From Rhodococcus rhodochrous (lineage in GTDB: Bacteria; Actinomycetota; Actinomycetes; Mycobacteriales; Mycobacteriaceae): a stretch of DNA of 64,000 nt. Within the stretch, counting starts at the first letter, position 1; every line of letters begins with the position of its first letter. The translations under genes and the position numbers were made by a program. Where the stretch lies: assembly GCF_900187265.1 (NCBI RefSeq), contig NZ_LT906450.1, positions 2,781,444 through 2,845,443 on the forward strand, written 5' to 3'. Under the pieces are notes generated by a model. The model made no database searches and had not been told where the DNA came from. It saw nothing but the letters and a program-made list of their open reading frames with translations. This document shows positions 1-64,000 of this stretch, piece by piece.

Positions 1-1679
1 CTCATCTCCGACCAGGTCCGCAGTTCCTCGTCGGTGACGCGCAACCGGGCCCGCAGGGCCGTCCGCCGGCTCTTCGACAGCACCTCGAAGACGTCCAGGG
101 CGCGCGCGGAGATCCACGCGACCATCACGTTCGTGTACGCGTTGTTGCGCAGCCCGGCCTCGGTGGCCCCTGGATACCGTTCGTGGAACTCGTCCGGACC
201 CATCACCCCGTGGATCTCGTAGCGGTCCCGCTCGGGGTTGTAGTGCGCAATCGACGCCCAGAACCGCGCGATCTCGAGCATCATCTCGGCTCCGTAGTCG
301 GCCAGGAAGTCGACGTCGTCGGTGGCCTGGTAGTAGTGCCACACGTTGTAGAAGATCGCGGCGCTGACGTGGCGCTGGTTCCGGCTCAGGTCCGGATCCC
401 ATTGCCCCGACATCGGGTTGAGGTGGACCGTCTGGGTCTCCTCGGTGCCGTCGCTGCCGCTCTGCCAGGGGAACATCGCGCCGCGGTAACCGGCCTCGCT
501 CGCCGCGGCCTGCGCCTCGCCCAACCGGCGGTAGCGGTAGAGGATCAGTCCCTTGGTGATCTCGGGGACCCGCATGTTCAGGAAGGGATAGACGAACAAC
601 TCGTCCCAGAACACGTGCCCGCGATAGGCCTCGCCGTTGAGTCCGCGTGCCGGCACGCCGGCGTCGAGGCGCGCGGTGTGCCGGGAACAGACCTGCAGCA
701 CATGCGAGACGTGCAGACGCAACAGCAACTGCGCGCGCGGCTCCCGCGGCAGCCGGATGTCGCAGATGTCCCACAACTCGTCCCACGCCGCGACGTGCTC
801 GTCGTACGTCTCGGCGAAATCCGGATAGCGCAACACGTGCCGGCCCGCCGACGCGAGGGGCTCGGTGATCGCATCGTCGCGGGAGGTGAACATCGCCACC
901 ATCTTCTCGATGCGCACCGTCGAGCCTTCGGCGATGTCGAAGGAGAGGACCTGCTGGATGTAGTCCTCCATCTGGTACAGATCGCGGTCGACGAGCATCG
1001 CCCCGTCCGAGCCCTCCCGGAACACCCGGGTGCGGGCGGCCTGGGCGATGTAGGTGTCGGACTGACGGATCTGCACCTTCAGCGCGATCGCCTCGGGACC
1101 GTAGGTGCGCGGCGAGACCGGATCGAGGTGCCGCGCCTCGAGATCGCGGTAGCGGGCCACGGCGCGGTTGGAGACCCGGCCGTCGAGGGCGGTGACGATC
1201 TCGACCCGTCCCGACCAGTTCTCCGGGGTCAGCGACCATTCGAGCGCCCCCTGGTTCGGATGCTCCATGCTCACGAACCGTCTGCTGCGCAGCGACGTCT
1301 CGCGGCCGTGCCGATCCCGGAACCGCAGTTCGCGGACCACCGTGGCGGTGCGGATGTCGTAGACGTGCCGGTAGTCGAGGATCTCCACGTGCGCCAGGCG
1401 GATCGCCTCACCGCCGTCGATGCGCAATTTCAGCACGAGCCAGTTCGGGAGATTGACCAGATCCTCGTTCAGGACCGGGCTGCCGCCCATGATGGTGGTC
1501 TCGCGGTTGTAGCAGCGATGCGCGTAGGTCCCCGGATAGTGGACCTCGCCCATGTCCTCCCACTCGGCGGTGCCCCGCGAACAGAAGTAGCCGTTGCCCG
1601 TCGACGTCAGGGCCTCGCGCAGGGGTTCGTCGTCGGGGTCGAAACCGTCGTAGTCGAGGGTGAACTCCGGGTCGTACAC
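1..1679 (-). CDS. Glycoside hydrolase family 65 phosphorylase-like protein (3' end outside window)
   Basis: Family GH65 enzymes cleave or phosphorolyse alpha-linked disaccharides such as maltose, trehalose or kojibiose. About 559 residues are visible, covering the N-terminal beta-sandwich and most of the (alpha/alpha)6 barrel. The motif GPDEFH carries the expected general-acid glutamate at about residue 497, and FWDELFVYPF and MFPWQSGSDG are typical barrel motifs. The GTG start at 1679 has an AGGAGG ribosome site five bases upstream. It lies 49 bp downstream of a trehalose-phosphate phosphatase on the same strand. In M. tuberculosis OtsB1 (Rv2006) these two activities are fused, from memory. 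The exact substrate cannot be told from sequence, and the C-terminal part is beyond the window edge. Confidence 0.9.
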   Translation of the reverse strand, partial: MYDPEFTLDYDGFDPDDEPLREALTSTGNGYFCSRGTAEWEDMGEVHYPGTYAHRCYNRETTIMGGSPVLNEDLVNLPNWLVLKLRIDGGEAIRLAHVEILDYRHVYDIRTATVVRELRFRDRHGRETSLRSRRFVSMEHPNQGALEWSLTPENWSGRVEIVTALDGRVSNRAVARYRDLEARHLDPVSPRTYGPEAIALKVQIRQSDTYIAQAARTRVFREGSDGAMLVDRDLYQMEDYIQQVLSFDIAEGSTVRIEKMVAMFTSRDDAITEPLASAGRHVLRYPDFAETYDEHVAAWDELWDICDIRLPREPRAQLLLRLHVSHVLQVCSRHTARLDAGVPARGLNGEAYRGHVFWDELFVYPFLNMRVPEITKGLILYRYRRLGEAQAAASEAGYRGAMFPWQSGSDGTEETQTVHLNPMSGQWDPDLSRNQRHVSAAIFYNVWHYYQATDDVDFLADYGAEMMLEIARFWASIAHYNPERDRYEIHGVMGPDEFHERYPGATEAGLRNNAYTNVMVAWISARALDVFEVLSKSRRTALRARLRVTDEELRTWSEM

Positions 1680-1728
1680 GCGAACCTCCTGGCGGGTCGT
1701 AGGCGACACGAACTGTCCGGCAGCGCTG

Positions 1729-2544
1729 TCATCTCCCCAGAGTCGACAGGAAACGTTCGACGTCGTCGACCGACGCGAGGACGAACTCGGCGTCGGTGCG
1801 GCGCCCGGCCATCTCCGGGTCGTCGGGACTGCCGACCAGGATCCCGATGCCACGACCCCGCAACGCCCGGAAGGCATCCTCGTCGGTGATGTCGTCGCCG
1901 AGATAGAGCGGCACGACGTCGTCGGAGGCGAGACCGAGGACATCGATCAGGTGCAGGACCGCCTTGCCCTTGTTCCAGTCCACGGCCGGTTTGAGTTCGT
2001 AGACCATCTTTCCCGGCACCACAGCGAGCCGGTCGGCGTTCTCCTGCAGCAGGGTCTCGACGATCGCGCCCACCCGGTCGTGCACCTCGGGGGAGGCCTG
2101 CCGGTAGTGCACGGCGACCGACGCGCGCTTCGGTTCGATGCCGACGCCGTCGAGACCGTCCAGGCGGGTGCGCAAGGTCTCGGTGGTCTCGGCGATCAGA
2201 TCGGTGAAGTCGGCGAGGACGTCGTGGGCGATCTGCCCGTCGGTGGGGCTCCAGATGTCGAAACCGTGGCTGCCGGCGACGACGAGATCGTCGACCCCCA
2301 TGAGCTGTTGGACGACGTCGCGGTCGCGTCCGGTGACGATGCACACCGACACGCGGTCGGCGAGTTCACGGACGGTGCGGCGCATGGAATCCGACCACAC
2401 CGCGTCCTCGGGGCGGGCGACGATCGGGGTGAGCACACCGTCGTAGTCGAGGAAGACCGCGGGCCGGCGACCGGCGAGACGGTCGGACAGGGCGGCGCCG
2501 TCGAGTGCCGACGGTAGGTCCTCCACGATGCGCGGCGCGGTCAT
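1729..2544 (-). CDS. otsB: Trehalose-6-phosphate phosphatase (OtsB family)
   Basis: Predicted to remove phosphate from trehalose-6-phosphate, the last step of the OtsA-OtsB trehalose pathway, in the cytosol. HAD-superfamily motif I (DYDG) is at residues 33-36. A threonine-containing motif II (IVTGRD) and the C-terminal GDDITDEDAF metal-binding motif follow. The length, 271 residues, fits a stand-alone OtsB. I chose the ATG at 2544, ten bases after AGGAG; an upstream in-frame start at 2598 would add 18 residues without a clear ribosome site. The GH65 gene follows on the same strand, so the pair probably forms a trehalose or alpha-glucoside operon. Confidence 0.9.
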   Translation of the reverse strand: MTAPRIVEDLPSALDGAALSDRLAGRRPAVFLDYDGVLTPIVARPEDAVWSDSMRRTVRELADRVSVCIVTGRDRDVVQQLMGVDDLVVAGSHGFDIWSPTDGQIAHDVLADFTDLIAETTETLRTRLDGLDGVGIEPKRASVAVHYRQASPEVHDRVGAIVETLLQENADRLAVVPGKMVYELKPAVDWNKGKAVLHLIDVLGLASDDVVPLYLGDDITDEDAFRALRGRGIGILVGSPDDPEMAGRRTDAEFVLASVDDVERFLSTLGR

Positions 2545-2652
2545 CTGATCGGTACTCCTGTCGTCGCGGCGACCCGTCATGGTTCGCACCGTACACAAAG
2601 ATCGAAAGGCTCGGCCGAGGATCCGGGGAGGGGGATCGGCCGGATCCGGTGG

Positions 2653-3720
2653 TCAGCGGACCGGGCGCCGCCAATGTTCGTCCGCGGTGAGCCGGGAGCG
2701 GACGTGTTCGGCGGCATCGTCGTTGCGGAACGGGCCCGCCAGCAGGTCGGCGTAGACGTGCGAGGCGGCGGCATGGCGCAGTCCGCCGCGACGGTCCATC
2801 CGTTCGAAGACCACCGGTGACCAGGGAATCGCCACCACGACGTCGCCGCCGTGCTCGACCGGGCGCAGACCGAGACTGTCGGCGAAGTCGTCGGGGTCGT
2901 CGGCGTAGACCTCGAGCAGAGCCGGCGCCGCGTAGTCGGTGGCGCCGACCCCGGTGAGTGCGTAGGGAATGTCGATGCGCTCGGCCAGTCGCGCGCGGGT
3001 CGCGGTGACGCCCTCGGGGGCGGTGAACCGCCGGACCGCGCACACCTTCCGCTCTGCGGCCCAGGCCCGCAGCATCGGTTCCCAGCGCACCTCGACGATC
3101 GGGCCGCGCGGGACCCGGCGCACGAGCTCGCGTTCGACGAGCACCTCCACGACGCGGTAGGTCGCGCCGGTGGACGCGCCGGACAGCTTGATCAGTTCCG
3201 GGACGGAGATCTCCCCGACGTGATCGGCGAGCGCACGCACCACTCGGTCGGACGGTTCGCCGGTGAGCACTCCCGACGGGCGGCCCGGGCCGCGCCACGG
3301 GTCGGCGTCGGCGCCGCGGTCGCGTACCCACACCGCCGGGCGGTTCGCGACGAGCGAGAGGTTGCCGGTCGCGTCGGCGTAGGAGATGCCGTGCCGGTCG
3401 AGCTGGCGCCGCACCGGATCGGACAGATAGTGGGCGCACACGAAGCCGCGGTCGGAGTCGGACAGGTCGGCGGCGATGCGCGCGACGTCGCCGGAGAGTA
3501 CGCCGCGGGAGGCGACCACGGAGAAGGACACGGTGTCGCCGTCGGGGGCGGTGACGAGCATCCGGGTGGGTGCCTCGGGGGAGCGAGGACGGTCGCTCGA
3601 CAGCGACCAGCCGAGCGGCAGGCACGCCTCGAGTCGGGCGGTGGCGCGGCGGTAGATGTCGATGTACCGCTCGGGGCGGGGACCGACGGTGTTCTCGGGG
3701 ACGGGAGCCGGTTGTGTCAC
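2653..3720 (-). CDS. Winged-helix domain protein, function unknown
   Basis: Unrecognised conserved-type protein of about 355 residues. Residues about 175-250 look like a winged helix-turn-helix (VGEISVPELIKLSGASTGAT, then a helix rich in VVEVLVERELV), so a DNA-binding role is plausible. The remainder has no motif I can name. The start is uncertain. GTG codons at 3729 and 3720 both follow a weak GGTGGTGG stretch, and the frame stays open further upstream only as antisense to the lumazine synthase gene. It is transcribed away from that gene across a roughly 120-bp spacer that is unusually AT-rich for this genome. Confidence 0.65.
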   Translation of the reverse strand: MTQPAPVPENTVGPRPERYIDIYRRATARLEACLPLGWSLSSDRPRSPEAPTRMLVTAPDGDTVSFSVVASRGVLSGDVARIAADLSDSDRGFVCAHYLSDPVRRQLDRHGISYADATGNLSLVANRPAVWVRDRGADADPWRGPGRPSGVLTGEPSDRVVRALADHVGEISVPELIKLSGASTGATYRVVEVLVERELVRRVPRGPIVEVRWEPMLRAWAAERKVCAVRRFTAPEGVTATRARLAERIDIPYALTGVGATDYAAPALLEVYADDPDDFADSLGLRPVEHGGDVVVAIPWSPVVFERMDRRGGLRHAAASHVYADLLAGPFRNDDAAEHVRSRLTADEHWRRPVR

Positions 3721-3840
3721 ATCCACCACCGTAGTCACTCTGTGCCTGACGGAAAAGAGAAATAAACGAAATCTCATAGGTCGGAACAACGCCCCTCCCG
3801 CACCGCAAAATATGACGGGGCATGCGCTAGTTTCGTGACC

Positions 3841-4302
3841 ATGACCGACATCACCGGGCGCATCGCGTTCGTTCAGGCGACCTGGCACCGCAACATCGTC
3901 GACCAGGCACGCACAGGCTTCACCGACGAGATCACCCGCCTCGGCGTCTCGCAGGACGCGCTGGACTTCTTCGAGGTCCCCGGCGCCTTCGAGATCCCGC
4001 TGCACGCGAAGCGGCTGGCGAAGACCGGACGCTACGACGCGATCGTGGCGGCGGGGCTGGTCGTCGACGGCGGCATCTACCGGCACGACTTCGTCGCCAC
4101 CGCGGTGATCGACGGCCTCATGCGGGTCCAGCTCGACACCGATGTGCCGGTCTTCTCCGTCGTGCTCACCCCGCACAACTTCCACGAGCACGACGAGCAC
4201 GTCGAGTACTTCACGCGGCACTTCGTCAAGAAGGGCGCCGAGGCGGCTCGTGCCGTCGACGCCACGGTGCGCTCGCTGCGCGCGCTGCCGACCGGAGACT
4301 GA
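3841..4302 (+). CDS. ribH: 6,7-dimethyl-8-ribityllumazine synthase, RibH2-like
   Basis: Lumazine synthase condenses 5-amino-6-ribitylamino-uracil with a butanone phosphate, the penultimate step of riboflavin synthesis. The 153-residue protein shows family features: FVQATWHRNIVDQ near the N-terminus, FEVPGAFEIPLHAK, AAGLVVDGGIYRHDFVATAVIDGL and the late TPHNFHEHDEH. The wording of these motifs is closer to the short alternative RibH2 type than to the usual operon-encoded RibH. No other riboflavin gene is nearby, so it may be a second paralogue. ATG 3841 is used; GTG 3835 is an in-frame alternative. No convincing ribosome site precedes either one. Confidence 0.85.
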   Translation: MTDITGRIAFVQATWHRNIVDQARTGFTDEITRLGVSQDALDFFEVPGAFEIPLHAKRLAKTGRYDAIVAAGLVVDGGIYRHDFVATAVIDGLMRVQLDTDVPVFSVVLTPHNFHEHDEHVEYFTRHFVKKGAEAARAVDATVRSLRALPTGD

Positions 4303-4309
4303 GCCCCGA

Positions 4310-4344
4310 CCGGCAGCGCGTGTCGGATCAGCGTGCGCTGCCGG
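4310..4344. terminator. Bidirectional hairpin between convergent ribH and SDR genes
   Basis: Perfect 10-bp inverted repeat, CCGGCAGCGC (4310-4319) and GCGCTGCCGG (4335-4344), with a 15-base loop. It sits eight bases after the ribH stop and overlaps the last codons of the SDR on the other strand. It could terminate both transcripts. There is no T-tract, as is common in this phylum. Confidence 0.5.
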
Positions 4345-5236
4345 AGGGATCCTTCGCCACCGAGTTCTCGCCGGCCACCACCGGGTTCGGAGCCTCGGTG
4401 CGCCGACGGTAGGCAGCCCGTGCGGTCTCGTCGGTGTTCAGTGCGAGCGACTGCAGACCGAACGCCGCGGAGATGCGGTGACGGGTCGCCTCCGGCACCG
4501 CCTTCAGCGCTCCGAGGATCGCTCCCGCCGTGCGCGGCACGTACCGCAGGCCGGGACGGGCTGTCGCGATCACCTGCACGATCGCGGCAGCGACCTCCTC
4601 GGGGCCGACCATCGCGAGCTTCTCGATGAGTGCGTTCGGCTTCATACCCGCGATCAGTTCGGTGCGCACGAAGCCCGGGGCGATCGTGGAGACCACGATG
4701 TTCGAGCCGGCGAGCTCCTGGCGCAGCACCGATCCGAGGCCGATCACCGCGTGCTTGGTCGCGGAGTACACCGCGAGGCCGGGGGCGCCTTCGATGCCCA
4801 CGACGGAGCCGAGATTGACGATGTGCCCGTAGCCCTGGTCGGTGAAGCGCGCGGCGGCCAGCTTCGACCCCAGGATCACGCCGCGGACATTGACGTCGAT
4901 CTGCCGGTCGGTGACCGCGTCGGTCTCCTCGAGGAACGCCCCGGTGGGCATGATGCCGGCGTTGTTGACGAGCACGTCGATCCCGCCGAACTCCATGTTG
5001 GCCAGGCTGAGGAACTCGTCGAAGGATCCCCGGTCGGTGACGTCGAGGGGCAGTCCGAGCACCGTGGTGCCGAAGCGCGCACCGATCCGGGCGGCGGTGT
5101 CCTGCACGAGATCCTTGTCGATGTCGCCGATGGCCACGCGCGCGCCGGCCGCGACGAGGGCTTCGGCCGTCGCCTGTCCGATGCCGCGTGCTCCGCCGGT
5201 GATGACAACCCTCTTGCCGTGCACGTTCGGGCTCAT
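4328..5236 (-). CDS. Short-chain dehydrogenase/reductase
   Basis: NAD(P)-dependent classical SDR of 302 residues. The cofactor motif TGGARGIG is at 13-20, NNAG at 91-94, and the catalytic serine, tyrosine and lysine at about S144, Y157 and K161 (YSATK). The C-terminal 100 residues extend beyond the minimal fold, as in several actinobacterial lipid- or ketone-reducing SDRs. The start ATG at 5236 follows AAAGGA. The gene is divergent from an AraC-type regulator across 122 bp, so that regulator probably controls it. The substrate is unknown. Confidence 0.9.
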   Translation of the reverse strand: MSPNVHGKRVVITGGARGIGQATAEALVAAGARVAIGDIDKDLVQDTAARIGARFGTTVLGLPLDVTDRGSFDEFLSLANMEFGGIDVLVNNAGIMPTGAFLEETDAVTDRQIDVNVRGVILGSKLAAARFTDQGYGHIVNLGSVVGIEGAPGLAVYSATKHAVIGLGSVLRQELAGSNIVVSTIAPGFVRTELIAGMKPNALIEKLAMVGPEEVAAAIVQVIATARPGLRYVPRTAGAILGALKAVPEATRHRISAAFGLQSLALNTDETARAAYRRRTEAPNPVVAGENSVAKDPSGSAR

Positions 5237-5358
5237 GTCGTGTCGTCCTTTCCTCGCTGGGCTTGTGGGAACGACGCTACGAACGGAGAGCTCCGTGATC
5301 CATGCCACTATCGGCAGGTTCTTGAGAATTTCGGCCACGCTGCCGAGGATGGAGCCTC

Positions 5359-6375
5359 GTGAACCCCTGGACCTCCCGCCGTGCGGCGACGAGCGCGGCC
5401 CTGATGGTGGCGTTCGGACGTGAGCGCGGGATCGACGCTGCCACGCTGCTCGCGGGTACCGGACTGGGGGAGGAGCAGATCACCGATCCGGGCGGGGAGA
5501 TCACCGACGACCAGGAATTGGCCGTCATCGCGAATCTCGTGGCCGCGCTGGACGACCGGCCCGGGGAGGGGTTCGCCCTCGGCCTGCGGTACCAGGCGGC
5601 GGTGCACGGGATCTTCGGTTACGCCCTGATGAGCTGTGCGACGGTGCGCGACGGCATCGAGGTGGGTACCCGCTTCTTCGACCTCACCTTCGCCTTCTCG
5701 CGCGCCGCCCTGGAATATGCGGGCGACGAGGTCCGCTTCTGCCTCGACGACCGGCACGTGCCGGCACAGCTCCGGGGCTTCCTGCTGGAACGGGACGTCT
5801 CGGGGATCCTCGCCCACTGGAGTGCGCTGTGGGGGCAACGGTCGGAGGTGCGTCGCATCGAGGTGGCCGAATCGCTCGGTGAGCGGGTTGCGCCGGTGTT
5901 CCGCGACCGGGGTCTGCGGGTGGAGACGACGGCGTCGACGCATGCGGTGGTGGTGGACGCGCGGGCGTTGGATAGGCCCATGCCGACCGCGAGCCCCGAG
6001 GCGGCCGCCGTGCTGCTGCGGGAGTGCGCGGATCTGCTGCAGCGCAGACAGAATCACGGCGAGCTCGGTGCCCGCGTGCGTGAGGTGTTGTTGCGCCGGG
6101 CCGCCGAGGGCCCCACCCAGGACCAGGTGGCGGCGGAGCTGGGGTCGAGCGTGCGTACCCTCCGGCGGCAGCTGGGGGAGGAGGGGACCTCGTACCGGGC
6201 GATCGTGGCCGAGACACTGGGGACGATGGCGGGGGAGCTGCTGGATGCGGGCCTGCCGGTGGAGAGGGTGGCGCACCGTCTGGGCTACGCCGACGCCTCG
6301 AGTTTCTCGGTGGCGTTCAAGCGGTGGACCGGCCGCACGCCGGGTGGGCGACGACGGGAGAGACGCTCGGTCTGA
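5359..6375 (+). CDS. AraC-family transcriptional regulator with arabinose-binding-like sensor domain
   Basis: A 338-residue regulator. Residues 1-200 match the wide N-terminal sensor domain seen in actinobacterial and proteobacterial AraC regulators of lipid and alcohol metabolism. Residues about 235-330 form the double helix-turn-helix (QDQVAAELGSSVRTLRRQL, then VERVAHRLGYADASSFSVAFKRWTGRTP, the standard AraC signature). The GTG start follows GGATGGAG by four bases. It is transcribed divergently from the SDR upstream and is likely its activator. The ligand cannot be inferred. Confidence 0.9.
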   Translation: MNPWTSRRAATSAALMVAFGRERGIDAATLLAGTGLGEEQITDPGGEITDDQELAVIANLVAALDDRPGEGFALGLRYQAAVHGIFGYALMSCATVRDGIEVGTRFFDLTFAFSRAALEYAGDEVRFCLDDRHVPAQLRGFLLERDVSGILAHWSALWGQRSEVRRIEVAESLGERVAPVFRDRGLRVETTASTHAVVVDARALDRPMPTASPEAAAVLLRECADLLQRRQNHGELGARVREVLLRRAAEGPTQDQVAAELGSSVRTLRRQLGEEGTSYRAIVAETLGTMAGELLDAGLPVERVAHRLGYADASSFSVAFKRWTGRTPGGRRRERRSV

Positions 6376-6530
6376 TGTCACGACGCGACCGCTTCGAGAG
6401 CCTCTTGGAATTATTCTGAACAATACGGAAACCCTGGAAAAAACGAACTCATCCTCCTCCCAATGTGGTCACCACTCATCAAGGCATCAGCGATCGACAA
6501 CATCCACCGCCAAGAAGGCCGGGGATCGGA
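6376..6530. other. Intergenic spacer between convergent genes
   Basis: This 155-bp spacer separates the 3' ends of the AraC-type regulator and the MFS gene. The stretch 6405-6450 is markedly AT-rich for this genome. I see no strong hairpin and no credible gene. Confidence 0.3.
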
Positions 6531-7676
6531 TCAGCCGCTCGATGGCTCCGGACGTCGAGTCATGGCCAGGGGAACGAGCACACCGAGCAGCGCAGCTGGC
6601 AGCAGGAACGCGAGAATCGGATCGGCGCCGTACACCGGTGTCAGCAGGAGAGGGGAGAAGGCCGCACCGCCGAAGCGGAAGGCCTGCACCACGGACACCG
6701 CGCCACCGCGGTTGCCGCCCGGCCCGCCGAGTACTGCGGCGTTGACCCCGACGAGGATGAACTGCGAAGCGATACCCGCCACGAACCACGCGACGCCGAG
6801 CACGACGAGCCACGGGACGGTACCGACGACCACGACCAGCGCTGCGCCGCTCACCGCACCGATGAGCACGATCGCCCGGGCACCGACGCGGTCGATGAGC
6901 ATCCCGACCGGCCGGGAACTGAGGATGCCGGCGAGACCGAACACGGTGAGTACCACGCCGCGTTCGGACGGGGACAACCCGAAGTCGTCCTCGACCCGGA
7001 AGGCGAGGAGGAATCCGAGCCCACCGAGAGCACCCCAACCGAGCAACGCGACCAGCCCGATACGCAGGACACGCGGGGTCAGCGCGTCACGCAGACGGGC
7101 CCGGGTGGTACCGGACGGGTCGTCGCGCACCGATTCGGGTAGGCCGGCGAGCGCCAGGAGCAGCGCGGCGCCGGCGAGCACGACGAACGCCCATCGCCAG
7201 CTCACCTCGGCGGCGAGACCGCCGATCAGTGGGGCGACGGTCTGACCGGCGGCCTGCATCGCCCCGAACAATCCGAGCGCGCGGCCGAGCCTGTCCTTCG
7301 GCGTGATGACGGCCAGCGCCGCGAGCAGCAGTGGTGTGGTGAACGCATTGGCGGCGCCCTGCAGCATGCGGGTGCCGATGAGCACCGAGAAGGTCGGCGC
7401 CAGCGCCGCGGCGATCGAGACCGCCGCGTAGACGAGATAGGCGGTGCGCACGGTGCGGACGCGCCCCCACCTCGCACCGAGGGTGCCGGAGAACAGCATT
7501 GCGGCCGCGAACACACCGAGATAGGCGGTGACCGTCGTCGCGGCCGTGCCGGTGGACACACCGGTGTCGGCGCCGATCTCCGGCAGCATCGACACGACGA
7601 CACTGCCGCCGAAGGGCCCGAGGAATCCTCCCGCGTACAGCGCCGTGCGCTGCAGCGGTTCGCGCAGATCCCTCAC
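6531..7676 (-). CDS. Major facilitator superfamily transporter
   Basis: A 381-residue MFS protein, apparently with 12 membrane segments. It has the family's GxxxDRxGxR-like loop after TM2 (GTLGARWGRVRTVR), QGAANAFTTPLLLAAL in TM4-5, and a second half-repeat around SRPVGMLIDRVGAR. The length is typical of DHA1-type drug or metabolite exporters. The GTG start at 7676 overlaps the stop of the PAC2 gene by four bases (GTGA), so translation is probably coupled. Long in-frame extensions upstream are antisense-type artefacts. The substrate is unknown. Confidence 0.85.
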   Translation of the reverse strand: MRDLREPLQRTALYAGGFLGPFGGSVVVSMLPEIGADTGVSTGTAATTVTAYLGVFAAAMLFSGTLGARWGRVRTVRTAYLVYAAVSIAAALAPTFSVLIGTRMLQGAANAFTTPLLLAALAVITPKDRLGRALGLFGAMQAAGQTVAPLIGGLAAEVSWRWAFVVLAGAALLLALAGLPESVRDDPSGTTRARLRDALTPRVLRIGLVALLGWGALGGLGFLLAFRVEDDFGLSPSERGVVLTVFGLAGILSSRPVGMLIDRVGARAIVLIGAVSGAALVVVVGTVPWLVVLGVAWFVAGIASQFILVGVNAAVLGGPGGNRGGAVSVVQAFRFGGAAFSPLLLTPVYGADPILAFLLPAALLGVLVPLAMTRRPEPSSG

Positions 7677-8572
7677 TTGTTGAAGCCGCCGGGGCCCCGT
7701 CGCCGCAGATAGCGTTCGAACTCGGCGGCGAGGGCGTCGCCGTCGATCTTGGCGATGACCTCGGAGATGTCCTCCTCGGCCTCGGCGTCGCCGCGCTCCT
7801 CGAGGGTGCGCACGTACTCGGCGATCTCCTCGTCGTCCTCGATCATGTCGGTGACGGTCTGTTCCCACTCCTCGGCGAGGAGGGGGAGTTCGCCGAGGGG
7901 TACCTCGAGGTCGAGGACGTCCTCGACCCGGCGCAGCAGCGCGACGGTGGCCTTGGGGTTCGGTGGGTTCGACACGTAGTGGGGGATCGCCGCCCAGAAC
8001 GACACCGCGGGGATGCCCGCGCGCACGAAGGCGTCCTGCAGCACACCGGTGATGCCGGTGGGTCCTTCGTAGCGGGAGGTCTGCAGCTTGAACCGTTCGG
8101 CAGCCTCGGAGCTGTAGGCGGTGCCGGTCACCGGGACCGGGCGGGTGTGCGGGGTGTCGGCGAGCAGCGCGCCGAGGAGGACGACGGTGTGGACCTCGAA
8201 CTCGTCGACGAGTTCGATGATGGCGTCGCAGAAGCTGCGCCAGCGCATGCTCGGCTCGATGCCGTGCAGCAGGACGACGTCGCGGTCGCTACCGGGCGGG
8301 GAGCACAGCGACAGTCTGGTGGTGGGCCAGTCGATCTCGCGGGTGACGCCGTCCACGAGTCGGACCTGTGGCCGGTTGACCTGGTAGTCGTAGTACTCCT
8401 CGGAGTCCAGCTCGGCGAAGGGCTCGGCGTCCCAGATCAGCTCGAGGTGCTCGACGGCGCCGCTGGCGGCGTCGCCGGCGTCGTTCCACCCCTCGAAGGC
8501 GGCGACGAGCACCGGATCTCGCAGGACGGGGACGTCCTGGTCCGGGGTCTCGGGATACTCGGGTGTACTCAC
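7673..8572 (-). CDS. PAC2-family protein (proteasome assembly chaperone-like)
   Basis: A 299-residue protein of the PAC2/Rv2125 family. The N-terminal half (VLVAAFEGWNDAGDAASGAVEHL; VVLLHGIEPSMRW) and the GITGVLQDAF and VSFWAAIPHYV segments are characteristic. The C-terminal 80 residues are acidic and probably helical. Eukaryotic PAC2 proteins assist 20S proteasome assembly, but the bacterial role is not established. The gene lies 11-17 kb from the proteasome locus in a conserved neighbourhood and diverges from metH with 51 bp between the starts. GTG start at 8572. Confidence 0.88.
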   Translation of the reverse strand: MSTPEYPETPDQDVPVLRDPVLVAAFEGWNDAGDAASGAVEHLELIWDAEPFAELDSEEYYDYQVNRPQVRLVDGVTREIDWPTTRLSLCSPPGSDRDVVLLHGIEPSMRWRSFCDAIIELVDEFEVHTVVLLGALLADTPHTRPVPVTGTAYSSEAAERFKLQTSRYEGPTGITGVLQDAFVRAGIPAVSFWAAIPHYVSNPPNPKATVALLRRVEDVLDLEVPLGELPLLAEEWEQTVTDMIEDDEEIAEYVRTLEERGDAEAEEDISEVIAKIDGDALAAEFERYLRRRGPGGFNK

Positions 8573-8623
8573 TCGTCCAGCCTACGACCCGGGCCGATCC
8601 GGGCGCCCACTAGTCTGAAGGGC

Positions 8624-11600
8624 ATGTCCACCCCACTTCATTCTGTCCTGCTCGATGCGCTGACCCAGCGCGTTGTCATCGGAGACGGGGCGATGGGCAC
8701 CATGTTGCAGGCCGCGGATCTGTCGCTCGACGACTTCCGCGGTTTGGAGGGGTGCAACGAGATCCTCAACGAATCTCGTCCCGATGTGATCCGGGGGATC
8801 CACCGGGCGTACTTCGAGGCCGGCTCCGACGTCGTCTCGACGAACACCTTCGGCTGCAACCTGCCCAACCTCGCCGACTACGACATCGCCGACCGCATCC
8901 GTGAGCTGTCCGAGCTCGGTACCCGCCTCGCCCGCGAGGTCGCCGACGAGATGGGTCCCGGCGCCGACGGCATGGCCCGCATGGTGATCGGGTCGATGGG
9001 TCCAGGCACGAAGCTGCCCACCCTCGGGCACGCGCCGTTCGCTGCGCTGCGCGACGCCTACGGTGAGGCGGCGCTGGGCATGCTCGACGGGGGCGCCGAC
9101 GCGATCCTCGTGGAGACCTGCCAGGACCTGCTACAGGCGAAGGCCGCGATCATCGGCAGCAAGCGGGCGATGGAGCAGGCCGGTCGCCGGATCCCGATCG
9201 TCACCCACGTGACGGTGGAGACCACCGGCACGATGCTGCTCGGCTCCGAGATCGGTGCCGCGCTGACCGCCCTCGAACCGCTCGGCATCGACCTGATCGG
9301 GTTGAACTGCGCGACCGGTCCGGCGGAGATGAGCGAGCACCTGCGGTACCTGTCGCAGCACGCCACGATCCCGGTGTCGGTGATGCCGAACGCCGGTCTG
9401 CCGGTGCTGGGCGCGAACGGCGCCGAGTACCCGCTGCAGCCGGAGGAACTCGCCGAGGCGCTGGCCGGCTTCGTCTCCGACTATGGACTGACTTTCGTCG
9501 GTGGCTGCTGCGGCACCACCCCCGAGCACATCCGGCAGGTCGCCGAGGCGGTGCGCGGGCTGCAGCCGGCGCCGCGCGCCGCGCATCCGGAGCCGGGTGT
9601 GTCGTCGCTGTACACCGCGGTGCCGTTCGAGCAGGATGCGTCGATCCTGATGATCGGTGAGCGCACCAACACGAACGGGTCCAAGGCGTTCCGCGAGGCG
9701 ATGCTGGCCGCGGACTGGCAGAAGTGCCTGGACATCGCGAAGGATCAGATCCGCGACGGCGCACACATGCTGGACCTGAACGTCGACTATGTCGGGCGTG
9801 ACGGGGCGGCGGACATGGCGGAGTTGGCATCGCGGTTCGCGACATCGTCGACGCTGCCGATCATGATCGACTCGACGGAGCCGGATGTGATCAAGGCCGG
9901 CCTCGAGCATCTCGGTGGCCGTTGCGCGGTGAACTCGGTGAACTACGAGGACGGTGACGGCCCGGGTTCGCGGTTCGAGCGGATCATGGAGCACGTCGTC
10001 GAGCACGGCGCGGCGGTGGTCGCGCTGACCATCGACGAGGAGGGCCAGGCCCGCACCGCCGAGCACAAGGTGCGCATCGCCGAGCGGCTGATCACCGATC
10101 TGACCGGCAAGTGGGGGCTGTCGCCGCAGGACATCATCGTCGATGCGTTGACCTTCCCGATCTCCACGGGCCAGGAGGAGGTGCGGCGCGATGCGATCGA
10201 GACGATCGAGGCGATCCGCCGCATCCACGAGGCGCACCCGGAGGTGCACTTCACCCTCGGTATCTCGAATGTGTCGTTCGGTCTGAATCCGGCGGCGCGG
10301 CAGGTGCTGAACTCGGTGTTCCTGCACGAGTGCACCGAGGCGGGGCTGGACACGGCGATCGTGCACGCGTCGAAGATCCTGCCGATGGCGCGGATCCCGG
10401 AGGAGCAGCGGCAGGTCGCGCTGGATCTGGTGTACGACCGGCGCCGCGAGGGGTACGACCCGCTGCAGAAGCTGATGGAGCTGTTCGAGGGTGTGTCGGC
10501 GGCGTCGGCACGCGAGTCGCGCGCGCAGGAACTGGCCGCGTTGCCGCTGTTCGAGCGGCTCGAGCGGCGCATCGTCGACGGGGAGCGCAACGGTCTCGAG
10601 GACGATCTGACCGAGGCGATGAAGACCACGCCGCCGCTGGCGATCATCAACGACACGCTGCTGTCGGGCATGAAGACGGTCGGTGAGCTGTTCGGGTCGG
10701 GACAGATGCAGTTGCCGTTCGTGCTGCAGTCCGCCGAGGTGATGAAGACCGCGGTGGCGTTCCTGGAGCCGCACATGGAGTCGACCGGCGACGAGGGCAA
10801 GGGCCGGATCGTGCTGGCGACGGTCAAGGGCGATGTGCACGACATCGGCAAGAATCTCGTGGACATCATCCTGTCGAACAACGGCTACGAGGTGGTCAAC
10901 CTCGGTATCAAGCAGCCGATCGCGACGATCCTCGACGCGGCGGTGGACAAGCGCGCCGATGTGATCGGCATGTCGGGTCTGCTGGTGAAGTCGACCGTGG
11001 TGATGAAGGAGAACCTCGAGGAGCTCAACGCTCGCGGGGTCGCCGAGCAGTTCCCGGTGTTGCTCGGTGGTGCGGCGCTGACCCGCAGCTACGTCGAGAA
11101 CGATCTGGCGGAGGTCTACGAGGGCAAGGTCTCCTACGCACGCGATGCGTTCGAGGGTCTGTCGTTGATGGACCGGGTCATGGCGGAGAAGCGTGGTGAG
11201 GGTCCGGCGCCGGACAGCCCGGAGGCGATCGAGGCTGCCCGCAAGGCCGCCGAGCGCAAGGAGCGGCACGAGCGCAGCAAGCGGATCGCGGAGAAGCGCA
11301 AGGCCGCGGAGACGCCGGTGGAGATCCCCGAGCGCAGTGATGTCGCGAAGGATCTGCCGGTGCCGACGCCGCCGTTCTGGGGCACCCGGGTGATCAAGGG
11401 CATCCCGCTGGCCGACTATGCGGCGCTGATCGACGAGCGTGCGCTGTTCCTGGGGCAGTGGGGGTTGCGTGGGCAGCGCGGCGGCGACGGCCCGACCTAC
11501 GAGGAACTCGTGGAGACCGAGGGCCGGCCACGGTTGCGGTACTGGCTGGACCGGTTGGCTACCGAGGGCATCCTGCAGCACGCGGCGGTGGTGTACGGCT

Positions 11601-12193
11601 ACTTCCCGGCGGTGTCCGAGGGTGACGACGTGGTGGTGCTGACCGAGCCGCGTCCGGATGCGCCCGAGCGCTACCGGTTCACCTTCCCGCGGCAGCAGCG
11701 TTCGCGGTTCCTGTGCATCGCCGATTTCGTGCGGTCGCGGGAGGATGCGATCGCGTCGGGTCAGGTGGATGTGTGGCCGTTCCAGCTGGTGACGATGGGG
11801 CAGCCGATCGCGGACTTCGCGAACGAGCTGTTCGCGTCGAATTCGTACCGCGACTATCTCGAAGTGCACGGCATCGGTGTGCAGCTGACCGAGGCGCTGG
11901 CCGAGTACTGGCATCGGCGGGTGCGGCAGGAGCTGGCGTTCGCCGAGGGCGGCACGGCGGCGGACGAGGATCCGGAGGAGGTCGCGGAGTACTTCAAGCT
12001 CGCCTATCGCGGCGCCCGGTTCGCGTTCGGTTACGGCGCGTGTCCGAATCTCGAGGACCGCATCAAGCTGGTCGAGTTGCTCGAACCCGAGCGGATCGGG
12101 GTGGAGTTGTCCGAGGAGTTGCAGTTGCATCCCGAGCAGTCCACCGATGCGTTCGTGCTGCACCACCCGGAGGCGAAGTACTTCAATGTCTGA
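8624..12193 (+). CDS. metH: Cobalamin-dependent methionine synthase
   Basis: Transfers a methyl group from methyltetrahydrofolate via cobalamin to homocysteine, making methionine. The 1189 residues hold all four modules: a homocysteine domain (1-310) with zinc ligands C229 and C295-C296, a pterin domain (about 340-620), a B12 domain with the axial-histidine motif DVHDIG (H739), and the AdoMet reactivation domain (about 890-1189). The ATG follows GAAGGG. The open frame continues 5' of this ATG, but only as antisense to the PAC2 gene. The 51-bp upstream spacer is too short for a cobalamin riboswitch. A HAD gene overlaps its 3' end. Confidence 0.97.
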   Translation: MSTPLHSVLLDALTQRVVIGDGAMGTMLQAADLSLDDFRGLEGCNEILNESRPDVIRGIHRAYFEAGSDVVSTNTFGCNLPNLADYDIADRIRELSELGTRLAREVADEMGPGADGMARMVIGSMGPGTKLPTLGHAPFAALRDAYGEAALGMLDGGADAILVETCQDLLQAKAAIIGSKRAMEQAGRRIPIVTHVTVETTGTMLLGSEIGAALTALEPLGIDLIGLNCATGPAEMSEHLRYLSQHATIPVSVMPNAGLPVLGANGAEYPLQPEELAEALAGFVSDYGLTFVGGCCGTTPEHIRQVAEAVRGLQPAPRAAHPEPGVSSLYTAVPFEQDASILMIGERTNTNGSKAFREAMLAADWQKCLDIAKDQIRDGAHMLDLNVDYVGRDGAADMAELASRFATSSTLPIMIDSTEPDVIKAGLEHLGGRCAVNSVNYEDGDGPGSRFERIMEHVVEHGAAVVALTIDEEGQARTAEHKVRIAERLITDLTGKWGLSPQDIIVDALTFPISTGQEEVRRDAIETIEAIRRIHEAHPEVHFTLGISNVSFGLNPAARQVLNSVFLHECTEAGLDTAIVHASKILPMARIPEEQRQVALDLVYDRRREGYDPLQKLMELFEGVSAASARESRAQELAALPLFERLERRIVDGERNGLEDDLTEAMKTTPPLAIINDTLLSGMKTVGELFGSGQMQLPFVLQSAEVMKTAVAFLEPHMESTGDEGKGRIVLATVKGDVHDIGKNLVDIILSNNGYEVVNLGIKQPIATILDAAVDKRADVIGMSGLLVKSTVVMKENLEELNARGVAEQFPVLLGGAALTRSYVENDLAEVYEGKVSYARDAFEGLSLMDRVMAEKRGEGPAPDSPEAIEAARKAAERKERHERSKRIAEKRKAAETPVEIPERSDVAKDLPVPTPPFWGTRVIKGIPLADYAALIDERALFLGQWGLRGQRGGDGPTYEELVETEGRPRLRYWLDRLATEGILQHAAVVYGYFPAVSEGDDVVVLTEPRPDAPERYRFTFPRQQRSRFLCIADFVRSREDAIASGQVDVWPFQLVTMGQPIADFANELFASNSYRDYLEVHGIGVQLTEALAEYWHRRVRQELAFAEGGTAADEDPEEVAEYFKLAYRGARFAFGYGACPNLEDRIKLVELLEPERIGVELSEELQLHPEQSTDAFVLHHPEAKYFNV

Positions 12194-12893
12194 TCGGGTG
12201 GAGGCGCCGCTCGCGGTGCAGACCGGTGCGCTGCGGGCGGTGCTGTGGGACATGGACGGCACCCTGCTCGAATCGGAACGCTTGTGGGACATCGGGATGC
12301 ACGAGTTGTCGTTGCATCTCGGTGGGCCGATGAGCGACGAGACCCGCATCTCCACGATCGGTGGGCCGATGGATCTGGCGGTGCTGCGTACCTTCGCCGG
12401 GCTGGGTCTGGAACCGACCCCGGACGAGGCGGCGGCTGCGGCGGCGTGGTTGACCGGCTACATGGGCCGGTTGTTCGCCGACGGACTCACGTGGCGGCCC
12501 GGCGCGCAGGCTGCGCTGCGCACCGTCCGTGAGGCCGGGTTGGGGTCGGTGCTGGTGACCAATACCGAGCGGGCGTTGTGCGAGGTGGCCCTCGAGACCT
12601 TGGGCCGCGAGCATTTCGATCATTCGGTGTGCGGGGACGAGGTGCCGGCCGGCAAGCCGGATCCGGCGCCCTACCGTCGGGCTGCGGAGTTGCTCGGGCT
12701 GGATCCGGCGCAGTGCCTGGCGGTGGAGGATTCCCCGACCGGGGCGGCCGCGGCGGATGCGGCCGGGTGCACGGTGCTGGTGGTGCCGTCGCTGGTGGAG
12801 GTGCCCGGCTCGGAGCGGCGGGTGTTCCGGTCCACCCTCGAGGGGTTGAGCGCCGAGGATCTGCACGAGCTGCACGGGGCGGGGGTGTCCTGA
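12186..12893 (+). CDS. HAD-superfamily phosphatase, beta-phosphoglucomutase-like
   Basis: A 235-residue HAD subfamily IA hydrolase. Motif I is DMDGT (nucleophile Asp in [12 protein letters not shown]), motif II is VTNTE, and motifs III/IV are GKPDP and [12 protein letters not shown]. It probably dephosphorylates a small sugar or nucleotide phosphate, but the substrate is unknown. The ATG overlaps the end of metH by eight bases, so it is cotranscribed with metH and followed two bases later by trhO. Confidence 0.88.
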
Positions 12894-12894
12894 G

Positions 12895-13755
12895 GTGGCG
12901 GTCCCGAAGATCGTGTTGTTCTACAAGTTCGTCCCGCTGCCCGACCCGGAGGCGATCCGGTTGTGGCAGCACACCCTCGCGTCGTCGCTGGGGTTGACCG
13001 GGCGGATCCTGATCTCGGAGCACGGCATCAACGGCACCGTCGGCGGCGACATCGCCGATGTGAAGAAGTATGTGCGCGGGTTGCGCAGTTATGCGGCGTT
13101 CAAGGACACCGACATCAAGTGGTCCGACGGTACCGGTGACGACTTCCCGCGGTTGTCGGTGAAGGTGCGCCCGGAGATCGTGACCTTCGGGGTGCCCGAC
13201 GAGGTGAAGGTCGACGAGCACGGCATCGTCGACGGCGGCACCCATCTGTCGCCGCACGGTGTGCACGAGCTGGTCGCCGAGCGCGGCGACGAGGTGGTGT
13301 TCTTCGACGGCCGCAACCGGTTCGAGGCGCAGATCGGCCGGTTCCGGGACGCGATCGTGCCGGATGTCGCCACGACCCGCGATTTCGTCGCCGAGCTCGA
13401 CAGCGGACGCTACGACCATCTCAAGGGCCGTCCGGTGGTCACCTACTGCACCGGTGGGGTGCGCTGTGAGGTGCTGTCGGCGCTGATGCGCAACCGCGGG
13501 TTCGAGGAGGTCTACCAGCTCGACGGTGGCATCGTCCGCTATGGCGAGACCTTCGGCGACGAGGGTCTGTGGGAGGGGTCGCTGTACGTCTTCGACGGGC
13601 GGATGAACGTCGAGTTCAGCGACGCCGCGACGGTGATCGGCCGCTGCACCCTGTGCGGGTCTCACACCTCGCGGTATCGGAACCATCCGGACATCCACGG
13701 CCGGGAGCTGACTCTGGTGTGTGAGGGCTGCGTCCCGGACCCCGTGGAGGCGTAG
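12895..13755 (+). CDS. trhO: tRNA uridine(34) hydroxylase (TrhO/YceA family, rhodanese fold)
   Basis: This family hydroxylates the wobble uridine of certain tRNAs to 5-hydroxyuridine. The 286-residue protein has an N-terminal acylphosphatase-like domain ([25 protein letters not shown]), a central rhodanese domain with active-site Cys185 in YCTGGVRCE, and a C-terminal cysteine cluster (CTLCGS and CEGC) that suggests metal binding. GTG start, immediately after the HAD gene. The next gene begins five bases after its stop, so metH-HAD-trhO-RluA read as one unit. Confidence 0.92.
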
Positions 13756-13759
13756 ACCG

Positions 13760-14647
13760 GTGCGTGCTGCACCGCTGCCGGTGCGCGACGGGCTCGGTCC
13801 CGATCGGGTCCGGATGCCCGCCGACGTCGACGCGGCCACGATCGTCGAGTTCCTGCAGGCCGGCCATCCCGAGGAGGACTGGGCGGCGCACATGGCCGCG
13901 GGCGAGCTGGTCGACGAGCACGGCCGCCGCATCGACGCGCGCACGCCGTATCAGCCGACGCGGTTCGTGTACTTCTACCGCGATCCGGCGCCGGAGGTGC
14001 CGGTGCCGTTCCCGGTGCACGTGCTGCACCGGGAGGACGGTTTCGTCGTCGTCGACAAGCCGCATTTCCTGGCGACGATCCCGCGCGGCGCGCACATCCG
14101 CGAGTCGGTGGTGGTGCGGTTGCGGCGCGAGCTGGAGTTACCGCATCTGGTGCCGGTGCACCGGCTCGACCGGATGACCGCCGGGGTGCTGCTGTGCACG
14201 TCGGATCCGGCGTGGCGGCGGCCCTATCAGGAGCTGTTCGAACGGCAGCGGGTGCGCAAGGTGTATGAGGCCGTCGCCGGCTACCGCCCGGACTTGTCGT
14301 TCCCGCAGGTGGTGCGCACCCGGATCGTCAAGCGGCACGGGGAGCTGACGGCCGAGCAGTTCGCCGACGAGCCGAATTCGGAGACGCGCATCGAGTTGGT
14401 CGAGCGGCGGGGGGAGCTGGCCCGCTACCGGTTGTTCCCGCGTACCGGTCGTACCCATCAGTTGCGGCTGCATCTGGCGTGGTTGGGGGTGCCGATCGTG
14501 GGGGACAACTTCTATCCGCGGTTCCGGCGGCGCTGCGCGGACGATTTCACCGATCCGTTGCGGTTGCTGGCGCGGTCGCTGGAGTTCACCGATCCGATCA
14601 GTGGGGTGGCGCAGCGGTTCGTCAGCGGGCGCGAACTCGAGTTCTGA
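13760..14647 (+). CDS. RluA-family RNA pseudouridine synthase
   Basis: A 295-residue enzyme predicted to isomerise uridines in rRNA or tRNA to pseudouridine. The catalytic aspartate lies in [10 protein letters not shown]. Downstream are the [14 protein letters not shown] and [22 protein letters not shown] motifs of the RluA class. The GTG start follows GGAGG from the end of trhO. The first 90 residues differ from the S4 domain of many relatives, so the exact target is uncertain. Confidence 0.88.
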
Positions 14648-14708
14648 GCGGGTGTCGGTGCCTTCTGGGCGTGTGTCGGTGTCCTGGCTGCGGGGCCGGT
14701 GGCGCGGC

Positions 14709-14990
14709 ATGAAACAATCGACTCCTGTGAAGACCTTCGATTCCCTGTTCGCCGAGCTGTCCGAACGCGCCGCGACCCGCCCCGAGGGCTCCGGCACCGT
14801 CGCCGCCCTGGACGCCGGCGTGCATTTCCAGGGCAAGAAGGTACTCGAAGAGGCCGGTGAGGTGTGGATCGCCGCCGAGTACCAGTCCGACGAGGAACTG
14901 TCCGAGGAGATTTCGCAGCTGCTGTACTGGGTGCAGGTGCTGATGGTGGGGCGGGGTCTGAAGCTCGAGGACGTCTACAAGCATCTGTGA
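14709..14990 (+). CDS. hisE: Phosphoribosyl-ATP pyrophosphatase
   Basis: Second step of histidine synthesis: hydrolyses phosphoribosyl-ATP to phosphoribosyl-AMP. The 93-residue alpha-helical protein has the MazG-like metal motif [11 protein letters not shown] and the [14 protein letters not shown] helix. Length and opening residues match the M. tuberculosis HisE as I remember it, which supports the ATG at 14709 over the in-frame GTG at 14727. hisG follows 92 bp downstream, the conserved actinobacterial order. Confidence 0.95.
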
Positions 14991-15082
14991 CGGCCGGTGG
15001 CCCGCTCGCCGGTGCCGCCGTCCGTGCCCTGTAGATCCCTATCCTCGCTTCTGCTCGTCGTTCGAAAGGACCCAATTCCGTC

Positions 15083-15946
15083 ATGCTGCGCGTCGCAGTC
15101 CCCAACAAAGGTTCGCTGTCCGAGTCCGCCGCCGAGATCCTGCAGGAGGCCGGCTACCGTCGGCGCACCGACTCGCGGGATCTGACGGTCATCGACCCGG
15201 TCAACGAGGTCGAGTTCTTCTTCCTGCGGCCGAAGGACATCGCGATCTACGTCGGGTCCGGCGAGCTGGATCTGGGGATCACCGGCCGCGACCTGGCGAT
15301 GGATTCGGGGGCTCCGGTCACCGAGCGGTTGTCGCTGGGCTTCGGGTCGTCGCGCTTCCGGTACGCCGCGCCGAAGGGCCGCGACTGGTCGGTCGAGGAT
15401 CTGCGGGGCCTGCGCATCGCCACCTCGTACGCGAATCTGGTGCGTCGTGATCTCGCCGCCCGCGGCATCGAGGCCGAGGTGATCCGGCTCGACGGTGCGG
15501 TGGAGATCTCCATCCAGCTCGGCGTCGCCGACGCGATCGCCGATGTGGTCGGCTCGGGCCGGACGTTGCGGCAGCACGATCTCGTCGCCTTCGGGGAGTC
15601 GCTGTGCGATTCGGAGGGTGTGCTGATCGAGCGGGAGGGTTCGGATCACTCGGATCGGGCCCGGAACCAGCTGATCGCCCGTCTCGAGGGTGTGGTCTTC
15701 GCGCAGCAGTACGTGATGATCGATTACGACTGCCCGAAGCACCTGCTCGAGCAGGCCGTCGAGGTCACGCCCGGTCTCGAGTCGCCGACGATCTCGCCGC
15801 TGGCGAACGAGAACTCGGTGGCGGTGCGGGCGATGGTGCCGCGCAAGGGCCACAACGCGGTGATGGACCGGCTCGCCGAGATCGGTGCCCGCGCGATCCT
15901 CGCGTCGAACATCCGCTCGTGCCGGGCGATGCGCGCCCCCGAATAG
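15083..15946 (+). CDS. hisG: ATP phosphoribosyltransferase
   Basis: First committed enzyme of histidine synthesis, joining ATP and PRPP. The 287-residue long-form protein begins [14 protein letters not shown]. It contains the PRPP-binding [16 protein letters not shown] loop and a C-terminal ACT-like regulatory domain ([15 protein letters not shown] onward) expected to bind histidine for feedback inhibition. GAAAGGA precedes the ATG. A TATCCT hexamer near 15049 could give hisG its own promoter besides read-through from hisE. Confidence 0.96.
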
Positions 15947-15970
15947 ACGCGCACCTTCCCGTCGTCTTCC

Positions 15971-16002
15971 GGTGCGGCCCCGCTGATCAGCGGGGCCGCA
16001 CC
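15971..16002. terminator. Strong bidirectional hairpin after hisG
   Basis: Perfect 14-bp stem, GGTGCGGCCCCGCT (15971-15984) and AGCGGGGCCGCACC (15989-16002), with a GATC loop. It follows the hisG stop by 24 bases. On the other strand it overlaps the last codons and stop of the thioesterase gene, so it can end both converging transcripts. Confidence 0.7.
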
Positions 16003-16826
16003 TGTACGTTCTGGGCGATGCGGCCGAGCGCGCCGGTCTCGTCGTAGAGCAGACCGGCGGTCATTCCGATCCCGTCGGGTCCGACGGACATCTCGGCGGC
16101 GATCCCCACCCAGTCCTGTTCACCGAACTCGGGGGCGCGGAACAGGTGCACGGTCAGTTCGGTGTTGAGGAAGGTGTACTCGCGGGCGTCGAGTTTGGAT
16201 CCGACACCGTTCGCGACGTCGGCGACGCTCATCAACCGGTCGAGGCCGCTGGGGGTTTCGCCTTCGACGAGGGCGATCTCGCTGCGCACCCACGCCGACG
16301 ACAGGCCGGGCACGCCGAAGGGGACGATGATGCGCCAGTCGACGGTGTCGATGTAGCCGCCCTTCCAGGAGGCGTGCGGGGCGGCGGCTTCGAAGTTGCC
16401 GGGGGCGGGCATCGGGGTTTCGGAGGTGCGCGCGACCTGCGGCAGGTCGATGGTTTCGAGGCGCCAGCCGGTGCCGCGCGCGACCGCGCGGTGGGTGCCG
16501 TCGGGGGCGGTGGCCCACAGTTCGGCGACGACGAGTTCGATGCGGCGGCCGGGTCGTTCGATGTGGGTGCGCACCTCGAGGTCGGTGAGCGGGACGGGGC
16601 CGAGCAGTTCGACGGTCAGTCGGCTCAGGCGGGTGTCGGGGCGGGGCCGGTGCCGTTCGATGGCGCGGGCGAGCAGCGCCGAGGGCGGGGCGCCGTGCTG
16701 CAGGTGCGGTCCCCAGGTGCTGACGGTGCGGTCGGTGGGGCGGAACACCGCGATCTCGACGTCCTCGACCGGACCGGTGGGGGTGGCCGGCTGGGGGACC
16801 GGCACGTAGTAGGCGGCGTCGCTCAC
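15987..16826 (-). CDS. Acyl-CoA thioesterase-like hotdog protein
   Basis: A 279-residue protein of the TesB-like double-hotdog family. The N-terminal half has WGPHLQHGAPPSALLARAIE, and the C-terminal half has DRLMSVADVANGVGSKL and the FLNTELTVHLFRAP strand. It probably hydrolyses an acyl-CoA, specificity unknown. The GTG start at 16826 overlaps the stop of the RecB-like gene by four bases, so the two are coupled. Its stop codon is embedded in a bidirectional terminator shared with hisG. Confidence 0.82.
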   Translation of the reverse strand: MSDAAYYVPVPQPATPTGPVEDVEIAVFRPTDRTVSTWGPHLQHGAPPSALLARAIERHRPRPDTRLSRLTVELLGPVPLTDLEVRTHIERPGRRIELVVAELWATAPDGTHRAVARGTGWRLETIDLPQVARTSETPMPAPGNFEAAAPHASWKGGYIDTVDWRIIVPFGVPGLSSAWVRSEIALVEGETPSGLDRLMSVADVANGVGSKLDAREYTFLNTELTVHLFRAPEFGEQDWVGIAAEMSVGPDGIGMTAGLLYDETGALGRIAQNVQVRPR

Positions 16827-17734
16827 TCGGGATTCTCCTGCTGCTCGATGCGGTGGGGCGCACCCGACGTCGACTGGATCGACGGTGTCGATCGGGTCGA
16901 CTGGATCGACTGCGTCGCAACGCCGTCGAGGGGATACGGCGGTGGGGTACCGCCGAACGCCGGGCACAGTGCCCGATGATCGCACCACCGGCAGCCGGGG
17001 CCGGGACGGGGGCGGAAGTCGCCGCTGCTGCGCAACTGCCGGATCGTCGCCCACATCGCCCGCACGATCCGTGCGAAGCGATCCAGCTCGTCGGGATCGG
17101 GCCGGTAGTGCAGCACCTGACCGTCGCCGAGATACAGCAGCCGCAGCGAGGCCGGGACGATGCCGCGCTGCCGCCACAGGATCAGCGCGTAGAACTTCAG
17201 TTGGAACAGCGCCGCCCGCTCCCCGCGCAGGGACGGGGCGCGACCGGTCTTGTAGTCGACGACGTGCACCGCACCGGCGGCGTCGACGTCGAGACGGTCG
17301 ATGATGCCGCGCAGCGGGACGTCGCCGTCGAGGGTGGTCTCCACCCGCAGCTCGCAGCCGTCTGCGGTGACGGCGGTGGGGTCCTCGACGGTGAAGTAGG
17401 TGCCCAGCAGCGCCGCGGCCTCGGCGAGGAACGCTGCGTCGTCGGTGTCGACGCCGAGATCGGGGGTGGCGGCGAGGACCCGGGCCAGGGCGTCGGGCAG
17501 CAGGGCCTGCGCGGCGGTGGGGGTGCGGGCCGGTCCGTCGAGGGCGAACAGCGCTTCGAGAGCGGCGTGGACGACGGTGCCGCGCGCCTGGGCGCGGGTC
17601 GGGGGTGCGGTGAGCCGGTCGACGGCCTTGAAGCGGTAGAGCAGCGGGCAGCGGGTGAAGTCGGCGGCGCGGGAGGGGGACAGGGCGACCGGCCGCACCG
17701 TGTCGGTGGGGGGTGTGGGCGCAGCTGTGGTCAC
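16823..17734 (-). CDS. RecB-like PD-(D/E)XK nuclease with Fe-S cysteines
   Basis: A 303-residue nuclease of the RecB/Cas4-like family, also found next to trmI in M. tuberculosis (Rv2119). The core motif is HVVDYKTG (catalytic Asp and Lys), preceded by LRGIIDRLDVD. Cysteines in FTRCP and the C-terminal GCRWCDHRALCP would coordinate a 4Fe-4S cluster. The GTG at 17734 is favoured because TAGCCT lies seven bases upstream, fitting a leaderless start; GTG 17764 is an alternative. The C-terminal tail is low-complexity (Ser/Thr/Gln/Ile) and is encoded by a short DNA repeat. Confidence 0.85.
   Translation of the reverse strand: MTTAAPTPPTDTVRPVALSPSRAADFTRCPLLYRFKAVDRLTAPPTRAQARGTVVHAALEALFALDGPARTPTAAQALLPDALARVLAATPDLGVDTDDAAFLAEAAALLGTYFTVEDPTAVTADGCELRVETTLDGDVPLRGIIDRLDVDAAGAVHVVDYKTGRAPSLRGERAALFQLKFYALILWRQRGIVPASLRLLYLGDGQVLHYRPDPDELDRFARIVRAMWATIRQLRSSGDFRPRPGPGCRWCDHRALCPAFGGTPPPYPLDGVATQSIQSTRSTPSIQSTSGAPHRIEQQENPE
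16869..16910. repeat. Short direct repeat in the 3' end of the RecB-like gene
   Basis: The 15-bp unit GTCGACTGGATCGAC occurs at 16869-16883 and again at 16896-16910, with a degenerate GTCGAT-rich link between. In the protein it produces the SIQST / TPSIQST tail. It looks like a slippage-prone tract outside the catalytic core. Confidence 0.7.
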
Positions 17735-17741
17735 ACCTGGC

Positions 17742-17747
17742 AGGCTA
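17742..17747 (-). promoter_or_regulatory. Leaderless -10 hexamer for the RecB-like gene
   Basis: TAGCCT on the minus strand, seven bases before the GTG at 17734. The spacing suits transcription starting at the start codon. Confidence 0.4.
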
Positions 17748-17748
17748 G

Positions 17749-18675
<927 letters not shown>

Positions 18676-18706
18676 GCCGACGCCGGTCTCCGCGAACCGG
18701 TGGAGG

Positions 18707-19186
18707 TCATTCGCAGCCGAGCGATCCCATGGTCAGGATCGAGCAGGCGCTCTCGTCGGCGATGACCCAGGTGCCGTCGATCTGTTCGAAGGTCAGCGGC
18801 ATCGGGGCGCCGCCGTGCGGGCCGGCGACCTCTGTCGTGGCGGTGACGGTGTCGGCGTCGACGGTGGTGATCTCGCCGACGGTACCGGTGAGGGGGTAGC
18901 CGGCGAGCACGCCGGTGAACCGGTCGAGCACGGCGGTGCGCTCGGTGCCGTTCTCCACGACGGCGGCGCGGTCCTCGGTGGTGGCGGCCGGGTCGAAGAA
19001 CACGTCGATCTGTTCCTGCAGCTGCTCGACGGTGACCGCGGCGGTGACGGGGGTGCTGGTGGTGGTCGTCGCGCTGGTCGTGGCAGCGGTGTCGTCGCCG
19101 GCGTCGTCGGAGCTGCAGCCGGTCACGGCGGTGAGGGCGGCGAGCGCGGTGGCGGCGCAGAGTGTGCGAACTGGACGTGGGGTCAC
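18707..19186 (-). CDS. Small secreted lipoprotein (LppK-like)
   Basis: A 159-residue lipoprotein. The signal peptide (RTLCAATALAALTAVTGCSS) ends in a lipobox with the lipidated cysteine at about residue 24. A Thr/Ala/Ser linker then leads to a domain of about 110 residues (VTVEQLQEQIDVFFDPAATTEDRAA...GTWVIADESAC). It sits between trmI and mpa, as LppK (Rv2116) does in M. tuberculosis. The function is unknown. GTG start after AAAGG. A -10-like TAATAT overlapping an iron-box-like dyad lies about 37 bp upstream, so expression may respond to iron. Confidence 0.82.
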   Translation of the reverse strand: MTPRPVRTLCAATALAALTAVTGCSSDDAGDDTAATTSATTTTSTPVTAAVTVEQLQEQIDVFFDPAATTEDRAAVVENGTERTAVLDRFTGVLAGYPLTGTVGEITTVDADTVTATTEVAGPHGGAPMPLTFEQIDGTWVIADESACSILTMGSLGCE

Positions 19187-19222
19187 GGAGGAGTACCTTT
19201 CGAGAGAAACGGTCGACGCATG

Positions 19223-19240
19223 ATATTAGGGGAGCCTAAC
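19223..19240 (-). promoter_or_regulatory. Iron-box-like dyad overlapping the lipoprotein promoter
   Basis: On the minus strand the motif TTAGGCTCCCCTAA (19226-19239) differs at one position from the right-hand 14 bases of the DtxR/IdeR-type box TTAGGCTCACCTAA as I recall it. The left five bases of the 19-bp box are not conserved. It overlaps TAATAT (19223-19228), a good -10 for the lipoprotein gene, where an iron-dependent repressor would be expected to bind. Confidence 0.45.
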
Positions 19241-19372
19241 AGCGTGTCGGGGGCGTGGCGCCATGGCGCGTCCCACACGCGACACATGTTCGGAACACGA
19301 CTGTTTCGTGTCCTCCCCCATGTGGGGCGATGTCCCGGTAGCGTGGAATGACCGACAGTGGAGGGAGTCGCT

Positions 19373-21142
19373 ATGAGCTCGTCAGAGAAGCCGGATGCGG
19401 TTGCGGCGGCACGCGAAATCGAAGAGTTGCGCGCAGAGGTGGCGACCTTGCGTCGTCGGCTCGGCGAACCGTCCGATCAGGTACGCGACCTCGAAGCCCG
19501 GCTCGAGTCCCTCACGGTCCGCAACGGCAAACTGCTCGAGACCCTCAAGGATGCGCGCCAGCAGTTGATCACGCTGCGCGAGGAGGTCGATCGGCTGGCC
19601 CAGCCGCCGAGCGGCTACGGGGTGCTGCTCGAGACGTTCGACGATCAGACCGTCGACGTGTTCACCTCGGGCCGCAAGATGCGGGTCGCGGTGTCCCCGA
19701 ATCTCGAACTCGACACCTTCCGGCCAGGTCAGACGGTGCGTCTGAACGAGGCGTTGACCGTCGTGGAGGTCGGTGGTTTCGAACGCGTCGGCGAGATCAC
19801 CACCCTGCGGGAGGTGCTCGACGACGGCACCCGCGCGCTGGTGGTCGGGCACGCCGACGAGGAGCGCATCGTGTGGCTGGCGGCCCCGCTCGCCGCGGCC
19901 GCCGCCGACAACCGGACCGATGTGCTCGTCGACGACGAGAACTCGTTCACGCTGCGCCCGGGCGATTCGCTGCTGGTCGACAGCAAGGCCGGTTACGCCT
20001 TCGAACGGATCCCCAAGGCCGAGGTCGAGGATCTCGTGCTCGAGGAGGTCCCGGACGTCGACTACAGCGACATCGGTGGCCTGGGCCGGCAGATCGAGCA
20101 GATCCGCGACGCGGTGGAGCTGCCGTTCCTGCACAAGGATCTGTTCCGCGAGTATTCGCTGCGCCCGCCGAAGGGTGTGCTGCTGTACGGCCCGCCCGGT
20201 TGCGGTAAGACCCTGATCGCGAAGGCGGTCGCGAATTCGCTGGCGAAGAAGATCGCCGAGGCCCGCGGTGATGATTCGAAGGAAGCGAAGTCGTTCTTCC
20301 TCAACATCAAGGGCCCGGAGCTGCTGAACAAGTTCGTCGGCGAGACCGAACGGCACATCCGGTTGATCTTCCAGCGGGCCCGGGAGAAGGCGTCCGAGGG
20401 CACCCCGGTGATCGTGTACTTCGACGAGATGGACTCGATCTTCCGCACCCGCGGCTCCGGTGTGTCCTCCGATGTGGAGACCACGGTGGTGCCGCAGCTG
20501 CTCGCCGAGATCGACGGTGTCGAAGGACTCGAGAACGTCATCGTCATCGGCGCCTCGAACCGTGAGGACATGATCGACCCGGCGATCCTGCGGCCCGGCC
20601 GCCTCGACGTGAAGATCAAGATCGAGCGTCCGGACGCGGAGGCCGCGCAGGACATCTTCTCGAAGTACCTGACCGAGAGTCTGCCGGTGCACGCCGACGA
20701 TCTCGCCGAGTTCGGCGGCGATCGGGCCGCGTGCGTGCGGGCGATGATCGAGCGGGTCGTCGAGCGGATGTACGCCGAATCCGAGGACAACCGGTTCCTC
20801 GAGGTCACCTACGCCAACGGCGACAAGGAGGTCCTGTACTTCAAGGACTTCAACTCCGGCGCGATGATCCAGAACATCGTCGACCGGGCGAAGAAGTACG
20901 CGATCAAGTCGGTGCTCGAGACCGGGGCGCCCGGTCTGCGGGTCCAGCACCTGCTCGATTCGATCGTCGACGAGTTCGCCGAGAACGAGGATCTGCCCAA
21001 CACCACGAATCCGGACGACTGGGCCCGGATCTCGGGGAAGAAGGGCGAGCGGATCGTGTACATCCGCACCCTGGTCACCGGCAAGAACGCCAGCGCGAGC
21101 CGCGCGATCGACACCGAGTCGAACACCGGCCAGTACCTGTAG
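19373..21142 (+). CDS. mpa: Proteasome-associated AAA ATPase (Mpa/ARC)
   Basis: Hexameric unfoldase that recognises Pup-tagged proteins and feeds them into the 20S core. The 589 residues comprise an N-terminal coiled coil (about 10-76) that binds Pup, tandem OB domains (about 80-230), and the AAA module with Walker A GPPGCGKT (273-280) and Walker [10 protein letters not shown] (346-354). The C-terminus ends GQYL, the penultimate-tyrosine motif used to open the proteasome gate. ATG after GGAGGG. It heads the proteasome locus. Confidence 0.97.
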
Positions 21143-21153
21143 GAATCGACCCT

Positions 21154-21194
21154 CGACGGCCGGGCCTTCCCTCCTCCGGAAGGTCCGGCCGTCG
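21154..21194 (+). terminator. Hairpin after mpa
   Basis: Inverted repeat with 17-base arms (21154-21170 and 21178-21194) and a single G-T mismatch, separated by CTCCTCC. It starts 12 bases after the mpa stop and separates it from the small nitroreductase gene. Confidence 0.6.
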
Positions 21195-21217
21195 CGGCCT
21201 GTCGGGGAGGACCGTCC

Positions 21218-21604
21218 ATGCCGTTGCCGCGCACCATGGCCCGGTTCAACAAGATCGTCACCAACCGGGTCGCCACCCCCTTCGCGCAGCTGCTGCCGGG
21301 CCTCGCGGTGGTCGAACATCGCGGGCGCCGCTCGGGCCGGGTGTTCCGCACCCCGGTGCTGTTGTTCACCGCCGGCGACGATCTGCGGATCGCGTTGACC
21401 TACGGCGCCGACACCGACTGGGTGCGCAATGTGTGCGCCGCCGGTGAGGCGGTGGTGCACACCCGGGGCCGGGCGATCCCGGTGCGCGACCCGCGGCTCG
21501 GGACCGACCGGCAGGCGAGCTGGGCGCCGCTGCCGGTGCGGGTGGCGCTGCAGACGATCGGGGCGTACGGCTATCTGGACTGCACCCCGCAGCCGCACCG
21601 TTGA
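21218..21604 (+). CDS. Deazaflavin (F420)-dependent nitroreductase family protein
   Basis: A 128-residue protein of the Ddn-like split-barrel family, which uses reduced F420 to reduce quinones or nitro compounds. Family features include VEHRGRRSGRVFRTPVLL near residue 32 and AGEAVVHTRGRAIPVRDPRL. The ATG follows GGGGAGGA. It lies between mpa and dop, but nothing ties it functionally to pupylation. The 128-residue length is close to minimal for the family. Confidence 0.78.
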   Translation: MPLPRTMARFNKIVTNRVATPFAQLLPGLAVVEHRGRRSGRVFRTPVLLFTAGDDLRIALTYGADTDWVRNVCAAGEAVVHTRGRAIPVRDPRLGTDRQASWAPLPVRVALQTIGAYGYLDCTPQPHR

Positions 21605-21646
21605 CCGGTCGCGGGGCTGTTCACGACCGTGAGCGTCCGGATCGCC

Positions 21647-21652
21647 TAGGCT
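21647..21652 (+). promoter_or_regulatory. Leaderless -10 hexamer for dop
   Basis: TAGGCT followed by seven bases and the dop ATG. No ribosome site is present, which supports a leaderless message. Confidence 0.45.
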
Positions 21653-21659
21653 CGACGGC

Positions 21660-23153
21660 ATGCAGCGGATCATCGGTATCGAGGTCGAGTACGGGATCTC
21701 CTCACCCAACGAGCCATCGGCGAACCCGATCCTGACCTCCACGCAGGCGGTGCTGGCCTACGCGGCCGCCGAGGGGGTGCCGCGTGCCCGGCGCACCCGC
21801 TGGGACTACGAGGTCGAATCGCCCCTGCGCGACGCGCGGGGCTTCGATCTGGGCCGGTTCAACGGCCCGGCCCCGGTCATCGACGCCGACGAGGTCGGTG
21901 CCGCGAACATGATCCTCACCAACGGGGCGCGCCTGTACGTCGACCACGCCCACCCCGAATACTCCGCCCCGGAGGTCGCCGACCCCCTCGACGCGGTGAT
22001 CTGGGACAAGGCCGGGGAGCGGGTGATGGAGGCCGCCGCCCGGCACGCCTCGAGTGTGCCCGGCGCACCGCGACTGCAGCTGTACAAGAACAACGTCGAC
22101 GGCAAGGGCGCCTCCTACGGCACCCACGAGAACTACCTGATGGACCGCGAGACCCCGTTCTCCGCGGTGGTCGCGGGCCTGACCCCGTTCTTCGTCTCCC
22201 GGCAGGTCATCACCGGCTCCGGGCGGGTGGGGATCGGCCAGTCCGGTGACGAGCCCGGTTTCCAGTTGTCGCAGCGCGCCGACTACATCGAGGTCGAGGT
22301 CGGTCTCGAGACCACCCTCAAGCGCGGCATCATCAACACCCGCGACGAGCCGCACGCCGACGCCGACAAGTACCGGCGGCTGCACGTGATCATCGGCGAC
22401 GCGAATCTGGCGGAGATGTCCACCTACCTCAAGGTCGGCACCACCGCGCTCGTGCTCGACCTGATCGAGGCCGGCATCGACCTGTCGGATCTGCAGCTCG
22501 CCCGCCCGGTCACCGCGGTGCACCACATCAGCCACGACCCGTCGCTGCGCAAGACCGTCGCGCTCGCCGACGGCCGCGAGCTGACGGGCCTGGCATTGCA
22601 GCGGATCTACCACGAACGGGTCGCGAAGTTCCACGACGGCACCGAGGACAAGCGGATCCTCGACATCCTCGACAAGTGGGCGATGGTGCTCGACCTGCTC
22701 GAACGCGACCCGATGGAATGCGCCGACCTGCTGGACTGGCCCGCGAAGCTGCGGCTGCTCGAGGGTTTCCGCAACCGTGAGGGGCTCTCGTGGTCGGCGC
22801 CGCGCCTGCACATGGTCGACCTGCAGTACTCGGATGTGCGCCTGGACAAGGGCCTGTACAACCGGCTCGTCGCCCGCGGATCGATGCAGCGGCTGGTGTC
22901 CGAGCAGCAGGTGCTCGACGCGGTGCACACCCCGCCGTCGGACACCCGCGCCTACTTCCGCGGCGAGTGCCTGCGCCGCTTCGGTGCCGATATCGCGGCG
23001 GCGAGCTGGGATTCGGTGATCTTCGATCTCGGTCGCGAGTCGCTGGTGCGCATCCCGACGCTCGAGCCGCTGCGCGGCAGCCGCGCGCATGTCGGGGAGC
23101 TGCTCGAGACGGCGCAGTCGGCGGCGGAACTGGTCGATCAGCTCACCCACTGA
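21660..23153 (+). CDS. dop: Pup deamidase/depupylase
   Basis: Converts the C-terminal glutamine of Pup to glutamate and removes Pup from tagged proteins. The 497-residue glutamine-synthetase-like protein has the ATP/Mg motif IGIEVEYG (E8, E10), the catalytic aspartate D95 in [10 protein letters not shown], and [18 protein letters not shown] shared with PafA. Residues 38-82 include the insertion loop typical of Dop. It stands upstream of pup and is separated from it by a hairpin. The start is probably leaderless. Confidence 0.96.
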
Positions 23154-23176
23154 CCGCCCGCCCGGCAGGGGGCGGT
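23153..23176 (+). terminator. Hairpin after dop
   Basis: ACCGCCC (23153-23159) pairs with GGGCGGT (23170-23176). The stem begins at the dop stop codon. Confidence 0.45.
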
Positions 23177-23232
23177 CGCCGGAACACAGGTCGCGAGTAC
23201 GCGTGTCGCCACCGGTGGACCGGTTCGCTGGG

Positions 23233-23238
23233 TAGGGT
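23233..23238 (+). promoter_or_regulatory. Possible -10 element for pup-prcB-prcA
   Basis: TAGGGT, about 80 bases before the pup start and downstream of the dop hairpin, so the proteasome genes probably have their own promoter. Confidence 0.35.
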
Positions 23239-23318
23239 AGGAGTTCGAAGCAGCGGTGACCACACCGATCGTCGACCGGTGACGGTTCCGCGCCGAGTAC
23301 AGGAGGAGGTCGGCGGCT

Positions 23319-23510
23319 ATGGCACAGGAGCAGACCACACGCGGTGGCGGCGGAGACGACGACGAGGTCGTCGGTGACGGCGGTGCCGGTCAGGAGCGTC
23401 GCGAGAAGCTCGCCTCGGAGACCGACGATCTTCTCGACGAGATCGACGACGTGCTCGAGGAGAACGCGGAGGACTTCGTGCGGGCATATGTGCAGAAAGG
23501 TGGCCAGTGA
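23319..23510 (+). CDS. pup: Prokaryotic ubiquitin-like protein Pup
   Basis: A 63-residue, highly acidic, intrinsically disordered tag that PafA attaches to lysines. It ends in GGQ, so Dop must deamidate the terminal Gln to Glu before conjugation. The helix-forming segment is [21 protein letters not shown] (about 31-51), which binds the Mpa coiled coil. AGGAGGAGG precedes the ATG. The stop overlaps the prcB start by four bases (GTGA). Confidence 0.97.
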
Positions 23511-24361
23511 CAGCCGAACGGTCCTCTCTTCCCTACCGCGAGGTGCAGCCGAAGCTGCACCTCGCGTCGCCCTTGTCGTCGTTCTCCGACCACCTGCGGA
23601 TGCACGCCCCGGAGATGTTGCCGGAGAACCGGTTCCGGTTCGAACGAGGTGACCACGTGGACCTCGCCCCGCACGGCACCACCATCGTGGCGCTGACCTT
23701 CGACGGGGGTGTGCTCATCGCCGGCGACCGGCGCGCGACCATGGGCAACCTGATCGCCTCCCGCGATGTCGACAAGGTGTTCATCACCGACAACTACTCG
23801 GCGGCCGGTATCGCCGGCACCGCGGGCCTGGCGATCGAGCTCGTACGGCTGTTCGCGGTCGAACTCGAGCACTACGAGAAGATCGAAGGCGTGCCGCTGA
23901 CCTTCGACGGCAAGGCCAATCGGCTGTCGTCGATGGTGCGCGGCAATCTCGGCGCGGCCATGCAGGGCCTGGCCGTGGTGCCGCTGCTGGTCGGTTTCGA
24001 CCTCGACGCGCCTGACGCGCACCGCGCCGGGCGGATCGTGTCCTACGACGTGGTCGGTGGCCGTTACGAGGAACGCGCCGGCTACCACGCGGTCGGCTCC
24101 GGATCGTTGTTCGCCCGCTCGTCGCTCAAGAAGCTCTACCGCGCCGACGCCGACGAGCAGAGCGCGCTGCGCAGCGCCGTCGAGGCGTTGTACGACGCGG
24201 CCGACGACGACACCGCCACCGGTGGTCCCGACACCACCCGCGGGATCTACCCGACGGCGGTGGTGATCACCGCGGCCGGGGCCGTGGCGGTCGCGGAGGA
24301 AACCCTGTCCGATCTGGCCCGCACCATCGTGGCCGACCGCACCGCAGGAGATGCCCGGTGA
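23507..24361 (+). CDS. prcB: 20S proteasome beta subunit
   Basis: Catalytic subunit of the 20S core. The 284-residue precursor has a 57-residue propeptide. Autocleavage at HG/TTIVAL would expose Thr58 as the N-terminal nucleophile, followed by the GDRRATMGN motif. GTG start overlapping the pup stop; its own stop overlaps prcA by four bases, so pup, prcB and prcA are translationally coupled. Confidence 0.97.
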
Positions 24362-25173
24362 CACTTCCGTACTATGCGTCCGCCGAGCAGATCATGCGCG
24401 ATCGCTCGGAGCTGGCCCGTAAGGGCATCGCCCGGGGCCGGTCGGTGATCGCGTTGACCTACGCCGACGGTGTGCTGCTGGTGGCGGAGAATCCGTCGAA
24501 GGCGCTGCACAAGATCAGCGAACTGTACGACCGGGTCGGTTTCGCCGCCGTCGGCAAGTACAACGAGTTCGAGAATCTGCGGCGTGCCGGGATCATGCAC
24601 GCCGATATGCGCGGTTACTCCTACGACCGGCGGGACGTGACCGGGCGGGCGCTGGCGAACGCCTACGCGCAGACCCTCGGCACCATCTTCACCGAGCAGC
24701 CCAAGCCGTACGAGGTGGAGATCTGCGTCGCCGAGGTCGGGCGCGCCGACACCGAGGACGGCCCGCAGCTGTACCGCATCACCTACGACGGGTCGATCGT
24801 CGACGAACCGCAGTTCGTGGTGATGGGCGGCAACACCGAACCGATCGTCACGGCGTTGCGCTCGTCGTACAAGCCGGGTCTGCCGCTCGACGAGGCCGTC
24901 GCCGTGGCGGTGACCGCGCTGCAGCAGCCCGCCACCGCCGATGCGGCGCCGCGGGTTCTCGGCCGCGGGGAACTCGAGGTCGCGGTGCTCGAGAAGCAGC
25001 GGCCGCGCCGCGCCTTCCGGCGCATCTCGGGGGCGGCGCTCGACGCGCTGCTGCCCAGCACCGGTGGTTCTGCTCAGGCGGCGCCGTCGGAGGCGCCCGC
25101 CGATCCGGCTCCCGAGTCGGGGTCCGAGACCGCGACCGGTTCGGATACCGGGTCCGGTCCCGAGGCGGGCTGA
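24358..25173 (+). CDS. prcA: 20S proteasome alpha subunit
   Basis: Forms the outer gating rings of the 20S core. The 271-residue protein has the alpha-subunit N-terminal helix ([23 protein letters not shown]) and the fold motifs [19 protein letters not shown] and [11 protein letters not shown]. The last 35 residues are an Ala/Ser/Pro/Gly-rich disordered tail. That tail's DNA is shared antisense with the 3' end of the convergent PAP2-kinase gene. Confidence 0.97.
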
Positions 25174-26642
25174 TCCGCCGCGAGCCGATAGACCGTCAAC
25201 GCCGACGGCACCACCTCGAACGTGAAACCGGTGCCGTCGGCGAGGACCTCCCCGTCGGTGGCCAACGCCACCGGATCCCCGATGACCTCCACCGACAGGG
25301 TCGGGCTGTGCCGCTGCCGGTACATCGGTGACGCGCCGAGGGTGCCGGTCGCCGCAGCGACCAGCAGCCGCAGCCGCGAGAACCGGCTCTCGGCGGGTAG
25401 ATACCGCACGTCGAGGGTGCCCGGATCCAGATGTGCGCGGGACATCGGCACCTGATCTGCCGGGGTGTAGCGGCCGTTGCCGACGAACAGCAACCACACC
25501 GCCCGCCCCGCCCCGTCGATGCGGACCGGCATCGGGCTCGCCGTGCGCAGCACCGCGAGCATCGCCAGGCCCGCCGCCGGCCACTTGCCGATCCGCGGTT
25601 CCCAGTGTTGCCGCAACCGCACCGTATCCGGGTAGCCGCCGAGGCTGGCGGTGTTGACGAACCGCCGCACCGTGCGTCCGTCCGGTCCGGTGACCGTGAC
25701 CTGCCCGAGCCCGACGGCCACAGCCTGCCCGGCGGTGACCGCCCGCACCGTCTCGTCCAGGTCCACCACCCCGAGATCGAGTGCGAAATGGTTGAGGGTG
25801 CCGCCGGGGAAGACCGCCACCGGCAGTCGCGCGTCGACGGCGACGTCGAGCACCGCCGCGACGGTGCCGTCCCCGCCGCACACCCCCACCGCCTGCGGTC
25901 GGTCCTCGGTCAGCAGCCGCCCCAGTTGCTCCGCCGGATCGCGGTCGGGATCCAGGTCGACGCGCCGCACCCCCGGCAGCGCGGCGGTGACGGCCGCGGC
26001 GATCTCCTCGGCGGTCCCGGCGTCGCGGTTGACGACCAGCAGCATCCCCTCGCCGCTCGGGAGGGCGGGTGCGGCCGCCGCGACCTGCACGTCGGCCGGT
26101 TCGCGGTTGCGCACCGCCCACCAGCGGCGCGTCGACCACGCCACCGTCGCCCCGACCGCGGCACCGACGACCACATCGCCGGGCCAGTGCACACCGGTGT
26201 GCACCCGCGAATAGGCCACCGCCGCGGCCAACGGCGCCAGAACCGCCCCGGCCGCAGGGGATTCGAGCGCCATCCCGGTCGCGAACGCCGCCGCGGAGGC
26301 CGCGTGCCCGGACGGGAACGACGACGAACGGGGGATCGGCACCGTGCGGCGCGCGAACTTCGGGTCGGTGCGCGCCGGGGGGCGGCGGCGCGGCAGCAGC
26401 GGTTTGAGCAGCCCGTTGGTCAGGGCGCTGGCCCCGGCCACCGACAACAGTCCCCGCACCGCGCCGCGGCGGGCGTGACCCCCGGCGGCGGCGCACACCG
26501 CGGCGCACGCGACCCACAGCACACTGTGGTCGGCGGCCCGCCCGAGATCGCGCAGCAGCGGGTCGGCGGGGGACGGGCGCAGCGCCCCGGAGCGCTCGAA
26601 CAGGGCCCGGTCGGCGGTGCGGTAACGCTCGGGAACGATCAC
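25074..26642 (-). CDS. PAP2 phosphatase-diacylglycerol/sphingosine kinase fusion
   Basis: A 522-residue two-domain lipid enzyme. The N-terminal PAP2 domain has KPLLPRRRP (about 80-88), PSGH (110-113) and [12 protein letters not shown] (145-156), plus hydrophobic membrane segments. The C-terminal lipid-kinase domain has [11 protein letters not shown] and [14 protein letters not shown]. The two activities would remove and add phosphate on lipids at the membrane. GTG 26642 is chosen because TACGGT lies six bases before it; ATG 26672 is an alternative. It diverges from pafA, and its last 100 bp overlap the end of prcA on the opposite strand. Confidence 0.88.
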
Positions 26643-26691
26643 ACCTCGACCGTAGATGTCGTTGCGACCCATGGGGGTCGGGTTCGCGCGG

Positions 26692-26697
26692 TACTGT
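26692..26697 (+). promoter_or_regulatory. Leaderless -10 hexamer for pafA
   Basis: TACTGT, six bases before the GTG start of pafA. No Shine-Dalgarno site is present between them. Confidence 0.4.
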
Positions 26698-26703
26698 CGA
26701 GGT

Positions 26704-28062
26704 GTGCAGCGACGAATCATGGGTATCGAGACGGAGTTCGGCGTCACGTGTACCTTCCACGGGCATCGTCGGTTGAGCCCCGACGAGGTGGCCCGCTATC
26801 TGTTCCGCCGGGTGGTGTCCTGGGGGCGCAGTTCGAACGTCTTCCTGCGGAACGGGGCGCGACTGTATCTCGATGTCGGCTCGCACCCCGAGTACGCCAC
26901 CGCCGAGTGCGACGACCTGCTCCAGCTCGTCGAGCACGACCATGCCGGCGAGCGGGTCCTCGAGGAACTGCTCATCGACGCCGAGCAGCGTCTCGCCGAG
27001 GAAGGCATCGGCGGCGACATCTTCCTGTTCAAGAACAACACCGATTCGGCGGGCAACTCCTACGGCTGCCACGAGAACTATCTCGTCGCCCGCGTCGGCG
27101 AGTTCTCCCGCATCTCCGATGTGCTGCTGCCCTTCCTGGTGACCCGCCAGCTGATCTGCGGCGCCGGGAAGGTGCTGCAGACCCCCAAGGCCGCCACCTT
27201 CTGCCTGTCGCAACGCGCCGAGCACATCTGGGAGGGCGTCTCGTCGGCGACCACCCGGTCGCGGCCGATCATCAACACCCGCGACGAGCCGCACGCCGAC
27301 GCCGAGAAGTACCGGCGCCTGCACGTGATCGTCGGGGACTCGAACATGTCCGAGACCACCACCATGCTCAAGGTGGGGTCGGCGGCGCTGGTGCTCGAGA
27401 TGATCGAGGCCGGGGTGCCGTTCCGCGACTTCGCGCTCGACAACCCGATCCGTGCCATCCGCGAGGTCTCCCACGACCTGACCGGCCGGCGCCCGGTGCG
27501 CCTGGCCGGGGGCCGGCAGGCCAGCGCGCTGGACATCCAGCGCGAATACCACGCGCGGGCGGTGGAGTATCTGCACCAGCGCGAACCCGATCCGCACGTC
27601 GCGCAGGTGGTGGACCTGTGGGGCCGTGTCCTCGACGCCGTCGAATCGCAGGACTTCGCGAAGGTCGACACCGAGATCGACTGGGTGATCAAGCGCAAGC
27701 TGTTCCAGCGCTACCAGGACCGCTACAGCATGGAGCTGTCCGACCCGAAGATCGCCCAGCTCGACCTGGCCTATCACGACATCAAGCGCGGTCGCGGCGT
27801 GTTCGACCTGCTGCAGCGCAAGGGGCTGGCGGCGCGGGCCACCGACGACGAGTCCGTCGACGCGGCGGTGAACACCCCACCGCAGACCACCCGCGCGAAG
27901 CTGCGCGGTGATTTCATCGCCGCCGCGCAGGCCGCGGGCCGCGATTTCACCGTCGACTGGGTGCACCTGAAGCTCAACGATCAGGCGCAGCGCACCGTGT
28001 TGTGCAAGGACCCGTTCCGGTCGGTGGACGAACGCGTCGAACGGCTCATCGCCTCCATGTGA
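26704..28062 (+). CDS. pafA: Pup-protein ligase
   Basis: Phosphorylates the Pup C-terminal glutamate with ATP and joins it to substrate lysines. The 452 residues equal the M. tuberculosis length from memory. Key motifs are MGIETEFG (E9, metal), the catalytic aspartate D57 in [14 protein letters not shown], and [18 protein letters not shown] shared with Dop. GTG start, probably leaderless. A perfect 17-bp hairpin follows the stop. Confidence 0.97.
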
Positions 28063-28070
28063 GTACCGCC

Positions 28071-28108
28071 GTCCATCGGATCGGACCATCCGGTCCGATC
28101 CGATGGAC
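28071..28108 (+). terminator. Perfect 17-bp hairpin after pafA
   Basis: The arms at 28071-28087 and 28092-28108 are perfectly complementary over 17 bp with an ATCC loop, eight bases after the pafA stop. This is the strongest terminator-like structure in the window. It separates pafA from pafBC. Confidence 0.75.
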
Positions 28109-28138
28109 GGTGATGCGGTGCCGGCGGCGTGCGGGCAC

Positions 28139-28144
28139 TAGGGT
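28139..28144 (+). promoter_or_regulatory. Leaderless -10 hexamer for pafBC
   Basis: TAGGGT with six bases to the pafB GTG. It lies just after the pafA hairpin, giving pafBC an independent promoter. Confidence 0.45.
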
Positions 28145-28150
28145 TGGCGC

Positions 28151-29146
28151 GTGGCGATCTCGAAAGTCGAACGGCTGGTGAACCTGGTCATCGCGCTGCT
28201 GTCCACCCGACAGTTCGTGACCGCGGAGAAGATCCGTGCCTCGGTGGCCGGCTACTCCGAATGCGCGAGCGACGAGGCGTTCAGCCGCATGTTCGAGCGG
28301 GACAAGAACGAACTGCGCGATCTCGGGGTGCCCCTCGAGACGGGCCGGCCGTCGCGGTCGTCGACGGTGGAGGGCTACCGCATCAACCGCGACGCCTACG
28401 AACTTCCCGAGATCGACCTCACCCGCGAGGAGACCGCCGCCGTGGCCGTCGCCGCCGCGCTGTGGGAATCGCCGGAGTTGACCGCCGCCGCGCAGGGCGC
28501 GGTGCTCAAGTTGCGCGCCGCCGGGATCCGCGTCGACACCGACGGCGGGGACGTGGTGGCGCCGCTGCCGCCGCGCGCCCGCGGCTCCGAACCCGCGTTG
28601 ACGGCGTTGCTCGCCGCGATCGACGCGCGCCGCGCGGTGCGGTTCACCCACCGCAGTTCCCCGACCGAGCCGTGGTCGACGCGCACCGTCGAACCGTGGG
28701 GTGTGGTCACCGTGCACGGCCGCTGGTATCTCGTCGGCCACGACCGCGATCGCGACGCGGTGCGCACCTTCCGGCTCTCGCGCATCGGCGACGAGATCAC
28801 CGCGATCGGCCCGGAGGGGGCGGTGCAGATCCCGGAGGGGGTGGATCTGCGGGGGCGGGTGCTCGCCGCGACCTCCCCGGCGGAGGTGAGCGGGTCGGCG
28901 CGCCTGTGGGTGGCCGACGGCCGCGCGTGGGAGTTGCGCCGGCTCGGACGGTCCGGCGCGGCCCGGCGGATCGGAGAGCGGGACGGGGTGGAACTCGAGG
29001 TGCCGGTGCGCTCGTGGGAGTGGATCGCCCGGATCGTCGCCGGGCAGGGCGCGGACGCGTTGGTGCTCGACCCGCCGGAGTTGCGGGCCGAGGTGCACCG
29101 CATTCTCGAACAGGCGGCCACGGATGCGGGGGAGGAGGAGCGATGA
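28151..29146 (+). CDS. pafB: WYL-domain transcriptional regulator PafB
   Basis: A 331-residue protein with an N-terminal winged helix (KVERLVNLVIALLSTRQFVTAEKIRASVAGY) and a WYL domain containing GRWYLVGHDRDRDAVRTFRLSRI. In mycobacteria PafB and PafC form a heterodimer that activates the LexA-independent DNA-damage response. Despite its position, it is not needed for pupylation itself. Its stop overlaps the pafC ATG (ATGA) just after a GGAGGAGGAG ribosome site. Confidence 0.94.
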   Translation: MAISKVERLVNLVIALLSTRQFVTAEKIRASVAGYSECASDEAFSRMFERDKNELRDLGVPLETGRPSRSSTVEGYRINRDAYELPEIDLTREETAAVAVAAALWESPELTAAAQGAVLKLRAAGIRVDTDGGDVVAPLPPRARGSEPALTALLAAIDARRAVRFTHRSSPTEPWSTRTVEPWGVVTVHGRWYLVGHDRDRDAVRTFRLSRIGDEITAIGPEGAVQIPEGVDLRGRVLAATSPAEVSGSARLWVADGRAWELRRLGRSGAARRIGERDGVELEVPVRSWEWIARIVAGQGADALVLDPPELRAEVHRILEQAATDAGEEER

Positions 29147-30159
29147 GCACACGACTGTCGGCGCGACTGGGACGGCTGCTCAATCTCGTGCCCTACTTCC
29201 TGGCCCACCCGGGCATCAGCGCGGCCGAGGCCGCCCGTGATCTCGGGGTCACTCCGAAGCAGGTGATGGACGATCTGAACCAGCTGTGGGTGTGCGGGCT
29301 GCCCGGCTACGGACCCGGTGACCTGATCGACCTGTCGTTCTCCGAGGACAGCATCGTGGTGACCTTCACCGCCGGTATCGAACGTCCCCTGCGGTTGACC
29401 TCCACCGAGGCCACCGCGCTGCTCGTGGCGCTGCGGTCGCTGCAGGAGATGCCCGGGGTCGTCGACCCGTCCGCGGCGCAGTCGGCGATCGCGAAGATCG
29501 AGGCGGCGGCCGGGACCGCCGCGCTGCCCGCCGATGCCGCCACCGCGGCGACTGCCGAACCGGATCCGGAGGCGGCCGCGGACTCGGATGCGGCCGGACA
29601 GGTGCGGGCCGCGGTGCGCGACGGTCGCGCCGTGCACCTGACCTACTATTCGGCCTCCCGCGACACCGTCTCCGAACGCGACGTCGACCCGATCCGCATC
29701 GTCATCATCGACGAGCACGCCTATCTGCAGGCGTGGTGCCGCAGCGCCGAGGGGGTGCGGCTGTTCCGCTTCGACCGCATCGACGCCGCCACCGTGCTCG
29801 ACGAGCCGGCGCGGCCCCCGCATCGGGCGATCACCGACGACGAGCACCTCGAACTGTTCGAGGGCGACCCGTCGCTGCCCGCCGCGCGGTTGCGCATCGC
29901 CCCGGCCTATACGTGGCTGCTCGACTACTACCCGCTCACCGACGTGCAGGTGCTGCCCGACGGCAGTTGCGAGGCGTCGATGCGGTACGCGTCGCCGGGA
30001 TGGATGGCGCGGCTGCTCGTCGGTCTCGGCGCCGGGGTGCAGGTGCTCGACCCACCGGAGTTGCGGGCCGCGGTGCGGGCGCGGGCCGAGGCGGCGCTGG
30101 CCGCCTACGCCGAACTCGGCCGGGAGGACGCGACCCGCGGTGCGGGTCCGACACCGTGA
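29143..30159 (+). CDS. pafC: WYL-domain transcriptional regulator PafC
   Basis: Partner of PafB. The 338 residues have a short N-terminal helix-turn-helix (FLAHPGISAAEAARDLGVTPKQVMDDLNQL) and a C-terminal WYL region (EHAYLQAWCRSAEGVRLFRFDRID). An Ala-rich linker of about 30 residues lies between (residues about 123-155). Translation is coupled to pafB by a four-base overlap. tatA begins 127 bp downstream. Confidence 0.93.
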   Translation: MSTRLSARLGRLLNLVPYFLAHPGISAAEAARDLGVTPKQVMDDLNQLWVCGLPGYGPGDLIDLSFSEDSIVVTFTAGIERPLRLTSTEATALLVALRSLQEMPGVVDPSAAQSAIAKIEAAAGTAALPADAATAATAEPDPEAAADSDAAGQVRAAVRDGRAVHLTYYSASRDTVSERDVDPIRIVIIDEHAYLQAWCRSAEGVRLFRFDRIDAATVLDEPARPPHRAITDDEHLELFEGDPSLPAARLRIAPAYTWLLDYYPLTDVQVLPDGSCEASMRYASPGWMARLLVGLGAGVQVLDPPELRAAVRARAEAALAAYAELGREDATRGAGPTP

Positions 30160-30248
30160 CGGTCGCGTTGTGAAACATCTGTGTGAATCCTCTGCAAATT
30201 GTGGGTGGATACACCTGCGCGGGGCCTCAGGGTGTGCTCGAGGTCCGG

Positions 30249-30254
30249 TAGCAT
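30249..30254 (+). promoter_or_regulatory. Possible -10 element for tatA
   Basis: TAGCAT, about 33 bases before the tatA ATG. No clear -35 is visible. Confidence 0.3.
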
Positions 30255-30286
30255 CGATCGGAGCCGATCAGTGGAGGTTGTTGTAA

Positions 30287-30544
30287 ATGGGTGCAATGAG
30301 CCCCTGGCACTGGGCCATCGTGGCGCTGGTGGTCGTGATTCTCTTCGGTTCGAAGAAGCTGCCCGACGCCGCGCGCGGTCTCGGTCGTTCGCTCCGGATC
30401 TTCAAGAGCGAGGTCAAGGAGATGCAGAACGACGACGCCCGGGCGTCCGCGCCGCAGCAGCCGGCGCCGAATCCGTTGCCGGCCGCGCAGCCGACAGCCG
30501 ATCCCACCGCGCCGAACACGCACACCGAACCGCGGTCTGCCTGA
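30287..30544 (+). CDS. tatA: Twin-arginine translocase subunit TatA
   Basis: Forms the protein-conducting part of the Tat pathway for folded proteins. The 85-residue protein has one N-terminal membrane helix ([15 protein letters not shown]), the hinge [24 protein letters not shown], an amphipathic helix and a Pro/Ala-rich cytosolic tail. ATG 30287 follows GGAGG by ten bases; ATG 30296 is too far from it. tatC follows after 104 bp. Confidence 0.95.
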
Positions 30545-30648
30545 CCGACGTTCATCCTGCCGGGGCGCCCACCACGGGTGTCCCGGCGTTCCGCTGACCC
30601 CGGCACGCCCGAACGCCGGTGGTCTCGACAGGAGCTGAGAACCGCACC

Positions 30649-31587
30649 GTGCGCATCCCGTTCGATCCGCGCCGAAGCCGGCGCAAGACCAATCCCGACG
30701 GCACCATGTCGCTGGTCGAGCACCTCTACGAATTGCGCACGCGTCTGCTGATCGCTCTCGCTGCGATCGTGCTCACCACCATCCTCGGATTCGTCTGGTA
30801 CAGCCGCAGCCTGTTCGGCCTCGAGAGCCTCGGGGAGATCCTGCGCGGCCCCTACTGCGACCTACCCGCCTCGGCCCGCGCCGACCTGAGCAACGACGGG
30901 GCGTGCCGCCTGCTCGCCACCGGCCCGTTCGAGCAGTTCATGCTGCGCCTGAAGGTCGCCGCGACCGCCGGCATCGTCATGGCGTGCCCGATCTGGCTGT
31001 ACCAGATGTGGGCGTTCGTCACCCCCGGCCTGTACCGCAAGGAACGCCGCTACGCGGTCGGCTTCGTCACCTGCGGTGCGGCGCTGTTCGTCACCGGTGC
31101 CGTGCTGGCCTATCTGGTGATCTCCCACGCCTTGTCGTTCCTGCTCACCATCGGCAACGACGTGCAGGTGACCGCCCTGTCGGGCGCCGAATACTTCGGG
31201 TTCCTCATCAACCTGCTCGTCATCTTCGGGGTGTCCTTCGAGATCCCGCTGGTGATCGTCGCGCTCAACGGCGTCGGGGTGCTGCCCTACGAGAAGCTCA
31301 AGGCGTGGCGGCGCGGGCTGATCATGGCGGTGTTCGTCTTCGCCGCGATCGCCACCCCCGGTCAGGATCCGTTCTCCATGCTGGCGCTGGCGTTGGCGTT
31401 GACGCTGCTCGTGGAGTTCGCCATCCAGATCGCCCGGCTGACCGACCGGCGCCGCGCCCGCAAGGCCCGCGCCGAAGGCTGGGCAGATCTCGACGACGAC
31501 GAGGGTTCGACGATCCCGGCCCCGAGCCCGGTGGAGCCGGCAGCCCCCACCGATCCGGCCCGCACCGACTACTCCGACACCCTGTGA
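30649..31587 (+). CDS. tatC: Twin-arginine translocase subunit TatC
   Basis: Receptor for twin-arginine signal peptides, with six membrane segments. The 312-residue protein carries the family's [15 protein letters not shown] near the N-terminus, [32 protein letters not shown], and the late [17 protein letters not shown] charged, Pro-rich C-terminal extension follows. The GTG start is preceded by AGGAGCTGAG. The stop overlaps the helY start by four bases. Confidence 0.95.
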
Positions 31588-34340
31588 CCGGCGCTTCCAC
31601 CCCCGGCGCTGCCGGTGACGACGAGACCGGCACCGCGCCGCTCGTCCCCACCCCGCAACTCGCGGAGTTCGCCACCGGGCTCGGGTTCCCGCTCGACCCG
31701 TTCCAGATCGAGGCGTGCCGCGCCCTGGAGAATGGGCATTCGGTGCTGGTGTGCGCCCCCACCGGTGCCGGTAAGACCGTCGTCGGTGAGTTCGCGGTGT
31801 ATCTGGCGCTGCAGGGCGGGTCCAAGTGCTTCTACACCACCCCGATCAAGGCGCTGAGCAACCAGAAGTACGCCGATCTGTGTGCCCGGCACGGCCGCGA
31901 GTCGGTGGGTCTGCTCACCGGCGACCAGTCCGTCAACGCCGATGCGCCGGTGGTCGTGATGACCACCGAGGTGTTGCGCAACATGATCTACGCGTCGTCC
32001 ACCGCCCTGATCGGGCTCACCCACGTGGTGATGGACGAGGTGCACTTCCTTGCCGACCGGTTCCGCGGCGCGGTGTGGGAGGAGGTGATCCTGCACCTGC
32101 CCGAGGACGTGCGGCTGGCGTCGCTGTCGGCGACGGTGTCGAACGCCGAGGAGTTCGGTGACTGGATGACCACGGTGCGCGGCGACACCACCGTCGTCGT
32201 CGACGAGGTGCGGCCCATCCCGCTGCACCAGCACATGATGGTCGGCTCCCGCATCTACGACCTGTTCGACCGCCGCGCCGACACCGACACCGCCCCGACC
32301 CGGCGGCGCCGCGACATCGTCGTCAACCCGGAACTGGCGTCGGCGGTGCGGCAACGGCAGAGCCTGTCCGGGATGGACCGCTGGGGTGAACGCGGCCCCC
32401 GCTTCCGGCCGCCGCCGCGCCCGGAGGTCATCGTCCGCCTCGACCGCGACGGTCTGCTACCGGCCATCACCTTCGTGTTCAGCCGCGCCGGTTGCGACGC
32501 CGCAGTGCAGCAGTGCCTGCGTTCGGGCCTGTATCTGACCGACGAGACCGAGGCCGCGGAGATCCGCCGGATCGTCGACGAGCACACCCGGGATCTGCCG
32601 CGCGGTGACCTCGAGGTCCTCGGTTACGCGTCGTGGCGTACCGCTCTCGAACGCGGTATCGCCGCCCATCACGCCGGGATGCTGCCGGCCTTCCGGCACA
32701 CCGTCGAAGAACTGTTCGTGCGGGGGCTGGTGCGGGCGGTGTTCGCCACCGAGACCCTCGCGCTGGGCATCAACATGCCGGCCCGCACCGTGGTGCTCGA
32801 GAAGCTCGTCAAGTTCAACGGCGACACCCACGCCGAGCTGACCCCCGGCGAGTACACGCAGCTGACCGGCCGGGCCGGGCGGCGCGGCATCGATGTCGAG
32901 GGTCACGCGGTGGTGCTGTGGCAGCCGGGCATCGAACCGGCCTCGGTCGCCGGGCTCGCCTCCACCCGCACCTTCCCGCTGCGCAGCTCGTTCCGCCCGT
33001 CCTACAACATGGCGGTCAACCTCATCGACGCCGTCGGCGTGGACCGGTCGCGGGCGCTGCTGGAGATGTCCTTCGCCCAGTTCCAGGCCGACAAGTCGGT
33101 GGTCGGTCTCAAACGCGGCATCGACCGCAACGAGGCCACCCTCGCGCAGCTGCGCGAGCAGCTCGGGGGTGAGGGCAGCGAGATCCTCGACTATCTGCGG
33201 CTGCGCGCGGAGCTGACCGACGCCGAACGTGCCCACGAGCGGCGCGGCAAGCAGGATCGCCGGGCCGCGGCGGTGGCGTCGCTGGTGACCCTGCGGCGCG
33301 GCGACATCATCGCCGTGCCCGCCGGTAGACACACCGGCCTTGCCGTGGTGGTGCTGCCGGACACCGACGCCGGTGATCCCCGGCCGCAGGTCGTCACCGC
33401 CGACGCCTGGTCCGGTCGCCTCTCGGCGGGGGATTTCCCGGTACCGGCCACGGTGCTGGGCAAGCTGAGGTTGCCGCGGCACGTCGATCACCGCACCGGC
33501 CGTGGCCGCCGTGACATCGCGTCGGCGTTGCGGTCGAAGGGTCTCGTGCCGCCGCGCCGCCCCAAGCGCAGCAGGTCCAAGGGCGACACCCGTGAGATCG
33601 ACGCGTTGCGCCGCGAGCTCAAGCACCATCCGGCCCGCAAGCATCCCGATCTCGATTCGCTCGCGCGGGTCGGGGAGCGCTATCACCGGTTGCTGCGCGA
33701 CACCCAGCAGCAGCGCCGCAAGGCCGCCGCGGCGACGGATTCTTTGGCGCGCACCTTCGAGAAGATCGTCGCGTTGCTCACCGAGCGCGGCTATCTCACC
33801 GAGGGGGACGATCCGGCGACCACCGAGGCGGGGGAGCGGCTCGCCCGCATCTACACCGAATCGGATCTGCTGGTCGCCGAATGCGTGCGCCGCCGCGCCT
33901 GGGCGGGACTGTCCGCCGCCGAACTCGCGGCGGTCGCCTCGGCGGTGATCTACGAGTCGCGCACCGACGAACCGGTCACCGTCGTCGGACCGACCGGCCC
34001 GATCCGGCACGCGCTGGCCGAGACCACCCGGATCTGCGACGGGTTGCGGGCCGACGAGATCCGGCACCGGCTGCCGCCGACCCGCGAACCGGATCTGGGT
34101 TTCGTCACCGCCGCCTACACCTGGGCGTCCACCGCGTCGCTGACCGAGGCGCTCGTCGCCGCCGAAGCCGCCGGCAAGGAACTCTCGCCCGGGGATTTCG
34201 TGCGGTGGTGCCGGCAGCTGATCGATCTGCTCGATCAGATCCGCACCTGCGCGGACGATCCGGAGCTCGCCCGCACCGCCGGCAAGGCGGTCGGGGCGGT
34301 GCGCCGCGGGGTCGTCGCCGTCGATCCCACCGCCGAATGA
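31584..34340 (+). CDS. helY: Ski2/Mtr4-like DEAD/H-box helicase (HelY)
   Basis: A 918-residue superfamily 2 helicase conserved next to tatC in mycolata, probably acting on RNA. Walker A is APTGAGKT (58-65) and the DExH box is DEVH (151-154). [13 protein letters not shown] (motif III) and [15 protein letters not shown]-like motif VI ([15 protein letters not shown]) follow. The C-terminal 400 residues include a basic linker and the DSHCT domain found in Mtr4-like proteins. GTG start overlapping tatC. Confidence 0.92.
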
Positions 34341-34404
34341 TCCGGCCCCCGCGGGGTGTGCGGGGCGCCCGGTAGGCGTGGATGCCCGCGCGGCGGGTGG
34401 ACGC

Positions 34405-34410
34405 TACCGT
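34405..34410 (+). promoter_or_regulatory. Possible -10 element for the DUF4333 gene
   Basis: TACCGT, 25-37 bases before the candidate starts, followed by a GGGAAGGG ribosome site. Confidence 0.3.
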
Positions 34411-34446
34411 ATGGGCACACAACGGGAAGGGTGAGTGGAGACGACG

Positions 34447-35337
34447 ATGACCGGGCCGAACGAACCGCAGGACTCGCCGGGGCAGAGGCCGCCGGAATCG
34501 ACGGATCCGTGGGCACCGAACCCGACCTCCGGGGGCGGTGAGCAGCCCGGATCGCCCTGGGCGCCGCCCGCCGGCCAGCAGCAGTGGGGGCAGGGCAGCG
34601 GCACCGGCTGGGGGCAGTCGCCCACCGGGCAGTCGCCGTGGCAACCCGACAGCGGTGCGGGTGGGAACGCTCCGCAGCCCGGGTGGGCGCCGCCCGCCGG
34701 GCAACCGAATCCCGCACAGTCCGGTGCCGGGCACCAGAATCCGTGGGGTGCGCCGACCGGTGCGCCGCAACAGGGGTGGGGTCCGGCCCCGCAGCCGCCC
34801 GCGCCCGGCTGGGGGCAACCGGCACCCGGTCAACAGGCGCCGGGTCAACAGGCACCGGGCTGGGGTCAGCAGCCGGGCGCCCAGCCGTGGGGCGCGCCCG
34901 GTCAGCAGCCGACGCAGCCCGTCCCCGGGTGGGGTGGGCAGCAGCCCGCCGGGACGCAGCCCTGGGGAGCGCCCGCGAACACCTGGCAGCAGCCCGGCAC
35001 ACCGCAGCAGAACGGCCCGCAGACGGGGAAGTCGAAGCTGCCGTGGATCCTCGGCGGCGTCGGGCTCGTGGTGGTGCTCGCCATCGTCGGGATCGTCGCC
35101 GCGACGATGTTCGGCGGGAAGGTGCTCGACACCGAATCCACCCAGGCCGGCATCGCGAAGGTGCTCACCGAGTCCTACGGGGCCGGGCAGGTCGGCGACG
35201 TGCAGTGCCCGAGCGATCAGAAGGTCGAGGCCGGGCACAGCTTCACGTGCGCGGTCACCGTCGACGGTCAGTTCCGGGAGGTGACCGTCACCGTCACCGA
35301 CGACAACGGCACCTACGAGGTCGGCCGCCCCAACTGA
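34447..35337 (+). CDS. Pro/Gln/Gly-rich membrane protein with DUF4333 domain
   Basis: A 296-residue protein. Residues 1-190 are a disordered cytosolic region with degenerate repeats such as PGWGQ and QQPGAQPWGAPG. One membrane helix follows (about 203-228, WILGGVGLVVVLAIVGIVAATMF). An extracytoplasmic domain of about 75 residues has two cysteines (VQCPSDQ...FTCAVTVDG) that could form a disulfide, matching DUF4333. It occupies the position of Rv2091c. The function is unknown. ATG 34447 after GGAG is chosen; GTG 34435 is possible. Confidence 0.82.
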   Translation: MTGPNEPQDSPGQRPPESTDPWAPNPTSGGGEQPGSPWAPPAGQQQWGQGSGTGWGQSPTGQSPWQPDSGAGGNAPQPGWAPPAGQPNPAQSGAGHQNPWGAPTGAPQQGWGPAPQPPAPGWGQPAPGQQAPGQQAPGWGQQPGAQPWGAPGQQPTQPVPGWGGQQPAGTQPWGAPANTWQQPGTPQQNGPQTGKSKLPWILGGVGLVVVLAIVGIVAATMFGGKVLDTESTQAGIAKVLTESYGAGQVGDVQCPSDQKVEAGHSFTCAVTVDGQFREVTVTVTDDNGTYEVGRPN

Positions 35338-35347
35338 CCGGGACCGG

Positions 35348-36325
35348 TCAGCGGTCGGCCAGGGCCGCGACCAGCGCGGACACCGGCCGTTCCAGACCCC
35401 ACCGCTGCGCCAGCGCGGTGAGCTGCTCCGGATCGGCCGGTTCCGCCGGCAACACGTCCGAGCGGGACAATTCGACGTCCGCGTCGGTGGCGACTCGCAC
35501 CACCGGCATCGCCGCATCCAGATAGTCCGCCGCGGCGGCGAGTTTGACCCGCATGCCCTTCGCCATCGACGTCGACTCGTCGAGCGCCGCCGCGCGCACC
35601 GCGTCGAGGGAGCCGTACTGCTGCAGCAACGACGCCGCGGTCTTCTCCCCGACACCCTTGACGCCGGGCAGCCCGTCCGACGGGTCGCCGCGCAGCGCCG
35701 CGAGTTCGGCGTAGGCAGCGCCGGCCCGCTCGGCGGGCACCCCGTAGCGTTCGGCGACCAGCGCCGGATCGAACAACTCGGCCTTGGCCAGGCCGCGCCC
35801 GGCGTAGAGCACCCGCACCGGCACCGGGCTGTCGGTGACGACCTGCAACAGGTCGCGGTCGCCGCTGACCACGATCACCCGGTCGCCGGTCTCGCGGGCG
35901 GCGAGGGTGCCGAGCACGTCGTCGGCTTCGAAACCGGCCGCGCCGCCGGTGGCGATGCCGGCGGCGGCGAGCACCTCGAGGATCACCGGCACCTGCGGCA
36001 GCAACGCGGGCGGGACCTCCTCGACGGTGCCGTCCGACCCGGCGGCGACCCGGTGCGCCTTGTAACTCGGGATCGCCGCGACCCGGAAGGCCGGGCGCCA
36101 GTCCAAATCCAGGCACACCACCAGCCGGGTGGGGCGGTGGGTGCGGATCAGCGACGCCACCATGTCCACGAAGCCGCGCACCGCGTTGACCGGGCTGCCG
36201 TCCGGGGCGGTGACCTTCTCCGGGATGGCATGGAAGGCGCGGAACCACAGGCTCGCGCCGTCGAGCAGCATCAGCGTGGGGTCCGGTGCGGGCGTGGAGT
36301 TCTCCGGTGCGGTCACGGACCACAT
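35348..36325 (-). CDS. 5'-3' exonuclease (PolA N-terminal-like, FEN family)
   Basis: A stand-alone 5' nuclease of 325 residues, similar to the N-terminal domain of DNA polymerase I and to Rv2090. Metal-binding aspartates are in [36 protein letters not shown] and VSGDRDLLQ. The helix-hairpin-helix DNA-binding motif is [17 protein letters not shown]. It may process flaps or RNA primers. ATG 36325 or GTG 36316 could be the start. Divergent from pepE. Confidence 0.9.
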
Positions 36326-36347
36326 CCTGCCATCCGGCCGCGGCCAC

Positions 36348-36353
36348 TAGGCT
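36348..36353 (+). promoter_or_regulatory. Leaderless -10 hexamer for pepE
   Basis: TAGGCT then seven bases then ATG. It is almost identical in sequence and spacing to the dop start region. Confidence 0.45.
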
Positions 36354-36360
36354 CGAAGAC

Positions 36361-37491
36361 ATGACCACTGCCGCCCCCCGATTCCCCGCCGACCGTTACG
36401 CGGCCCGCCTGGCCCGGGCCGCCGAACTCGGTGCCGCCGCCGGCTTCGACGCGCTGCTCATCACCCCCGGACCGGATCTGCGGTATCTCACCGGTTCGCG
36501 CGCCGAGTCGTTCGAGCGCCTGACCTGCCTGGTGATCCCCACCGACGGCTCCGGCGCCACCGTGGTGGTGCCGCGGCTGGAGTTGGCGTCGCTGAACGAC
36601 TCCGCCATCGGTGAACTCGGTCTGCCGGTGCGGGACTGGGTGGACGGTCAGGATCCCTACGCGCTCGTGCGCGAACTCGTCGCGACGGTGGGGGCGTTCG
36701 CGGTGGCCGAGGCGATGCCGGCGCTGCACCTGGTGCCGCTGACCGCCCGGTTCGGCAGCGTCCCGGCGCTGGCGACGTCGGTGATCCGGCAGCTGCGGAT
36801 GGTCAAGGACGCCGACGAGGTCGAGGCGTTGCGCCGCGCCGGTGCCGCCATCGACCGGGTGCATGCCCGCATGGGTGAATGGTTGCGCGCGGGACGCACC
36901 GAAGCCGAGGTGGCCGCGGACATCACCGCCGCGATCCTCGAAGAGGGGCACACCGCGGCGGCGTTCGTCATCGTCGGTTCCGGCCCGCACGGCGCCGACC
37001 CGCACCACGAGGTGTCCGACCGGGTCATCGAGTCCGGCGACATCGTCGTCATCGACATCGGTGGTCCCGTCGAACCGGGCTACTACTCGGATTCGACCCG
37101 CACCTACAGCATCGGCGAACCGGACCCGGAGATCGCGACGAAGATCGCGGTGCTCGAGAAGGCGCAGCAGACCGCGGTCGACGCGGTGCGTCCCGGGGTG
37201 CGTGCCGAAGACGTCGATGCCGCCGCCCGCAATCTGCTCGCCGCCGCCGGTTACGGGGAGGTGTTCGTGCACCGCACCGGGCACGGCATCGGCCTGTCGG
37301 TGCACGAGGAGCCGTACATCGTCTCCGGCAACGACGACACCCTGCAGCCCGGCATGGCGTTCAGCATCGAACCGGGCATCTACTTCCGCGGTGAGTGGGG
37401 TGCGCGGATCGAGGACATCGTCGTCGTCACCGAGGACGGCTGCGAGTCGATGAACCTGCGCCCGCACGGATTGACGGTGCTGCCGGGCTGA
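36361..37491 (+). CDS. pepE: M24 family Xaa-Pro dipeptidase/aminopeptidase
   Basis: Cytosolic metallopeptidase that removes residues ahead of proline. The 376 residues have an N-terminal creatinase-like domain (1-150) and a pita-bread catalytic domain. The metal ligands are visible: Asp in VVIDIGGPVEPGYYSDSTRTY (two), His in HRTGHGIGLSVHEEPY, Glu in FSIEPGIYF and Glu in RIEDIVVVT. It matches Rv2089c in position. The start is probably leaderless. Confidence 0.93.
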   Translation: MTTAAPRFPADRYAARLARAAELGAAAGFDALLITPGPDLRYLTGSRAESFERLTCLVIPTDGSGATVVVPRLELASLNDSAIGELGLPVRDWVDGQDPYALVRELVATVGAFAVAEAMPALHLVPLTARFGSVPALATSVIRQLRMVKDADEVEALRRAGAAIDRVHARMGEWLRAGRTEAEVAADITAAILEEGHTAAAFVIVGSGPHGADPHHEVSDRVIESGDIVVIDIGGPVEPGYYSDSTRTYSIGEPDPEIATKIAVLEKAQQTAVDAVRPGVRAEDVDAAARNLLAAAGYGEVFVHRTGHGIGLSVHEEPYIVSGNDDTLQPGMAFSIEPGIYFRGEWGARIEDIVVVTEDGCESMNLRPHGLTVLPG

Positions 37492-37506
37492 TCCCGTCCC
37501 GCCGGG

Positions 37507-37824
37507 TCAGCGTTCGTCGAGCAGGGCGAGCAGCTTGTCGGCGAGCGGACCGGGATGGTCGGCGGCGGCCTGCCGCAGCGCCTCGTTGCGGGCGCGGATC
37601 TTGCGGGCGAACTTCGTCTGCGCGCCGGTGAGAACCTCGTAGGTGAGGATCTCGGTGTCGTAGTCCTCGACGATGCCCAGCAGCCGGTCGAGTTCGGCGA
37701 CGGTGAGCAGGACGGTGGCCAACTCCGGGAAACCCTCCTCGGCGGCGTGCCCGGTCGCGAGGTCGCGGCGGGACTTCAGATCGGCGAGGAAGACGTCGAT
37801 GCTCGGGGTGCGGTCACTGTCCAT
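37507..37824 (-). CDS. Conserved hypothetical protein
   Basis: A 105-residue protein that I do not recognise. It is predicted all-helical and soluble, with a charged region (FARKIRARNEALRQAAADH) and a leucine-rich C-terminus. The ATG at 37824 is preferred, since upstream codons lie in the promoter region of the divergent SDR. It converges with pepE, 15 bp apart. Codon use matches the surrounding core genes. Confidence 0.7.
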   Translation of the reverse strand: MDSDRTPSIDVFLADLKSRRDLATGHAAEEGFPELATVLLTVAELDRLLGIVEDYDTEILTYEVLTGAQTKFARKIRARNEALRQAAADHPGPLADKLLALLDER

Positions 37825-37883
37825 CCCGCAGACAGTAGAACCCCGCCACTGCATCCCGGAGCTCGACCCGGGACACTGGCCGC

Positions 37884-38630
37884 ATGAACCACACCGCGCA
37901 GGGAACCGTCGTCATCTTCGGGGGACGCAGCGAGATCGGCGTCGAGACCGCCACCCGCCTCGCGTCGGGCCGCACCGTGATCCTGGCCGCGCGTCGCGCC
38001 GACGACCTGGCCGACGAGTGCGCCGCCGTGCGGGCAGCGGGCGCGACGGCGGTGCACCCGGTCGAGTTCGACGCCGACGCCCTCGACACCCACACCGCGG
38101 TGCTCGACCGCATCGCTGCCTTCGGGCCGATCGATGTGGCGGTGCTGGCCTTCGGCATCCTCGGCGACCAGGCCCGCGCGGAAACCGATGCGGCGCATGC
38201 GGTGTCGATCGTGCACACCGACTACCTCGCGCAGGTCGCGTTGCTCACCGACCTGGCGCAGCGGTTGCGCGCGCAGGGCTCGGGGCGGCTGGTGGTGTTC
38301 TCCTCCGTGGCCGGGTGGCGGGTGCGCCGCGCCAACTACGTCTACGGCTCCGCGAAGGCCGGCCTCGACGGTTTCGCGTCCGGTCTGGCGGATGCCCTGC
38401 ACGGCAGCGGCGTGTCGCTGCTGCTGGTGCGCCCCGGTTTCGTGATCGGCCGGATGACGGAGGGCATGAGCCCGGCGCCGTTGTCGAGCACCCCACCGCA
38501 GGTCGCCGACGCGACGGTGCGGGCGCTGCACCGCGGGCGCGGGGAGGTGTGGGTGCCGGCGGTGCTGCGGCCGGTGCTCTTCGGGATGCGGCTGTTGCCG
38601 CGCGTGATCTGGCGGCGTCTGCCGCGCTGA
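37884..38630 (+). CDS. Short-chain dehydrogenase, DprE2-like
   Basis: A 248-residue SDR. The N-terminal nucleotide motif is the variant FGGRSEIG seen in decaprenylphosphoryl-ribose epimerase subunit DprE2 and relatives such as Rv2073c. The catalytic serines and the YVYGSAKAGLDGF motif (Tyr, Lys) are present. The C-terminus ends in a hydrophobic and basic stretch (RPVLFGMRLLPRVIWRRLPR), suggesting membrane association. It probably reduces a lipid-linked or cell-wall substrate. It is the last core-type gene before the accessory region, which starts three bases after its stop. Confidence 0.87.
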   Translation: MNHTAQGTVVIFGGRSEIGVETATRLASGRTVILAARRADDLADECAAVRAAGATAVHPVEFDADALDTHTAVLDRIAAFGPIDVAVLAFGILGDQARAETDAAHAVSIVHTDYLAQVALLTDLAQRLRAQGSGRLVVFSSVAGWRVRRANYVYGSAKAGLDGFASGLADALHGSGVSLLLVRPGFVIGRMTEGMSPAPLSSTPPQVADATVRALHRGRGEVWVPAVLRPVLFGMRLLPRVIWRRLPR

Positions 38631-38632
38631 CG

Positions 38633-38829
38633 ACTGCGGCAGACGGCGAGCGCTTCGCGCAGACCGGGCCGATGTCGATTGTCTCCCGCGTAGCCCTTGT
38701 CCGTATAGAGCGCCCTTGTCCGTATAGAGCCGGTCGTCGCGGACTCCGGCCTTTGCGGGCTCCGTGGTGCGGTTGCAGATCTTGGCCCGTGGTGCTGCAT
38801 CGGGAATAGCCGATCAGGATTCCGTCCAT
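38633..38829 (-). pseudogene. Serine-recombinase (Tn3-type resolvase) fragment, frameshifted
   Basis: On the minus strand a resolvase N-terminus is recognisable in pieces: MDGILIGYSRCSTTGQDLQ, then in the next frame TTEPAKAGVRDDRLYTDKG, then in a third frame ALYTDKGYAGDNRHRPGLR and EALAVCRS. A frameshift after QDLQ and a 19-bp tandem duplication break the frame. The rest of the catalytic and DNA-binding domains is missing, because the fragment ends where the SDR stop codon begins. It is a non-functional relic of a transposon. Confidence 0.75.
38693..38730. repeat. 19-bp tandem duplication inside the resolvase relic
   Basis: GCCCTTGTCCGTATAGAGC is present twice in direct succession (38693-38711 and 38712-38730). 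Because 19 is not a multiple of three, it shifts the resolvase reading frame. Confidence 0.9.
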
Positions 38830-39109
38830 GAGGCGACGAAAGTGCTGTTTGAGTCAGCTATTCGAGACCGACATGCAGGACGGTTAAACAGGACGGTCGG
38901 ACGGGCGTCTTCCCCAGGACGCGATCGAGTGCCGGGCCCCTTCGGGGTGTGCTGTTTGAGGATCGGTCCGCAGACTTGATCTTGTTCCGAAAACGAACGT
39001 ATATGAAACATCCACGGCGGAACCGAGCGATGTGATCTTCGGCGATAGGTGGCACGGTTCTGAGCGGTGAGAACGGCATGGTCCTCGGGGCGCAGCGGCG
39101 GGCAAATGA
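38830..39109. other. Gene-free accessory junction
   Basis: About 280 bp with no credible gene and lower GC than its flanks. It contains GTGCTGTTTGAG twice (38842-38853 and 38949-38960) and the imperfect long repeat listed separately. It may hold remnants of a resolution site and a transposon end upstream of the resolvase relic. Confidence 0.4.
38960..38998 (+). repeat. Imperfect ~38-bp repeat, copy 1
   Basis: GGATCGGTCCGC, four variable bases, then TTGATCTTGTT, two variable bases and GAAAACGA. The same pattern recurs in the same orientation at 48655-48692. The inner CGAAAACGAACGTA resembles the inner part of Tn3-family terminal repeats, which fits the adjacent resolvase relic. Confidence 0.65.
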
Positions 39110-40294
39110 TCAGATCCATCTCTCGTACCGGTCGGCGGGCATCAGCTTCGGGAAGAACTCCTTTCGGAGGTCGCGGATCAGCGCGATGTAGTTCCCGCCG
39201 TCGGTGCGTGCGGCAGTTTGAAGACTCTGGAATGTGCCCCGCAGCGGATCGAATGCAAATGATTCGGAGACATCTCGCACCGCGTACATCGCGATGACCG
39301 GCGCCGGAGCCGGACCGTTCTCAGGGATTGTGGTGTCGATGGTGGGGTCGTCCTGGAACGCCTGCCACAGCTGCTCAGGTTCGTCGCGGCCGAACGGGGG
39401 CGACAACGTCCGGTTGCCGTCGTCGAGCGCGTCGAGTGCCGGCGCGATCCAATCCCTGTCGGCGATGCCGGCGATGGTGAAGGCTCGTCGGACAGCCCAG
39501 ACGGTAATGCGCCGAAGTTTCGGCTCGCGAGCCCTCGCAATCGCGTCCGCAAGCGCGCGATCGACACCGGCGAGGTCGATCGCGTGGGGGCACCGGCTCA
39601 GTTTCTCGGACGGCGGTCTCCCACCCCATCGGATGGCCTCCTGCTTCGCCGCCTCGGCCATCTTCTCGTAGCCGACCCTCAAGTAGATGGTTGCGTCGGC
39701 GGCCGGATCGGGGTCCCACCACTGGCGGGTCGGATGTTCGACGATCTCCTGCTCCCAGGCACTGTCCGTCTTGTGAAGCCGAACCATCCCGTGGGGCCGA
39801 TTCACCCGCCATACCTGCACCAGGTACTCCTCGGTGGGCTCGTCGACCTCGAGAGCCCAGTGCGTGTCCCGACCGCGACCGGACACCCGGAACCGATACG
39901 ACCCGCGGCCGATAGGCAGCCGACCGAAGTCGGGTAGCTTCTCCCCACTCAGGGTGATCACGGCGAATGCCTTGGTCACCTTCACCGTGGCTTCCTCGAC
40001 GACCTCCCACCCGCATCGGTCAGCGTGGAAATCCGGCTCGTTGTCACAGACCTCGACGGTCAACGACACCGGACCGTAGGCGATGCCGGTCAGGACCGTG
40101 ACGAAGTTCTGCCCGATCTCGATGACGCTGCCGGTCTCCGACGGTTCGTAGGTTTCCGCGGTCACAGATCCCAGGACGAACTGGTGATGATCCGCGACGG
40201 CCACGCCGGATTGGTTCATCAAGGCACGGTAGCGCACGAGGACTGCATCCTCTCCGACGCCAAACGGGTGAGCAGCCGCCCTGATCGGTTCCAT
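39110..40294 (-). CDS. Conserved-type hypothetical protein, two domains
   Basis: A 394-residue protein that I do not recognise. Residues about 30-185 appear to form a beta-rich domain (IEIGQNFVTVLTGIAYGPVSLTVEV; YRFRVSGRGRDTHWALEVDEP). After WWDPDPAADATIYLRVGYEKM comes a helical C-terminal half with an unusual cysteine and histidine in SRCPHAIDLAG. ATG 40294 is 18 bp after the previous gene. ATG 40219 has a TACCGT six bases upstream and could be a leaderless start. GC at third positions is lower than in core genes. Confidence 0.6.
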   Translation of the reverse strand: MEPIRAAAHPFGVGEDAVLVRYRALMNQSGVAVADHHQFVLGSVTAETYEPSETGSVIEIGQNFVTVLTGIAYGPVSLTVEVCDNEPDFHADRCGWEVVEEATVKVTKAFAVITLSGEKLPDFGRLPIGRGSYRFRVSGRGRDTHWALEVDEPTEEYLVQVWRVNRPHGMVRLHKTDSAWEQEIVEHPTRQWWDPDPAADATIYLRVGYEKMAEAAKQEAIRWGGRPPSEKLSRCPHAIDLAGVDRALADAIARAREPKLRRITVWAVRRAFTIAGIADRDWIAPALDALDDGNRTLSPPFGRDEPEQLWQAFQDDPTIDTTIPENGPAPAPVIAMYAVRDVSESFAFDPLRGTFQSLQTAARTDGGNYIALIRDLRKEFFPKLMPADRYERWI

Positions 40295-40312
40295 CTCGGG
40301 TAGGAGCGGCAG

Positions 40313-40672
40313 CTACTGACCGAACGTAGAGCGCAGATGGGCGTTGATGAGCACGTTCACCCGTTTGCGCATCCGCAGGATCGTCTCGTTGTCCGGTATC
40401 GGGTCGTCGACCGTCAGGATCCAGCACACGGCGGTGTCGCTGCGCCGGGATCCGGAGAGCTCGAACCGGATCCGTGCGTCGCGGCGCCACGACCAGATCG
40501 AGGTCCACACCACCAGATCCGGCTCGACAGCCTCGACGACCTCAGGGCGTTGTTCGTCCTCGTGCAGAATCAACCACGGACGCCTCGGATCACGGTCGGG
40601 GTCGATCAAAGCCTGATAGACGATGTGCGGCGGGGGCGGCTGGGTGCGCCGCCGACGCGCGATTTCCGACAT
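40313..40672 (-). CDS. Small hypothetical protein
   Basis: A 119-residue unrecognised protein. The basic, Pro-rich N-terminus (MSEIARRRRTQPPPPHIVYQAL) leads into a probable alpha/beta domain with alternating strands (DLVVWTSIWSWRRDARIRFELSG; DTAVCWILTVDDP) and a C-terminal helix (MRKRVNVLINAHLRSTF). This pattern recalls small ligand-binding START/SRPBCC folds, but that is only a guess. TAGGGT lies five bases before the ATG, suggesting a leaderless start. It is divergent from the 345-residue gene and upstream of the 394-residue gene on the same strand. Confidence 0.7.
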   Translation of the reverse strand: MSEIARRRRTQPPPPHIVYQALIDPDRDPRRPWLILHEDEQRPEVVEAVEPDLVVWTSIWSWRRDARIRFELSGSRRSDTAVCWILTVDDPIPDNETILRMRKRVNVLINAHLRSTFGQ

Positions 40673-40729
40673 AGCGCACCCTAGCGTTTCACTGCCTCGA
40701 GACGGGGTCTGCCCTGATAGGCGGCGCGG

Positions 40730-40735
40730 TAGATT
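40730..40735 (+). promoter_or_regulatory. Leaderless -10 hexamer
   Basis: TAGATT followed by seven bases and the ATG at 40743. On the opposite strand TAGGGT stands just before the ATG at 40672, so the 70-bp spacer carries two divergent start signals. Confidence 0.4.
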
Positions 40736-40742
40736 CGTCGGC

Positions 40743-41780
40743 ATGGATACCGCCGAGCGCGTGCTGGCCGCACCACGAGGCCGGCGGTTCGCCGCCCACC
40801 TGGGCTATGCGTGCAGCACCGACGAGCGAGCAAGCAACTATCTCGAGCCCCTCACCCAGGCAGATGCCCTCGACGTCCTGGCCGCCGTCGATGCCGAAAC
40901 CGTCGCGCAGTTGTCCGAGCTCGACGTGCTCGAAGCATTGGGCCGGGCAACGGATTTCGCGCGGTACTGGCAACCCCCGGACGAAGAGGACCTCTGGTTC
41001 GCCGATCCGGCTATCGTCGCGGCCCTGCACCCGATCGTCGAGGCGGTGCTGACCTGCGACCATGCCCGGTGGTGGAGCACACCGATGGATCCGACATGCC
41101 AACGAGCAGTGCAGAAACGCTACACCTCCACCGACGAATGGTCCGAGACGTTCTGGAACAACCAGGACCACGACGCCGACCTGCCCGCCTGGCGACGGCA
41201 TGTCCTCGCCGACGAAGAGCGGTTCCGGCGCTTTCTGAACGCCGAACCCGAACGACAGATCAGCGGCGAGTGGTGGTCGACCCCGGTCCCGAGCAGAGTA
41301 CGGGTCACCAGCCGCGCACGGCAGAATCTGGGTGCGGTGGAATTGCTGCTCGCCGAAGACGACAACTCCGACGGTCGCCACGCCCGGGTGTGGCCGGTGC
41401 ATGTCGACGACGCGGCGCGGGTCTACGAGATCACCGGCCCCGCCGCCTGGACCCAGCTCGTCGACGCGTATCCCCTGGCAGTGGCGGCGTCGCGGCGCTC
41501 CGACTGGTACGAGACCACCGGCAAGTATCTGCAGTGGTACCTGCCGGACTGGGCAGCGGTGAGCGCCGACCACGACGCGGTGCACCTGACCGTGCTCGGG
41601 TATCTCACCACCCCCGGGCTGGCGCTCCCGCTGACCACGCACACCGGGGCCAGTGTCCTGGCCGGATGGGATCCCGACGCCACCTTCTGGCTCGACCCGC
41701 GCCTGGTTAAAGTCGACGGCCGACCCGTCGAATGGCACCGCACAGGCGACACACCCTGGATGCCGAGATCAGCAACATGA
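40743..41780 (+). CDS. Hypothetical protein
   Basis: A 345-residue unrecognised soluble protein. It is rich in Trp (for example RYWQPPDEEDLWF; SGEWWSTPVPSRVR; YLQWYLPDWAAV) and Asp/Glu, without signal peptide or membrane segment. The C-terminal third (DHDAVHLTVLGYLTTPGLAL, then GASVLAGWDPDATFWLD) looks like a barrel-type domain. Two separate WWSTP motifs may mark an internal duplication. It begins the accessory segment's plus-strand side and converges with the coupled pair at 41.9-43.2 kb. Confidence 0.75.
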   Translation: MDTAERVLAAPRGRRFAAHLGYACSTDERASNYLEPLTQADALDVLAAVDAETVAQLSELDVLEALGRATDFARYWQPPDEEDLWFADPAIVAALHPIVEAVLTCDHARWWSTPMDPTCQRAVQKRYTSTDEWSETFWNNQDHDADLPAWRRHVLADEERFRRFLNAEPERQISGEWWSTPVPSRVRVTSRARQNLGAVELLLAEDDNSDGRHARVWPVHVDDAARVYEITGPAAWTQLVDAYPLAVAASRRSDWYETTGKYLQWYLPDWAAVSADHDAVHLTVLGYLTTPGLALPLTTHTGASVLAGWDPDATFWLDPRLVKVDGRPVEWHRTGDTPWMPRSAT

Positions 41781-41895
41781 ACACCACGCCGGCCCCTGGA
41801 ATCCGGCGCCATGATGGCCGATTGGCTTCGATCGGCCTGCTCGTTGCCGTGCGTGCTGCTGGGCACTTCGCTCCGCCCCGAAATTCCTCGACCGC

Positions 41896-42588
41896 TCAAT
41901 GCTTTTCGAGTCCGTCCCGAGCGGAGAACACGGACTCGGTCGCCCCTCCTTCACCGAGCCTGGTCAGGTTCCCTCGAGCGGACGCGAACCGGCCCGGTGT
42001 TGGGCTACTCCCAGTACAGCGGCTCACGTGCAGGATCGTCGAGTACAGCGTCGATTCGCTGGTCGCCACAATGCGGTCGATTGCGTCCGCACTGGCACCG
42101 ATCGTGGCGAAGTGCGGATCGACATCGTTGGTGATGCACCAGGCACGGTCCGCCGGCCAGATGAAGGCGGGATCAGGCGAGTCGCCATACGGCCACCGCG
42201 CAGGGTCGTCGCTATTCCAGTGTGCGTAGTCCGCCAGCGTGCCGCGGAACAACCAGTAGACGCGATTGGGGATCGCAAAGTTGGGCGCCGAGTTGATGGT
42301 GGTGGTGCCCCACCCTTCCCACAGGCAGAAGTAGCACTCGTCTGGTGTGGTCGTGTATCGAGACAGAACCTCCAGTGCCACGGCGATCTGATCCTTCTCC
42401 GACAATGCGTTCTGATCGAAATCGACGTCACTCGTCTTCTGTCCAGGAAAGCTCGGATCGGGGATGAACCTCACCCGCGCATAGCGCGGATATCCGACTG
42501 GGCCGCGACCTGCCAATCGGTACCACGGAAGTCTCTGCTCGACGAGCCAATCGGCGGCCGATGCATCGTGGCACAGTTCGAAGCTCAC
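41896..42588 (-). CDS. Conserved actinobacterial hypothetical protein
   Basis: A 230-residue protein of a family I have seen only as hypotheticals. Typical segments are CYFCLWEGWG, NRVYWLFRGTLADY and PDPAFIWPADRAWCITNDVDPHFATIGAS followed by AIDRIVA. It is cytosolic, with no signal. The GTG start at 42588 overlaps the stop of the upstream gene by four bases (GTGA), so the two are coupled. It lies downstream of the LGFP-nuclease gene on the same strand, a possible place for an immunity or accessory function. Confidence 0.75.
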   Translation of the reverse strand: MSFELCHDASAADWLVEQRLPWYRLAGRGPVGYPRYARVRFIPDPSFPGQKTSDVDFDQNALSEKDQIAVALEVLSRYTTTPDECYFCLWEGWGTTTINSAPNFAIPNRVYWLFRGTLADYAHWNSDDPARWPYGDSPDPAFIWPADRAWCITNDVDPHFATIGASADAIDRIVATSESTLYSTILHVSRCTGSSPTPGRFASARGNLTRLGEGGATESVFSARDGLEKH

Positions 42589-43211
42589 CCGGCGATTATT
42601 CGAAGTTCGACGAGAACACCGACTTCCTGGGTCCATGGCCCCTCCGGTGGTGGAATCAGATTGATGCAACTCCCCGAGCTCTCGATGATCGGCGACTCGG
42701 GCACCGTGCCCGTCGCGAAGCCGTTCTGCCCCTCCCGGACAGGCCCGAAGGTATGGATCCCGCCCCCGCTGTAGTGGCCGTTCGCATCCGGCCAGCTCGT
42801 ATGGCTCACCAGCCGGCGACCGGTCACCGCGGCGCGCACACGGGCCTGTTCCGGCACCAGCGCCGGGAAGTCGGCCGACAACGAGCCGGTCACCTGCACG
42901 GTGCCGCGATACAGCGTGCTCGAGTGCAGAGCTGCACCCCAGCCCCGGCCGTGCAGAAGCAGCGAATAGGTCCCCGGATGCGTCCGCCCGGCCGGATCGA
43001 CCCATTCCCGGGACAGTCGTCCGTCACCGCGCACCTCCACTCGGGCGGTGAGGTCGTTGCACATCTCGGGAAGAATCCCCGGCTCCAGCTCGACGAAGGT
43101 CAAGGCGTACTCCACACGGTCGCCGACCTGCGGAAACTTCACCATTCCGTCGAGAATCAGGTCTGCCGGGACAAGCACTCGCAGACTCTCCGTAGTGATC
43201 TCGTGTGTCAT
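42585..43211 (-). CDS. Hypothetical protein coupled to the downstream gene
   Basis: A 208-residue unrecognised protein, mainly beta-rich (VGDRVEYALTFVELEPGI; DLTARVEVRGDGR; GTYSLLLHGRGWGAAL; YRGTVQVTGSL). It has no signal peptide. The N-terminus MTHEITTESLRVLVPADLIL starts after GAGGTGG at ATG 43211. It shares an operon-like arrangement with the 230-residue gene. Nothing in it suggests an enzyme. Confidence 0.75.
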   Translation of the reverse strand: MTHEITTESLRVLVPADLILDGMVKFPQVGDRVEYALTFVELEPGILPEMCNDLTARVEVRGDGRLSREWVDPAGRTHPGTYSLLLHGRGWGAALHSSTLYRGTVQVTGSLSADFPALVPEQARVRAAVTGRRLVSHTSWPDANGHYSGGGIHTFGPVREGQNGFATGTVPESPIIESSGSCINLIPPPEGPWTQEVGVLVELRIIAG

Positions 43212-43447
43212 CGCCACCTCGTCGACGCTCGCAGAAGCCGGTCGTTCCGGCAACGCTCGCCAGGCCTCTTCTGGTTTCAATTCCACAGGACACGGGGAGT
43301 GCCGTCCGCATCCGTCCCGACGAAGTTACCGGTCGGATTTCGCCGGAAGCGATGAACTTCGACCGTTCACCACCATGCATATCTCACGACCACATGCACA
43401 CGCGGCATCCTCCGAAAGCGGATGCCGCGTGGCAGAGCATGGTCTAC
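43212..43447. other. Intergenic region
   Basis: 236 bp between two minus-strand genes. I see no gene, no clear hairpin and no repeat. Confidence 0.3.
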
Positions 43448-43795
43448 CTATCGAGGAGGCTCACTTTCGCGTTCAGTGACTGTGATCGATCCGCCACCCG
43501 CTACTGGTGGCATGTCGTTCGGATTCTGTCCGGCCGCTGCATCCCGGGCGAACTCTTCGTATGTTTCGGGTTCGCCATCGTCGATGAACGGGTCTTCTAC
43601 CGATGGATCATAGTCTTCCTCAAGCAAAGGCTCGTCGCTCGGAGCAGGTTCTTCCGAACTGGTCATGGTAGTAGTTCCTTCCTGACTGGCCGAGTCGTTG
43701 GTGCCGGTGGCGACACGATTCGCCACCACCGCACCACCTGCGATCGCGGTAACGACGAGTACAGCGCTCACCAGATATGCAGCTTCCCGCCTCAC
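43448..43795 (-). CDS. Small membrane-anchored acidic protein sharing a motif with the LGFP nuclease
   Basis: A 115-residue protein with an N-terminal membrane helix (AAYLVSAVLVVTAIAGGAVVAN). A Ser/Thr/Glu linker follows, then a very acidic segment (EEDYDPSVEDPFIDDGEPE), and a C-terminal motif ETYEEFARDAAAGQNPND with GGGSITV. The LGFP nuclease just upstream carries NTYAEFAADAAVGIDPSD with GGGTLLV at residues 491-518. GTG start after AGGGAGAGA, 39 bases beyond the nuclease stop, so probably the same operon. It is a candidate partner, for example immunity or anchoring. The function is not known. Confidence 0.75.
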   Translation of the reverse strand: MRREAAYLVSAVLVVTAIAGGAVVANRVATGTNDSASQEGTTTMTSSEEPAPSDEPLLEEDYDPSVEDPFIDDGEPETYEEFARDAAAGQNPNDMPPVAGGGSITVTERESEPPR

Positions 43796-43834
43796 ATTCT
43801 CTCCCTACACTGACCATCTGCGATCTTACCGTGG

Positions 43835-46480
43835 TTATGGGGCAGGAGGGAGGGAGCCGCCGGAGACGGAAACCCAGAAGGGATCTTGATTGATCACTCG
43901 GTTGACTCCATAGAAGGCACCCAGATAGCTGCCTGCTCGACTGTTCTGAGGCCCGTCAATCATGCAGACACTGAAGCCCGTCGGACCCGTTCCTGCAGAC
44001 AGGTCCGGTATGTGACATTCAGGGTTGAAGGTTCGACCCGTGCCGCCAGAACTGTATCCACCTTCTGTGGTCGACGCGAAAGGATATTCATCGCATGTGC
44101 GACCTGACACGGCTCTGTCCCTGCTGATATCGCCAGACCGAGGACATGCTGCCTGCCGATTGATGTCCCTTGTCGCATTGTTTGCCTGGCGATGCAACGG
44201 CTGAGAGGGGGAACCTCCCGGAAGTCCGCTTTCAAGTGCCTTCTGAATGTGTCCGGCCGCCTCCGGTACGGGGTTGGCGTGGGATGTCGGGGAGAGCCAG
44301 AACTGCGGAGTGTAGGAGGACCATACACATCCTTGTTTCAACCCTGCGCTGTTACGCATTGTCTTATCGCATCGGAATCCGTGAGTCCCCACGCTGAGAT
44401 CTGTGGTGCTCGACAAATTGGGGGAATCATTGCCGAAACTGATTTTCAACCCGAAGTTTCGAGCCTCGATTGCGTTGTCGGCGAGGCTCGTCTCATTCCA
44501 AGTCACGACTAGCACAATCGTCATGCCGGAGTGAACCACCGTGCCTGGAGCAGGACCTTCAACTGAGAAAGAGCCGCTGTTATAACCGTCGTTGTAACCC
44601 TCGTACTGAAGGGTCGGGGTTCCGGCGGTAGTCCAGCCTTTCCCGAATTCGAGTCGGACTTCTTGCTTCATTATTCCAGTTCGGTGACTGGATAGCACTC
44701 CCGTTTTGATGGTGACAGCGGCAAAACGATCTGGACCGCCAGAAATATTTTTCCACCACGCAAAGGTATCTTTTACTGCACAAGCGTTCTTTCGGTTACC
44801 GCGCCACGTTCCATCCCACGTACCAGTAGTGCACCATGTGGGAATGAAGTATCCCCCGGTATCGGGTCCCTCGATGTTGGGGTCTTCGGGGTCGGGGGTC
44901 GCCGGACCCGATCCCGGGTTATTCACCAGAAGTGTTCCACCTCCGCTCGTGACTGGATCGCTGGGATCTATGCCAACGGCGGCATCAGCAGCGAATTCTG
45001 CATAGGTGTTCGGAGTTCCATCGGAGATGATGAAGCCGATATCACCTTGGTCATCGCCCGTCATGGTGTCCGCGATATCGGTCAGCCACCCCATCGTGCC
45101 CCACTGGAAATCCTGTTCCTCACCGGATCCAGGACGTGACCTGGCATCACTGATCGGGTACCCGTACGCCCCTGACTCGTTACCCGACTGTTCCCATTTA
45201 GATAGGAGAGAGCCTGTTACGGGCCATGCGCCTGTGCTCGGGTGCCAGTAGATGACGCCGCGTTCGAAGCGGCTCATCCGGCCCTGACCGTCAGGCAGAT
45301 CCATGGGGTCTTGGATGGGATAGCCGAGCAGGCTTCCCGGCTCGTGCGCGCCGACGGTGTTCCACTTGTCACGGATCAGACCGTTGCGGATCGCGGAACC
45401 GATCGCATTTTGGAACGCCACATAGATCGCGCCACGCTGGAACTCCTGACGCCGCCCCACCCCGTCGGCGTGCACGATCTCATCCGTGGTGGGGTATCCG
45501 AGCATGCCGGCAGCCGCCTCGTACTGAAGGATGCCCCAGCGGTTGAGGAAGCTGTTGACCACCGGATGTGCCCCGGTGTCGGGGTGCCAGTAGATCGGGC
45601 CGTTGAGGAACGTGACTCGTTGACCGATCCCGTCGGGGTTGGTGATGTTGCCGCTGGTCGGGTACGTCAGGAAGCTCGCCGGTCCGCCGAGGGAGTTGTA
45701 CTTGTCGCGGATCGCGCCGCACACCTGGAACGGGGACGGCCAGTAGGTTTGGCAGGTCACCGCCGCGATCGACATACGCGAGAGGGTGGAGCGCTCCTGT
45801 GCCTCCATCATCTCGGCCTTGTCGGCGTCTTCCTTGGTGAACGGCGCCGGGATCTCTTCTCGATCGGAGCGCATCTGCCCCGGTACGAGGGTGGCGTTCG
45901 GGTTCTCGGTCGGCGCCCAGTCCAGGTCCGGTTCGGCGGTCTTGGACGACAATTCCGGATCATCGGGGGCGATGGGCTGATCGGCGGCCGGTGCGGCCGG
46001 GATCATCTCCGCCGGCACCGGTGCGAGGGTGTCCTCGGTCGGCGGGGCGGGTTCCGGCTCTTGCGCGGCTGTCACCGGCGGTGAGGCCGGTTCCGGGACC
46101 GTTTCCGATGCCGGGGTCGGGGTGACCGGTTCGGGCGCTGCCGGGGTGGTTACGCACTCTGCCGGGGCCACCGGGGGAGTGGTGGTCGTGGTGGTGGGCG
46201 GCGGAGTCGTCGTGGTGGCCGGGGGTGTGGTGGTCGGTACCGCGCACGGATCGACCACCGTGGTGGTTTCGGCTGGGGTGTCGAGCGGCACCAGGTCCGG
46301 GGACGTTGTTGCCGGTGTGGACTGTGTCGTGGTGGGGACGGCCGGTGTCGTCTCGATCGGCTGGGCCAGGGCTGCCGACCCTCCGACGGCAACCATCAGC
46401 ACCGTGGTGCTCGCGAGCAGGCACCGGCTCATCCATCTGTGCCGGGACATGACGGAGCCCCGCTGGGGGTGCGAATCCAT
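43835..46480 (-). CDS. Secreted LGFP-repeat protein with C-terminal NucA/NucB nuclease domain
   Basis: A large 881-residue exported protein. The signal peptide is residues 1-39, ending ALA. A Thr/Pro/Ala-rich stalk follows (about 41-210). Next are several LGFP-type repeats (about 243-460: YWPSPFQVCGAIRDKYNSLG, then GYPTTDEI, GYPIQDP and GYPISDA), which in mycolata bind the cell envelope. A beta-rich cysteine-containing module covers about 545-735. The C-terminal domain (about 773-870) has the NucA/NucB signature CDEYPFAST (796-804) and QNSRAGSYLGAFYGVNRVI. The overall plan is that of a surface-displayed polymorphic nuclease toxin. The 3' third has lower GC than the 5' part. ATG 46480 chosen; ATG 46450 possible. 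Confidence 0.87.
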   Translation of the reverse strand: MDSHPQRGSVMSRHRWMSRCLLASTTVLMVAVGGSAALAQPIETTPAVPTTTQSTPATTSPDLVPLDTPAETTTVVDPCAVPTTTPPATTTTPPPTTTTTTPPVAPAECVTTPAAPEPVTPTPASETVPEPASPPVTAAQEPEPAPPTEDTLAPVPAEMIPAAPAADQPIAPDDPELSSKTAEPDLDWAPTENPNATLVPGQMRSDREEIPAPFTKEDADKAEMMEAQERSTLSRMSIAAVTCQTYWPSPFQVCGAIRDKYNSLGGPASFLTYPTSGNITNPDGIGQRVTFLNGPIYWHPDTGAHPVVNSFLNRWGILQYEAAAGMLGYPTTDEIVHADGVGRRQEFQRGAIYVAFQNAIGSAIRNGLIRDKWNTVGAHEPGSLLGYPIQDPMDLPDGQGRMSRFERGVIYWHPSTGAWPVTGSLLSKWEQSGNESGAYGYPISDARSRPGSGEEQDFQWGTMGWLTDIADTMTGDDQGDIGFIISDGTPNTYAEFAADAAVGIDPSDPVTSGGGTLLVNNPGSGPATPDPEDPNIEGPDTGGYFIPTWCTTGTWDGTWRGNRKNACAVKDTFAWWKNISGGPDRFAAVTIKTGVLSSHRTGIMKQEVRLEFGKGWTTAGTPTLQYEGYNDGYNSGSFSVEGPAPGTVVHSGMTIVLVVTWNETSLADNAIEARNFGLKISFGNDSPNLSSTTDLSVGTHGFRCDKTMRNSAGLKQGCVWSSYTPQFWLSPTSHANPVPEAAGHIQKALESGLPGGSPSQPLHRQANNATRDINRQAACPRSGDISRDRAVSGRTCDEYPFASTTEGGYSSGGTGRTFNPECHIPDLSAGTGPTGFSVCMIDGPQNSRAGSYLGAFYGVNRVINQDPFWVSVSGGSLPPAP

Positions 46481-46736
46481 CTGTGACCTGTTTCTTCTCG
46501 GGTGGATAGGTACAGCGGTGGCGCCATCGCTTCTTAGCAACTTAAACGGTTTCTCAATAATCACAAATGCACCAGATAACACTTGCGTAACAAATACCGA
46601 TCGACCTGTTTTGTTTTCAGAAAGCGTGCGAAAACCGACATTCGGTGTTAGGCGGTCAAGATCATCTTCGGCTCGAGCGGTGGTTCCCCGGGGAACAGCG
46701 ACCCCCGAAAAGAGGTGAAGGAGCGGGTATATACAC
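46481..46736. promoter_or_regulatory. AT-rich divergent regulatory region between two LGFP genes
   Basis: 256 bp separating the divergent LGFP nuclease and the small LGFP protein. The stretch 46535-46630 is strikingly AT-rich for this genome (for example AACTTAAACGGTTTCTCAAT and CAAATGCACCAGATAAC). It should contain both promoters, but I could not assign -10 elements confidently. Confidence 0.4.
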
Positions 46737-47063
46737 GTGCGCGACAAGGTGAGGTGGACGAGGCCACGAGGGCGGATGGCGACCGCAGTGGCCGCGGCGG
46801 GGCTGGTGGTCCTGGCCTTGACCGGTGGCGCAGTGGCCACCGCTGCGCCGGCCGAGGTGACAGCTGACTGCCAGATCTATTGGCCGTCGCCGTTCCAGGT
46901 GTGCGATCAGATCAAGGACCTGTACAACAGCCTCGGCGGAGCGGCGAGTCCGCTCGGCTTCCCGTCCTCGGCCGCGCAGGCGTACGGCACCGACGGACTC
47001 CGCCAGAGCTTCACCGGCGGGGCGATCGTCTGGACACCGTCGACCGGCGCCTACATCGAATAA
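46737..47063 (+). CDS. Small secreted single-LGFP-repeat protein
   Basis: A 108-residue exported protein. The signal peptide (MATAVAAAGLVVLALTGGAV, cleavage near ATAAPA) is followed by one LGFP unit: DCQIYWPSPFQVCDQIKDLY, NSLGGAASPLGFPSS, and GGAIVWTPSTGAYIE. This matches the first repeat of the divergent LGFP nuclease nearly motif for motif, so the two probably share an ancestor or a ligand. It lacks any effector domain. GTG 46737, GTG 46749 or ATG 46776 could be the start. Confidence 0.8.
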   Translation: MRDKVRWTRPRGRMATAVAAAGLVVLALTGGAVATAAPAEVTADCQIYWPSPFQVCDQIKDLYNSLGGAASPLGFPSSAAQAYGTDGLRQSFTGGAIVWTPSTGAYIE

Positions 47064-47228
47064 ACCGTCCTGCCGGCGGGTGAGCGACCGAAGATCAGAA
47101 ACGGAATCTTCCGGACCTGAACGATCCGGGTCGGCTCACCCGCGGCGGCGTCGGGGTCACTGGCAACCGGCAGCAGCGCGGTCTGCGCCGTGTCGGCGAG
47201 CCGGAACCACGCAGGCCCACAGGAACTG
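47064..47228. other. Intergenic region between convergent genes
   Basis: 165 bp between the LGFP protein and the TetR gene. No clear hairpin or gene is seen. Confidence 0.3.
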
Positions 47229-47888
47229 TCAGGTCGAGGTCTGTGGACGATTCCAGCGGGCGTGCCGGATGCGCTCGCATTTACGGCGACGGGCAGGAAC
47301 CATGATGCCCGGAAGCAGGAACCGCCACATCTGATCGATCCGCAGTTCGAGATCGACCCGTCGATCGAGCACGTTCGAGACCATCTGCACCCCGGTGAAC
47401 GCCGAAATCACGAACCGGGCCAGTTCCGGCGCATCGACCGTGCCGGGCAGATCGCCTTCGGCGATGGCGGTCTCGGCGAGCTGCCGGCACGCCTCGATCC
47501 AGTCCCGGTAGGGACCGGCCGGATCCAGCGGTCCTCCTCCGCCGCTGAATTCGAGGGTCAGCCGGATCCCGGCCCGGACGATCGGGTCCTGCACGATCTG
47601 TCGGCCCATCTCGTGGCAGAGCATCACGATCTGCTCGAGTGCCGAGGCACCGGTTGCGGCGATCGCCTCGACCGCGGCGAGGGAGATCTCGTGTTGTCGC
47701 TGCACGACAGCGTCGGCGAGTTCCTCCTTCGATTTGAAGTGGAAGTACAAGGCACCTTTGCTCAGGCCCGTGCCCGCCTCGATGATGTCGCCGAGGGAGG
47801 CGCCCTCGAAGCCCCGCTGGTCGAAGGCGGCCGCGGCCGCTGCCACGAGCTGGTGCCGCGTCGCCACTGCCCGAGCCTGCTTGACCAA
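47229..47888 (-). CDS. TetR-family regulator, gamma-butyrolactone receptor type (paralogue 1)
   Basis: A 219-residue ScbR/ArpA-like regulator. The N-terminal helix-turn-helix is FEGASLGDIIEAGTGLSKGALYFHFKSKEELADAV, the signature of butyrolactone receptors. The ligand domain (VMLCHEMGRQI; FTGVQMVSNVLDRRVDL) is closely similar to the second receptor at 50171-50827, often identical over 10-20 residues. The start is probably TTG 47888 after GAGAAGGG, because the paralogue starts at the equivalent residue with GTG. It lies beside the LGFP genes rather than beside gblA. Confidence 0.87.
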   Translation of the reverse strand: MVKQARAVATRHQLVAAAAAAFDQRGFEGASLGDIIEAGTGLSKGALYFHFKSKEELADAVVQRQHEISLAAVEAIAATGASALEQIVMLCHEMGRQIVQDPIVRAGIRLTLEFSGGGGPLDPAGPYRDWIEACRQLAETAIAEGDLPGTVDAPELARFVISAFTGVQMVSNVLDRRVDLELRIDQMWRFLLPGIMVPARRRKCERIRHARWNRPQTST

Positions 47889-48303
47889 TCCCGTGCCCTT
47901 CTCCCGAACTCTCGAAGCCCCGGCGTGAGGGCCCGCCCTGACGAATCCCGACCTGCGCCCGTGCCGGGGAAGACCGTAGCAGTCGGCCGGAATCCGGCCT
48001 GGTCGCCAGCAGTGTGACCGGTTCCCGCCGTGCGGGGGATGGGGGCACCATCGGGAACCGACACTCGGCAGGGATTCGGTCGACCGACTCGGTGACGACC
48101 GGGTTGTCGTCGTCGACGTCGGCACTCGCCGAACACCGACACCCCCGCCGGACCGGCCTGGAGGGCAGGTCCTCGCCAGCGGAGACGATCTGTCCTTTTG
48201 GTCGATCACCCGGCTCACCGCGCAGTGGCAGCCGCCCATGCAATCGCGTCCGGGGAGCGGGACCCGACCCTCCCCTGGAACGGACCCTCAAACCCGACAC
48301 GCG
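47889..48303. other. Intergenic region
   Basis: About 415 bp. It presumably holds the promoter of the TetR gene (a minus-strand TACGGT occurs near 47972). I see no credible protein in either strand. Confidence 0.3.
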
Positions 48304-48498
48304 GTGACCGGCACCCTCGTCGATTCCTCGGGCGCACACGTGCAGTTCCACAGCGCCGACGACCTCGACCTCGAGGTGCACGACGAGGGCCGGCAGGTGG
48401 TGTTCGCGCTGACCGCGACCGGCTCCAGAGGCGATATCGATCCGGCGCCGCTGACCGTGCGCGGGGTGATCACCTGCGAGGCGGTCACCGAGCACTGA
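48304..48498 (+). CDS. Possible small protein or gene fragment
   Basis: A 64-residue frame (VTGTLVDSSGAHVQFHSADD and LEVHDEGRQVVFALTATGSR) with beta-strand periodicity and GC-rich third positions. It looks like the end of a larger domain. There is no clear ribosome site. It overlaps a candidate fragment on the opposite strand by a few bases. I do not recognise it. Confidence 0.35.
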   Translation: MTGTLVDSSGAHVQFHSADDLDLEVHDEGRQVVFALTATGSRGDIDPAPLTVRGVITCEAVTEH

Positions 48499-48640
48499 GC
48501 GGCACCGGACCATGTGTGTCCTGAAGGTGGCATAGCAGCAGCCCCACCCCGACCGCTGTAGCGCACACGCCGACGAGCGCGGTGACCAAAGCCGGGACCA
48601 GATGGTAGGTGCCGGTCTCGACCAGCGGCAGCCAAACCTT
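48485..48640 (-). pseudogene. Truncated C-terminus of a membrane protein
   Basis: On the minus strand an open frame reads a hydrophobic helix (VPALVTALVGVCATAVGVGL) preceded by RKVWLPLVETGTYH and ending in HGPVPLSAR at a TGA. It has no start and stops resembling protein about 15 bp before the imperfect repeat copy at 48655. It may be the tail of a membrane protein cut by a rearrangement. Confidence 0.3.
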
Positions 48641-49135
48641 CCTGTCTCGTTGATGGATCGGTCCGCGAAATTGATCTTGTTTTGAAAACGACCCTTACAT
48701 CGACAACCACGTATGTGGGGTGAGCGTGCACACGGTCGCGGTCTCGAATAGTCTGTGCGGTGCCCCCATGCTCCCTACGTGAGGGCACAGTTCGCGCGCT
48801 TTCCCCCCGGCGCGCGGACGAAGGTCCGTCGGCGCCGTATGCCGACGGAACCTCGCAGGCCAGTGATGGTGAGTACCCCTCGTAAATCTCGCCGTCACTG
48901 GCCTGTCGGCAACTCCCGACACAACACCCGCCGATGCGTCCGGACACTCCCGATATCCACACGTATCGGCGCCATCCCAGACAAACAATACCATTCGACC
49001 GGTATTGCCCGTTGCGCTCGAGGGTACCGCAGGTGCAACGCACAGGGAACGCCTCACCCACACATACCCGCTGCACGGTCGATGCGACCGGAAAACTCGC
49101 GGAACACGATCTACTACGTGACTCCAGGAGCTCCC
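48499..49135. other. Gene-poor stretch
   Basis: About 640 bp with no convincing complete gene. It contains the possible membrane-protein fragment at its left edge, repeat copy 2 at 48655-48692, and short frames without codon bias. Confidence 0.35.
48655..48692 (+). repeat. Imperfect ~38-bp repeat, copy 2
   Basis: GGATCGGTCCGC, four variable bases, TTGATCTTGTT, two variable bases and GAAAACGA, in the same orientation as 38960-38998. The copies differ at about five or six positions plus one indel just upstream. They bracket about 9.7 kb of accessory genes. Confidence 0.65.
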
Positions 49136-50128
49136 TCACGGCGAGGTGGGACTCGCCGGAAGGGCATTCGGTGAGGGCTCCACCGCAGTCTCGGCCCAGA
49201 TTCGGTCGCTGACGTAGTGATGATCGTGCCCGATCAGATCGACGTGACGTGCGGACAGTCCCCGCTCTCGGCCTATCCGCAGTGCCTGCTCGTAGTCGAC
49301 GGAGTCGGACGGTGGTGTGAGCAGACCATGTGCGGTGGCGGTGTGGACGAGTTCGCGGACGGTCACCGCAGTCGGATGGGCGAGATGACGCATGCCCCCA
49401 CGCAACGCCGCGGGCAGGGCGCGCGCCGCGAGTGCGGCGGTGAGCCGGCCGACGTCGCCGCGTGAAATCACCGATTGACGTGCGGCGCCGTCGTCGATCC
49501 ACACCCCGAGAGTCGAGACGATGTGCGCCAACCCGGGCAGGAACCACCGGTCGCCGGGCCCGTGCACGAATCCGGGTCGCAGCACCAGACCGCCGTGCCT
49601 GCGCACATGGTTTTCGGCAGTCAGACGACTCGCGCTCAGCGCAGTGACCGGAGCCGGAGCAAGCTCACCCTCGACGACGTTGCGATGCGGTCCGGGGCCG
49701 TAGACGCCGATCGTGCTCAGGTACACGATGTGCTCGATACCGTGGTCGGCAGCGGCCGTCACCAGATTCTCGGTACCGAGAGCGTTGACCTCCTCACATC
49801 GGGCTGCGTCGGAGCCCGTATAAGACGCTGCATGCACAATCGCGTCGACACCGGCCAGCGCGTCGGTCAGAGCCTTCACATCGAGTAGATCTGCCGCCGC
49901 GACCAGCATTGGCGGTCTCGAGGATGTGAGCGGACGGCGCGCTATCGACGTGCATGCCACCCCCATGTTCAGCAGGGCGTCGAGCACCGCCCCACCGAGG
50001 AAACCGCTCGAACCCACGACCGCGACGCGCCATGCAGGTGTCGACGGCGCCGATCCGTGGTCCGCGATGTCGTTCCGGTCCGGTGGTACGGTTCGCCTCG
50101 GGGGAGGCAGAGGGTCGAGGTTCTCCAC
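49136..50128 (-). CDS. gblE: NAD-dependent epimerase/dehydratase, gamma-butyrolactone cluster (GblE-like)
   Basis: A 330-residue extended SDR. The cofactor motif is VVGSSGFLGGAVLDAL (about 36-51). DAIVHAASYTG, YLSTIGVYGPG and LRPGFVHGPGD follow. The usual YxxxK is altered: SASRLTAENHV sits where Tyr-Lys would be expected, so its catalysis may differ. It is divergent from gblR with 42 bp between the starts and next to gblA, the arrangement described for butyrolactone clusters in Rhodococcus. It probably modifies the signal precursor. GTG start after GAAAGG. Confidence 0.8.
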   Translation of the reverse strand: MENLDPLPPPRRTVPPDRNDIADHGSAPSTPAWRVAVVGSSGFLGGAVLDALLNMGVACTSIARRPLTSSRPPMLVAAADLLDVKALTDALAGVDAIVHAASYTGSDAARCEEVNALGTENLVTAAADHGIEHIVYLSTIGVYGPGPHRNVVEGELAPAPVTALSASRLTAENHVRRHGGLVLRPGFVHGPGDRWFLPGLAHIVSTLGVWIDDGAARQSVISRGDVGRLTAALAARALPAALRGGMRHLAHPTAVTVRELVHTATAHGLLTPPSDSVDYEQALRIGRERGLSARHVDLIGHDHHYVSDRIWAETAVEPSPNALPASPTSP

Positions 50129-50170
50129 GACTCGCCTTTCGGTAGATCATCGAGTAAAAGGACACGGGGT

Positions 50171-50827
50171 GTGGCCAAACAAGCTCGGGCAGTAGCGACC
50201 CGGCAGCAGATCGTGGCAGCAGCGGCCGCCACCTTCGATCGGCTGGGATTCGACGGTGCCAGCCTCGGGGCGATCGTCGAGGCGAGCAGCGGGCTCACCA
50301 AAGGTGCCCTGTACTTCCACTTCAAATCGAAGGACGAACTCGCACACGCCGTCGTCGAACAGCAACACGCCATCTCCATCGCCGCGGTCGCCGCGATCGC
50401 CGCCACACAGGCCTCGGCGCTCGAGCAGATCGTGATGCTCTGCCACGAAATGGGGCGACAGATCGTCGAGGATCCGATCGTCCGGGCCGGCATCCGGTTG
50501 ACCCTCGAATTCAGTGCGGGCGCCGAACCGGACCAGCCGGGACCGTACCAGGACTGGATCGAAGCCTGCCGGCACCTCGTCGAGACCGCGATCGCCGAGG
50601 GCGACCTGCTCCCTACGATCGATCCCTCCGAGCTGGCGCGGTTTGTGATCTCGGCGTTCACCGGGGTTCAGATGGTCTCGAATGTCCTCGATCGACGCAT
50701 CGATCTCGAACACCGCATCGACCAGATGCTGCAGTTCCTGCTCAACGGCATCCTGACCTCCGACTGCCGCCCCGACAGCGACAAGATCCGTCGGGCTCGC
50801 TGGAGCGAGACACACCAGCCGGCCTGA
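50171..50827 (+). CDS. gblR: TetR-family gamma-butyrolactone receptor GblR
   Basis: A 218-residue ScbR-type repressor: KQARAVATRQQIVAAAAATF at the N-terminus, then GASLGAIVEASSGLTKGALYFHFKSKDEL, and a ligand domain ending IDQMLQFLLNGILTS. It is placed between gblE (divergent) and gblA (convergent, six bases apart), so it is the cognate receptor. GTG start with AAAGGA upstream. A close paralogue lies 3 kb away at 47229-47888. Confidence 0.88.
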   Translation: MAKQARAVATRQQIVAAAAATFDRLGFDGASLGAIVEASSGLTKGALYFHFKSKDELAHAVVEQQHAISIAAVAAIAATQASALEQIVMLCHEMGRQIVEDPIVRAGIRLTLEFSAGAEPDQPGPYQDWIEACRHLVETAIAEGDLLPTIDPSELARFVISAFTGVQMVSNVLDRRIDLEHRIDQMLQFLLNGILTSDCRPDSDKIRRARWSETHQPA

Positions 50828-50834
50828 CACGCCG

Positions 50835-51800
50835 CTATCCGCCGGACCCGGGCCCCGGCGCACGAGATGCGCCGGCGGGCCACCTCAGCGTCGCCGTAGC
50901 CATCGCCATTCCACGCTGCTCGAGCACGACATGCGCACCCGCAGGCTCTTTCTCGACACCCGAGACCACCATCTCCGCCGGAACGTCGAGTTCGACGAAT
51001 CGATGAAATTGCGCGCTTATCGACACCGGATCCGCCTCCGGGGCCCCGCATTCCGCTCGTACCGCCTGCCGGGCAGCCTCGAGAACGAGCATGCCCGGCA
51101 GGTGATCGGACGGATGGTCGAACAACACCGGATGCGACAGATCCGGCAACACCCGCCAGCGACCCGGCCGCGCCGTGGCACCGACCACCACATCCCCGAC
51201 CACCGGCACCCCCACCGCGGTCGGATCGACCGGCGTTCGCCCTGGTACAGGGCCCAGCGTCCGCGGCCCACCGGCACCCCAACGAACGGTGTCGTACTCC
51301 TCGGCCGTCAGAACGGCAGTTCGGCCTCTGCCGGACCCCACACGGCGGCCGGCGATGGTGAATTCGAGTGCCGCGCTCAAAGCGGTGACCTGCGAGCCAC
51401 GACGTCGCACATCCGATACCACCGCGGTGATGGTGACCTCCGCGGCGCCGGCACCGATCACCAGACGTTCCAGCTCTGCGGTGATCTCGATCGTCTGCAT
51501 CACGAACCGCTGACCGAGCGAGACCCGATACCGGGTGTGCGCCAGATAGATCACGCATTGGCGCAGCGTCTCTGCGAGCAGCATCGGGTCGTAGCGACCG
51601 GCCCGGCTGCGATAGAAACCGTGCAGACGCGGCCATTGCGCGCCCAGGACGAATCGGTCCGGTCCGGGACCGCGAACGCAATCGGTGAGGAAGACTTCGG
51701 ATATCGCCTGGCGGTGGACATGCCTGCGCGGCACCGTCGACTCGAACGACAACACCGCGAGATCATCCTCCAAACCGGACGAACCGTTCACTACCTCCAT
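50835..51800 (-). CDS. gblA: A-factor-type gamma-butyrolactone synthase (AfsA/ScbA family)
   Basis: A 321-residue AfsA-family protein, predicted to condense a beta-keto acyl chain with dihydroxyacetone phosphate, the key step to butyrolactone signals. Two AfsA hotdog repeats are visible. The first has VPRRHVHRQAISEVFLTD and MLLAETLRQCVIYLAH; the second has HPVLFDHPSDHLPGMLVLEA and ARQAV. Start ATG 51800 after AAGGTGA. The leader carries a CCGCAAG/CTTGCGG dyad. Confidence 0.88.
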   Translation of the reverse strand: MEVVNGSSGLEDDLAVLSFESTVPRRHVHRQAISEVFLTDCVRGPGPDRFVLGAQWPRLHGFYRSRAGRYDPMLLAETLRQCVIYLAHTRYRVSLGQRFVMQTIEITAELERLVIGAGAAEVTITAVVSDVRRRGSQVTALSAALEFTIAGRRVGSGRGRTAVLTAEEYDTVRWGAGGPRTLGPVPGRTPVDPTAVGVPVVGDVVVGATARPGRWRVLPDLSHPVLFDHPSDHLPGMLVLEAARQAVRAECGAPEADPVSISAQFHRFVELDVPAEMVVSGVEKEPAGAHVVLEQRGMAMATATLRWPAGASRAPGPGSGG

Positions 51801-51801
51801 A

Positions 51802-51821
51802 CCGCAAGTATCACCTTGCGG
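51802..51821. promoter_or_regulatory. Inverted repeat in the gblA leader
   Basis: CCGCAAG (51802-51808) and CTTGCGG (51815-51821) around six bases, immediately upstream of and overlapping the gblA ribosome site. It could be an operator or a translation-control hairpin. Confidence 0.4.
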
Positions 51822-52410
51822 GTGGGACGTGATCGCACCCCGGTCATCGAACGACCGGATGTCGATTGCAGGGCATATGTACAGCATTTTGCGCGCCCCA
51901 CAGAGATCCCGAACGGGACTGATGTCGGAGCAGGTGACATCGAACTGTGGTGCATCAGTGACCGGATGAAGTCCAGGCTCACCGTGGCAGAACATCCCGG
52001 AATAGTGCCGCTGACGGGGATGGCTACGGACTTTCCGTACAAGTAGTCCCTGGATCATCCGACACGGATTCGCCGGAGTGAGGGGCCATTGCGACAGGAG
52101 CACCTGGTTCCTACACGTACCTGACCTCAACCTCACTGGTCCGGGGCACTTTCGAGTGTCCATCCAGCACGGTGCCGACCGACATGAAACGTGGAAACCG
52201 ACACCAAATCGTGGAACCTACACAAACTGTAGGTTCCCGCCGGAGGTGTCAGTAGTGCGGCGCACGGGCCTGCGGCTTTCCAATTTCGTGTCAGTCAGGG
52301 ATTCTCACGATCTTGTCGGAATCCTCAGGCATCCCGGACGATGTTTCGGTCCTGTGCCCAAGCCGCGAGAACCGAATCGAAGAGTCTGCTGCCTCGAAGC
52401 CTGAGTTCTG
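51822..52410. other. Gene-free region upstream of gblA
   Basis: About 590 bp between the gblA leader and the ISL3 element, without a credible gene. It contains the palindrome at 52213-52237 and the near-repeat CGTGGAAACCGACACC / CGTGGAACCTACAC around 52188-52224. Confidence 0.4.
52213..52237. promoter_or_regulatory. Perfect palindrome, possible butyrolactone-receptor operator
   Basis: GGAACCTACA, five bases (CAAAC), then TGTAGGTTCC. The 25-bp size and symmetry resemble ScbR-type autoregulatory elements. A terminator is the alternative. It lies about 410 bp upstream of gblA. Confidence 0.4.
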
Positions 52411-53871
52411 GGCTCTTCCGACTTGGCGGGGGTCTGGTGTGACCGATCGGAATCGTGTCGGTGATTGATCGAGGGCTCGCGCCCTTGTGAACTGGGTGTT
52501 CTCTACGCATCCAGCAACAACAAAGGCGCGAGCATGTCCCAGAGTAGTTCAGTGCTGTTCGGCCTCGACGGCGTCATCGTCGAGGCCGTGCAGATCCACC
52601 CCGACGGCACCCGCACGGTCCGGGTGGTCACCGCCCCACAGTGGGTGGGTGTGTGCCCGGTGTGCACGACGACCTCGACCCACTCGAAGGGCTGGGTAAC
52701 CACCCGCCCGCGCGACATCAAGATCGGCCGAGACCGCCCCTCGGTCGAATGGACGAAACGGAAATGGTTGTGCAGTAATAATTCCTGTGACCGCAGGTCA
52801 TTCACGGAGTCGGTACCGCAGATCCCGCCTCGGGCCCGGATGACGACGCGGGCGAGGACGGAGATGGCATTGGCGGTCCTCGACGACGACCGCTCGGTGA
52901 AGGCGGTCGCCGCGGCGTACGGCTGCACGTGGAACACCTGCCACAAGGCCGTGGTGGCGACCGCAGACGAGGTGCTCGACCCCGAACCCGAGCCGGTGCG
53001 CGTCCTGGGTATCGACGAAACCCGGCGCGGGAAGGCGAAATGGGAGACCTGCACCGACACCGGACGACGGTCGTGGGTGGACCGGTGGGACACCGGCCTG
53101 GTCGACCTCACGGGCGTTCAGGGCCTGTTGGCGCAGGTCAATGGGCGCACCTCCGCGGTGGTGACCGACTGGTTCGCCGAGCGCGACCCCGACTGGAAGG
53201 CGCAGATCACCCACGTTGCGATCGATATGTCCTCGGTGTACGCGAAGGCGGTCCGCGAAGCACTGCCGCAGGCGCTGCTGGTCGTGGACCGATTCCACCT
53301 GGTCAAAAAGGCCAACGAGATGGTCGACACGGTCCGTCGCCGCGTCACCCAAGCCGAGCGAGGACGACGGGGCCGCAAGAGCGACGTCGAGTGGATCAAT
53401 CGGCGCCGGCTGTTGCGGGCCGCGGAGCGGCTCACCGACGAGCAGCGAGCGACGTTGTTCGAGAAGCTGACCTCCGCCGACCCCCACGGCGACATCGCCG
53501 CGGCATGGATCGCGAAAGAGCTGCTGCGAGATGTATTGTCCTGCACCGACCGTGGTGGTCTCCGATACGAAATCCGAGCTGCGCTGCACCGGTTCTACAC
53601 GTTCTGCGCGGCGTGCCGGGTTCCGGAGATCGGGAAGTTGGCGGCGACGATCTCGGCGTGGCAGGAACCGATGATCCTCGCTATCACCACCGGCCTGTCC
53701 AACGCGCGTAGCGAGGGCTACAACAGGATCGTCAAACACGTCGGCCGGATCGCGTTCGGGTTCAGGACTCCGGAGAACCAGCGCCGGCGGGTACGGTGGG
53801 CCTGCACCCGCCAATCACGGCGGGCATCATCCAGTGCCAGGCAGTTACGCCCCTGCTAACTCGGAAGAGCC
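52411..53871 (+). mobile_element. Intact ISL3-family insertion sequence
   Basis: A 1461-bp element. Its terminal inverted repeats begin GGCTCTTCCGA at both ends (left 52411-52432, right 53850-53871 read on the minus strand) and match at 19 of 22 positions. The 8-bp sequence GAGTTCTG flanks both sides (52403-52410 and 53872-53879) as a target-site duplication, the length expected for ISL3. It carries one transposase gene. The insertion is two bases past the stop of the DinB-like gene and interrupts no gene. Confidence 0.95.
52534..53859 (+). CDS. ISL3-family transposase
   Basis: A 441-residue DDE transposase. It has an N-terminal zinc-binding region (CPVC and CSNNSC), a helix-turn-helix (SVKAVAAAYGCTWNTCHKAV), and the catalytic acidic residues in VLGIDE, DMSSVYAKAV with VVDRFHLVKKANE, and SNARSEGYNRIVK. 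The frame is complete and its stop lies inside the right inverted repeat. ATG 52534 is chosen; the frame is open upstream to 52465. Confidence 0.93.
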   Translation: MSQSSSVLFGLDGVIVEAVQIHPDGTRTVRVVTAPQWVGVCPVCTTTSTHSKGWVTTRPRDIKIGRDRPSVEWTKRKWLCSNNSCDRRSFTESVPQIPPRARMTTRARTEMALAVLDDDRSVKAVAAAYGCTWNTCHKAVVATADEVLDPEPEPVRVLGIDETRRGKAKWETCTDTGRRSWVDRWDTGLVDLTGVQGLLAQVNGRTSAVVTDWFAERDPDWKAQITHVAIDMSSVYAKAVREALPQALLVVDRFHLVKKANEMVDTVRRRVTQAERGRRGRKSDVEWINRRRLLRAAERLTDEQRATLFEKLTSADPHGDIAAAWIAKELLRDVLSCTDRGGLRYEIRAALHRFYTFCAACRVPEIGKLAATISAWQEPMILAITTGLSNARSEGYNRIVKHVGRIAFGFRTPENQRRRVRWACTRQSRRASSSARQLRPC

Positions 53872-53881
53872 GAGTTCTGAC

Positions 53882-54421
53882 TCAATGCGGACGATCGAGA
53901 GTGAGCTGTCGTTCGTGGAAATCGAAATGTCTGACGGGATATCGGTACAGCTCACCAATGGTCATGTAATCGGTGAAGAACGGGTCCCAGCGCACCGGGA
54001 AGAACATTCCCCGTCCCAACGCCTGCTCCGATTCGCGTTGCAGTCGGCGGCTCAGCGCACCGATGACCCGGTCGGCTTTCGTGCCCATCCGGTTCCGGTC
54101 AAACACCAGGGCTGCAGCGCATGAACCGTAGTAATTCACCACGTCAAAAGGCCGCGTACCGGCATCGAGGACCTGGGCGAATCGACGCTCCACTCCGGCG
54201 GGCAGCCGGCTGACCATCCGCACCAAGGGCAGCAGCGCCGCCACCACCATGTACCCGAAGACCATGTGGAACAACAGTTGCTCGTTGGTCCACCGCGTCC
54301 CCGCCGATCGACTCCGCAACGAGGTGTCGGAAGCGTCGGCGAGGAGCCGGTGCAGATGCACACGGGTGCGTTCGAGCTCGCCGGCGATAGCGGCCCTGTC
54401 CACCCGCTCGGAATGGCCCAT
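53882..54421 (-). CDS. DinB-like hypothetical protein
   Basis: A 179-residue, mostly helical protein resembling the DinB/YfiT four-helix-bundle superfamily (ELERTRVHLHRLLADASD; RWTNEQLLFHMVFGYMVV; the late MTIGELYRYPVRHFDFHERQ with possible metal-binding histidines). The role is unknown; relatives include thiol-dependent transferases. Start ATG 54421. The ISL3 element sits directly after its stop codon. Confidence 0.75.
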   Translation of the reverse strand: MGHSERVDRAAIAGELERTRVHLHRLLADASDTSLRSRSAGTRWTNEQLLFHMVFGYMVVAALLPLVRMVSRLPAGVERRFAQVLDAGTRPFDVVNYYGSCAAALVFDRNRMGTKADRVIGALSRRLQRESEQALGRGMFFPVRWDPFFTDYMTIGELYRYPVRHFDFHERQLTLDRPH

Positions 54422-54664
54422 GATCCACCACCTGTCCAGGGAGCCGACGGCACTCGATGGCCGTCGATACCAGACTTCCCCCTCCCGGGCGGCCTCCACA
54501 ACTGCCGGCCGAATTCAGTCTCATGTCGCGAATCGATATAGCGCCCCCGTCGACCCTCGGATGCCACGTCGGACGTACCTGCCGCAGTGGCGCGGCGCGG
54601 ATCGCCGTGTCGTGACCGCCGGACGGCTGGCGTAACAGCAGCAGCGCGGGATGACGTGCGCCGC

Positions 54665-54904
54665 TCAGAGATCGAACAGCGAGAATTGGTCCTTCTGTGC
54701 TCGAGTCTCGGAGTCGGCGAGGTATCGGTCGGCCATGGCCCGGGCGACGGTTTCGTCGCAGCCGAGCTCGGCGGCGACTTCACTCCAGTCGTGTCCGTTG
54801 TGCTGGAGTTGCCACGCAAGCTGGTGCAACTGTTCGTCCATGTCCATCAGCGCCGCTCCCGCGGTCGTGTCGGCCGGAACCCGTTCGACGACGCGGGTTC
54901 TCAT
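54665..54904 (-). CDS. Small hypothetical protein
   Basis: A 79-residue protein with a helical, possibly DNA-binding core (LAWQLQHNGHDWSEVAAELG, then CDETVARAMADRYLAD). I do not recognise it as a named family. ATG 54904; the open frame continues upstream but without a sensible protein. It lies at the boundary between the signalling region and the arsenic genes. Confidence 0.6.
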   Translation of the reverse strand: MRTRVVERVPADTTAGAALMDMDEQLHQLAWQLQHNGHDWSEVAAELGCDETVARAMADRYLADSETRAQKDQFSLFDL

Positions 54905-55074
54905 TGAGACAGATGGTAAACGCGGATGCGGGCATGCGGCGGCAGACATGCCGCCCACCGTCTCGAATCGGCGACGGATCGCACGAGAGATAGGTAAACC
55001 CGCCCCCGAGGGGACGGGCGGTGTGCCGTCCATGGTGTCACCGTTTCCGTGAACATCTATGGACGCAGCGCCGG

Positions 55075-56151
55075 TCAGGGACGGATAGGCAGTGCGCGGC
55101 GGGACCGGGCGGCGGCGACCACACGATCGGCGACCCGGCCGGCGTCGCGGCCGACCCCGCGCAACGACGCCGACGACAGGCTGCGCTGCCATTCGAGACC
55201 GACATACCCCAGCCCCAGATGAGTGGTGGAGAGACCCTGCCGGTGCCGGGGCCGGCCCGTCTCGTCGAGAGCGCCGAGACCGGTCAGATAGGGCAGGTGC
55301 GGGCGATAACCGGTACCCAACAGCACGGTGTCGGCGGTGGTGGCGGCGCCGTCGGGCCAGAACACCCGGCGGTCGTCGAGGCCGGTGAACAGCGGCCGCG
55401 GCTGCGGGTTGCCGCTGGCCAGGGCACGCCGGTAGCGGCCGGTATCGAGGACCTGCTGGGTCGGCGACGCAGGCAGCCACGGCCCCAAGGGGGCGCGGTC
55501 GACTCCGGTGACCGTGAGCCAGAAGTGCACATCACGGCCGAAGATCCGCTGCGGCAGGAACTTCGGCGGTCGGCGGCTGGCCAGAGTCACAGTAGCGACC
55601 TCGGCGAGTTCGGTGGCGATCTGCACCGCCGAGTTACCGGCACCGACCACCACCACGTTCTGGCCCGTGAGTGCAGCGGGGTCGCGGTAGTCGCCGGTGT
55701 GCAGCACCGTGCCGCCGAACGTGTCCAGCCCCGGCAGCGGTGGGATATTCGGGGACCCGAGATAGCCGGTGGCCGCGATCAGAATCGGCGCGGTGACACT
55801 GCCGCCGACAGCGGTGTGGGCGGTGTAGACGCCCCGCTCGCAGGTGACGGTCTCGACGCGGGAGCCGGTCACAATGTCGACGTCGAGTCCGGCGGCGTAG
55901 CGGCGCAGATACTCGATCACCTCGTCGCGCCGCGGATAGCGGTCCGGGGCGCCCGGAAACGCCAGGCCGGGCAGGGCACTGTATTTCGCCGGGGAGAACA
56001 GGGTCAGGCTGTCGTAGTAGTGCGGCCAGGCCCCGACCGGCTCGTCGCCGGCTTCGAGCAGCCCGGTGCGCAGGCCGCGAGCAGACAGAGCGTAGGCGGC
56101 GGCGAGGCCGGACTGGCCACCGCCGACGACGAGAGCGTCATAGTCGGTCAT
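55075..56151 (-). CDS. arsO: Flavin-dependent monooxygenase of the arsenic cluster (ArsO-like)
   Basis: A 358-residue FAD/NADPH enzyme of the FMO/TrkA-like group often found in ars operons under the name ArsO. The FAD motif is VVGGGQSGLAAAYAL (8-22), the NADPH motif VVVGAGNSAVQIA, and VLLGTGYRPHLPYL is C-terminal. Its substrate is not established. ATG 56151 overlaps the stop of the MFS gene by four bases (ATGA), after AAGGA. Confidence 0.82.
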   Translation of the reverse strand: MTDYDALVVGGGQSGLAAAYALSARGLRTGLLEAGDEPVGAWPHYYDSLTLFSPAKYSALPGLAFPGAPDRYPRRDEVIEYLRRYAAGLDVDIVTGSRVETVTCERGVYTAHTAVGGSVTAPILIAATGYLGSPNIPPLPGLDTFGGTVLHTGDYRDPAALTGQNVVVVGAGNSAVQIATELAEVATVTLASRRPPKFLPQRIFGRDVHFWLTVTGVDRAPLGPWLPASPTQQVLDTGRYRRALASGNPQPRPLFTGLDDRRVFWPDGAATTADTVLLGTGYRPHLPYLTGLGALDETGRPRHRQGLSTTHLGLGYVGLEWQRSLSSASLRGVGRDAGRVADRVVAAARSRRALPIRP

Positions 56152-57383
56152 GGTGTTCCTTCGACAGTGTCGGTGGGGGTCAGCCGCGGCACGGACGCGA
56201 TCGCCAGGAGTGCGGCGAGCGCGGCGACGACCGCGAGCACGAGGTAGGCGGTGGCGTAGCTGCCGGTCGCGCCGGCCAGGGCGGTTCCCGCCCACGGCGC
56301 CAACGCCATGACCAGGACGATCGGGGCGGACATCAGCCCGCCGAGGCGCCCGTAGTGGGTCGAGCCCCACCGGTCGGTGATGGCGGTGGCCTGGATCAAG
56401 GTGAACAATCCGCGCACCAGTCCCGCGCCGATCGCCGCGCCGATCAACGCCGCGGCCGTGGTCACCGCCCCGAGCAGCGCGGTGGTTGCCGCGGTGCCGG
56501 CCAGGATCACCACGATGCGGCTGCGGACGCTGGTACGGGCGACCAGGGTCAGATAGCCGAGGCGGCCGAGGACCTGTCCGGCGCCGCCGAGCCCGAGCGT
56601 CACCGCCGCCACCGACGGGGAGAAGCCCTGTTCGAGCAGCAACGGCACCAGATTGAAGACCCCGGCGAAGGCGGTGAACGCACCGAGAGCCAACGCGCCC
56701 ACCAGTGCGAGGAACGCGGGGCTGCGGGCGATCTCCCGGTGCCCCAGGGCCGCGCCGTTCGCCGGTGGGGTCGCGGCGGGCCAGGATCCGCATAGTCCCC
56801 ACCAGTGTCCGGGGATGGTGATCGCGGCGAGGATCGCCGCGAGGATCAGGTAGGTGGTGCGCCAGTCCGACTGCTGATCCACTGCGGAGGTCAACGGGGC
56901 GAAGATGGTGCTGGCCAGGCCCGCGGCGAGGGTCAGGATCATCAGGGCGTGCACGGAGCGGTCGCCGTACCAGCGGGTCAGCGCGGCGAACGCCGGTGGG
57001 TAGAGCACCGCGCCCATCGCGGTGCCGGCCAGCAGCCACCCGGCGTAGAACACCGGCAGCGTGGGGGCGAGCGCGATCAGGACCAGCGCGGGGACGGCGA
57101 GGACCGAGCCGGCGGTCATGATCGTGCGCGGTCCGACCCGGTCGAGGATGCGCCCGACCGGGATACCCGCGAGCGCGGTGGCGAGCTGACCGAGCGAGAA
57201 CGCCGCGGTGATCGCCGTGGGCGACCAGCCGGTCTCGGCGGAGATCGAGACCGACAGGACCGGGAACGCGTAGTACAGGATGCCCCAGCTGGTGATCTCG
57301 GTCAGGCACAGCACCGCCAGCACCCGCCGCAGCCCGGCCCCGGTGAGGGCACCGGGCTGCGGGCGGATCGAGGTGTCGGTCAC
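56148..57383 (-). CDS. MFS transporter of the arsenic cluster
   Basis: A 411-residue MFS protein with 12 predicted helices: ITSWGILYYAFPVLSVSISA in TM1, the loop GIPVGRILDRVGPR, and a second half beginning with LALVGALALGAFTAFAGVF. It is cotranscribed between two flavoproteins in an ars locus, so it probably exports an arsenical, but the sequence does not say which one. GTG start 57383, five bases after the stop of the upstream flavoprotein gene. Confidence 0.82.
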   Translation of the reverse strand: MTDTSIRPQPGALTGAGLRRVLAVLCLTEITSWGILYYAFPVLSVSISAETGWSPTAITAAFSLGQLATALAGIPVGRILDRVGPRTIMTAGSVLAVPALVLIALAPTLPVFYAGWLLAGTAMGAVLYPPAFAALTRWYGDRSVHALMILTLAAGLASTIFAPLTSAVDQQSDWRTTYLILAAILAAITIPGHWWGLCGSWPAATPPANGAALGHREIARSPAFLALVGALALGAFTAFAGVFNLVPLLLEQGFSPSVAAVTLGLGGAGQVLGRLGYLTLVARTSVRSRIVVILAGTAATTALLGAVTTAAALIGAAIGAGLVRGLFTLIQATAITDRWGSTHYGRLGGLMSAPIVLVMALAPWAGTALAGATGSYATAYLVLAVVAALAALLAIASVPRLTPTDTVEGTP

Positions 57384-57388
57384 CGGCG

Positions 57389-58729
57389 TTATCCGCCGGC
57401 GCGGGCGGAGAGGGTGACCAACGCCGGCTCCGCGGGGCCGCAGCACCCACCCGCGTCGGCGGTGTCGGCGGCGGGGTCGTCGAACACTCCGGCGCCGCCG
57501 CACACTCCGGTCTCGGGCAGGGTCAGCTCGACGCGGGCGGCGGCATCATGATCACCGGCGAGGGCGGCGGCGATGCTGCGGACCTGCTCGTAGCCGGTCA
57601 TCGCCAGGAACGTCGGGGCCCGACCGTAGCTCTTCATCCCGACCACATAGAAGCCGGGTTCGGGGTGGGTGAGCTCGGCGACGCCGTGCGGGTAGACGGT
57701 CCCGCACGAGTGCACGTTCGGGTCGATCAGCGGGGCGAGCGCGGTCGGGGCCTGCAGCACCGGGTCGAGGTCGAGACGGATTTCCGAGAGCCACGACAGG
57801 TCCGGCCGGAAGCCGGTGGAGGCGATGATCTCGTCCACCGCCTCGAGGCGGGCTCCGGTATCGGAGACCACCGCGACCTGACCGTCGGTGGCGGGTTCGA
57901 CGGCGGCGGTGCGGAACCCGGTGACCACGGTGAGCAGCCCGTCGTCGACGGCCTTTTTCGCGCGCAGTCCCAGGGCGCCGCGGGCAGGCAGTTGGTCGTC
58001 CTGGCCGCCGCCGAACGCGGCGCCGACCTCGCCGCGGCGCACCGCCCAGGTCAGGCGGGTGCCGGAGGCGGTGCGGGCGAGCTCGGCCAGCGCCACGATT
58101 GCGTTGAGTGCCGAGTGGCCGCTGCCGGCGATGACGGTGTGGCGGCCGGCGTAGCGGGTGCGCACCGCATCGTCGCCCAGGTCGGGGACGCGGTAGGTGA
58201 TGGTCTCGGCTGCGGCGCGTTCACCGAGGGCGGGCAGGCCTTCGCCGCCGAGGGGGTTGGGAGTGCTCCAGGTGCCGGAGGCATCGATGACGGCGCGGGC
58301 GAGCAGGCGGGTGTCGGTGCCGTCGCGGTGGCGGATGTGCACCGACAGTGGTTCGGTGTCGCGGCCGGCGTCGACGATGCGGTCGCGGCCGCGGCGGGCG
58401 ATGCCGACGACCTCGTGATCGAGGCGGACCGCGTCGCCGAGGGCGGTGGCCAGCGGGCTCAGGTACTGCCCGGTCCAGTCCTGGCCGGTGGGGTAGGCGT
58501 CGTCGTCGGGGGCCTTCCAGCCGGTGGTGTCGAGGAGGCGGCGGGCGGCGGGGTCGATCAGTTCGGCCCAGCGGGAGAAGGTGCGGACGCTGTGCCATTG
58601 CGTGATGGCGGCTCCGACGACGTCGCCGCGTTCGAGTACCAGCGGTTCGAGGCCGCGTTCGCGCAGGTGGGCGGCGGCGGCCAGGCCGATCGGTCCGGCT
58701 CCGACGACGACGATGGGCAACTCGCTCAT
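57389..58729 (-). CDS. FAD-dependent pyridine nucleotide oxidoreductase with C-terminal cysteines
   Basis: A 446-residue flavoprotein. The FAD motif VVVGAGPIGLAAAAHL is at 6-21, a second nucleotide-binding motif is at VIAGSGHSALNAIV, and ASTGFRPDLSW occurs late. Unusually, the C-terminus has cysteines in ETGVCGGAG and GGCCGPAEP, which could bind an arsenical. It is the first gene of the minus-strand operon, read away from arsR-arsN across the ATCGAT operators. ATG 58729 after AAAGGA. Confidence 0.82.
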   Translation of the reverse strand: MSELPIVVVGAGPIGLAAAAHLRERGLEPLVLERGDVVGAAITQWHSVRTFSRWAELIDPAARRLLDTTGWKAPDDDAYPTGQDWTGQYLSPLATALGDAVRLDHEVVGIARRGRDRIVDAGRDTEPLSVHIRHRDGTDTRLLARAVIDASGTWSTPNPLGGEGLPALGERAAAETITYRVPDLGDDAVRTRYAGRHTVIAGSGHSALNAIVALAELARTASGTRLTWAVRRGEVGAAFGGGQDDQLPARGALGLRAKKAVDDGLLTVVTGFRTAAVEPATDGQVAVVSDTGARLEAVDEIIASTGFRPDLSWLSEIRLDLDPVLQAPTALAPLIDPNVHSCGTVYPHGVAELTHPEPGFYVVGMKSYGRAPTFLAMTGYEQVRSIAAALAGDHDAAARVELTLPETGVCGGAGVFDDPAADTADAGGCCGPAEPALVTLSARAGG

Positions 58730-58742
58730 GACAGATCCTTTC

Positions 58743-58820
58743 ATCGATGGGTATCGATCTAAGCTGCTGTCAGAGTATCGATGGTCGTCGATGTATGCAA
58801 CCATCGATGCTGATCGATAC
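58743..58820. promoter_or_regulatory. ArsR operator array in the divergent promoter region
   Basis: Five ATCGAT hexamers in 78 bp (58743, 58753, 58777, 58803 and 58813). They are arranged as nested inverted repeats: GTATCGATC (58751-58759) with GATCGATAC (58812-58820), and ATCGATGGT (58777-58785) with ACCATCGAT (58800-58808). They lie between the flavoprotein start and the ArsR-fusion start, as expected for ArsR repression of both directions. Confidence 0.7.
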
Positions 58821-58829
58821 AGTGGGGGT

Positions 58830-59714
58830 ATGACAGCACTCGGCTTACCGATCACCGCTCCTGGCGCGGAGGTGGACTTCGACGCCCTGAGCCCGCAGGA
58901 TGCGGCCACCTACGCCGGATGGTTCGCCTGCCTGGCCGAACCCACGCGGGTGCGGCTGCTGCACCACGTCGCCGCCCATCCGTCCGGCATCACCGTCGGC
59001 GAGCTCGCCGACAGGCTCGGGATCGGCCAGCCCACCATCTCCCATCACGTCCGCAAACTCGCCGACGTCGGCTTCGTCATCACCGGCAAACAGGGCACCA
59101 GCACCGTGGTGCGGGTCAACCCGAGCTGCTGCAGCGACCTGCCCAGTGCTGCCGACGCGGTCATGGGGGTGCTCACCGCCCGCCCGTGCTGCCCCGAGGA
59201 TGTCCCGGCCGATGTGGCCGTGCGCCCACTTGCGGGCGGTGACTGGGAGGCGGTGCGCCGCATCTACGCCGACGGCATCGCCACCGGCGCCGCGACGTTC
59301 ACCACCGAAGTCCCCAGCCGCGACCACCTCGACAGCCAGTGGTTGCCCGAGCATCGCTGGGTCGCCGAGATCGACGGACAGGTCGTCGGCTGGGCAGCCT
59401 TGAGCCCGGTATCGAACCGCGAGTGCTATCGGGGGGTGGCCGAAAATTCGGTGTATGTCGGCGACGGCATGCGCGGGCGCGGCGTCGGCAAGGCCCTGCT
59501 GCGCACCCAGGTCATCGCCGCCGATCAGGGCGGATTGTGGACGCTGCAGACCTCGATTTTCCCGGAGAACCGGGCCAGCCTGGCGCTGCACCATTCGGCG
59601 GGTTTCCGCACCGTGGGTGTGCGCGAGCGCATCGGCCGGCTCGACGGCATCTGGCGCGACACCGTGCTGCTCGAACGCCGCTCCGAGGCCGTTCCCGCCA
59701 CCGAGAACCAGTGA
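58830..59714 (+). CDS. ArsR repressor fused to an ArsN-like N-acetyltransferase
   Basis: A 294-residue fusion. Residues 20-125 are an ArsR winged helix (PTRVRLLHHVAAHPSGITVGELADRLGIGQPTISHHVRKL) with paired cysteines C100-C101 and C120-C121 for arsenite sensing. Residues 129-290 are a GNAT domain of the phosphinothricin-acetyltransferase type (IYADGIATGAATFTTE; GMRGRGVGKALLR). Its closest arsenic-related family is ArsN1, which acetylates the organoarsenical antibiotic arsinothricin. The protein may both sense and detoxify. ATG 58830. Confidence 0.88.
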   Translation: MTALGLPITAPGAEVDFDALSPQDAATYAGWFACLAEPTRVRLLHHVAAHPSGITVGELADRLGIGQPTISHHVRKLADVGFVITGKQGTSTVVRVNPSCCSDLPSAADAVMGVLTARPCCPEDVPADVAVRPLAGGDWEAVRRIYADGIATGAATFTTEVPSRDHLDSQWLPEHRWVAEIDGQVVGWAALSPVSNRECYRGVAENSVYVGDGMRGRGVGKALLRTQVIAADQGGLWTLQTSIFPENRASLALHHSAGFRTVGVRERIGRLDGIWRDTVLLERRSEAVPATENQ

Positions 59715-60043
59715 GAGTGACTCGGGTGGAGATGGACATCGAACTGCTGTACTTCGACGGCTGCCCGAACTGGGAGAAGGCCCGAGACCGCCTCGCCGAG
59801 GCGCTGGCAGCGACCGGCAACGCCGGTACCCCGATCCGGCTGCGCCGTATCGAGACCCCGGAGGCCGCCGAGCGCGTCGCCTTCCCCGGATCCCCGACCA
59901 TCCGCATCGACGGGACCGATCCGTTCGGCCCCACCGAGGGCGTCGGATTGACCTGCCGCGTCTACCGCACCGCCGACGGGCTCGAGGGTGCCCCGAGCAC
60001 CGCCGATCTGATCACCGTGCTGCGGCAGGCCGAACACCGGTAG
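59711..60043 (+). CDS. Thioredoxin-fold small protein of metal-resistance loci
   Basis: A 110-residue protein with a thioredoxin-like opening (MDIELLYFDGCPNWEKARDRLAEAL) and a PGSPTIRIDGTDPFG strand. Related proteins often sit beside mercury or arsenic genes, but their role is unclear. A single cysteine in FDGCPNW replaces the CxxC pair, and a second cysteine is in GLTCRVY. GTG 59711 overlaps the preceding stop (GTGA); ATG 59732 is the alternative. Confidence 0.75.
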   Translation: MRVTRVEMDIELLYFDGCPNWEKARDRLAEALAATGNAGTPIRLRRIETPEAAERVAFPGSPTIRIDGTDPFGPTEGVGLTCRVYRTADGLEGAPSTADLITVLRQAEHR

Positions 60044-60056
60044 ACCTGGCATCGGC

Positions 60057-60088
60057 TTGACCTTCGAGTCGACTCGAAGGTTTACCGT
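60057..60088 (+). promoter_or_regulatory. MerR-type promoter with operator in an overlong spacer
   Basis: A -35 TTGACC (60057-60062) and a -10 TACCGT (60083-60088) are separated by 20 bp. The spacer, with the last two bases of the -35, forms the perfect 20-bp palindrome CCTTCGAGTCGACTCGAAGG (60061-60080). This layout is the classic target of MerR-family activators that untwist the promoter. Confidence 0.75.
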
Positions 60089-60103
60089 CGAGGAGTGAGC
60101 ACG

Positions 60104-60877
60104 ATGCTGATCTCCCAGTTCGCCGAACACACCGGTGTCCCGGCCACCACCTTGCGGTACTACGAATCCGCAGGACTGGTACCCGCGGAGCGAACCGACA
60201 GCGGATATCGCATCTACGGCGAGCGCGATGTCGACCGCGTCGCCTTCATTCAGGCGGCCAAGCACGTGGGACTCCCCTTGGGCGAGATCCGCGAACTGCT
60301 CGCGGTGTGGGAGCACGATCCCTGCGCCGAGGTCCGTGCGCAGCTACGCCCGAAAATGGCCGCACGCCTGGACGAGGCCACCACGCGGACCGCGGAGCTC
60401 ACCGCGTTCACCGACACCCTTCGAGCGGCGCTGGCCCAACTCGACGATCTGCCTGATCGCGCCGAGCCATGCGATGCCGGCTGCGGATTCCTCGCGCCGC
60501 AGCCCCGCTCCGAGCTGGTCGACCTGCCTTTCGCTCCCTCCCGCGCCGCGATCACCGTGCAGACCGGCCCACCGATCGCCTGTTCCCTCGGCGCCGCCGA
60601 CCACGAGGAACGCGTGCACCGGTGGCAGCAGGTTCTCGCCGGTGGCGTCCGCGAACCGGGGCCGGGGGATGTTCGACTGCGACTGCCCCTCGACCGAGTC
60701 GGTGCGCTGGCCGAACTCGCCGCCGCAGAACAGCAGTGCTGCCCGTTCTACGACTTCCACCTGCATCTGCGTGGGAGCGAGGTGGTGTTCGACGTGGCAG
60801 CACCGCCGGAAGCGGCCGCGATGGTGCGCGAGTTGTTCGGCGACACCACGAGCACGAGCGCTGCGCCGGCTCGCTGA
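60104..60877 (+). CDS. MerR-family metal(loid)-responsive regulator with C-terminal extension
   Basis: A 257-residue regulator. Residues 1-70 are the MerR winged helix (TTLRYYESAGLVPAERTDSGYRIY). C74, C123 and C127 (HDPCAEVR; EPCDAGCGF) match the three-cysteine mercury/arsenic type. Residues about 140-257 form an additional domain with EQQCCPFYDFHLHL, not present in short MerR proteins. ATG 60104 is eight bases after AGGAG; GTG 60095 is possible. It probably activates itself and the next transporter. Confidence 0.85.
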   Translation: MLISQFAEHTGVPATTLRYYESAGLVPAERTDSGYRIYGERDVDRVAFIQAAKHVGLPLGEIRELLAVWEHDPCAEVRAQLRPKMAARLDEATTRTAELTAFTDTLRAALAQLDDLPDRAEPCDAGCGFLAPQPRSELVDLPFAPSRAAITVQTGPPIACSLGAADHEERVHRWQQVLAGGVREPGPGDVRLRLPLDRVGALAELAAAEQQCCPFYDFHLHLRGSEVVFDVAAPPEAAAMVRELFGDTTSTSAAPAR

Positions 60878-60964
60878 CCACCGGACCCGCAACCCGGGGT
60901 ACCACACCCCGGTCCTGATGCCCCCGCTGTGCTTGACCCCGCCTCGAAAGGGCTCTACCTGCGC

Positions 60965-61942
60965 ATGTCCGCGATTCAGTGGCTCGAACGCCACCAAATC
61001 CTCGTGTACCTCGGCGCCCTGGCGTTCGGCGCGGCCGTGGGGCTGACCCTGCCGGGCTCCTCGTCGGTGTTCGAAGCCAGCATCTACCCGCTGCTCGGGG
61101 CGCTGCTCTACGCGACCTTCCTGCAGGTGCCGTTCACGAAACTGGCCGAGGCCTTCCGCGACCGCCGGTTCCTCATCGCGGCCCTGGTGCTCAATTTCGT
61201 TGTCGTCCCGGTCGTCGTCGCCGCGCTGACCGTGGTGGTCACGTTCCCGCAGGCCGTGCTGCTCGGGGTCCTGCTGACCTTGCTCACCCCCTGCATCGAC
61301 TACGTGATCGTGTTCTCGGGTCTCGCCGGAGGGGACAGCAGGCGCCTGCTCGCCGCCTCACCGCTGCTCATGCTCGCTCAAATGGCGGCACTGCCGCTGC
61401 TGTTGTGGCTGTTCATGGGCCCAGAACTCACCGACATCGTCGACATCGGGCCGTTCCTCGAAGCGTTCGTCATCTTGATCGTCGTCCCGCTCGGGCTGGC
61501 GTGGGCGACGCAGGCCCTGGCCGCACGACGCCGGGCCGGTGTCGTGCTCACCACCGCATTCACTGCCGCGATGGTTCCGCTGATGGCCGGGACCTTGTTC
61601 GTCGTCGTGGCCGGCCAGATCCCGAAGATCCGCGATGAACTCCACCAGGTCGGCACGGTCATCCCCGTCTACGCCGCCTTCCTGGTCATCATGGCCGGAC
61701 TCGGATGCGCCGCGGCACGGATGTTCCGGCTCGACGTCGGCCGCTCACGCGCGTTGATCTTCAGTGGTGCCACCCGCAACTCGCTGGTGGTCCTTCCGCT
61801 CGCGCTCGCACTACCGGCCGGCTACGCGCTGACTCCCGTCATCGTCGTCACCCAAACCCTCGTCGAACTCGTCGGCATGGTCCTCTACGTCCAGCTCGTC
61901 CCCCGCATGGTGCGAGACACGCGGACCGCACCTCGGCCATGA
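60965..61942 (+). CDS. Arsenic resistance transporter of the bile acid:sodium symporter (BASS/ACR3-like) superfamily
   Basis: A 325-residue protein with about ten membrane helices. The order of helices and motifs (LLGALLYATFLQVPFTKLAEAFRDRRFL; LLTLLTPCIDYVIVFSGLAGGDSRRLLAASPLLML; SGATRNSLVVLPLALALP) matches the arsenite-efflux-like branch of the BASS superfamily. The cysteine in LTPCIDYV is at the position of the ACR3 functional cysteine. It follows the MerR regulator. ATG 60965 is used; GTG 60929 is possible. Confidence 0.82.
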   Translation: MSAIQWLERHQILVYLGALAFGAAVGLTLPGSSSVFEASIYPLLGALLYATFLQVPFTKLAEAFRDRRFLIAALVLNFVVVPVVVAALTVVVTFPQAVLLGVLLTLLTPCIDYVIVFSGLAGGDSRRLLAASPLLMLAQMAALPLLLWLFMGPELTDIVDIGPFLEAFVILIVVPLGLAWATQALAARRRAGVVLTTAFTAAMVPLMAGTLFVVVAGQIPKIRDELHQVGTVIPVYAAFLVIMAGLGCAAARMFRLDVGRSRALIFSGATRNSLVVLPLALALPAGYALTPVIVVTQTLVELVGMVLYVQLVPRMVRDTRTAPRP

Positions 61943-61991
61943 GGCCACCGTTCGCACCGACAATGATCCGATCATCGCGGTGCGGGGGCGC

Positions 61992-62426
61992 TCAGGCGCG
62001 GGCGACGTCGGGAACGAGCTCGGCGATCAGCGCCTCGACCTTGACTTTGATCTCGTCGCGGATCGGACGCACCGCCTCGACCCCTTGCCCGGCCGGATCC
62101 TCGAGCACCCAATCCCGATACGACGTGCCCGGAAACACCGGGCACGTGTCGCCGCACCCCATGGTGATCACCACATCCGAGGCCTGCACCGCATCGACAG
62201 TGAGGATCTTCGGGTTCTGCGCGGAAATGTCGATACCCACCTCGGCCATCGCCGCGACCGCGGCCGGGTTGACCTCCTCGGCCGGGGCCGAGCCCGCCGA
62301 GCGGACCTCGACCCGGTCGCCAGCCAGCGCAGTGAGGAACCCCGCAGCCATCTGAGAACGGCCGGCATTGTGCACACACACGAACAACACCGAGGGTGTG
62401 CGATCGGTCGAGGAATCAGTTGTCAT
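61992..62426 (-). CDS. arsC: Arsenate reductase, low-molecular-weight phosphatase type
   Basis: Reduces arsenate to arsenite for export. The 144-residue protein has the P-loop C17-VHNAG-R23 and a second redox pair C91 and C95 (MGCGDTCPVFPG) typical of this class; in actinobacteria the reductant may be mycothiol or thioredoxin. ATG 62426 after GAAAGGA. It is downstream of a second ArsC-like gene and the ACR3 pump on the same strand. Confidence 0.9.
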   Translation of the reverse strand: MTTDSSTDRTPSVLFVCVHNAGRSQMAAGFLTALAGDRVEVRSAGSAPAEEVNPAAVAAMAEVGIDISAQNPKILTVDAVQASDVVITMGCGDTCPVFPGTSYRDWVLEDPAGQGVEAVRPIRDEIKVKVEALIAELVPDVARA

Positions 62427-62453
62427 GAAAACAGACGTCCTTTCGAAGAGAAT

Positions 62454-63104
62454 TCAGGCAGAAACGGTGTCGAGTTCGGCCAGCAAAGCCCGCACGCGAG
62501 TGTCGATATCGTCGCGGACGGCGCGCACCGTGCCCAGCGACTCGTCGTCCGGATCGATCAACGACCAATCGAGGTAGCGCTTACCCGGATACACCGCGCA
62601 CGCATCACCGCACCCCATGGTGATCACCACATCGGCGGCTGCCACCACATCGTCGGTCAGGGGTTTGGGATATTCGCCGCCGAGATCGAGCCCGATCTCG
62701 GCCATCGCCTCGACCACGACAGGATGAATCGCCGCTGCAGGAGCCGATCCGGCGGAGCGCACGTGCACCCGTCCCGCGCCGTGATGAGCCAGCAGTGCCG
62801 CGGCCATCTGCGAACGTCCGCTGTTACGCACGCACACGAACAGCACTTCCGGCACATCCTTCGGTATAGCGCCCTCGGCCTGCGCCAGAGCAGTGAGGCG
62901 TTCGCCCGCGAAGCGGGTGGCCAGCGAGGGCAAATGGGTATGGATCTTGGCGGTGCGCCGCAGCGCCGCATACGACTCGAAGACCATCCGCTCGACGGTC
63001 TGCGCCGAGAACACCCCGGCGTACTTCTCGGCGAGATGTTCGGCACTGCGGTGCAGCACCGCCTGAGGCATCAGTAATTCTGGCTGAGCAGCGTGCTGGG
63101 ACAT
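62454..63104 (-). CDS. arsC: Arsenate reductase with N-terminal three-helix extension
   Basis: A 216-residue protein. Residues 1-75 form a helical domain (AEHLAEKYAGVFSAQTVERM) seen in many actinobacterial ArsC-like proteins. Residues 85-216 are the phosphatase-like domain with C91-VRNSG-R97 and the pair in MGCGDACAVYPG. The function is presumably as for the smaller ArsC, with a possible regulatory or dimerisation domain. ATG 63104 after AGGAG. Operon with the ACR3 gene (25-bp gap). Confidence 0.87.
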   Translation of the reverse strand: MSQHAAQPELLMPQAVLHRSAEHLAEKYAGVFSAQTVERMVFESYAALRRTAKIHTHLPSLATRFAGERLTALAQAEGAIPKDVPEVLFVCVRNSGRSQMAAALLAHHGAGRVHVRSAGSAPAAAIHPVVVEAMAEIGLDLGGEYPKPLTDDVVAAADVVITMGCGDACAVYPGKRYLDWSLIDPDDESLGTVRAVRDDIDTRVRALLAELDTVSA

Positions 63105-63129
63105 CGATATCTCCTGACGTGGCCGATCC

Positions 63130-64000
63130 TTACGGCGCGGCGGGGGCAGATGAACGGGTGAAACGCTTCCGCAGAGCGAGCGAGACGTAGATCAGAGCAA
63201 CCAGGACAGGGACCTCGATGAGCGGACCCACCACCCCGGCCAAAGCCTGACCGGAGGTGACACCGAAGGTGCCGATCGCCACCGCGATGGCCAGCTCGAA
63301 GTTGTTTCCGGCGGCGGTGAACGCCAGTGTGGTGGTGCGCTCGTAACCGAGCCCCACTGCCGCACCGAACAGGAACCCGCCGCCCCACATCAGGACGAAG
63401 TACGCGAGCAGCGGCAACGCAATGCGCACCACGTCCCAGGGCTGCGAGGTGATCTGCTCACCCTGCAGCGCGAACAGGATCACGATCGTGAACAAGAGTC
63501 CGTAGAGCGCCCAGGGACCGATCTTCGGCAAGAAGGTCTCTTCGTACCACTCGCGGCCTTTGGCTTTTTCGCCGAAGTGGCGGGTCAAGAAACCGGCGAC
63601 GAGGGGGATACCGAGGAAGATCAGCACCGATTTGGCGATCTGCCACGGCGAGACATCGAGGGTGGTCTGCTCCAAGCCGAGCCAGCCGGGCAAGATCGAC
63701 AGGTAGAACCAGCCGAGCACAGCGAACATGATCACCTGGAACACCGAGTTGATCGCAACCAGCACGGCGGCGGCCTCACGGTCGCCGCAGGCGAGGTCGT
63801 TCCAGATGATGACCATCGCGATGCATCGGGCAAGGCCGACGATGATCAGGCCGGTGCGGTATTCGGGCAGGTCGGGCAGCAGCAGCCAGGCGAGGGCGAA
63901 CATCAGCGCCGGGCCGAGCACCCAGTTGAGGAGCAGCGAGGAGATCAGCAGCTTGCGATCGCCCGTGACAGTGTCGAGACGGTCGTAGCGCACCTTCGCA
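63130..64000 (-). CDS. acr3: ACR3-family arsenite efflux pump (5' end outside window)
   Basis: Exports arsenite across the membrane, driven by the proton gradient. About 290 C-terminal residues are present, with the motifs AKVRYDRL, GLARCIAMVIIWNDLACGDREAAAVLVAINS (functional cysteine in LARC) and LAFTAAGNNFELAIAVAIGTFGVTSGQALAGVVGPLIEVPVLV. The frame is open to the window edge. It is upstream of the two arsenate reductases in one operon. Confidence 0.93.
   Translation of the reverse strand, partial: AKVRYDRLDTVTGDRKLLISSLLLNWVLGPALMFALAWLLLPDLPEYRTGLIIVGLARCIAMVIIWNDLACGDREAAAVLVAINSVFQVIMFAVLGWFYLSILPGWLGLEQTTLDVSPWQIAKSVLIFLGIPLVAGFLTRHFGEKAKGREWYEETFLPKIGPWALYGLLFTIVILFALQGEQITSQPWDVVRIALPLLAYFVLMWGGGFLFGAAVGLGYERTTTLAFTAAGNNFELAIAVAIGTFGVTSGQALAGVVGPLIEVPVLVALIYVSLALRKRFTRSSAPAAP

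Follow-up and report, generated by a model that had tools for sequence, protein, structure and literature searches.

An LGFP-repeat protein of Rhodococcus rhodochrous with a NucB-type DNase tip, a probable member of a polymorphic toxin family exported by mycolic-acid actinobacteria

Introduction

Polymorphic toxin systems, which the locus described here resembles, combine a conserved N-terminus with exchangeable C-terminal toxins and downstream immunity genes, and the passages of the 2012 survey drawn on here also include heterogeneous immunity arrays and, in some systems, wall-binding adhesion domains (PMC3482391). LGFP is absent from the first 300,000 of the 357,715 characters of that survey, and those passages mention neither a carrier with LGFP repeats nor an immunity protein resembling a linker, of which the present locus has the former and a candidate for the latter (PMC3482391). 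The Tox-NucA family of the same passages has an HNH/EndoVII fold with GH, N, N, and E motifs, whereas the protein described here matches PF14040 and has an Asp-Glu...Asn pattern; the two are set apart by the listed motifs alone (PMC3482391). The umbrella toxins of Streptomyces are antibacterial proteins that actinobacteria secrete and that carry polymorphic toxin domains, as described in excerpts of PMC11062931. The carrier of the present locus is a single chain with LGFP repeats. Umbrella toxins, in contrast, are multi-protein particles.

LGFP repeats have been proposed as an anchor in the producer's own wall for PS1 of Corynebacterium (PMC3314691, in part) and suggested as a specific wall-binding module in lysins of Mycobacteriales phages, being common in Rhodococcus phages (PMC8223927, in part). 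Such endolysins join LGFP, as the presumed wall-binding module, to an effector domain (excerpts of PMC3314691, PMC9671378, and PMC8223927); here, the LGFP repeats belong instead to a protein that bacteria secrete, tipped by a nuclease or another domain. NucB and NucA of Bacillus (PF14040) share with our protein the nuclease domain and the four catalytic residues probed by mutation. In the present case, however, the nuclease is the C-terminal tip of a carrier of some 750 residues and comes with an additional module containing cysteines and with a membrane protein linked to the tip.

We analyzed a 64,000-nucleotide stretch of the R. rhodochrous genome, termed the window, in which an earlier note had read one gene as a candidate surface-displayed polymorphic toxin with LGFP repeats and a NucA/NucB nuclease. 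Literature searches, which covered few subscription papers, returned no paper on LGFP-carried toxins among the matches listed, and a family of LGFP-carried swappable tips, most likely toxic, in Rhodococcus and its relatives looks like a previously unnoticed one.

Results

Architecture of the carrier and its nuclease domain

The gene and its surroundings comprise the following features, in window coordinates.

43835-46480, minus strand: LGFP-NucA/NucB carrier gene, an open frame of 881 residues; the true start may lie some codons inside
46364-46480, minus strand: signal peptide region with cleavage near AALAQP, read by eye from the sequence
45560-45955, minus strand: conserved carrier N-terminus (TENPNATLVPGQMRSDREE...ADKAE) and first LGFP part, which served as a 132-residue query
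45090-45755 (limits approximate), minus strand: LGFP repeat array by Pfam
45170-45328, 45347-45502, and 45515-45670, minus strand: the three single LGFP repeats located
45212-45247, minus strand: exchange junction, where DNA similarity to other loci stops in 12 of 15 compared
44936-45028, minus strand: linker segment ISDGTPNTYAEFAADAAVGIDPSDPVTSGGG, with likeness to the downstream candidate immunity protein
44279-44833 (approximate), minus strand: cysteine-containing module accompanying NucA/NucB, from alignments
43871-44203, minus strand: NucA/NucB DNase domain with intact active site, from Pfam and alignments
43448-43795, minus strand: ImmA (our label), candidate immunity gene, 115 residues
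42585-43286, minus strand: 233-residue open reading frame within the array
41896-42656 (limits approximate), minus strand: relative of the gene behind the L067 and L119 carriers
40743-41780, plus strand: open reading frame with a relative adjoining an orphan ImmA at L238
39110-40294, minus strand: ImmB (our label), about 3.5 kb from the nuclease gene
38636-39146, minus strand: stretch with a broken serine-recombinase-like frame, common to plasmid pDF01, where it lies past that plasmid's own toxin cassette
46737-47063, plus strand: divergent 108-residue single-LGFP protein, conserved beside several carriers
47229-52163: gamma-butyrolactone signalling-like cluster with two ScbR-type TetR genes, an oxidoreductase gene, and ScbA/AfsA

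A Pfam scan of the 881-residue product located five LGFP stretches (E 4e-54), in agreement with the repeats that had been proposed. The signal peptide and the Thr/Pro stalk were recognized by reading the sequence rather than with a predictor, and a Sec-type signal peptide is the export feature read for this carrier. Its start codon is uncertain, since annotation of the pDF01 relative begins at a later Met. NCBIfam provided nothing useful for this protein or for ten further proteins scanned.

Residues 760-870 matched DNase_NucA_NucB (PF14040) with E 7.4e-10 and 39.7 bits, above the cut-off of 23.8, and this gene was the sole PF14040 match of its genome. The cysteine-containing module that the earlier note had placed ahead of the nuclease stood, with the addition that residues ∼550-735 align with other NucA/NucB proteins and share their cysteines. 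Among solved structures, a profile of 16 such modules matched nucleases of three distinct sequences, 6ejs (E 0.0027), 5omt (NucB, E 0.0038), and 9fj7 (E 0.02). Mutants of NucB in His53, Asp93, Glu94, and Asn117 are inactive, according to the portion of the NucB study used here (PMC5758888). In profile alignments to the solved chains these positions correspond to residues 744, 797, 798, and 846, respectively, after a constant shift of 32 was applied to the NucB chain numbers; of the two alignments printed, that to 6ejs alone covers the His. Asp and Glu were invariant in alignments of both 16 and 25 rows, so the catalytic pair is retained as had been supposed; Asn was invariant in the 25-row alignment and conserved in at least 90% of the 16-row alignment, and His reached at least 90% in both. 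At the level of sequence comparison, the assignment of the C-terminus as a NucA/NucB (NucB-type) DNase domain is confirmed.

Scanning the genome collection with this C-terminus alone gave 13 pattern stretches, none confirmed as a relative; the module alignment gave 354 stretches, of which 290 were relatives, and the 80 best of these 290 form the NucA/NucB loci used below. Phage records yielded no match to the C-terminus at E 1e-3.

One carrier bears many C-terminal tips

The 132-residue query found matches in 244 of the 301 genomes of the family at E 1e-5, many across the LGFP part only, and in 46 of the 301 at E 1e-20 or better. At E 1e-15, two of 394 sampled genomes of the class were matched, both belonging to the same family. 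Thirty-five plasmid records matched (Rhodococcus 24, Gordonia 5, Hoyosella 2, Nocardia 2, Corynebacterium 1, and Prescottella 1), 26 over at least 80% of the query, and 12 were typed as conjugative; all six are mycolic-acid-making genera. Among the plasmid matches listed, 25 of 30 were named "hypothetical protein" and five "LGFP repeat-containing protein".

From 55 carrier sequences we set aside eight short or cut copies and L121, which has no tip. The 46 carriers with a C-terminal part formed 17 groups without a BLASTP link between groups (six were singletons); the groups are defined by BLASTP alone, and distant kinship between them may remain. When one or two members per group, not all 46, were scanned, PF14040 and PF22322 (E 1.2e-16) were above the Pfam cut-off. 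Phospholip_A2_3 (28.2 of 29.4 bits), Peptidase_C92 (25.4 of 27), and, in one of the two group members scanned, Ribonuclease (23.3 of 24) fell just under it. Twelve of the 17 groups had no Pfam tip match in the one or two members scanned, among them g74, with a tail of just 73-91 residues. The DUF6973 domain of L120 and L072 is likely a toxin tip with a three-helix membrane partner. The modular variation that had been envisaged among LGFP relatives is borne out: their C-termini are not identical, and 17 groups share one carrier.

Several loci depart from the single-gene arrangement. At L096 (G047 C11 366000-385900), three carriers with three different tips (the unassigned g68, barnase-like, and NucA/NucB) lie within ∼13 kb. 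The carriers of L074, L113, and L115 stop soon after the LGFP array and are each followed by a related, apparently secreted product, so that carrier and effector may be separate chains there. L044, L042, and L049 have nuclease tips with just a partial LGFP part; they lie in the same DNA stretches as other carriers and are possible displaced cassettes.

Cassette exchange within the LGFP array

Rhodococcus sp. p52 carries a conjugative plasmid, pDF01, that shares 6.6 kb with positions 45228-51845 of the window at 94.3% identity. The identity stops inside the LGFP array at 45228, past which pDF01 has a different tip and a different downstream gene (small and cold-shock-like on reading of the sequence), and similarity resumes at 38636-39146. 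DNA similarity stopped between 45212 and 45247 in 12 of 15 loci (exceptions L087, L089, and L090), five of the 12 (L035, L100, L123, L124, and L227) also being NucA/NucB loci that have merely diverged there. On the other side of the carrier, the small single-LGFP gene (46737-47063) is conserved beside carriers with different tips, and the gamma-butyrolactone-like cluster adjoins the carrier both in the window and on pDF01, with 94% identity up to 51845. Density-controlled expression of the carrier via this ScbR/ScbA-type cluster would be a guess.

Downstream genes follow the tip

Neighbor statistics were computed for 44 of the 46 carriers, and for 43 in the upstream control. A homologous downstream product was present in 22 of 68 same-tip pairs versus 6 of 878 different-tip pairs among the 44 carriers, a count reached by none of 20,000 label shuffles; 46 of the 68 same-tip pairs have no common downstream gene. 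Five of the six different-tip exceptions involve ImmA, which also lies behind the other-tip carriers L058 and L060; in the sixth, L037 paired with L070, the shared product is probably a resolvase. Counting genes on both strands, the values were 23/68 versus 12/878 downstream and 3/66 versus 32/837 upstream; thus, downstream genes track the tip and upstream genes, including the small LGFP gene, do not. Products of 344-402 residues, several lipoprotein-like, lie behind papain-like tips at six of six loci, three-helix proteins lie behind g58 tips (3/3) and DUF6973 tips (2/2), and soluble proteins lie behind other tips; membrane stretches were assigned by a simple hydropathy count.

By the same count, ImmA has one transmembrane stretch, followed by an acidic exported tail. 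ImmA or a relative is the next gene behind the closest nucleases at all seven mycolate loci: the window, G257, G280, Skermania, Nocardia uniformis (toxin cut by a contig end), N. salmonicida (toxin part of just 140 residues), and a plasmid of Rhodococcus sp. NBC_00294, on which it is unannotated. None was found behind the more distant mycolate LGFP-NucA/NucB carriers L035, L039, L040, L048, and L156. Relatives of ImmA occur in 36 of the 301 family genomes, five of them under 27 bits; in 28 of these 36 genomes nothing matched PF14040. We fetched 10 orphan-ImmA loci from nine of these genomes and found no carrier in any of the ten; seven (L231, L232, L233, L234, L235, L237, and L238) contain genes related to those behind other carriers or to members of the window array. 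ImmA is a candidate membrane-anchored immunity protein of the window nuclease on these sequence grounds.

The linker of the toxin resembles ImmA

An ImmA-tail profile compared with 11,724 frames retrieved small membrane proteins and, amid the weaker ones, the linkers of four toxins (E 1.8e-7, 2e-4, 7e-4, and 0.0083, the last being the window linker). Alignments of linkers with ImmA were best in row and column for the own partner at five of five loci; no other of the 120 pairings reached the sum of the five cognate scores, and none of 2,000 letter shuffles attained any of them. Phmmer comparison of own pairs gave E 3.2e-9 for the window and 3.4e-11 for G280, with Skermania at background level (E 0.0099) and no match for G257. 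Among 362 downstream fragments, a match to the own toxin at E 0.01 was obtained for 12 of the 44 carriers; matches to other carriers at this threshold numbered 415, and many own matches are near chance. The clear ones were ImmA in the window and G280, together with L064, L116, and L068, whose fragments match stalk or LGFP sequence, not the tip. Linker mimicry is therefore seen for ImmA alone and is clear in two of the four loci tested. Gene conversion would account for the matching, as would adaptation of both segments to a common binding site; five pairs are few.

ImmB and an array of neighboring genes

The ImmB family lies directly downstream of 39 of the best 80 of 290 NucA/NucB genes, in many actinobacteria; ImmA was found at three of the same 80 loci, and neither gene at 38. 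Nine of the 80 also seeded the ImmB profile. Behind L040 and, weakly, L039, ImmB takes the place of ImmA. ComJ/Nin of Bacillus is an inhibitor of NucA; we considered ImmB as its homologue and did not assign it as such because Pfam gave no ComJ match among the ImmB-family proteins scanned.

Between ImmA and ImmB, the 233-residue frame (42585-43286) had no relative among the fetched loci at E 1e-4, and the frame at 41896-42656 is related to genes behind L067 and L119. The DNA from 39.1 to 42.6 kb is 96% identical to that on an R. pyridinivorans plasmid, where it lies 1 to 4 kb from two SMI1/KNR4 genes and no gene is annotated LGFP in 17.5 kb. The ImmB relative in R. pyridinivorans (L229 7014-8123) is annotated as a transposase, probably wrongly. 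By its gene content, this region of the window is a candidate array of spare immunity genes.

Full-length copies in genera without mycolic acids

The full LGFP-NucA/NucB protein, linker included, was present in five Streptomyces and one Umezawaea, genera that make no mycolic acids, with identities of 57-60% in the N part and 43-49% in the C part. ImmA was found in none of the six genomes, where one weak match (G303) was the linker itself, and no neighboring product was common to the six carriers within 2.5 kb on either side. Retention of the linker in these copies indicates that it is not merely a partner of ImmA. The six carriers form one clade, and the absence of ImmA is therefore one event; it fits LGFP docking on foreign mycolate cells, for which a single loss is weak evidence. 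Judged by sequence distribution, the non-mycolate copies would suit target docking by LGFP at least as well as own-wall anchoring.

Discussion

With a probability of roughly 0.8, we consider the window gene to be one allele within a family of polymorphic toxins that mycolic-acid actinobacteria export. This reading is backed by the architecture, the intact active site, tip exchange, the tip-linked downstream genes, and the orphan copies of these genes. The polymorphic toxin proposal of the earlier note is strongly supported by the comparative evidence of 17 tip groups, a cassette swap on a 94%-identical background, and tip-specific downstream genes. Wall binding, killing, target entry, and the mode of immunity are what we infer for it. 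The conserved stalk and LGFP repeats would bind a mycolate-type wall, and an exchangeable C-terminal cassette, made up of the last LGFP part, the tip, and the downstream immunity gene, would supply the killing activity, in the window that of a NucB-type DNase. The neighboring 115-residue membrane-anchored protein would shield the producer and its kin. As the preferred immunity mechanism, the pre-nuclease linker may act in cis as an inhibitory or docking segment, and ImmA may display a membrane-tethered copy of it in trans. Several observations count against this reading. ImmA is exported, and protection from a DNase would be needed in the cytoplasm unless the toxin is stopped at the membrane. 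Three of the five named tip domains lie under the Pfam cut-off, 12 of the 17 groups have no tip match, and 46 of the 68 same-tip pairs lack a common downstream gene. The window linker matches the ImmA profile weakly (E 0.0083), two of the four own pairs are at or under background by phmmer, and ImmA is missing behind five other mycolate carriers and from the six non-mycolate genomes.

Could LGFP dock on the target rather than on the producer? A diffusible, often plasmid-linked bacteriocin whose LGFP repeats bind the mycolic-acid wall of the target would be a version of the toxin-family reading, and we give it somewhat less than an even chance. The 35 plasmid records, with the conjugative types among them, agree with it, as do the ImmA-free copies of Streptomyces and Umezawaea and the wall-binding role suggested for LGFP in lysins of phages of this order (PMC8223927, in part); against it, the six non-mycolate copies are one clade and represent one event, and LGFP has been proposed as an own-wall anchor in PS1 (PMC3314691, in part). 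Another alternative, that a secreted or wall-bound DNase scavenges or turns over extracellular DNA, with the various tips serving as a useful set of surface enzymes and the downstream genes as helpers unrelated to them, appears improbable to us. NucB is an extracellular, biofilm-dispersing DNase (portion of PMC5758888), and shorter NucA/NucB proteins in which no LGFP is visible occur in the family (L052 and L053, judged by eye rather than by an LGFP scan), yet scavenging does not predict tip-specific downstream genes, nuclease-free orphan copies, or a cassette swap. Because linker sequence is shared, the 115-residue product might instead assist the nuclease as a partner in docking, folding, or release. 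The direct adjacency of ImmA also suits such a role, which we nevertheless regard as unlikely, given that 28 of the 36 genomes with ImmA relatives have no PF14040 match and that orphan copies sit among relatives of other carriers' downstream genes.

Within the toxin-family reading, a tentative and rather doubtful extension joins three proposals: an LGFP-delivered trafficking class specific to mycolic-acid envelopes, self-protection of a NucB-type toxin by mimicry, with ImmA as a membrane-tethered, allele-matched copy of the pre-nuclease segment, and Streptomyces without antidote as non-targets. The weapon would have been taken over by Streptomyces without the antidote because, having no LGFP-bound wall, they are not targets.

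If the toxin-family reading is true, rhodococci, gordoniae, nocardiae, and corynebacteria would have a common and diverse arsenal of wall-targeted protein weapons, largely unnamed. The carrier would offer a route for proteins that exploit the mycolate envelope, the family would supply as many as a dozen tips of unassigned kind, and an immunity protein that copies a segment of its toxin would represent a new logic of immunity.
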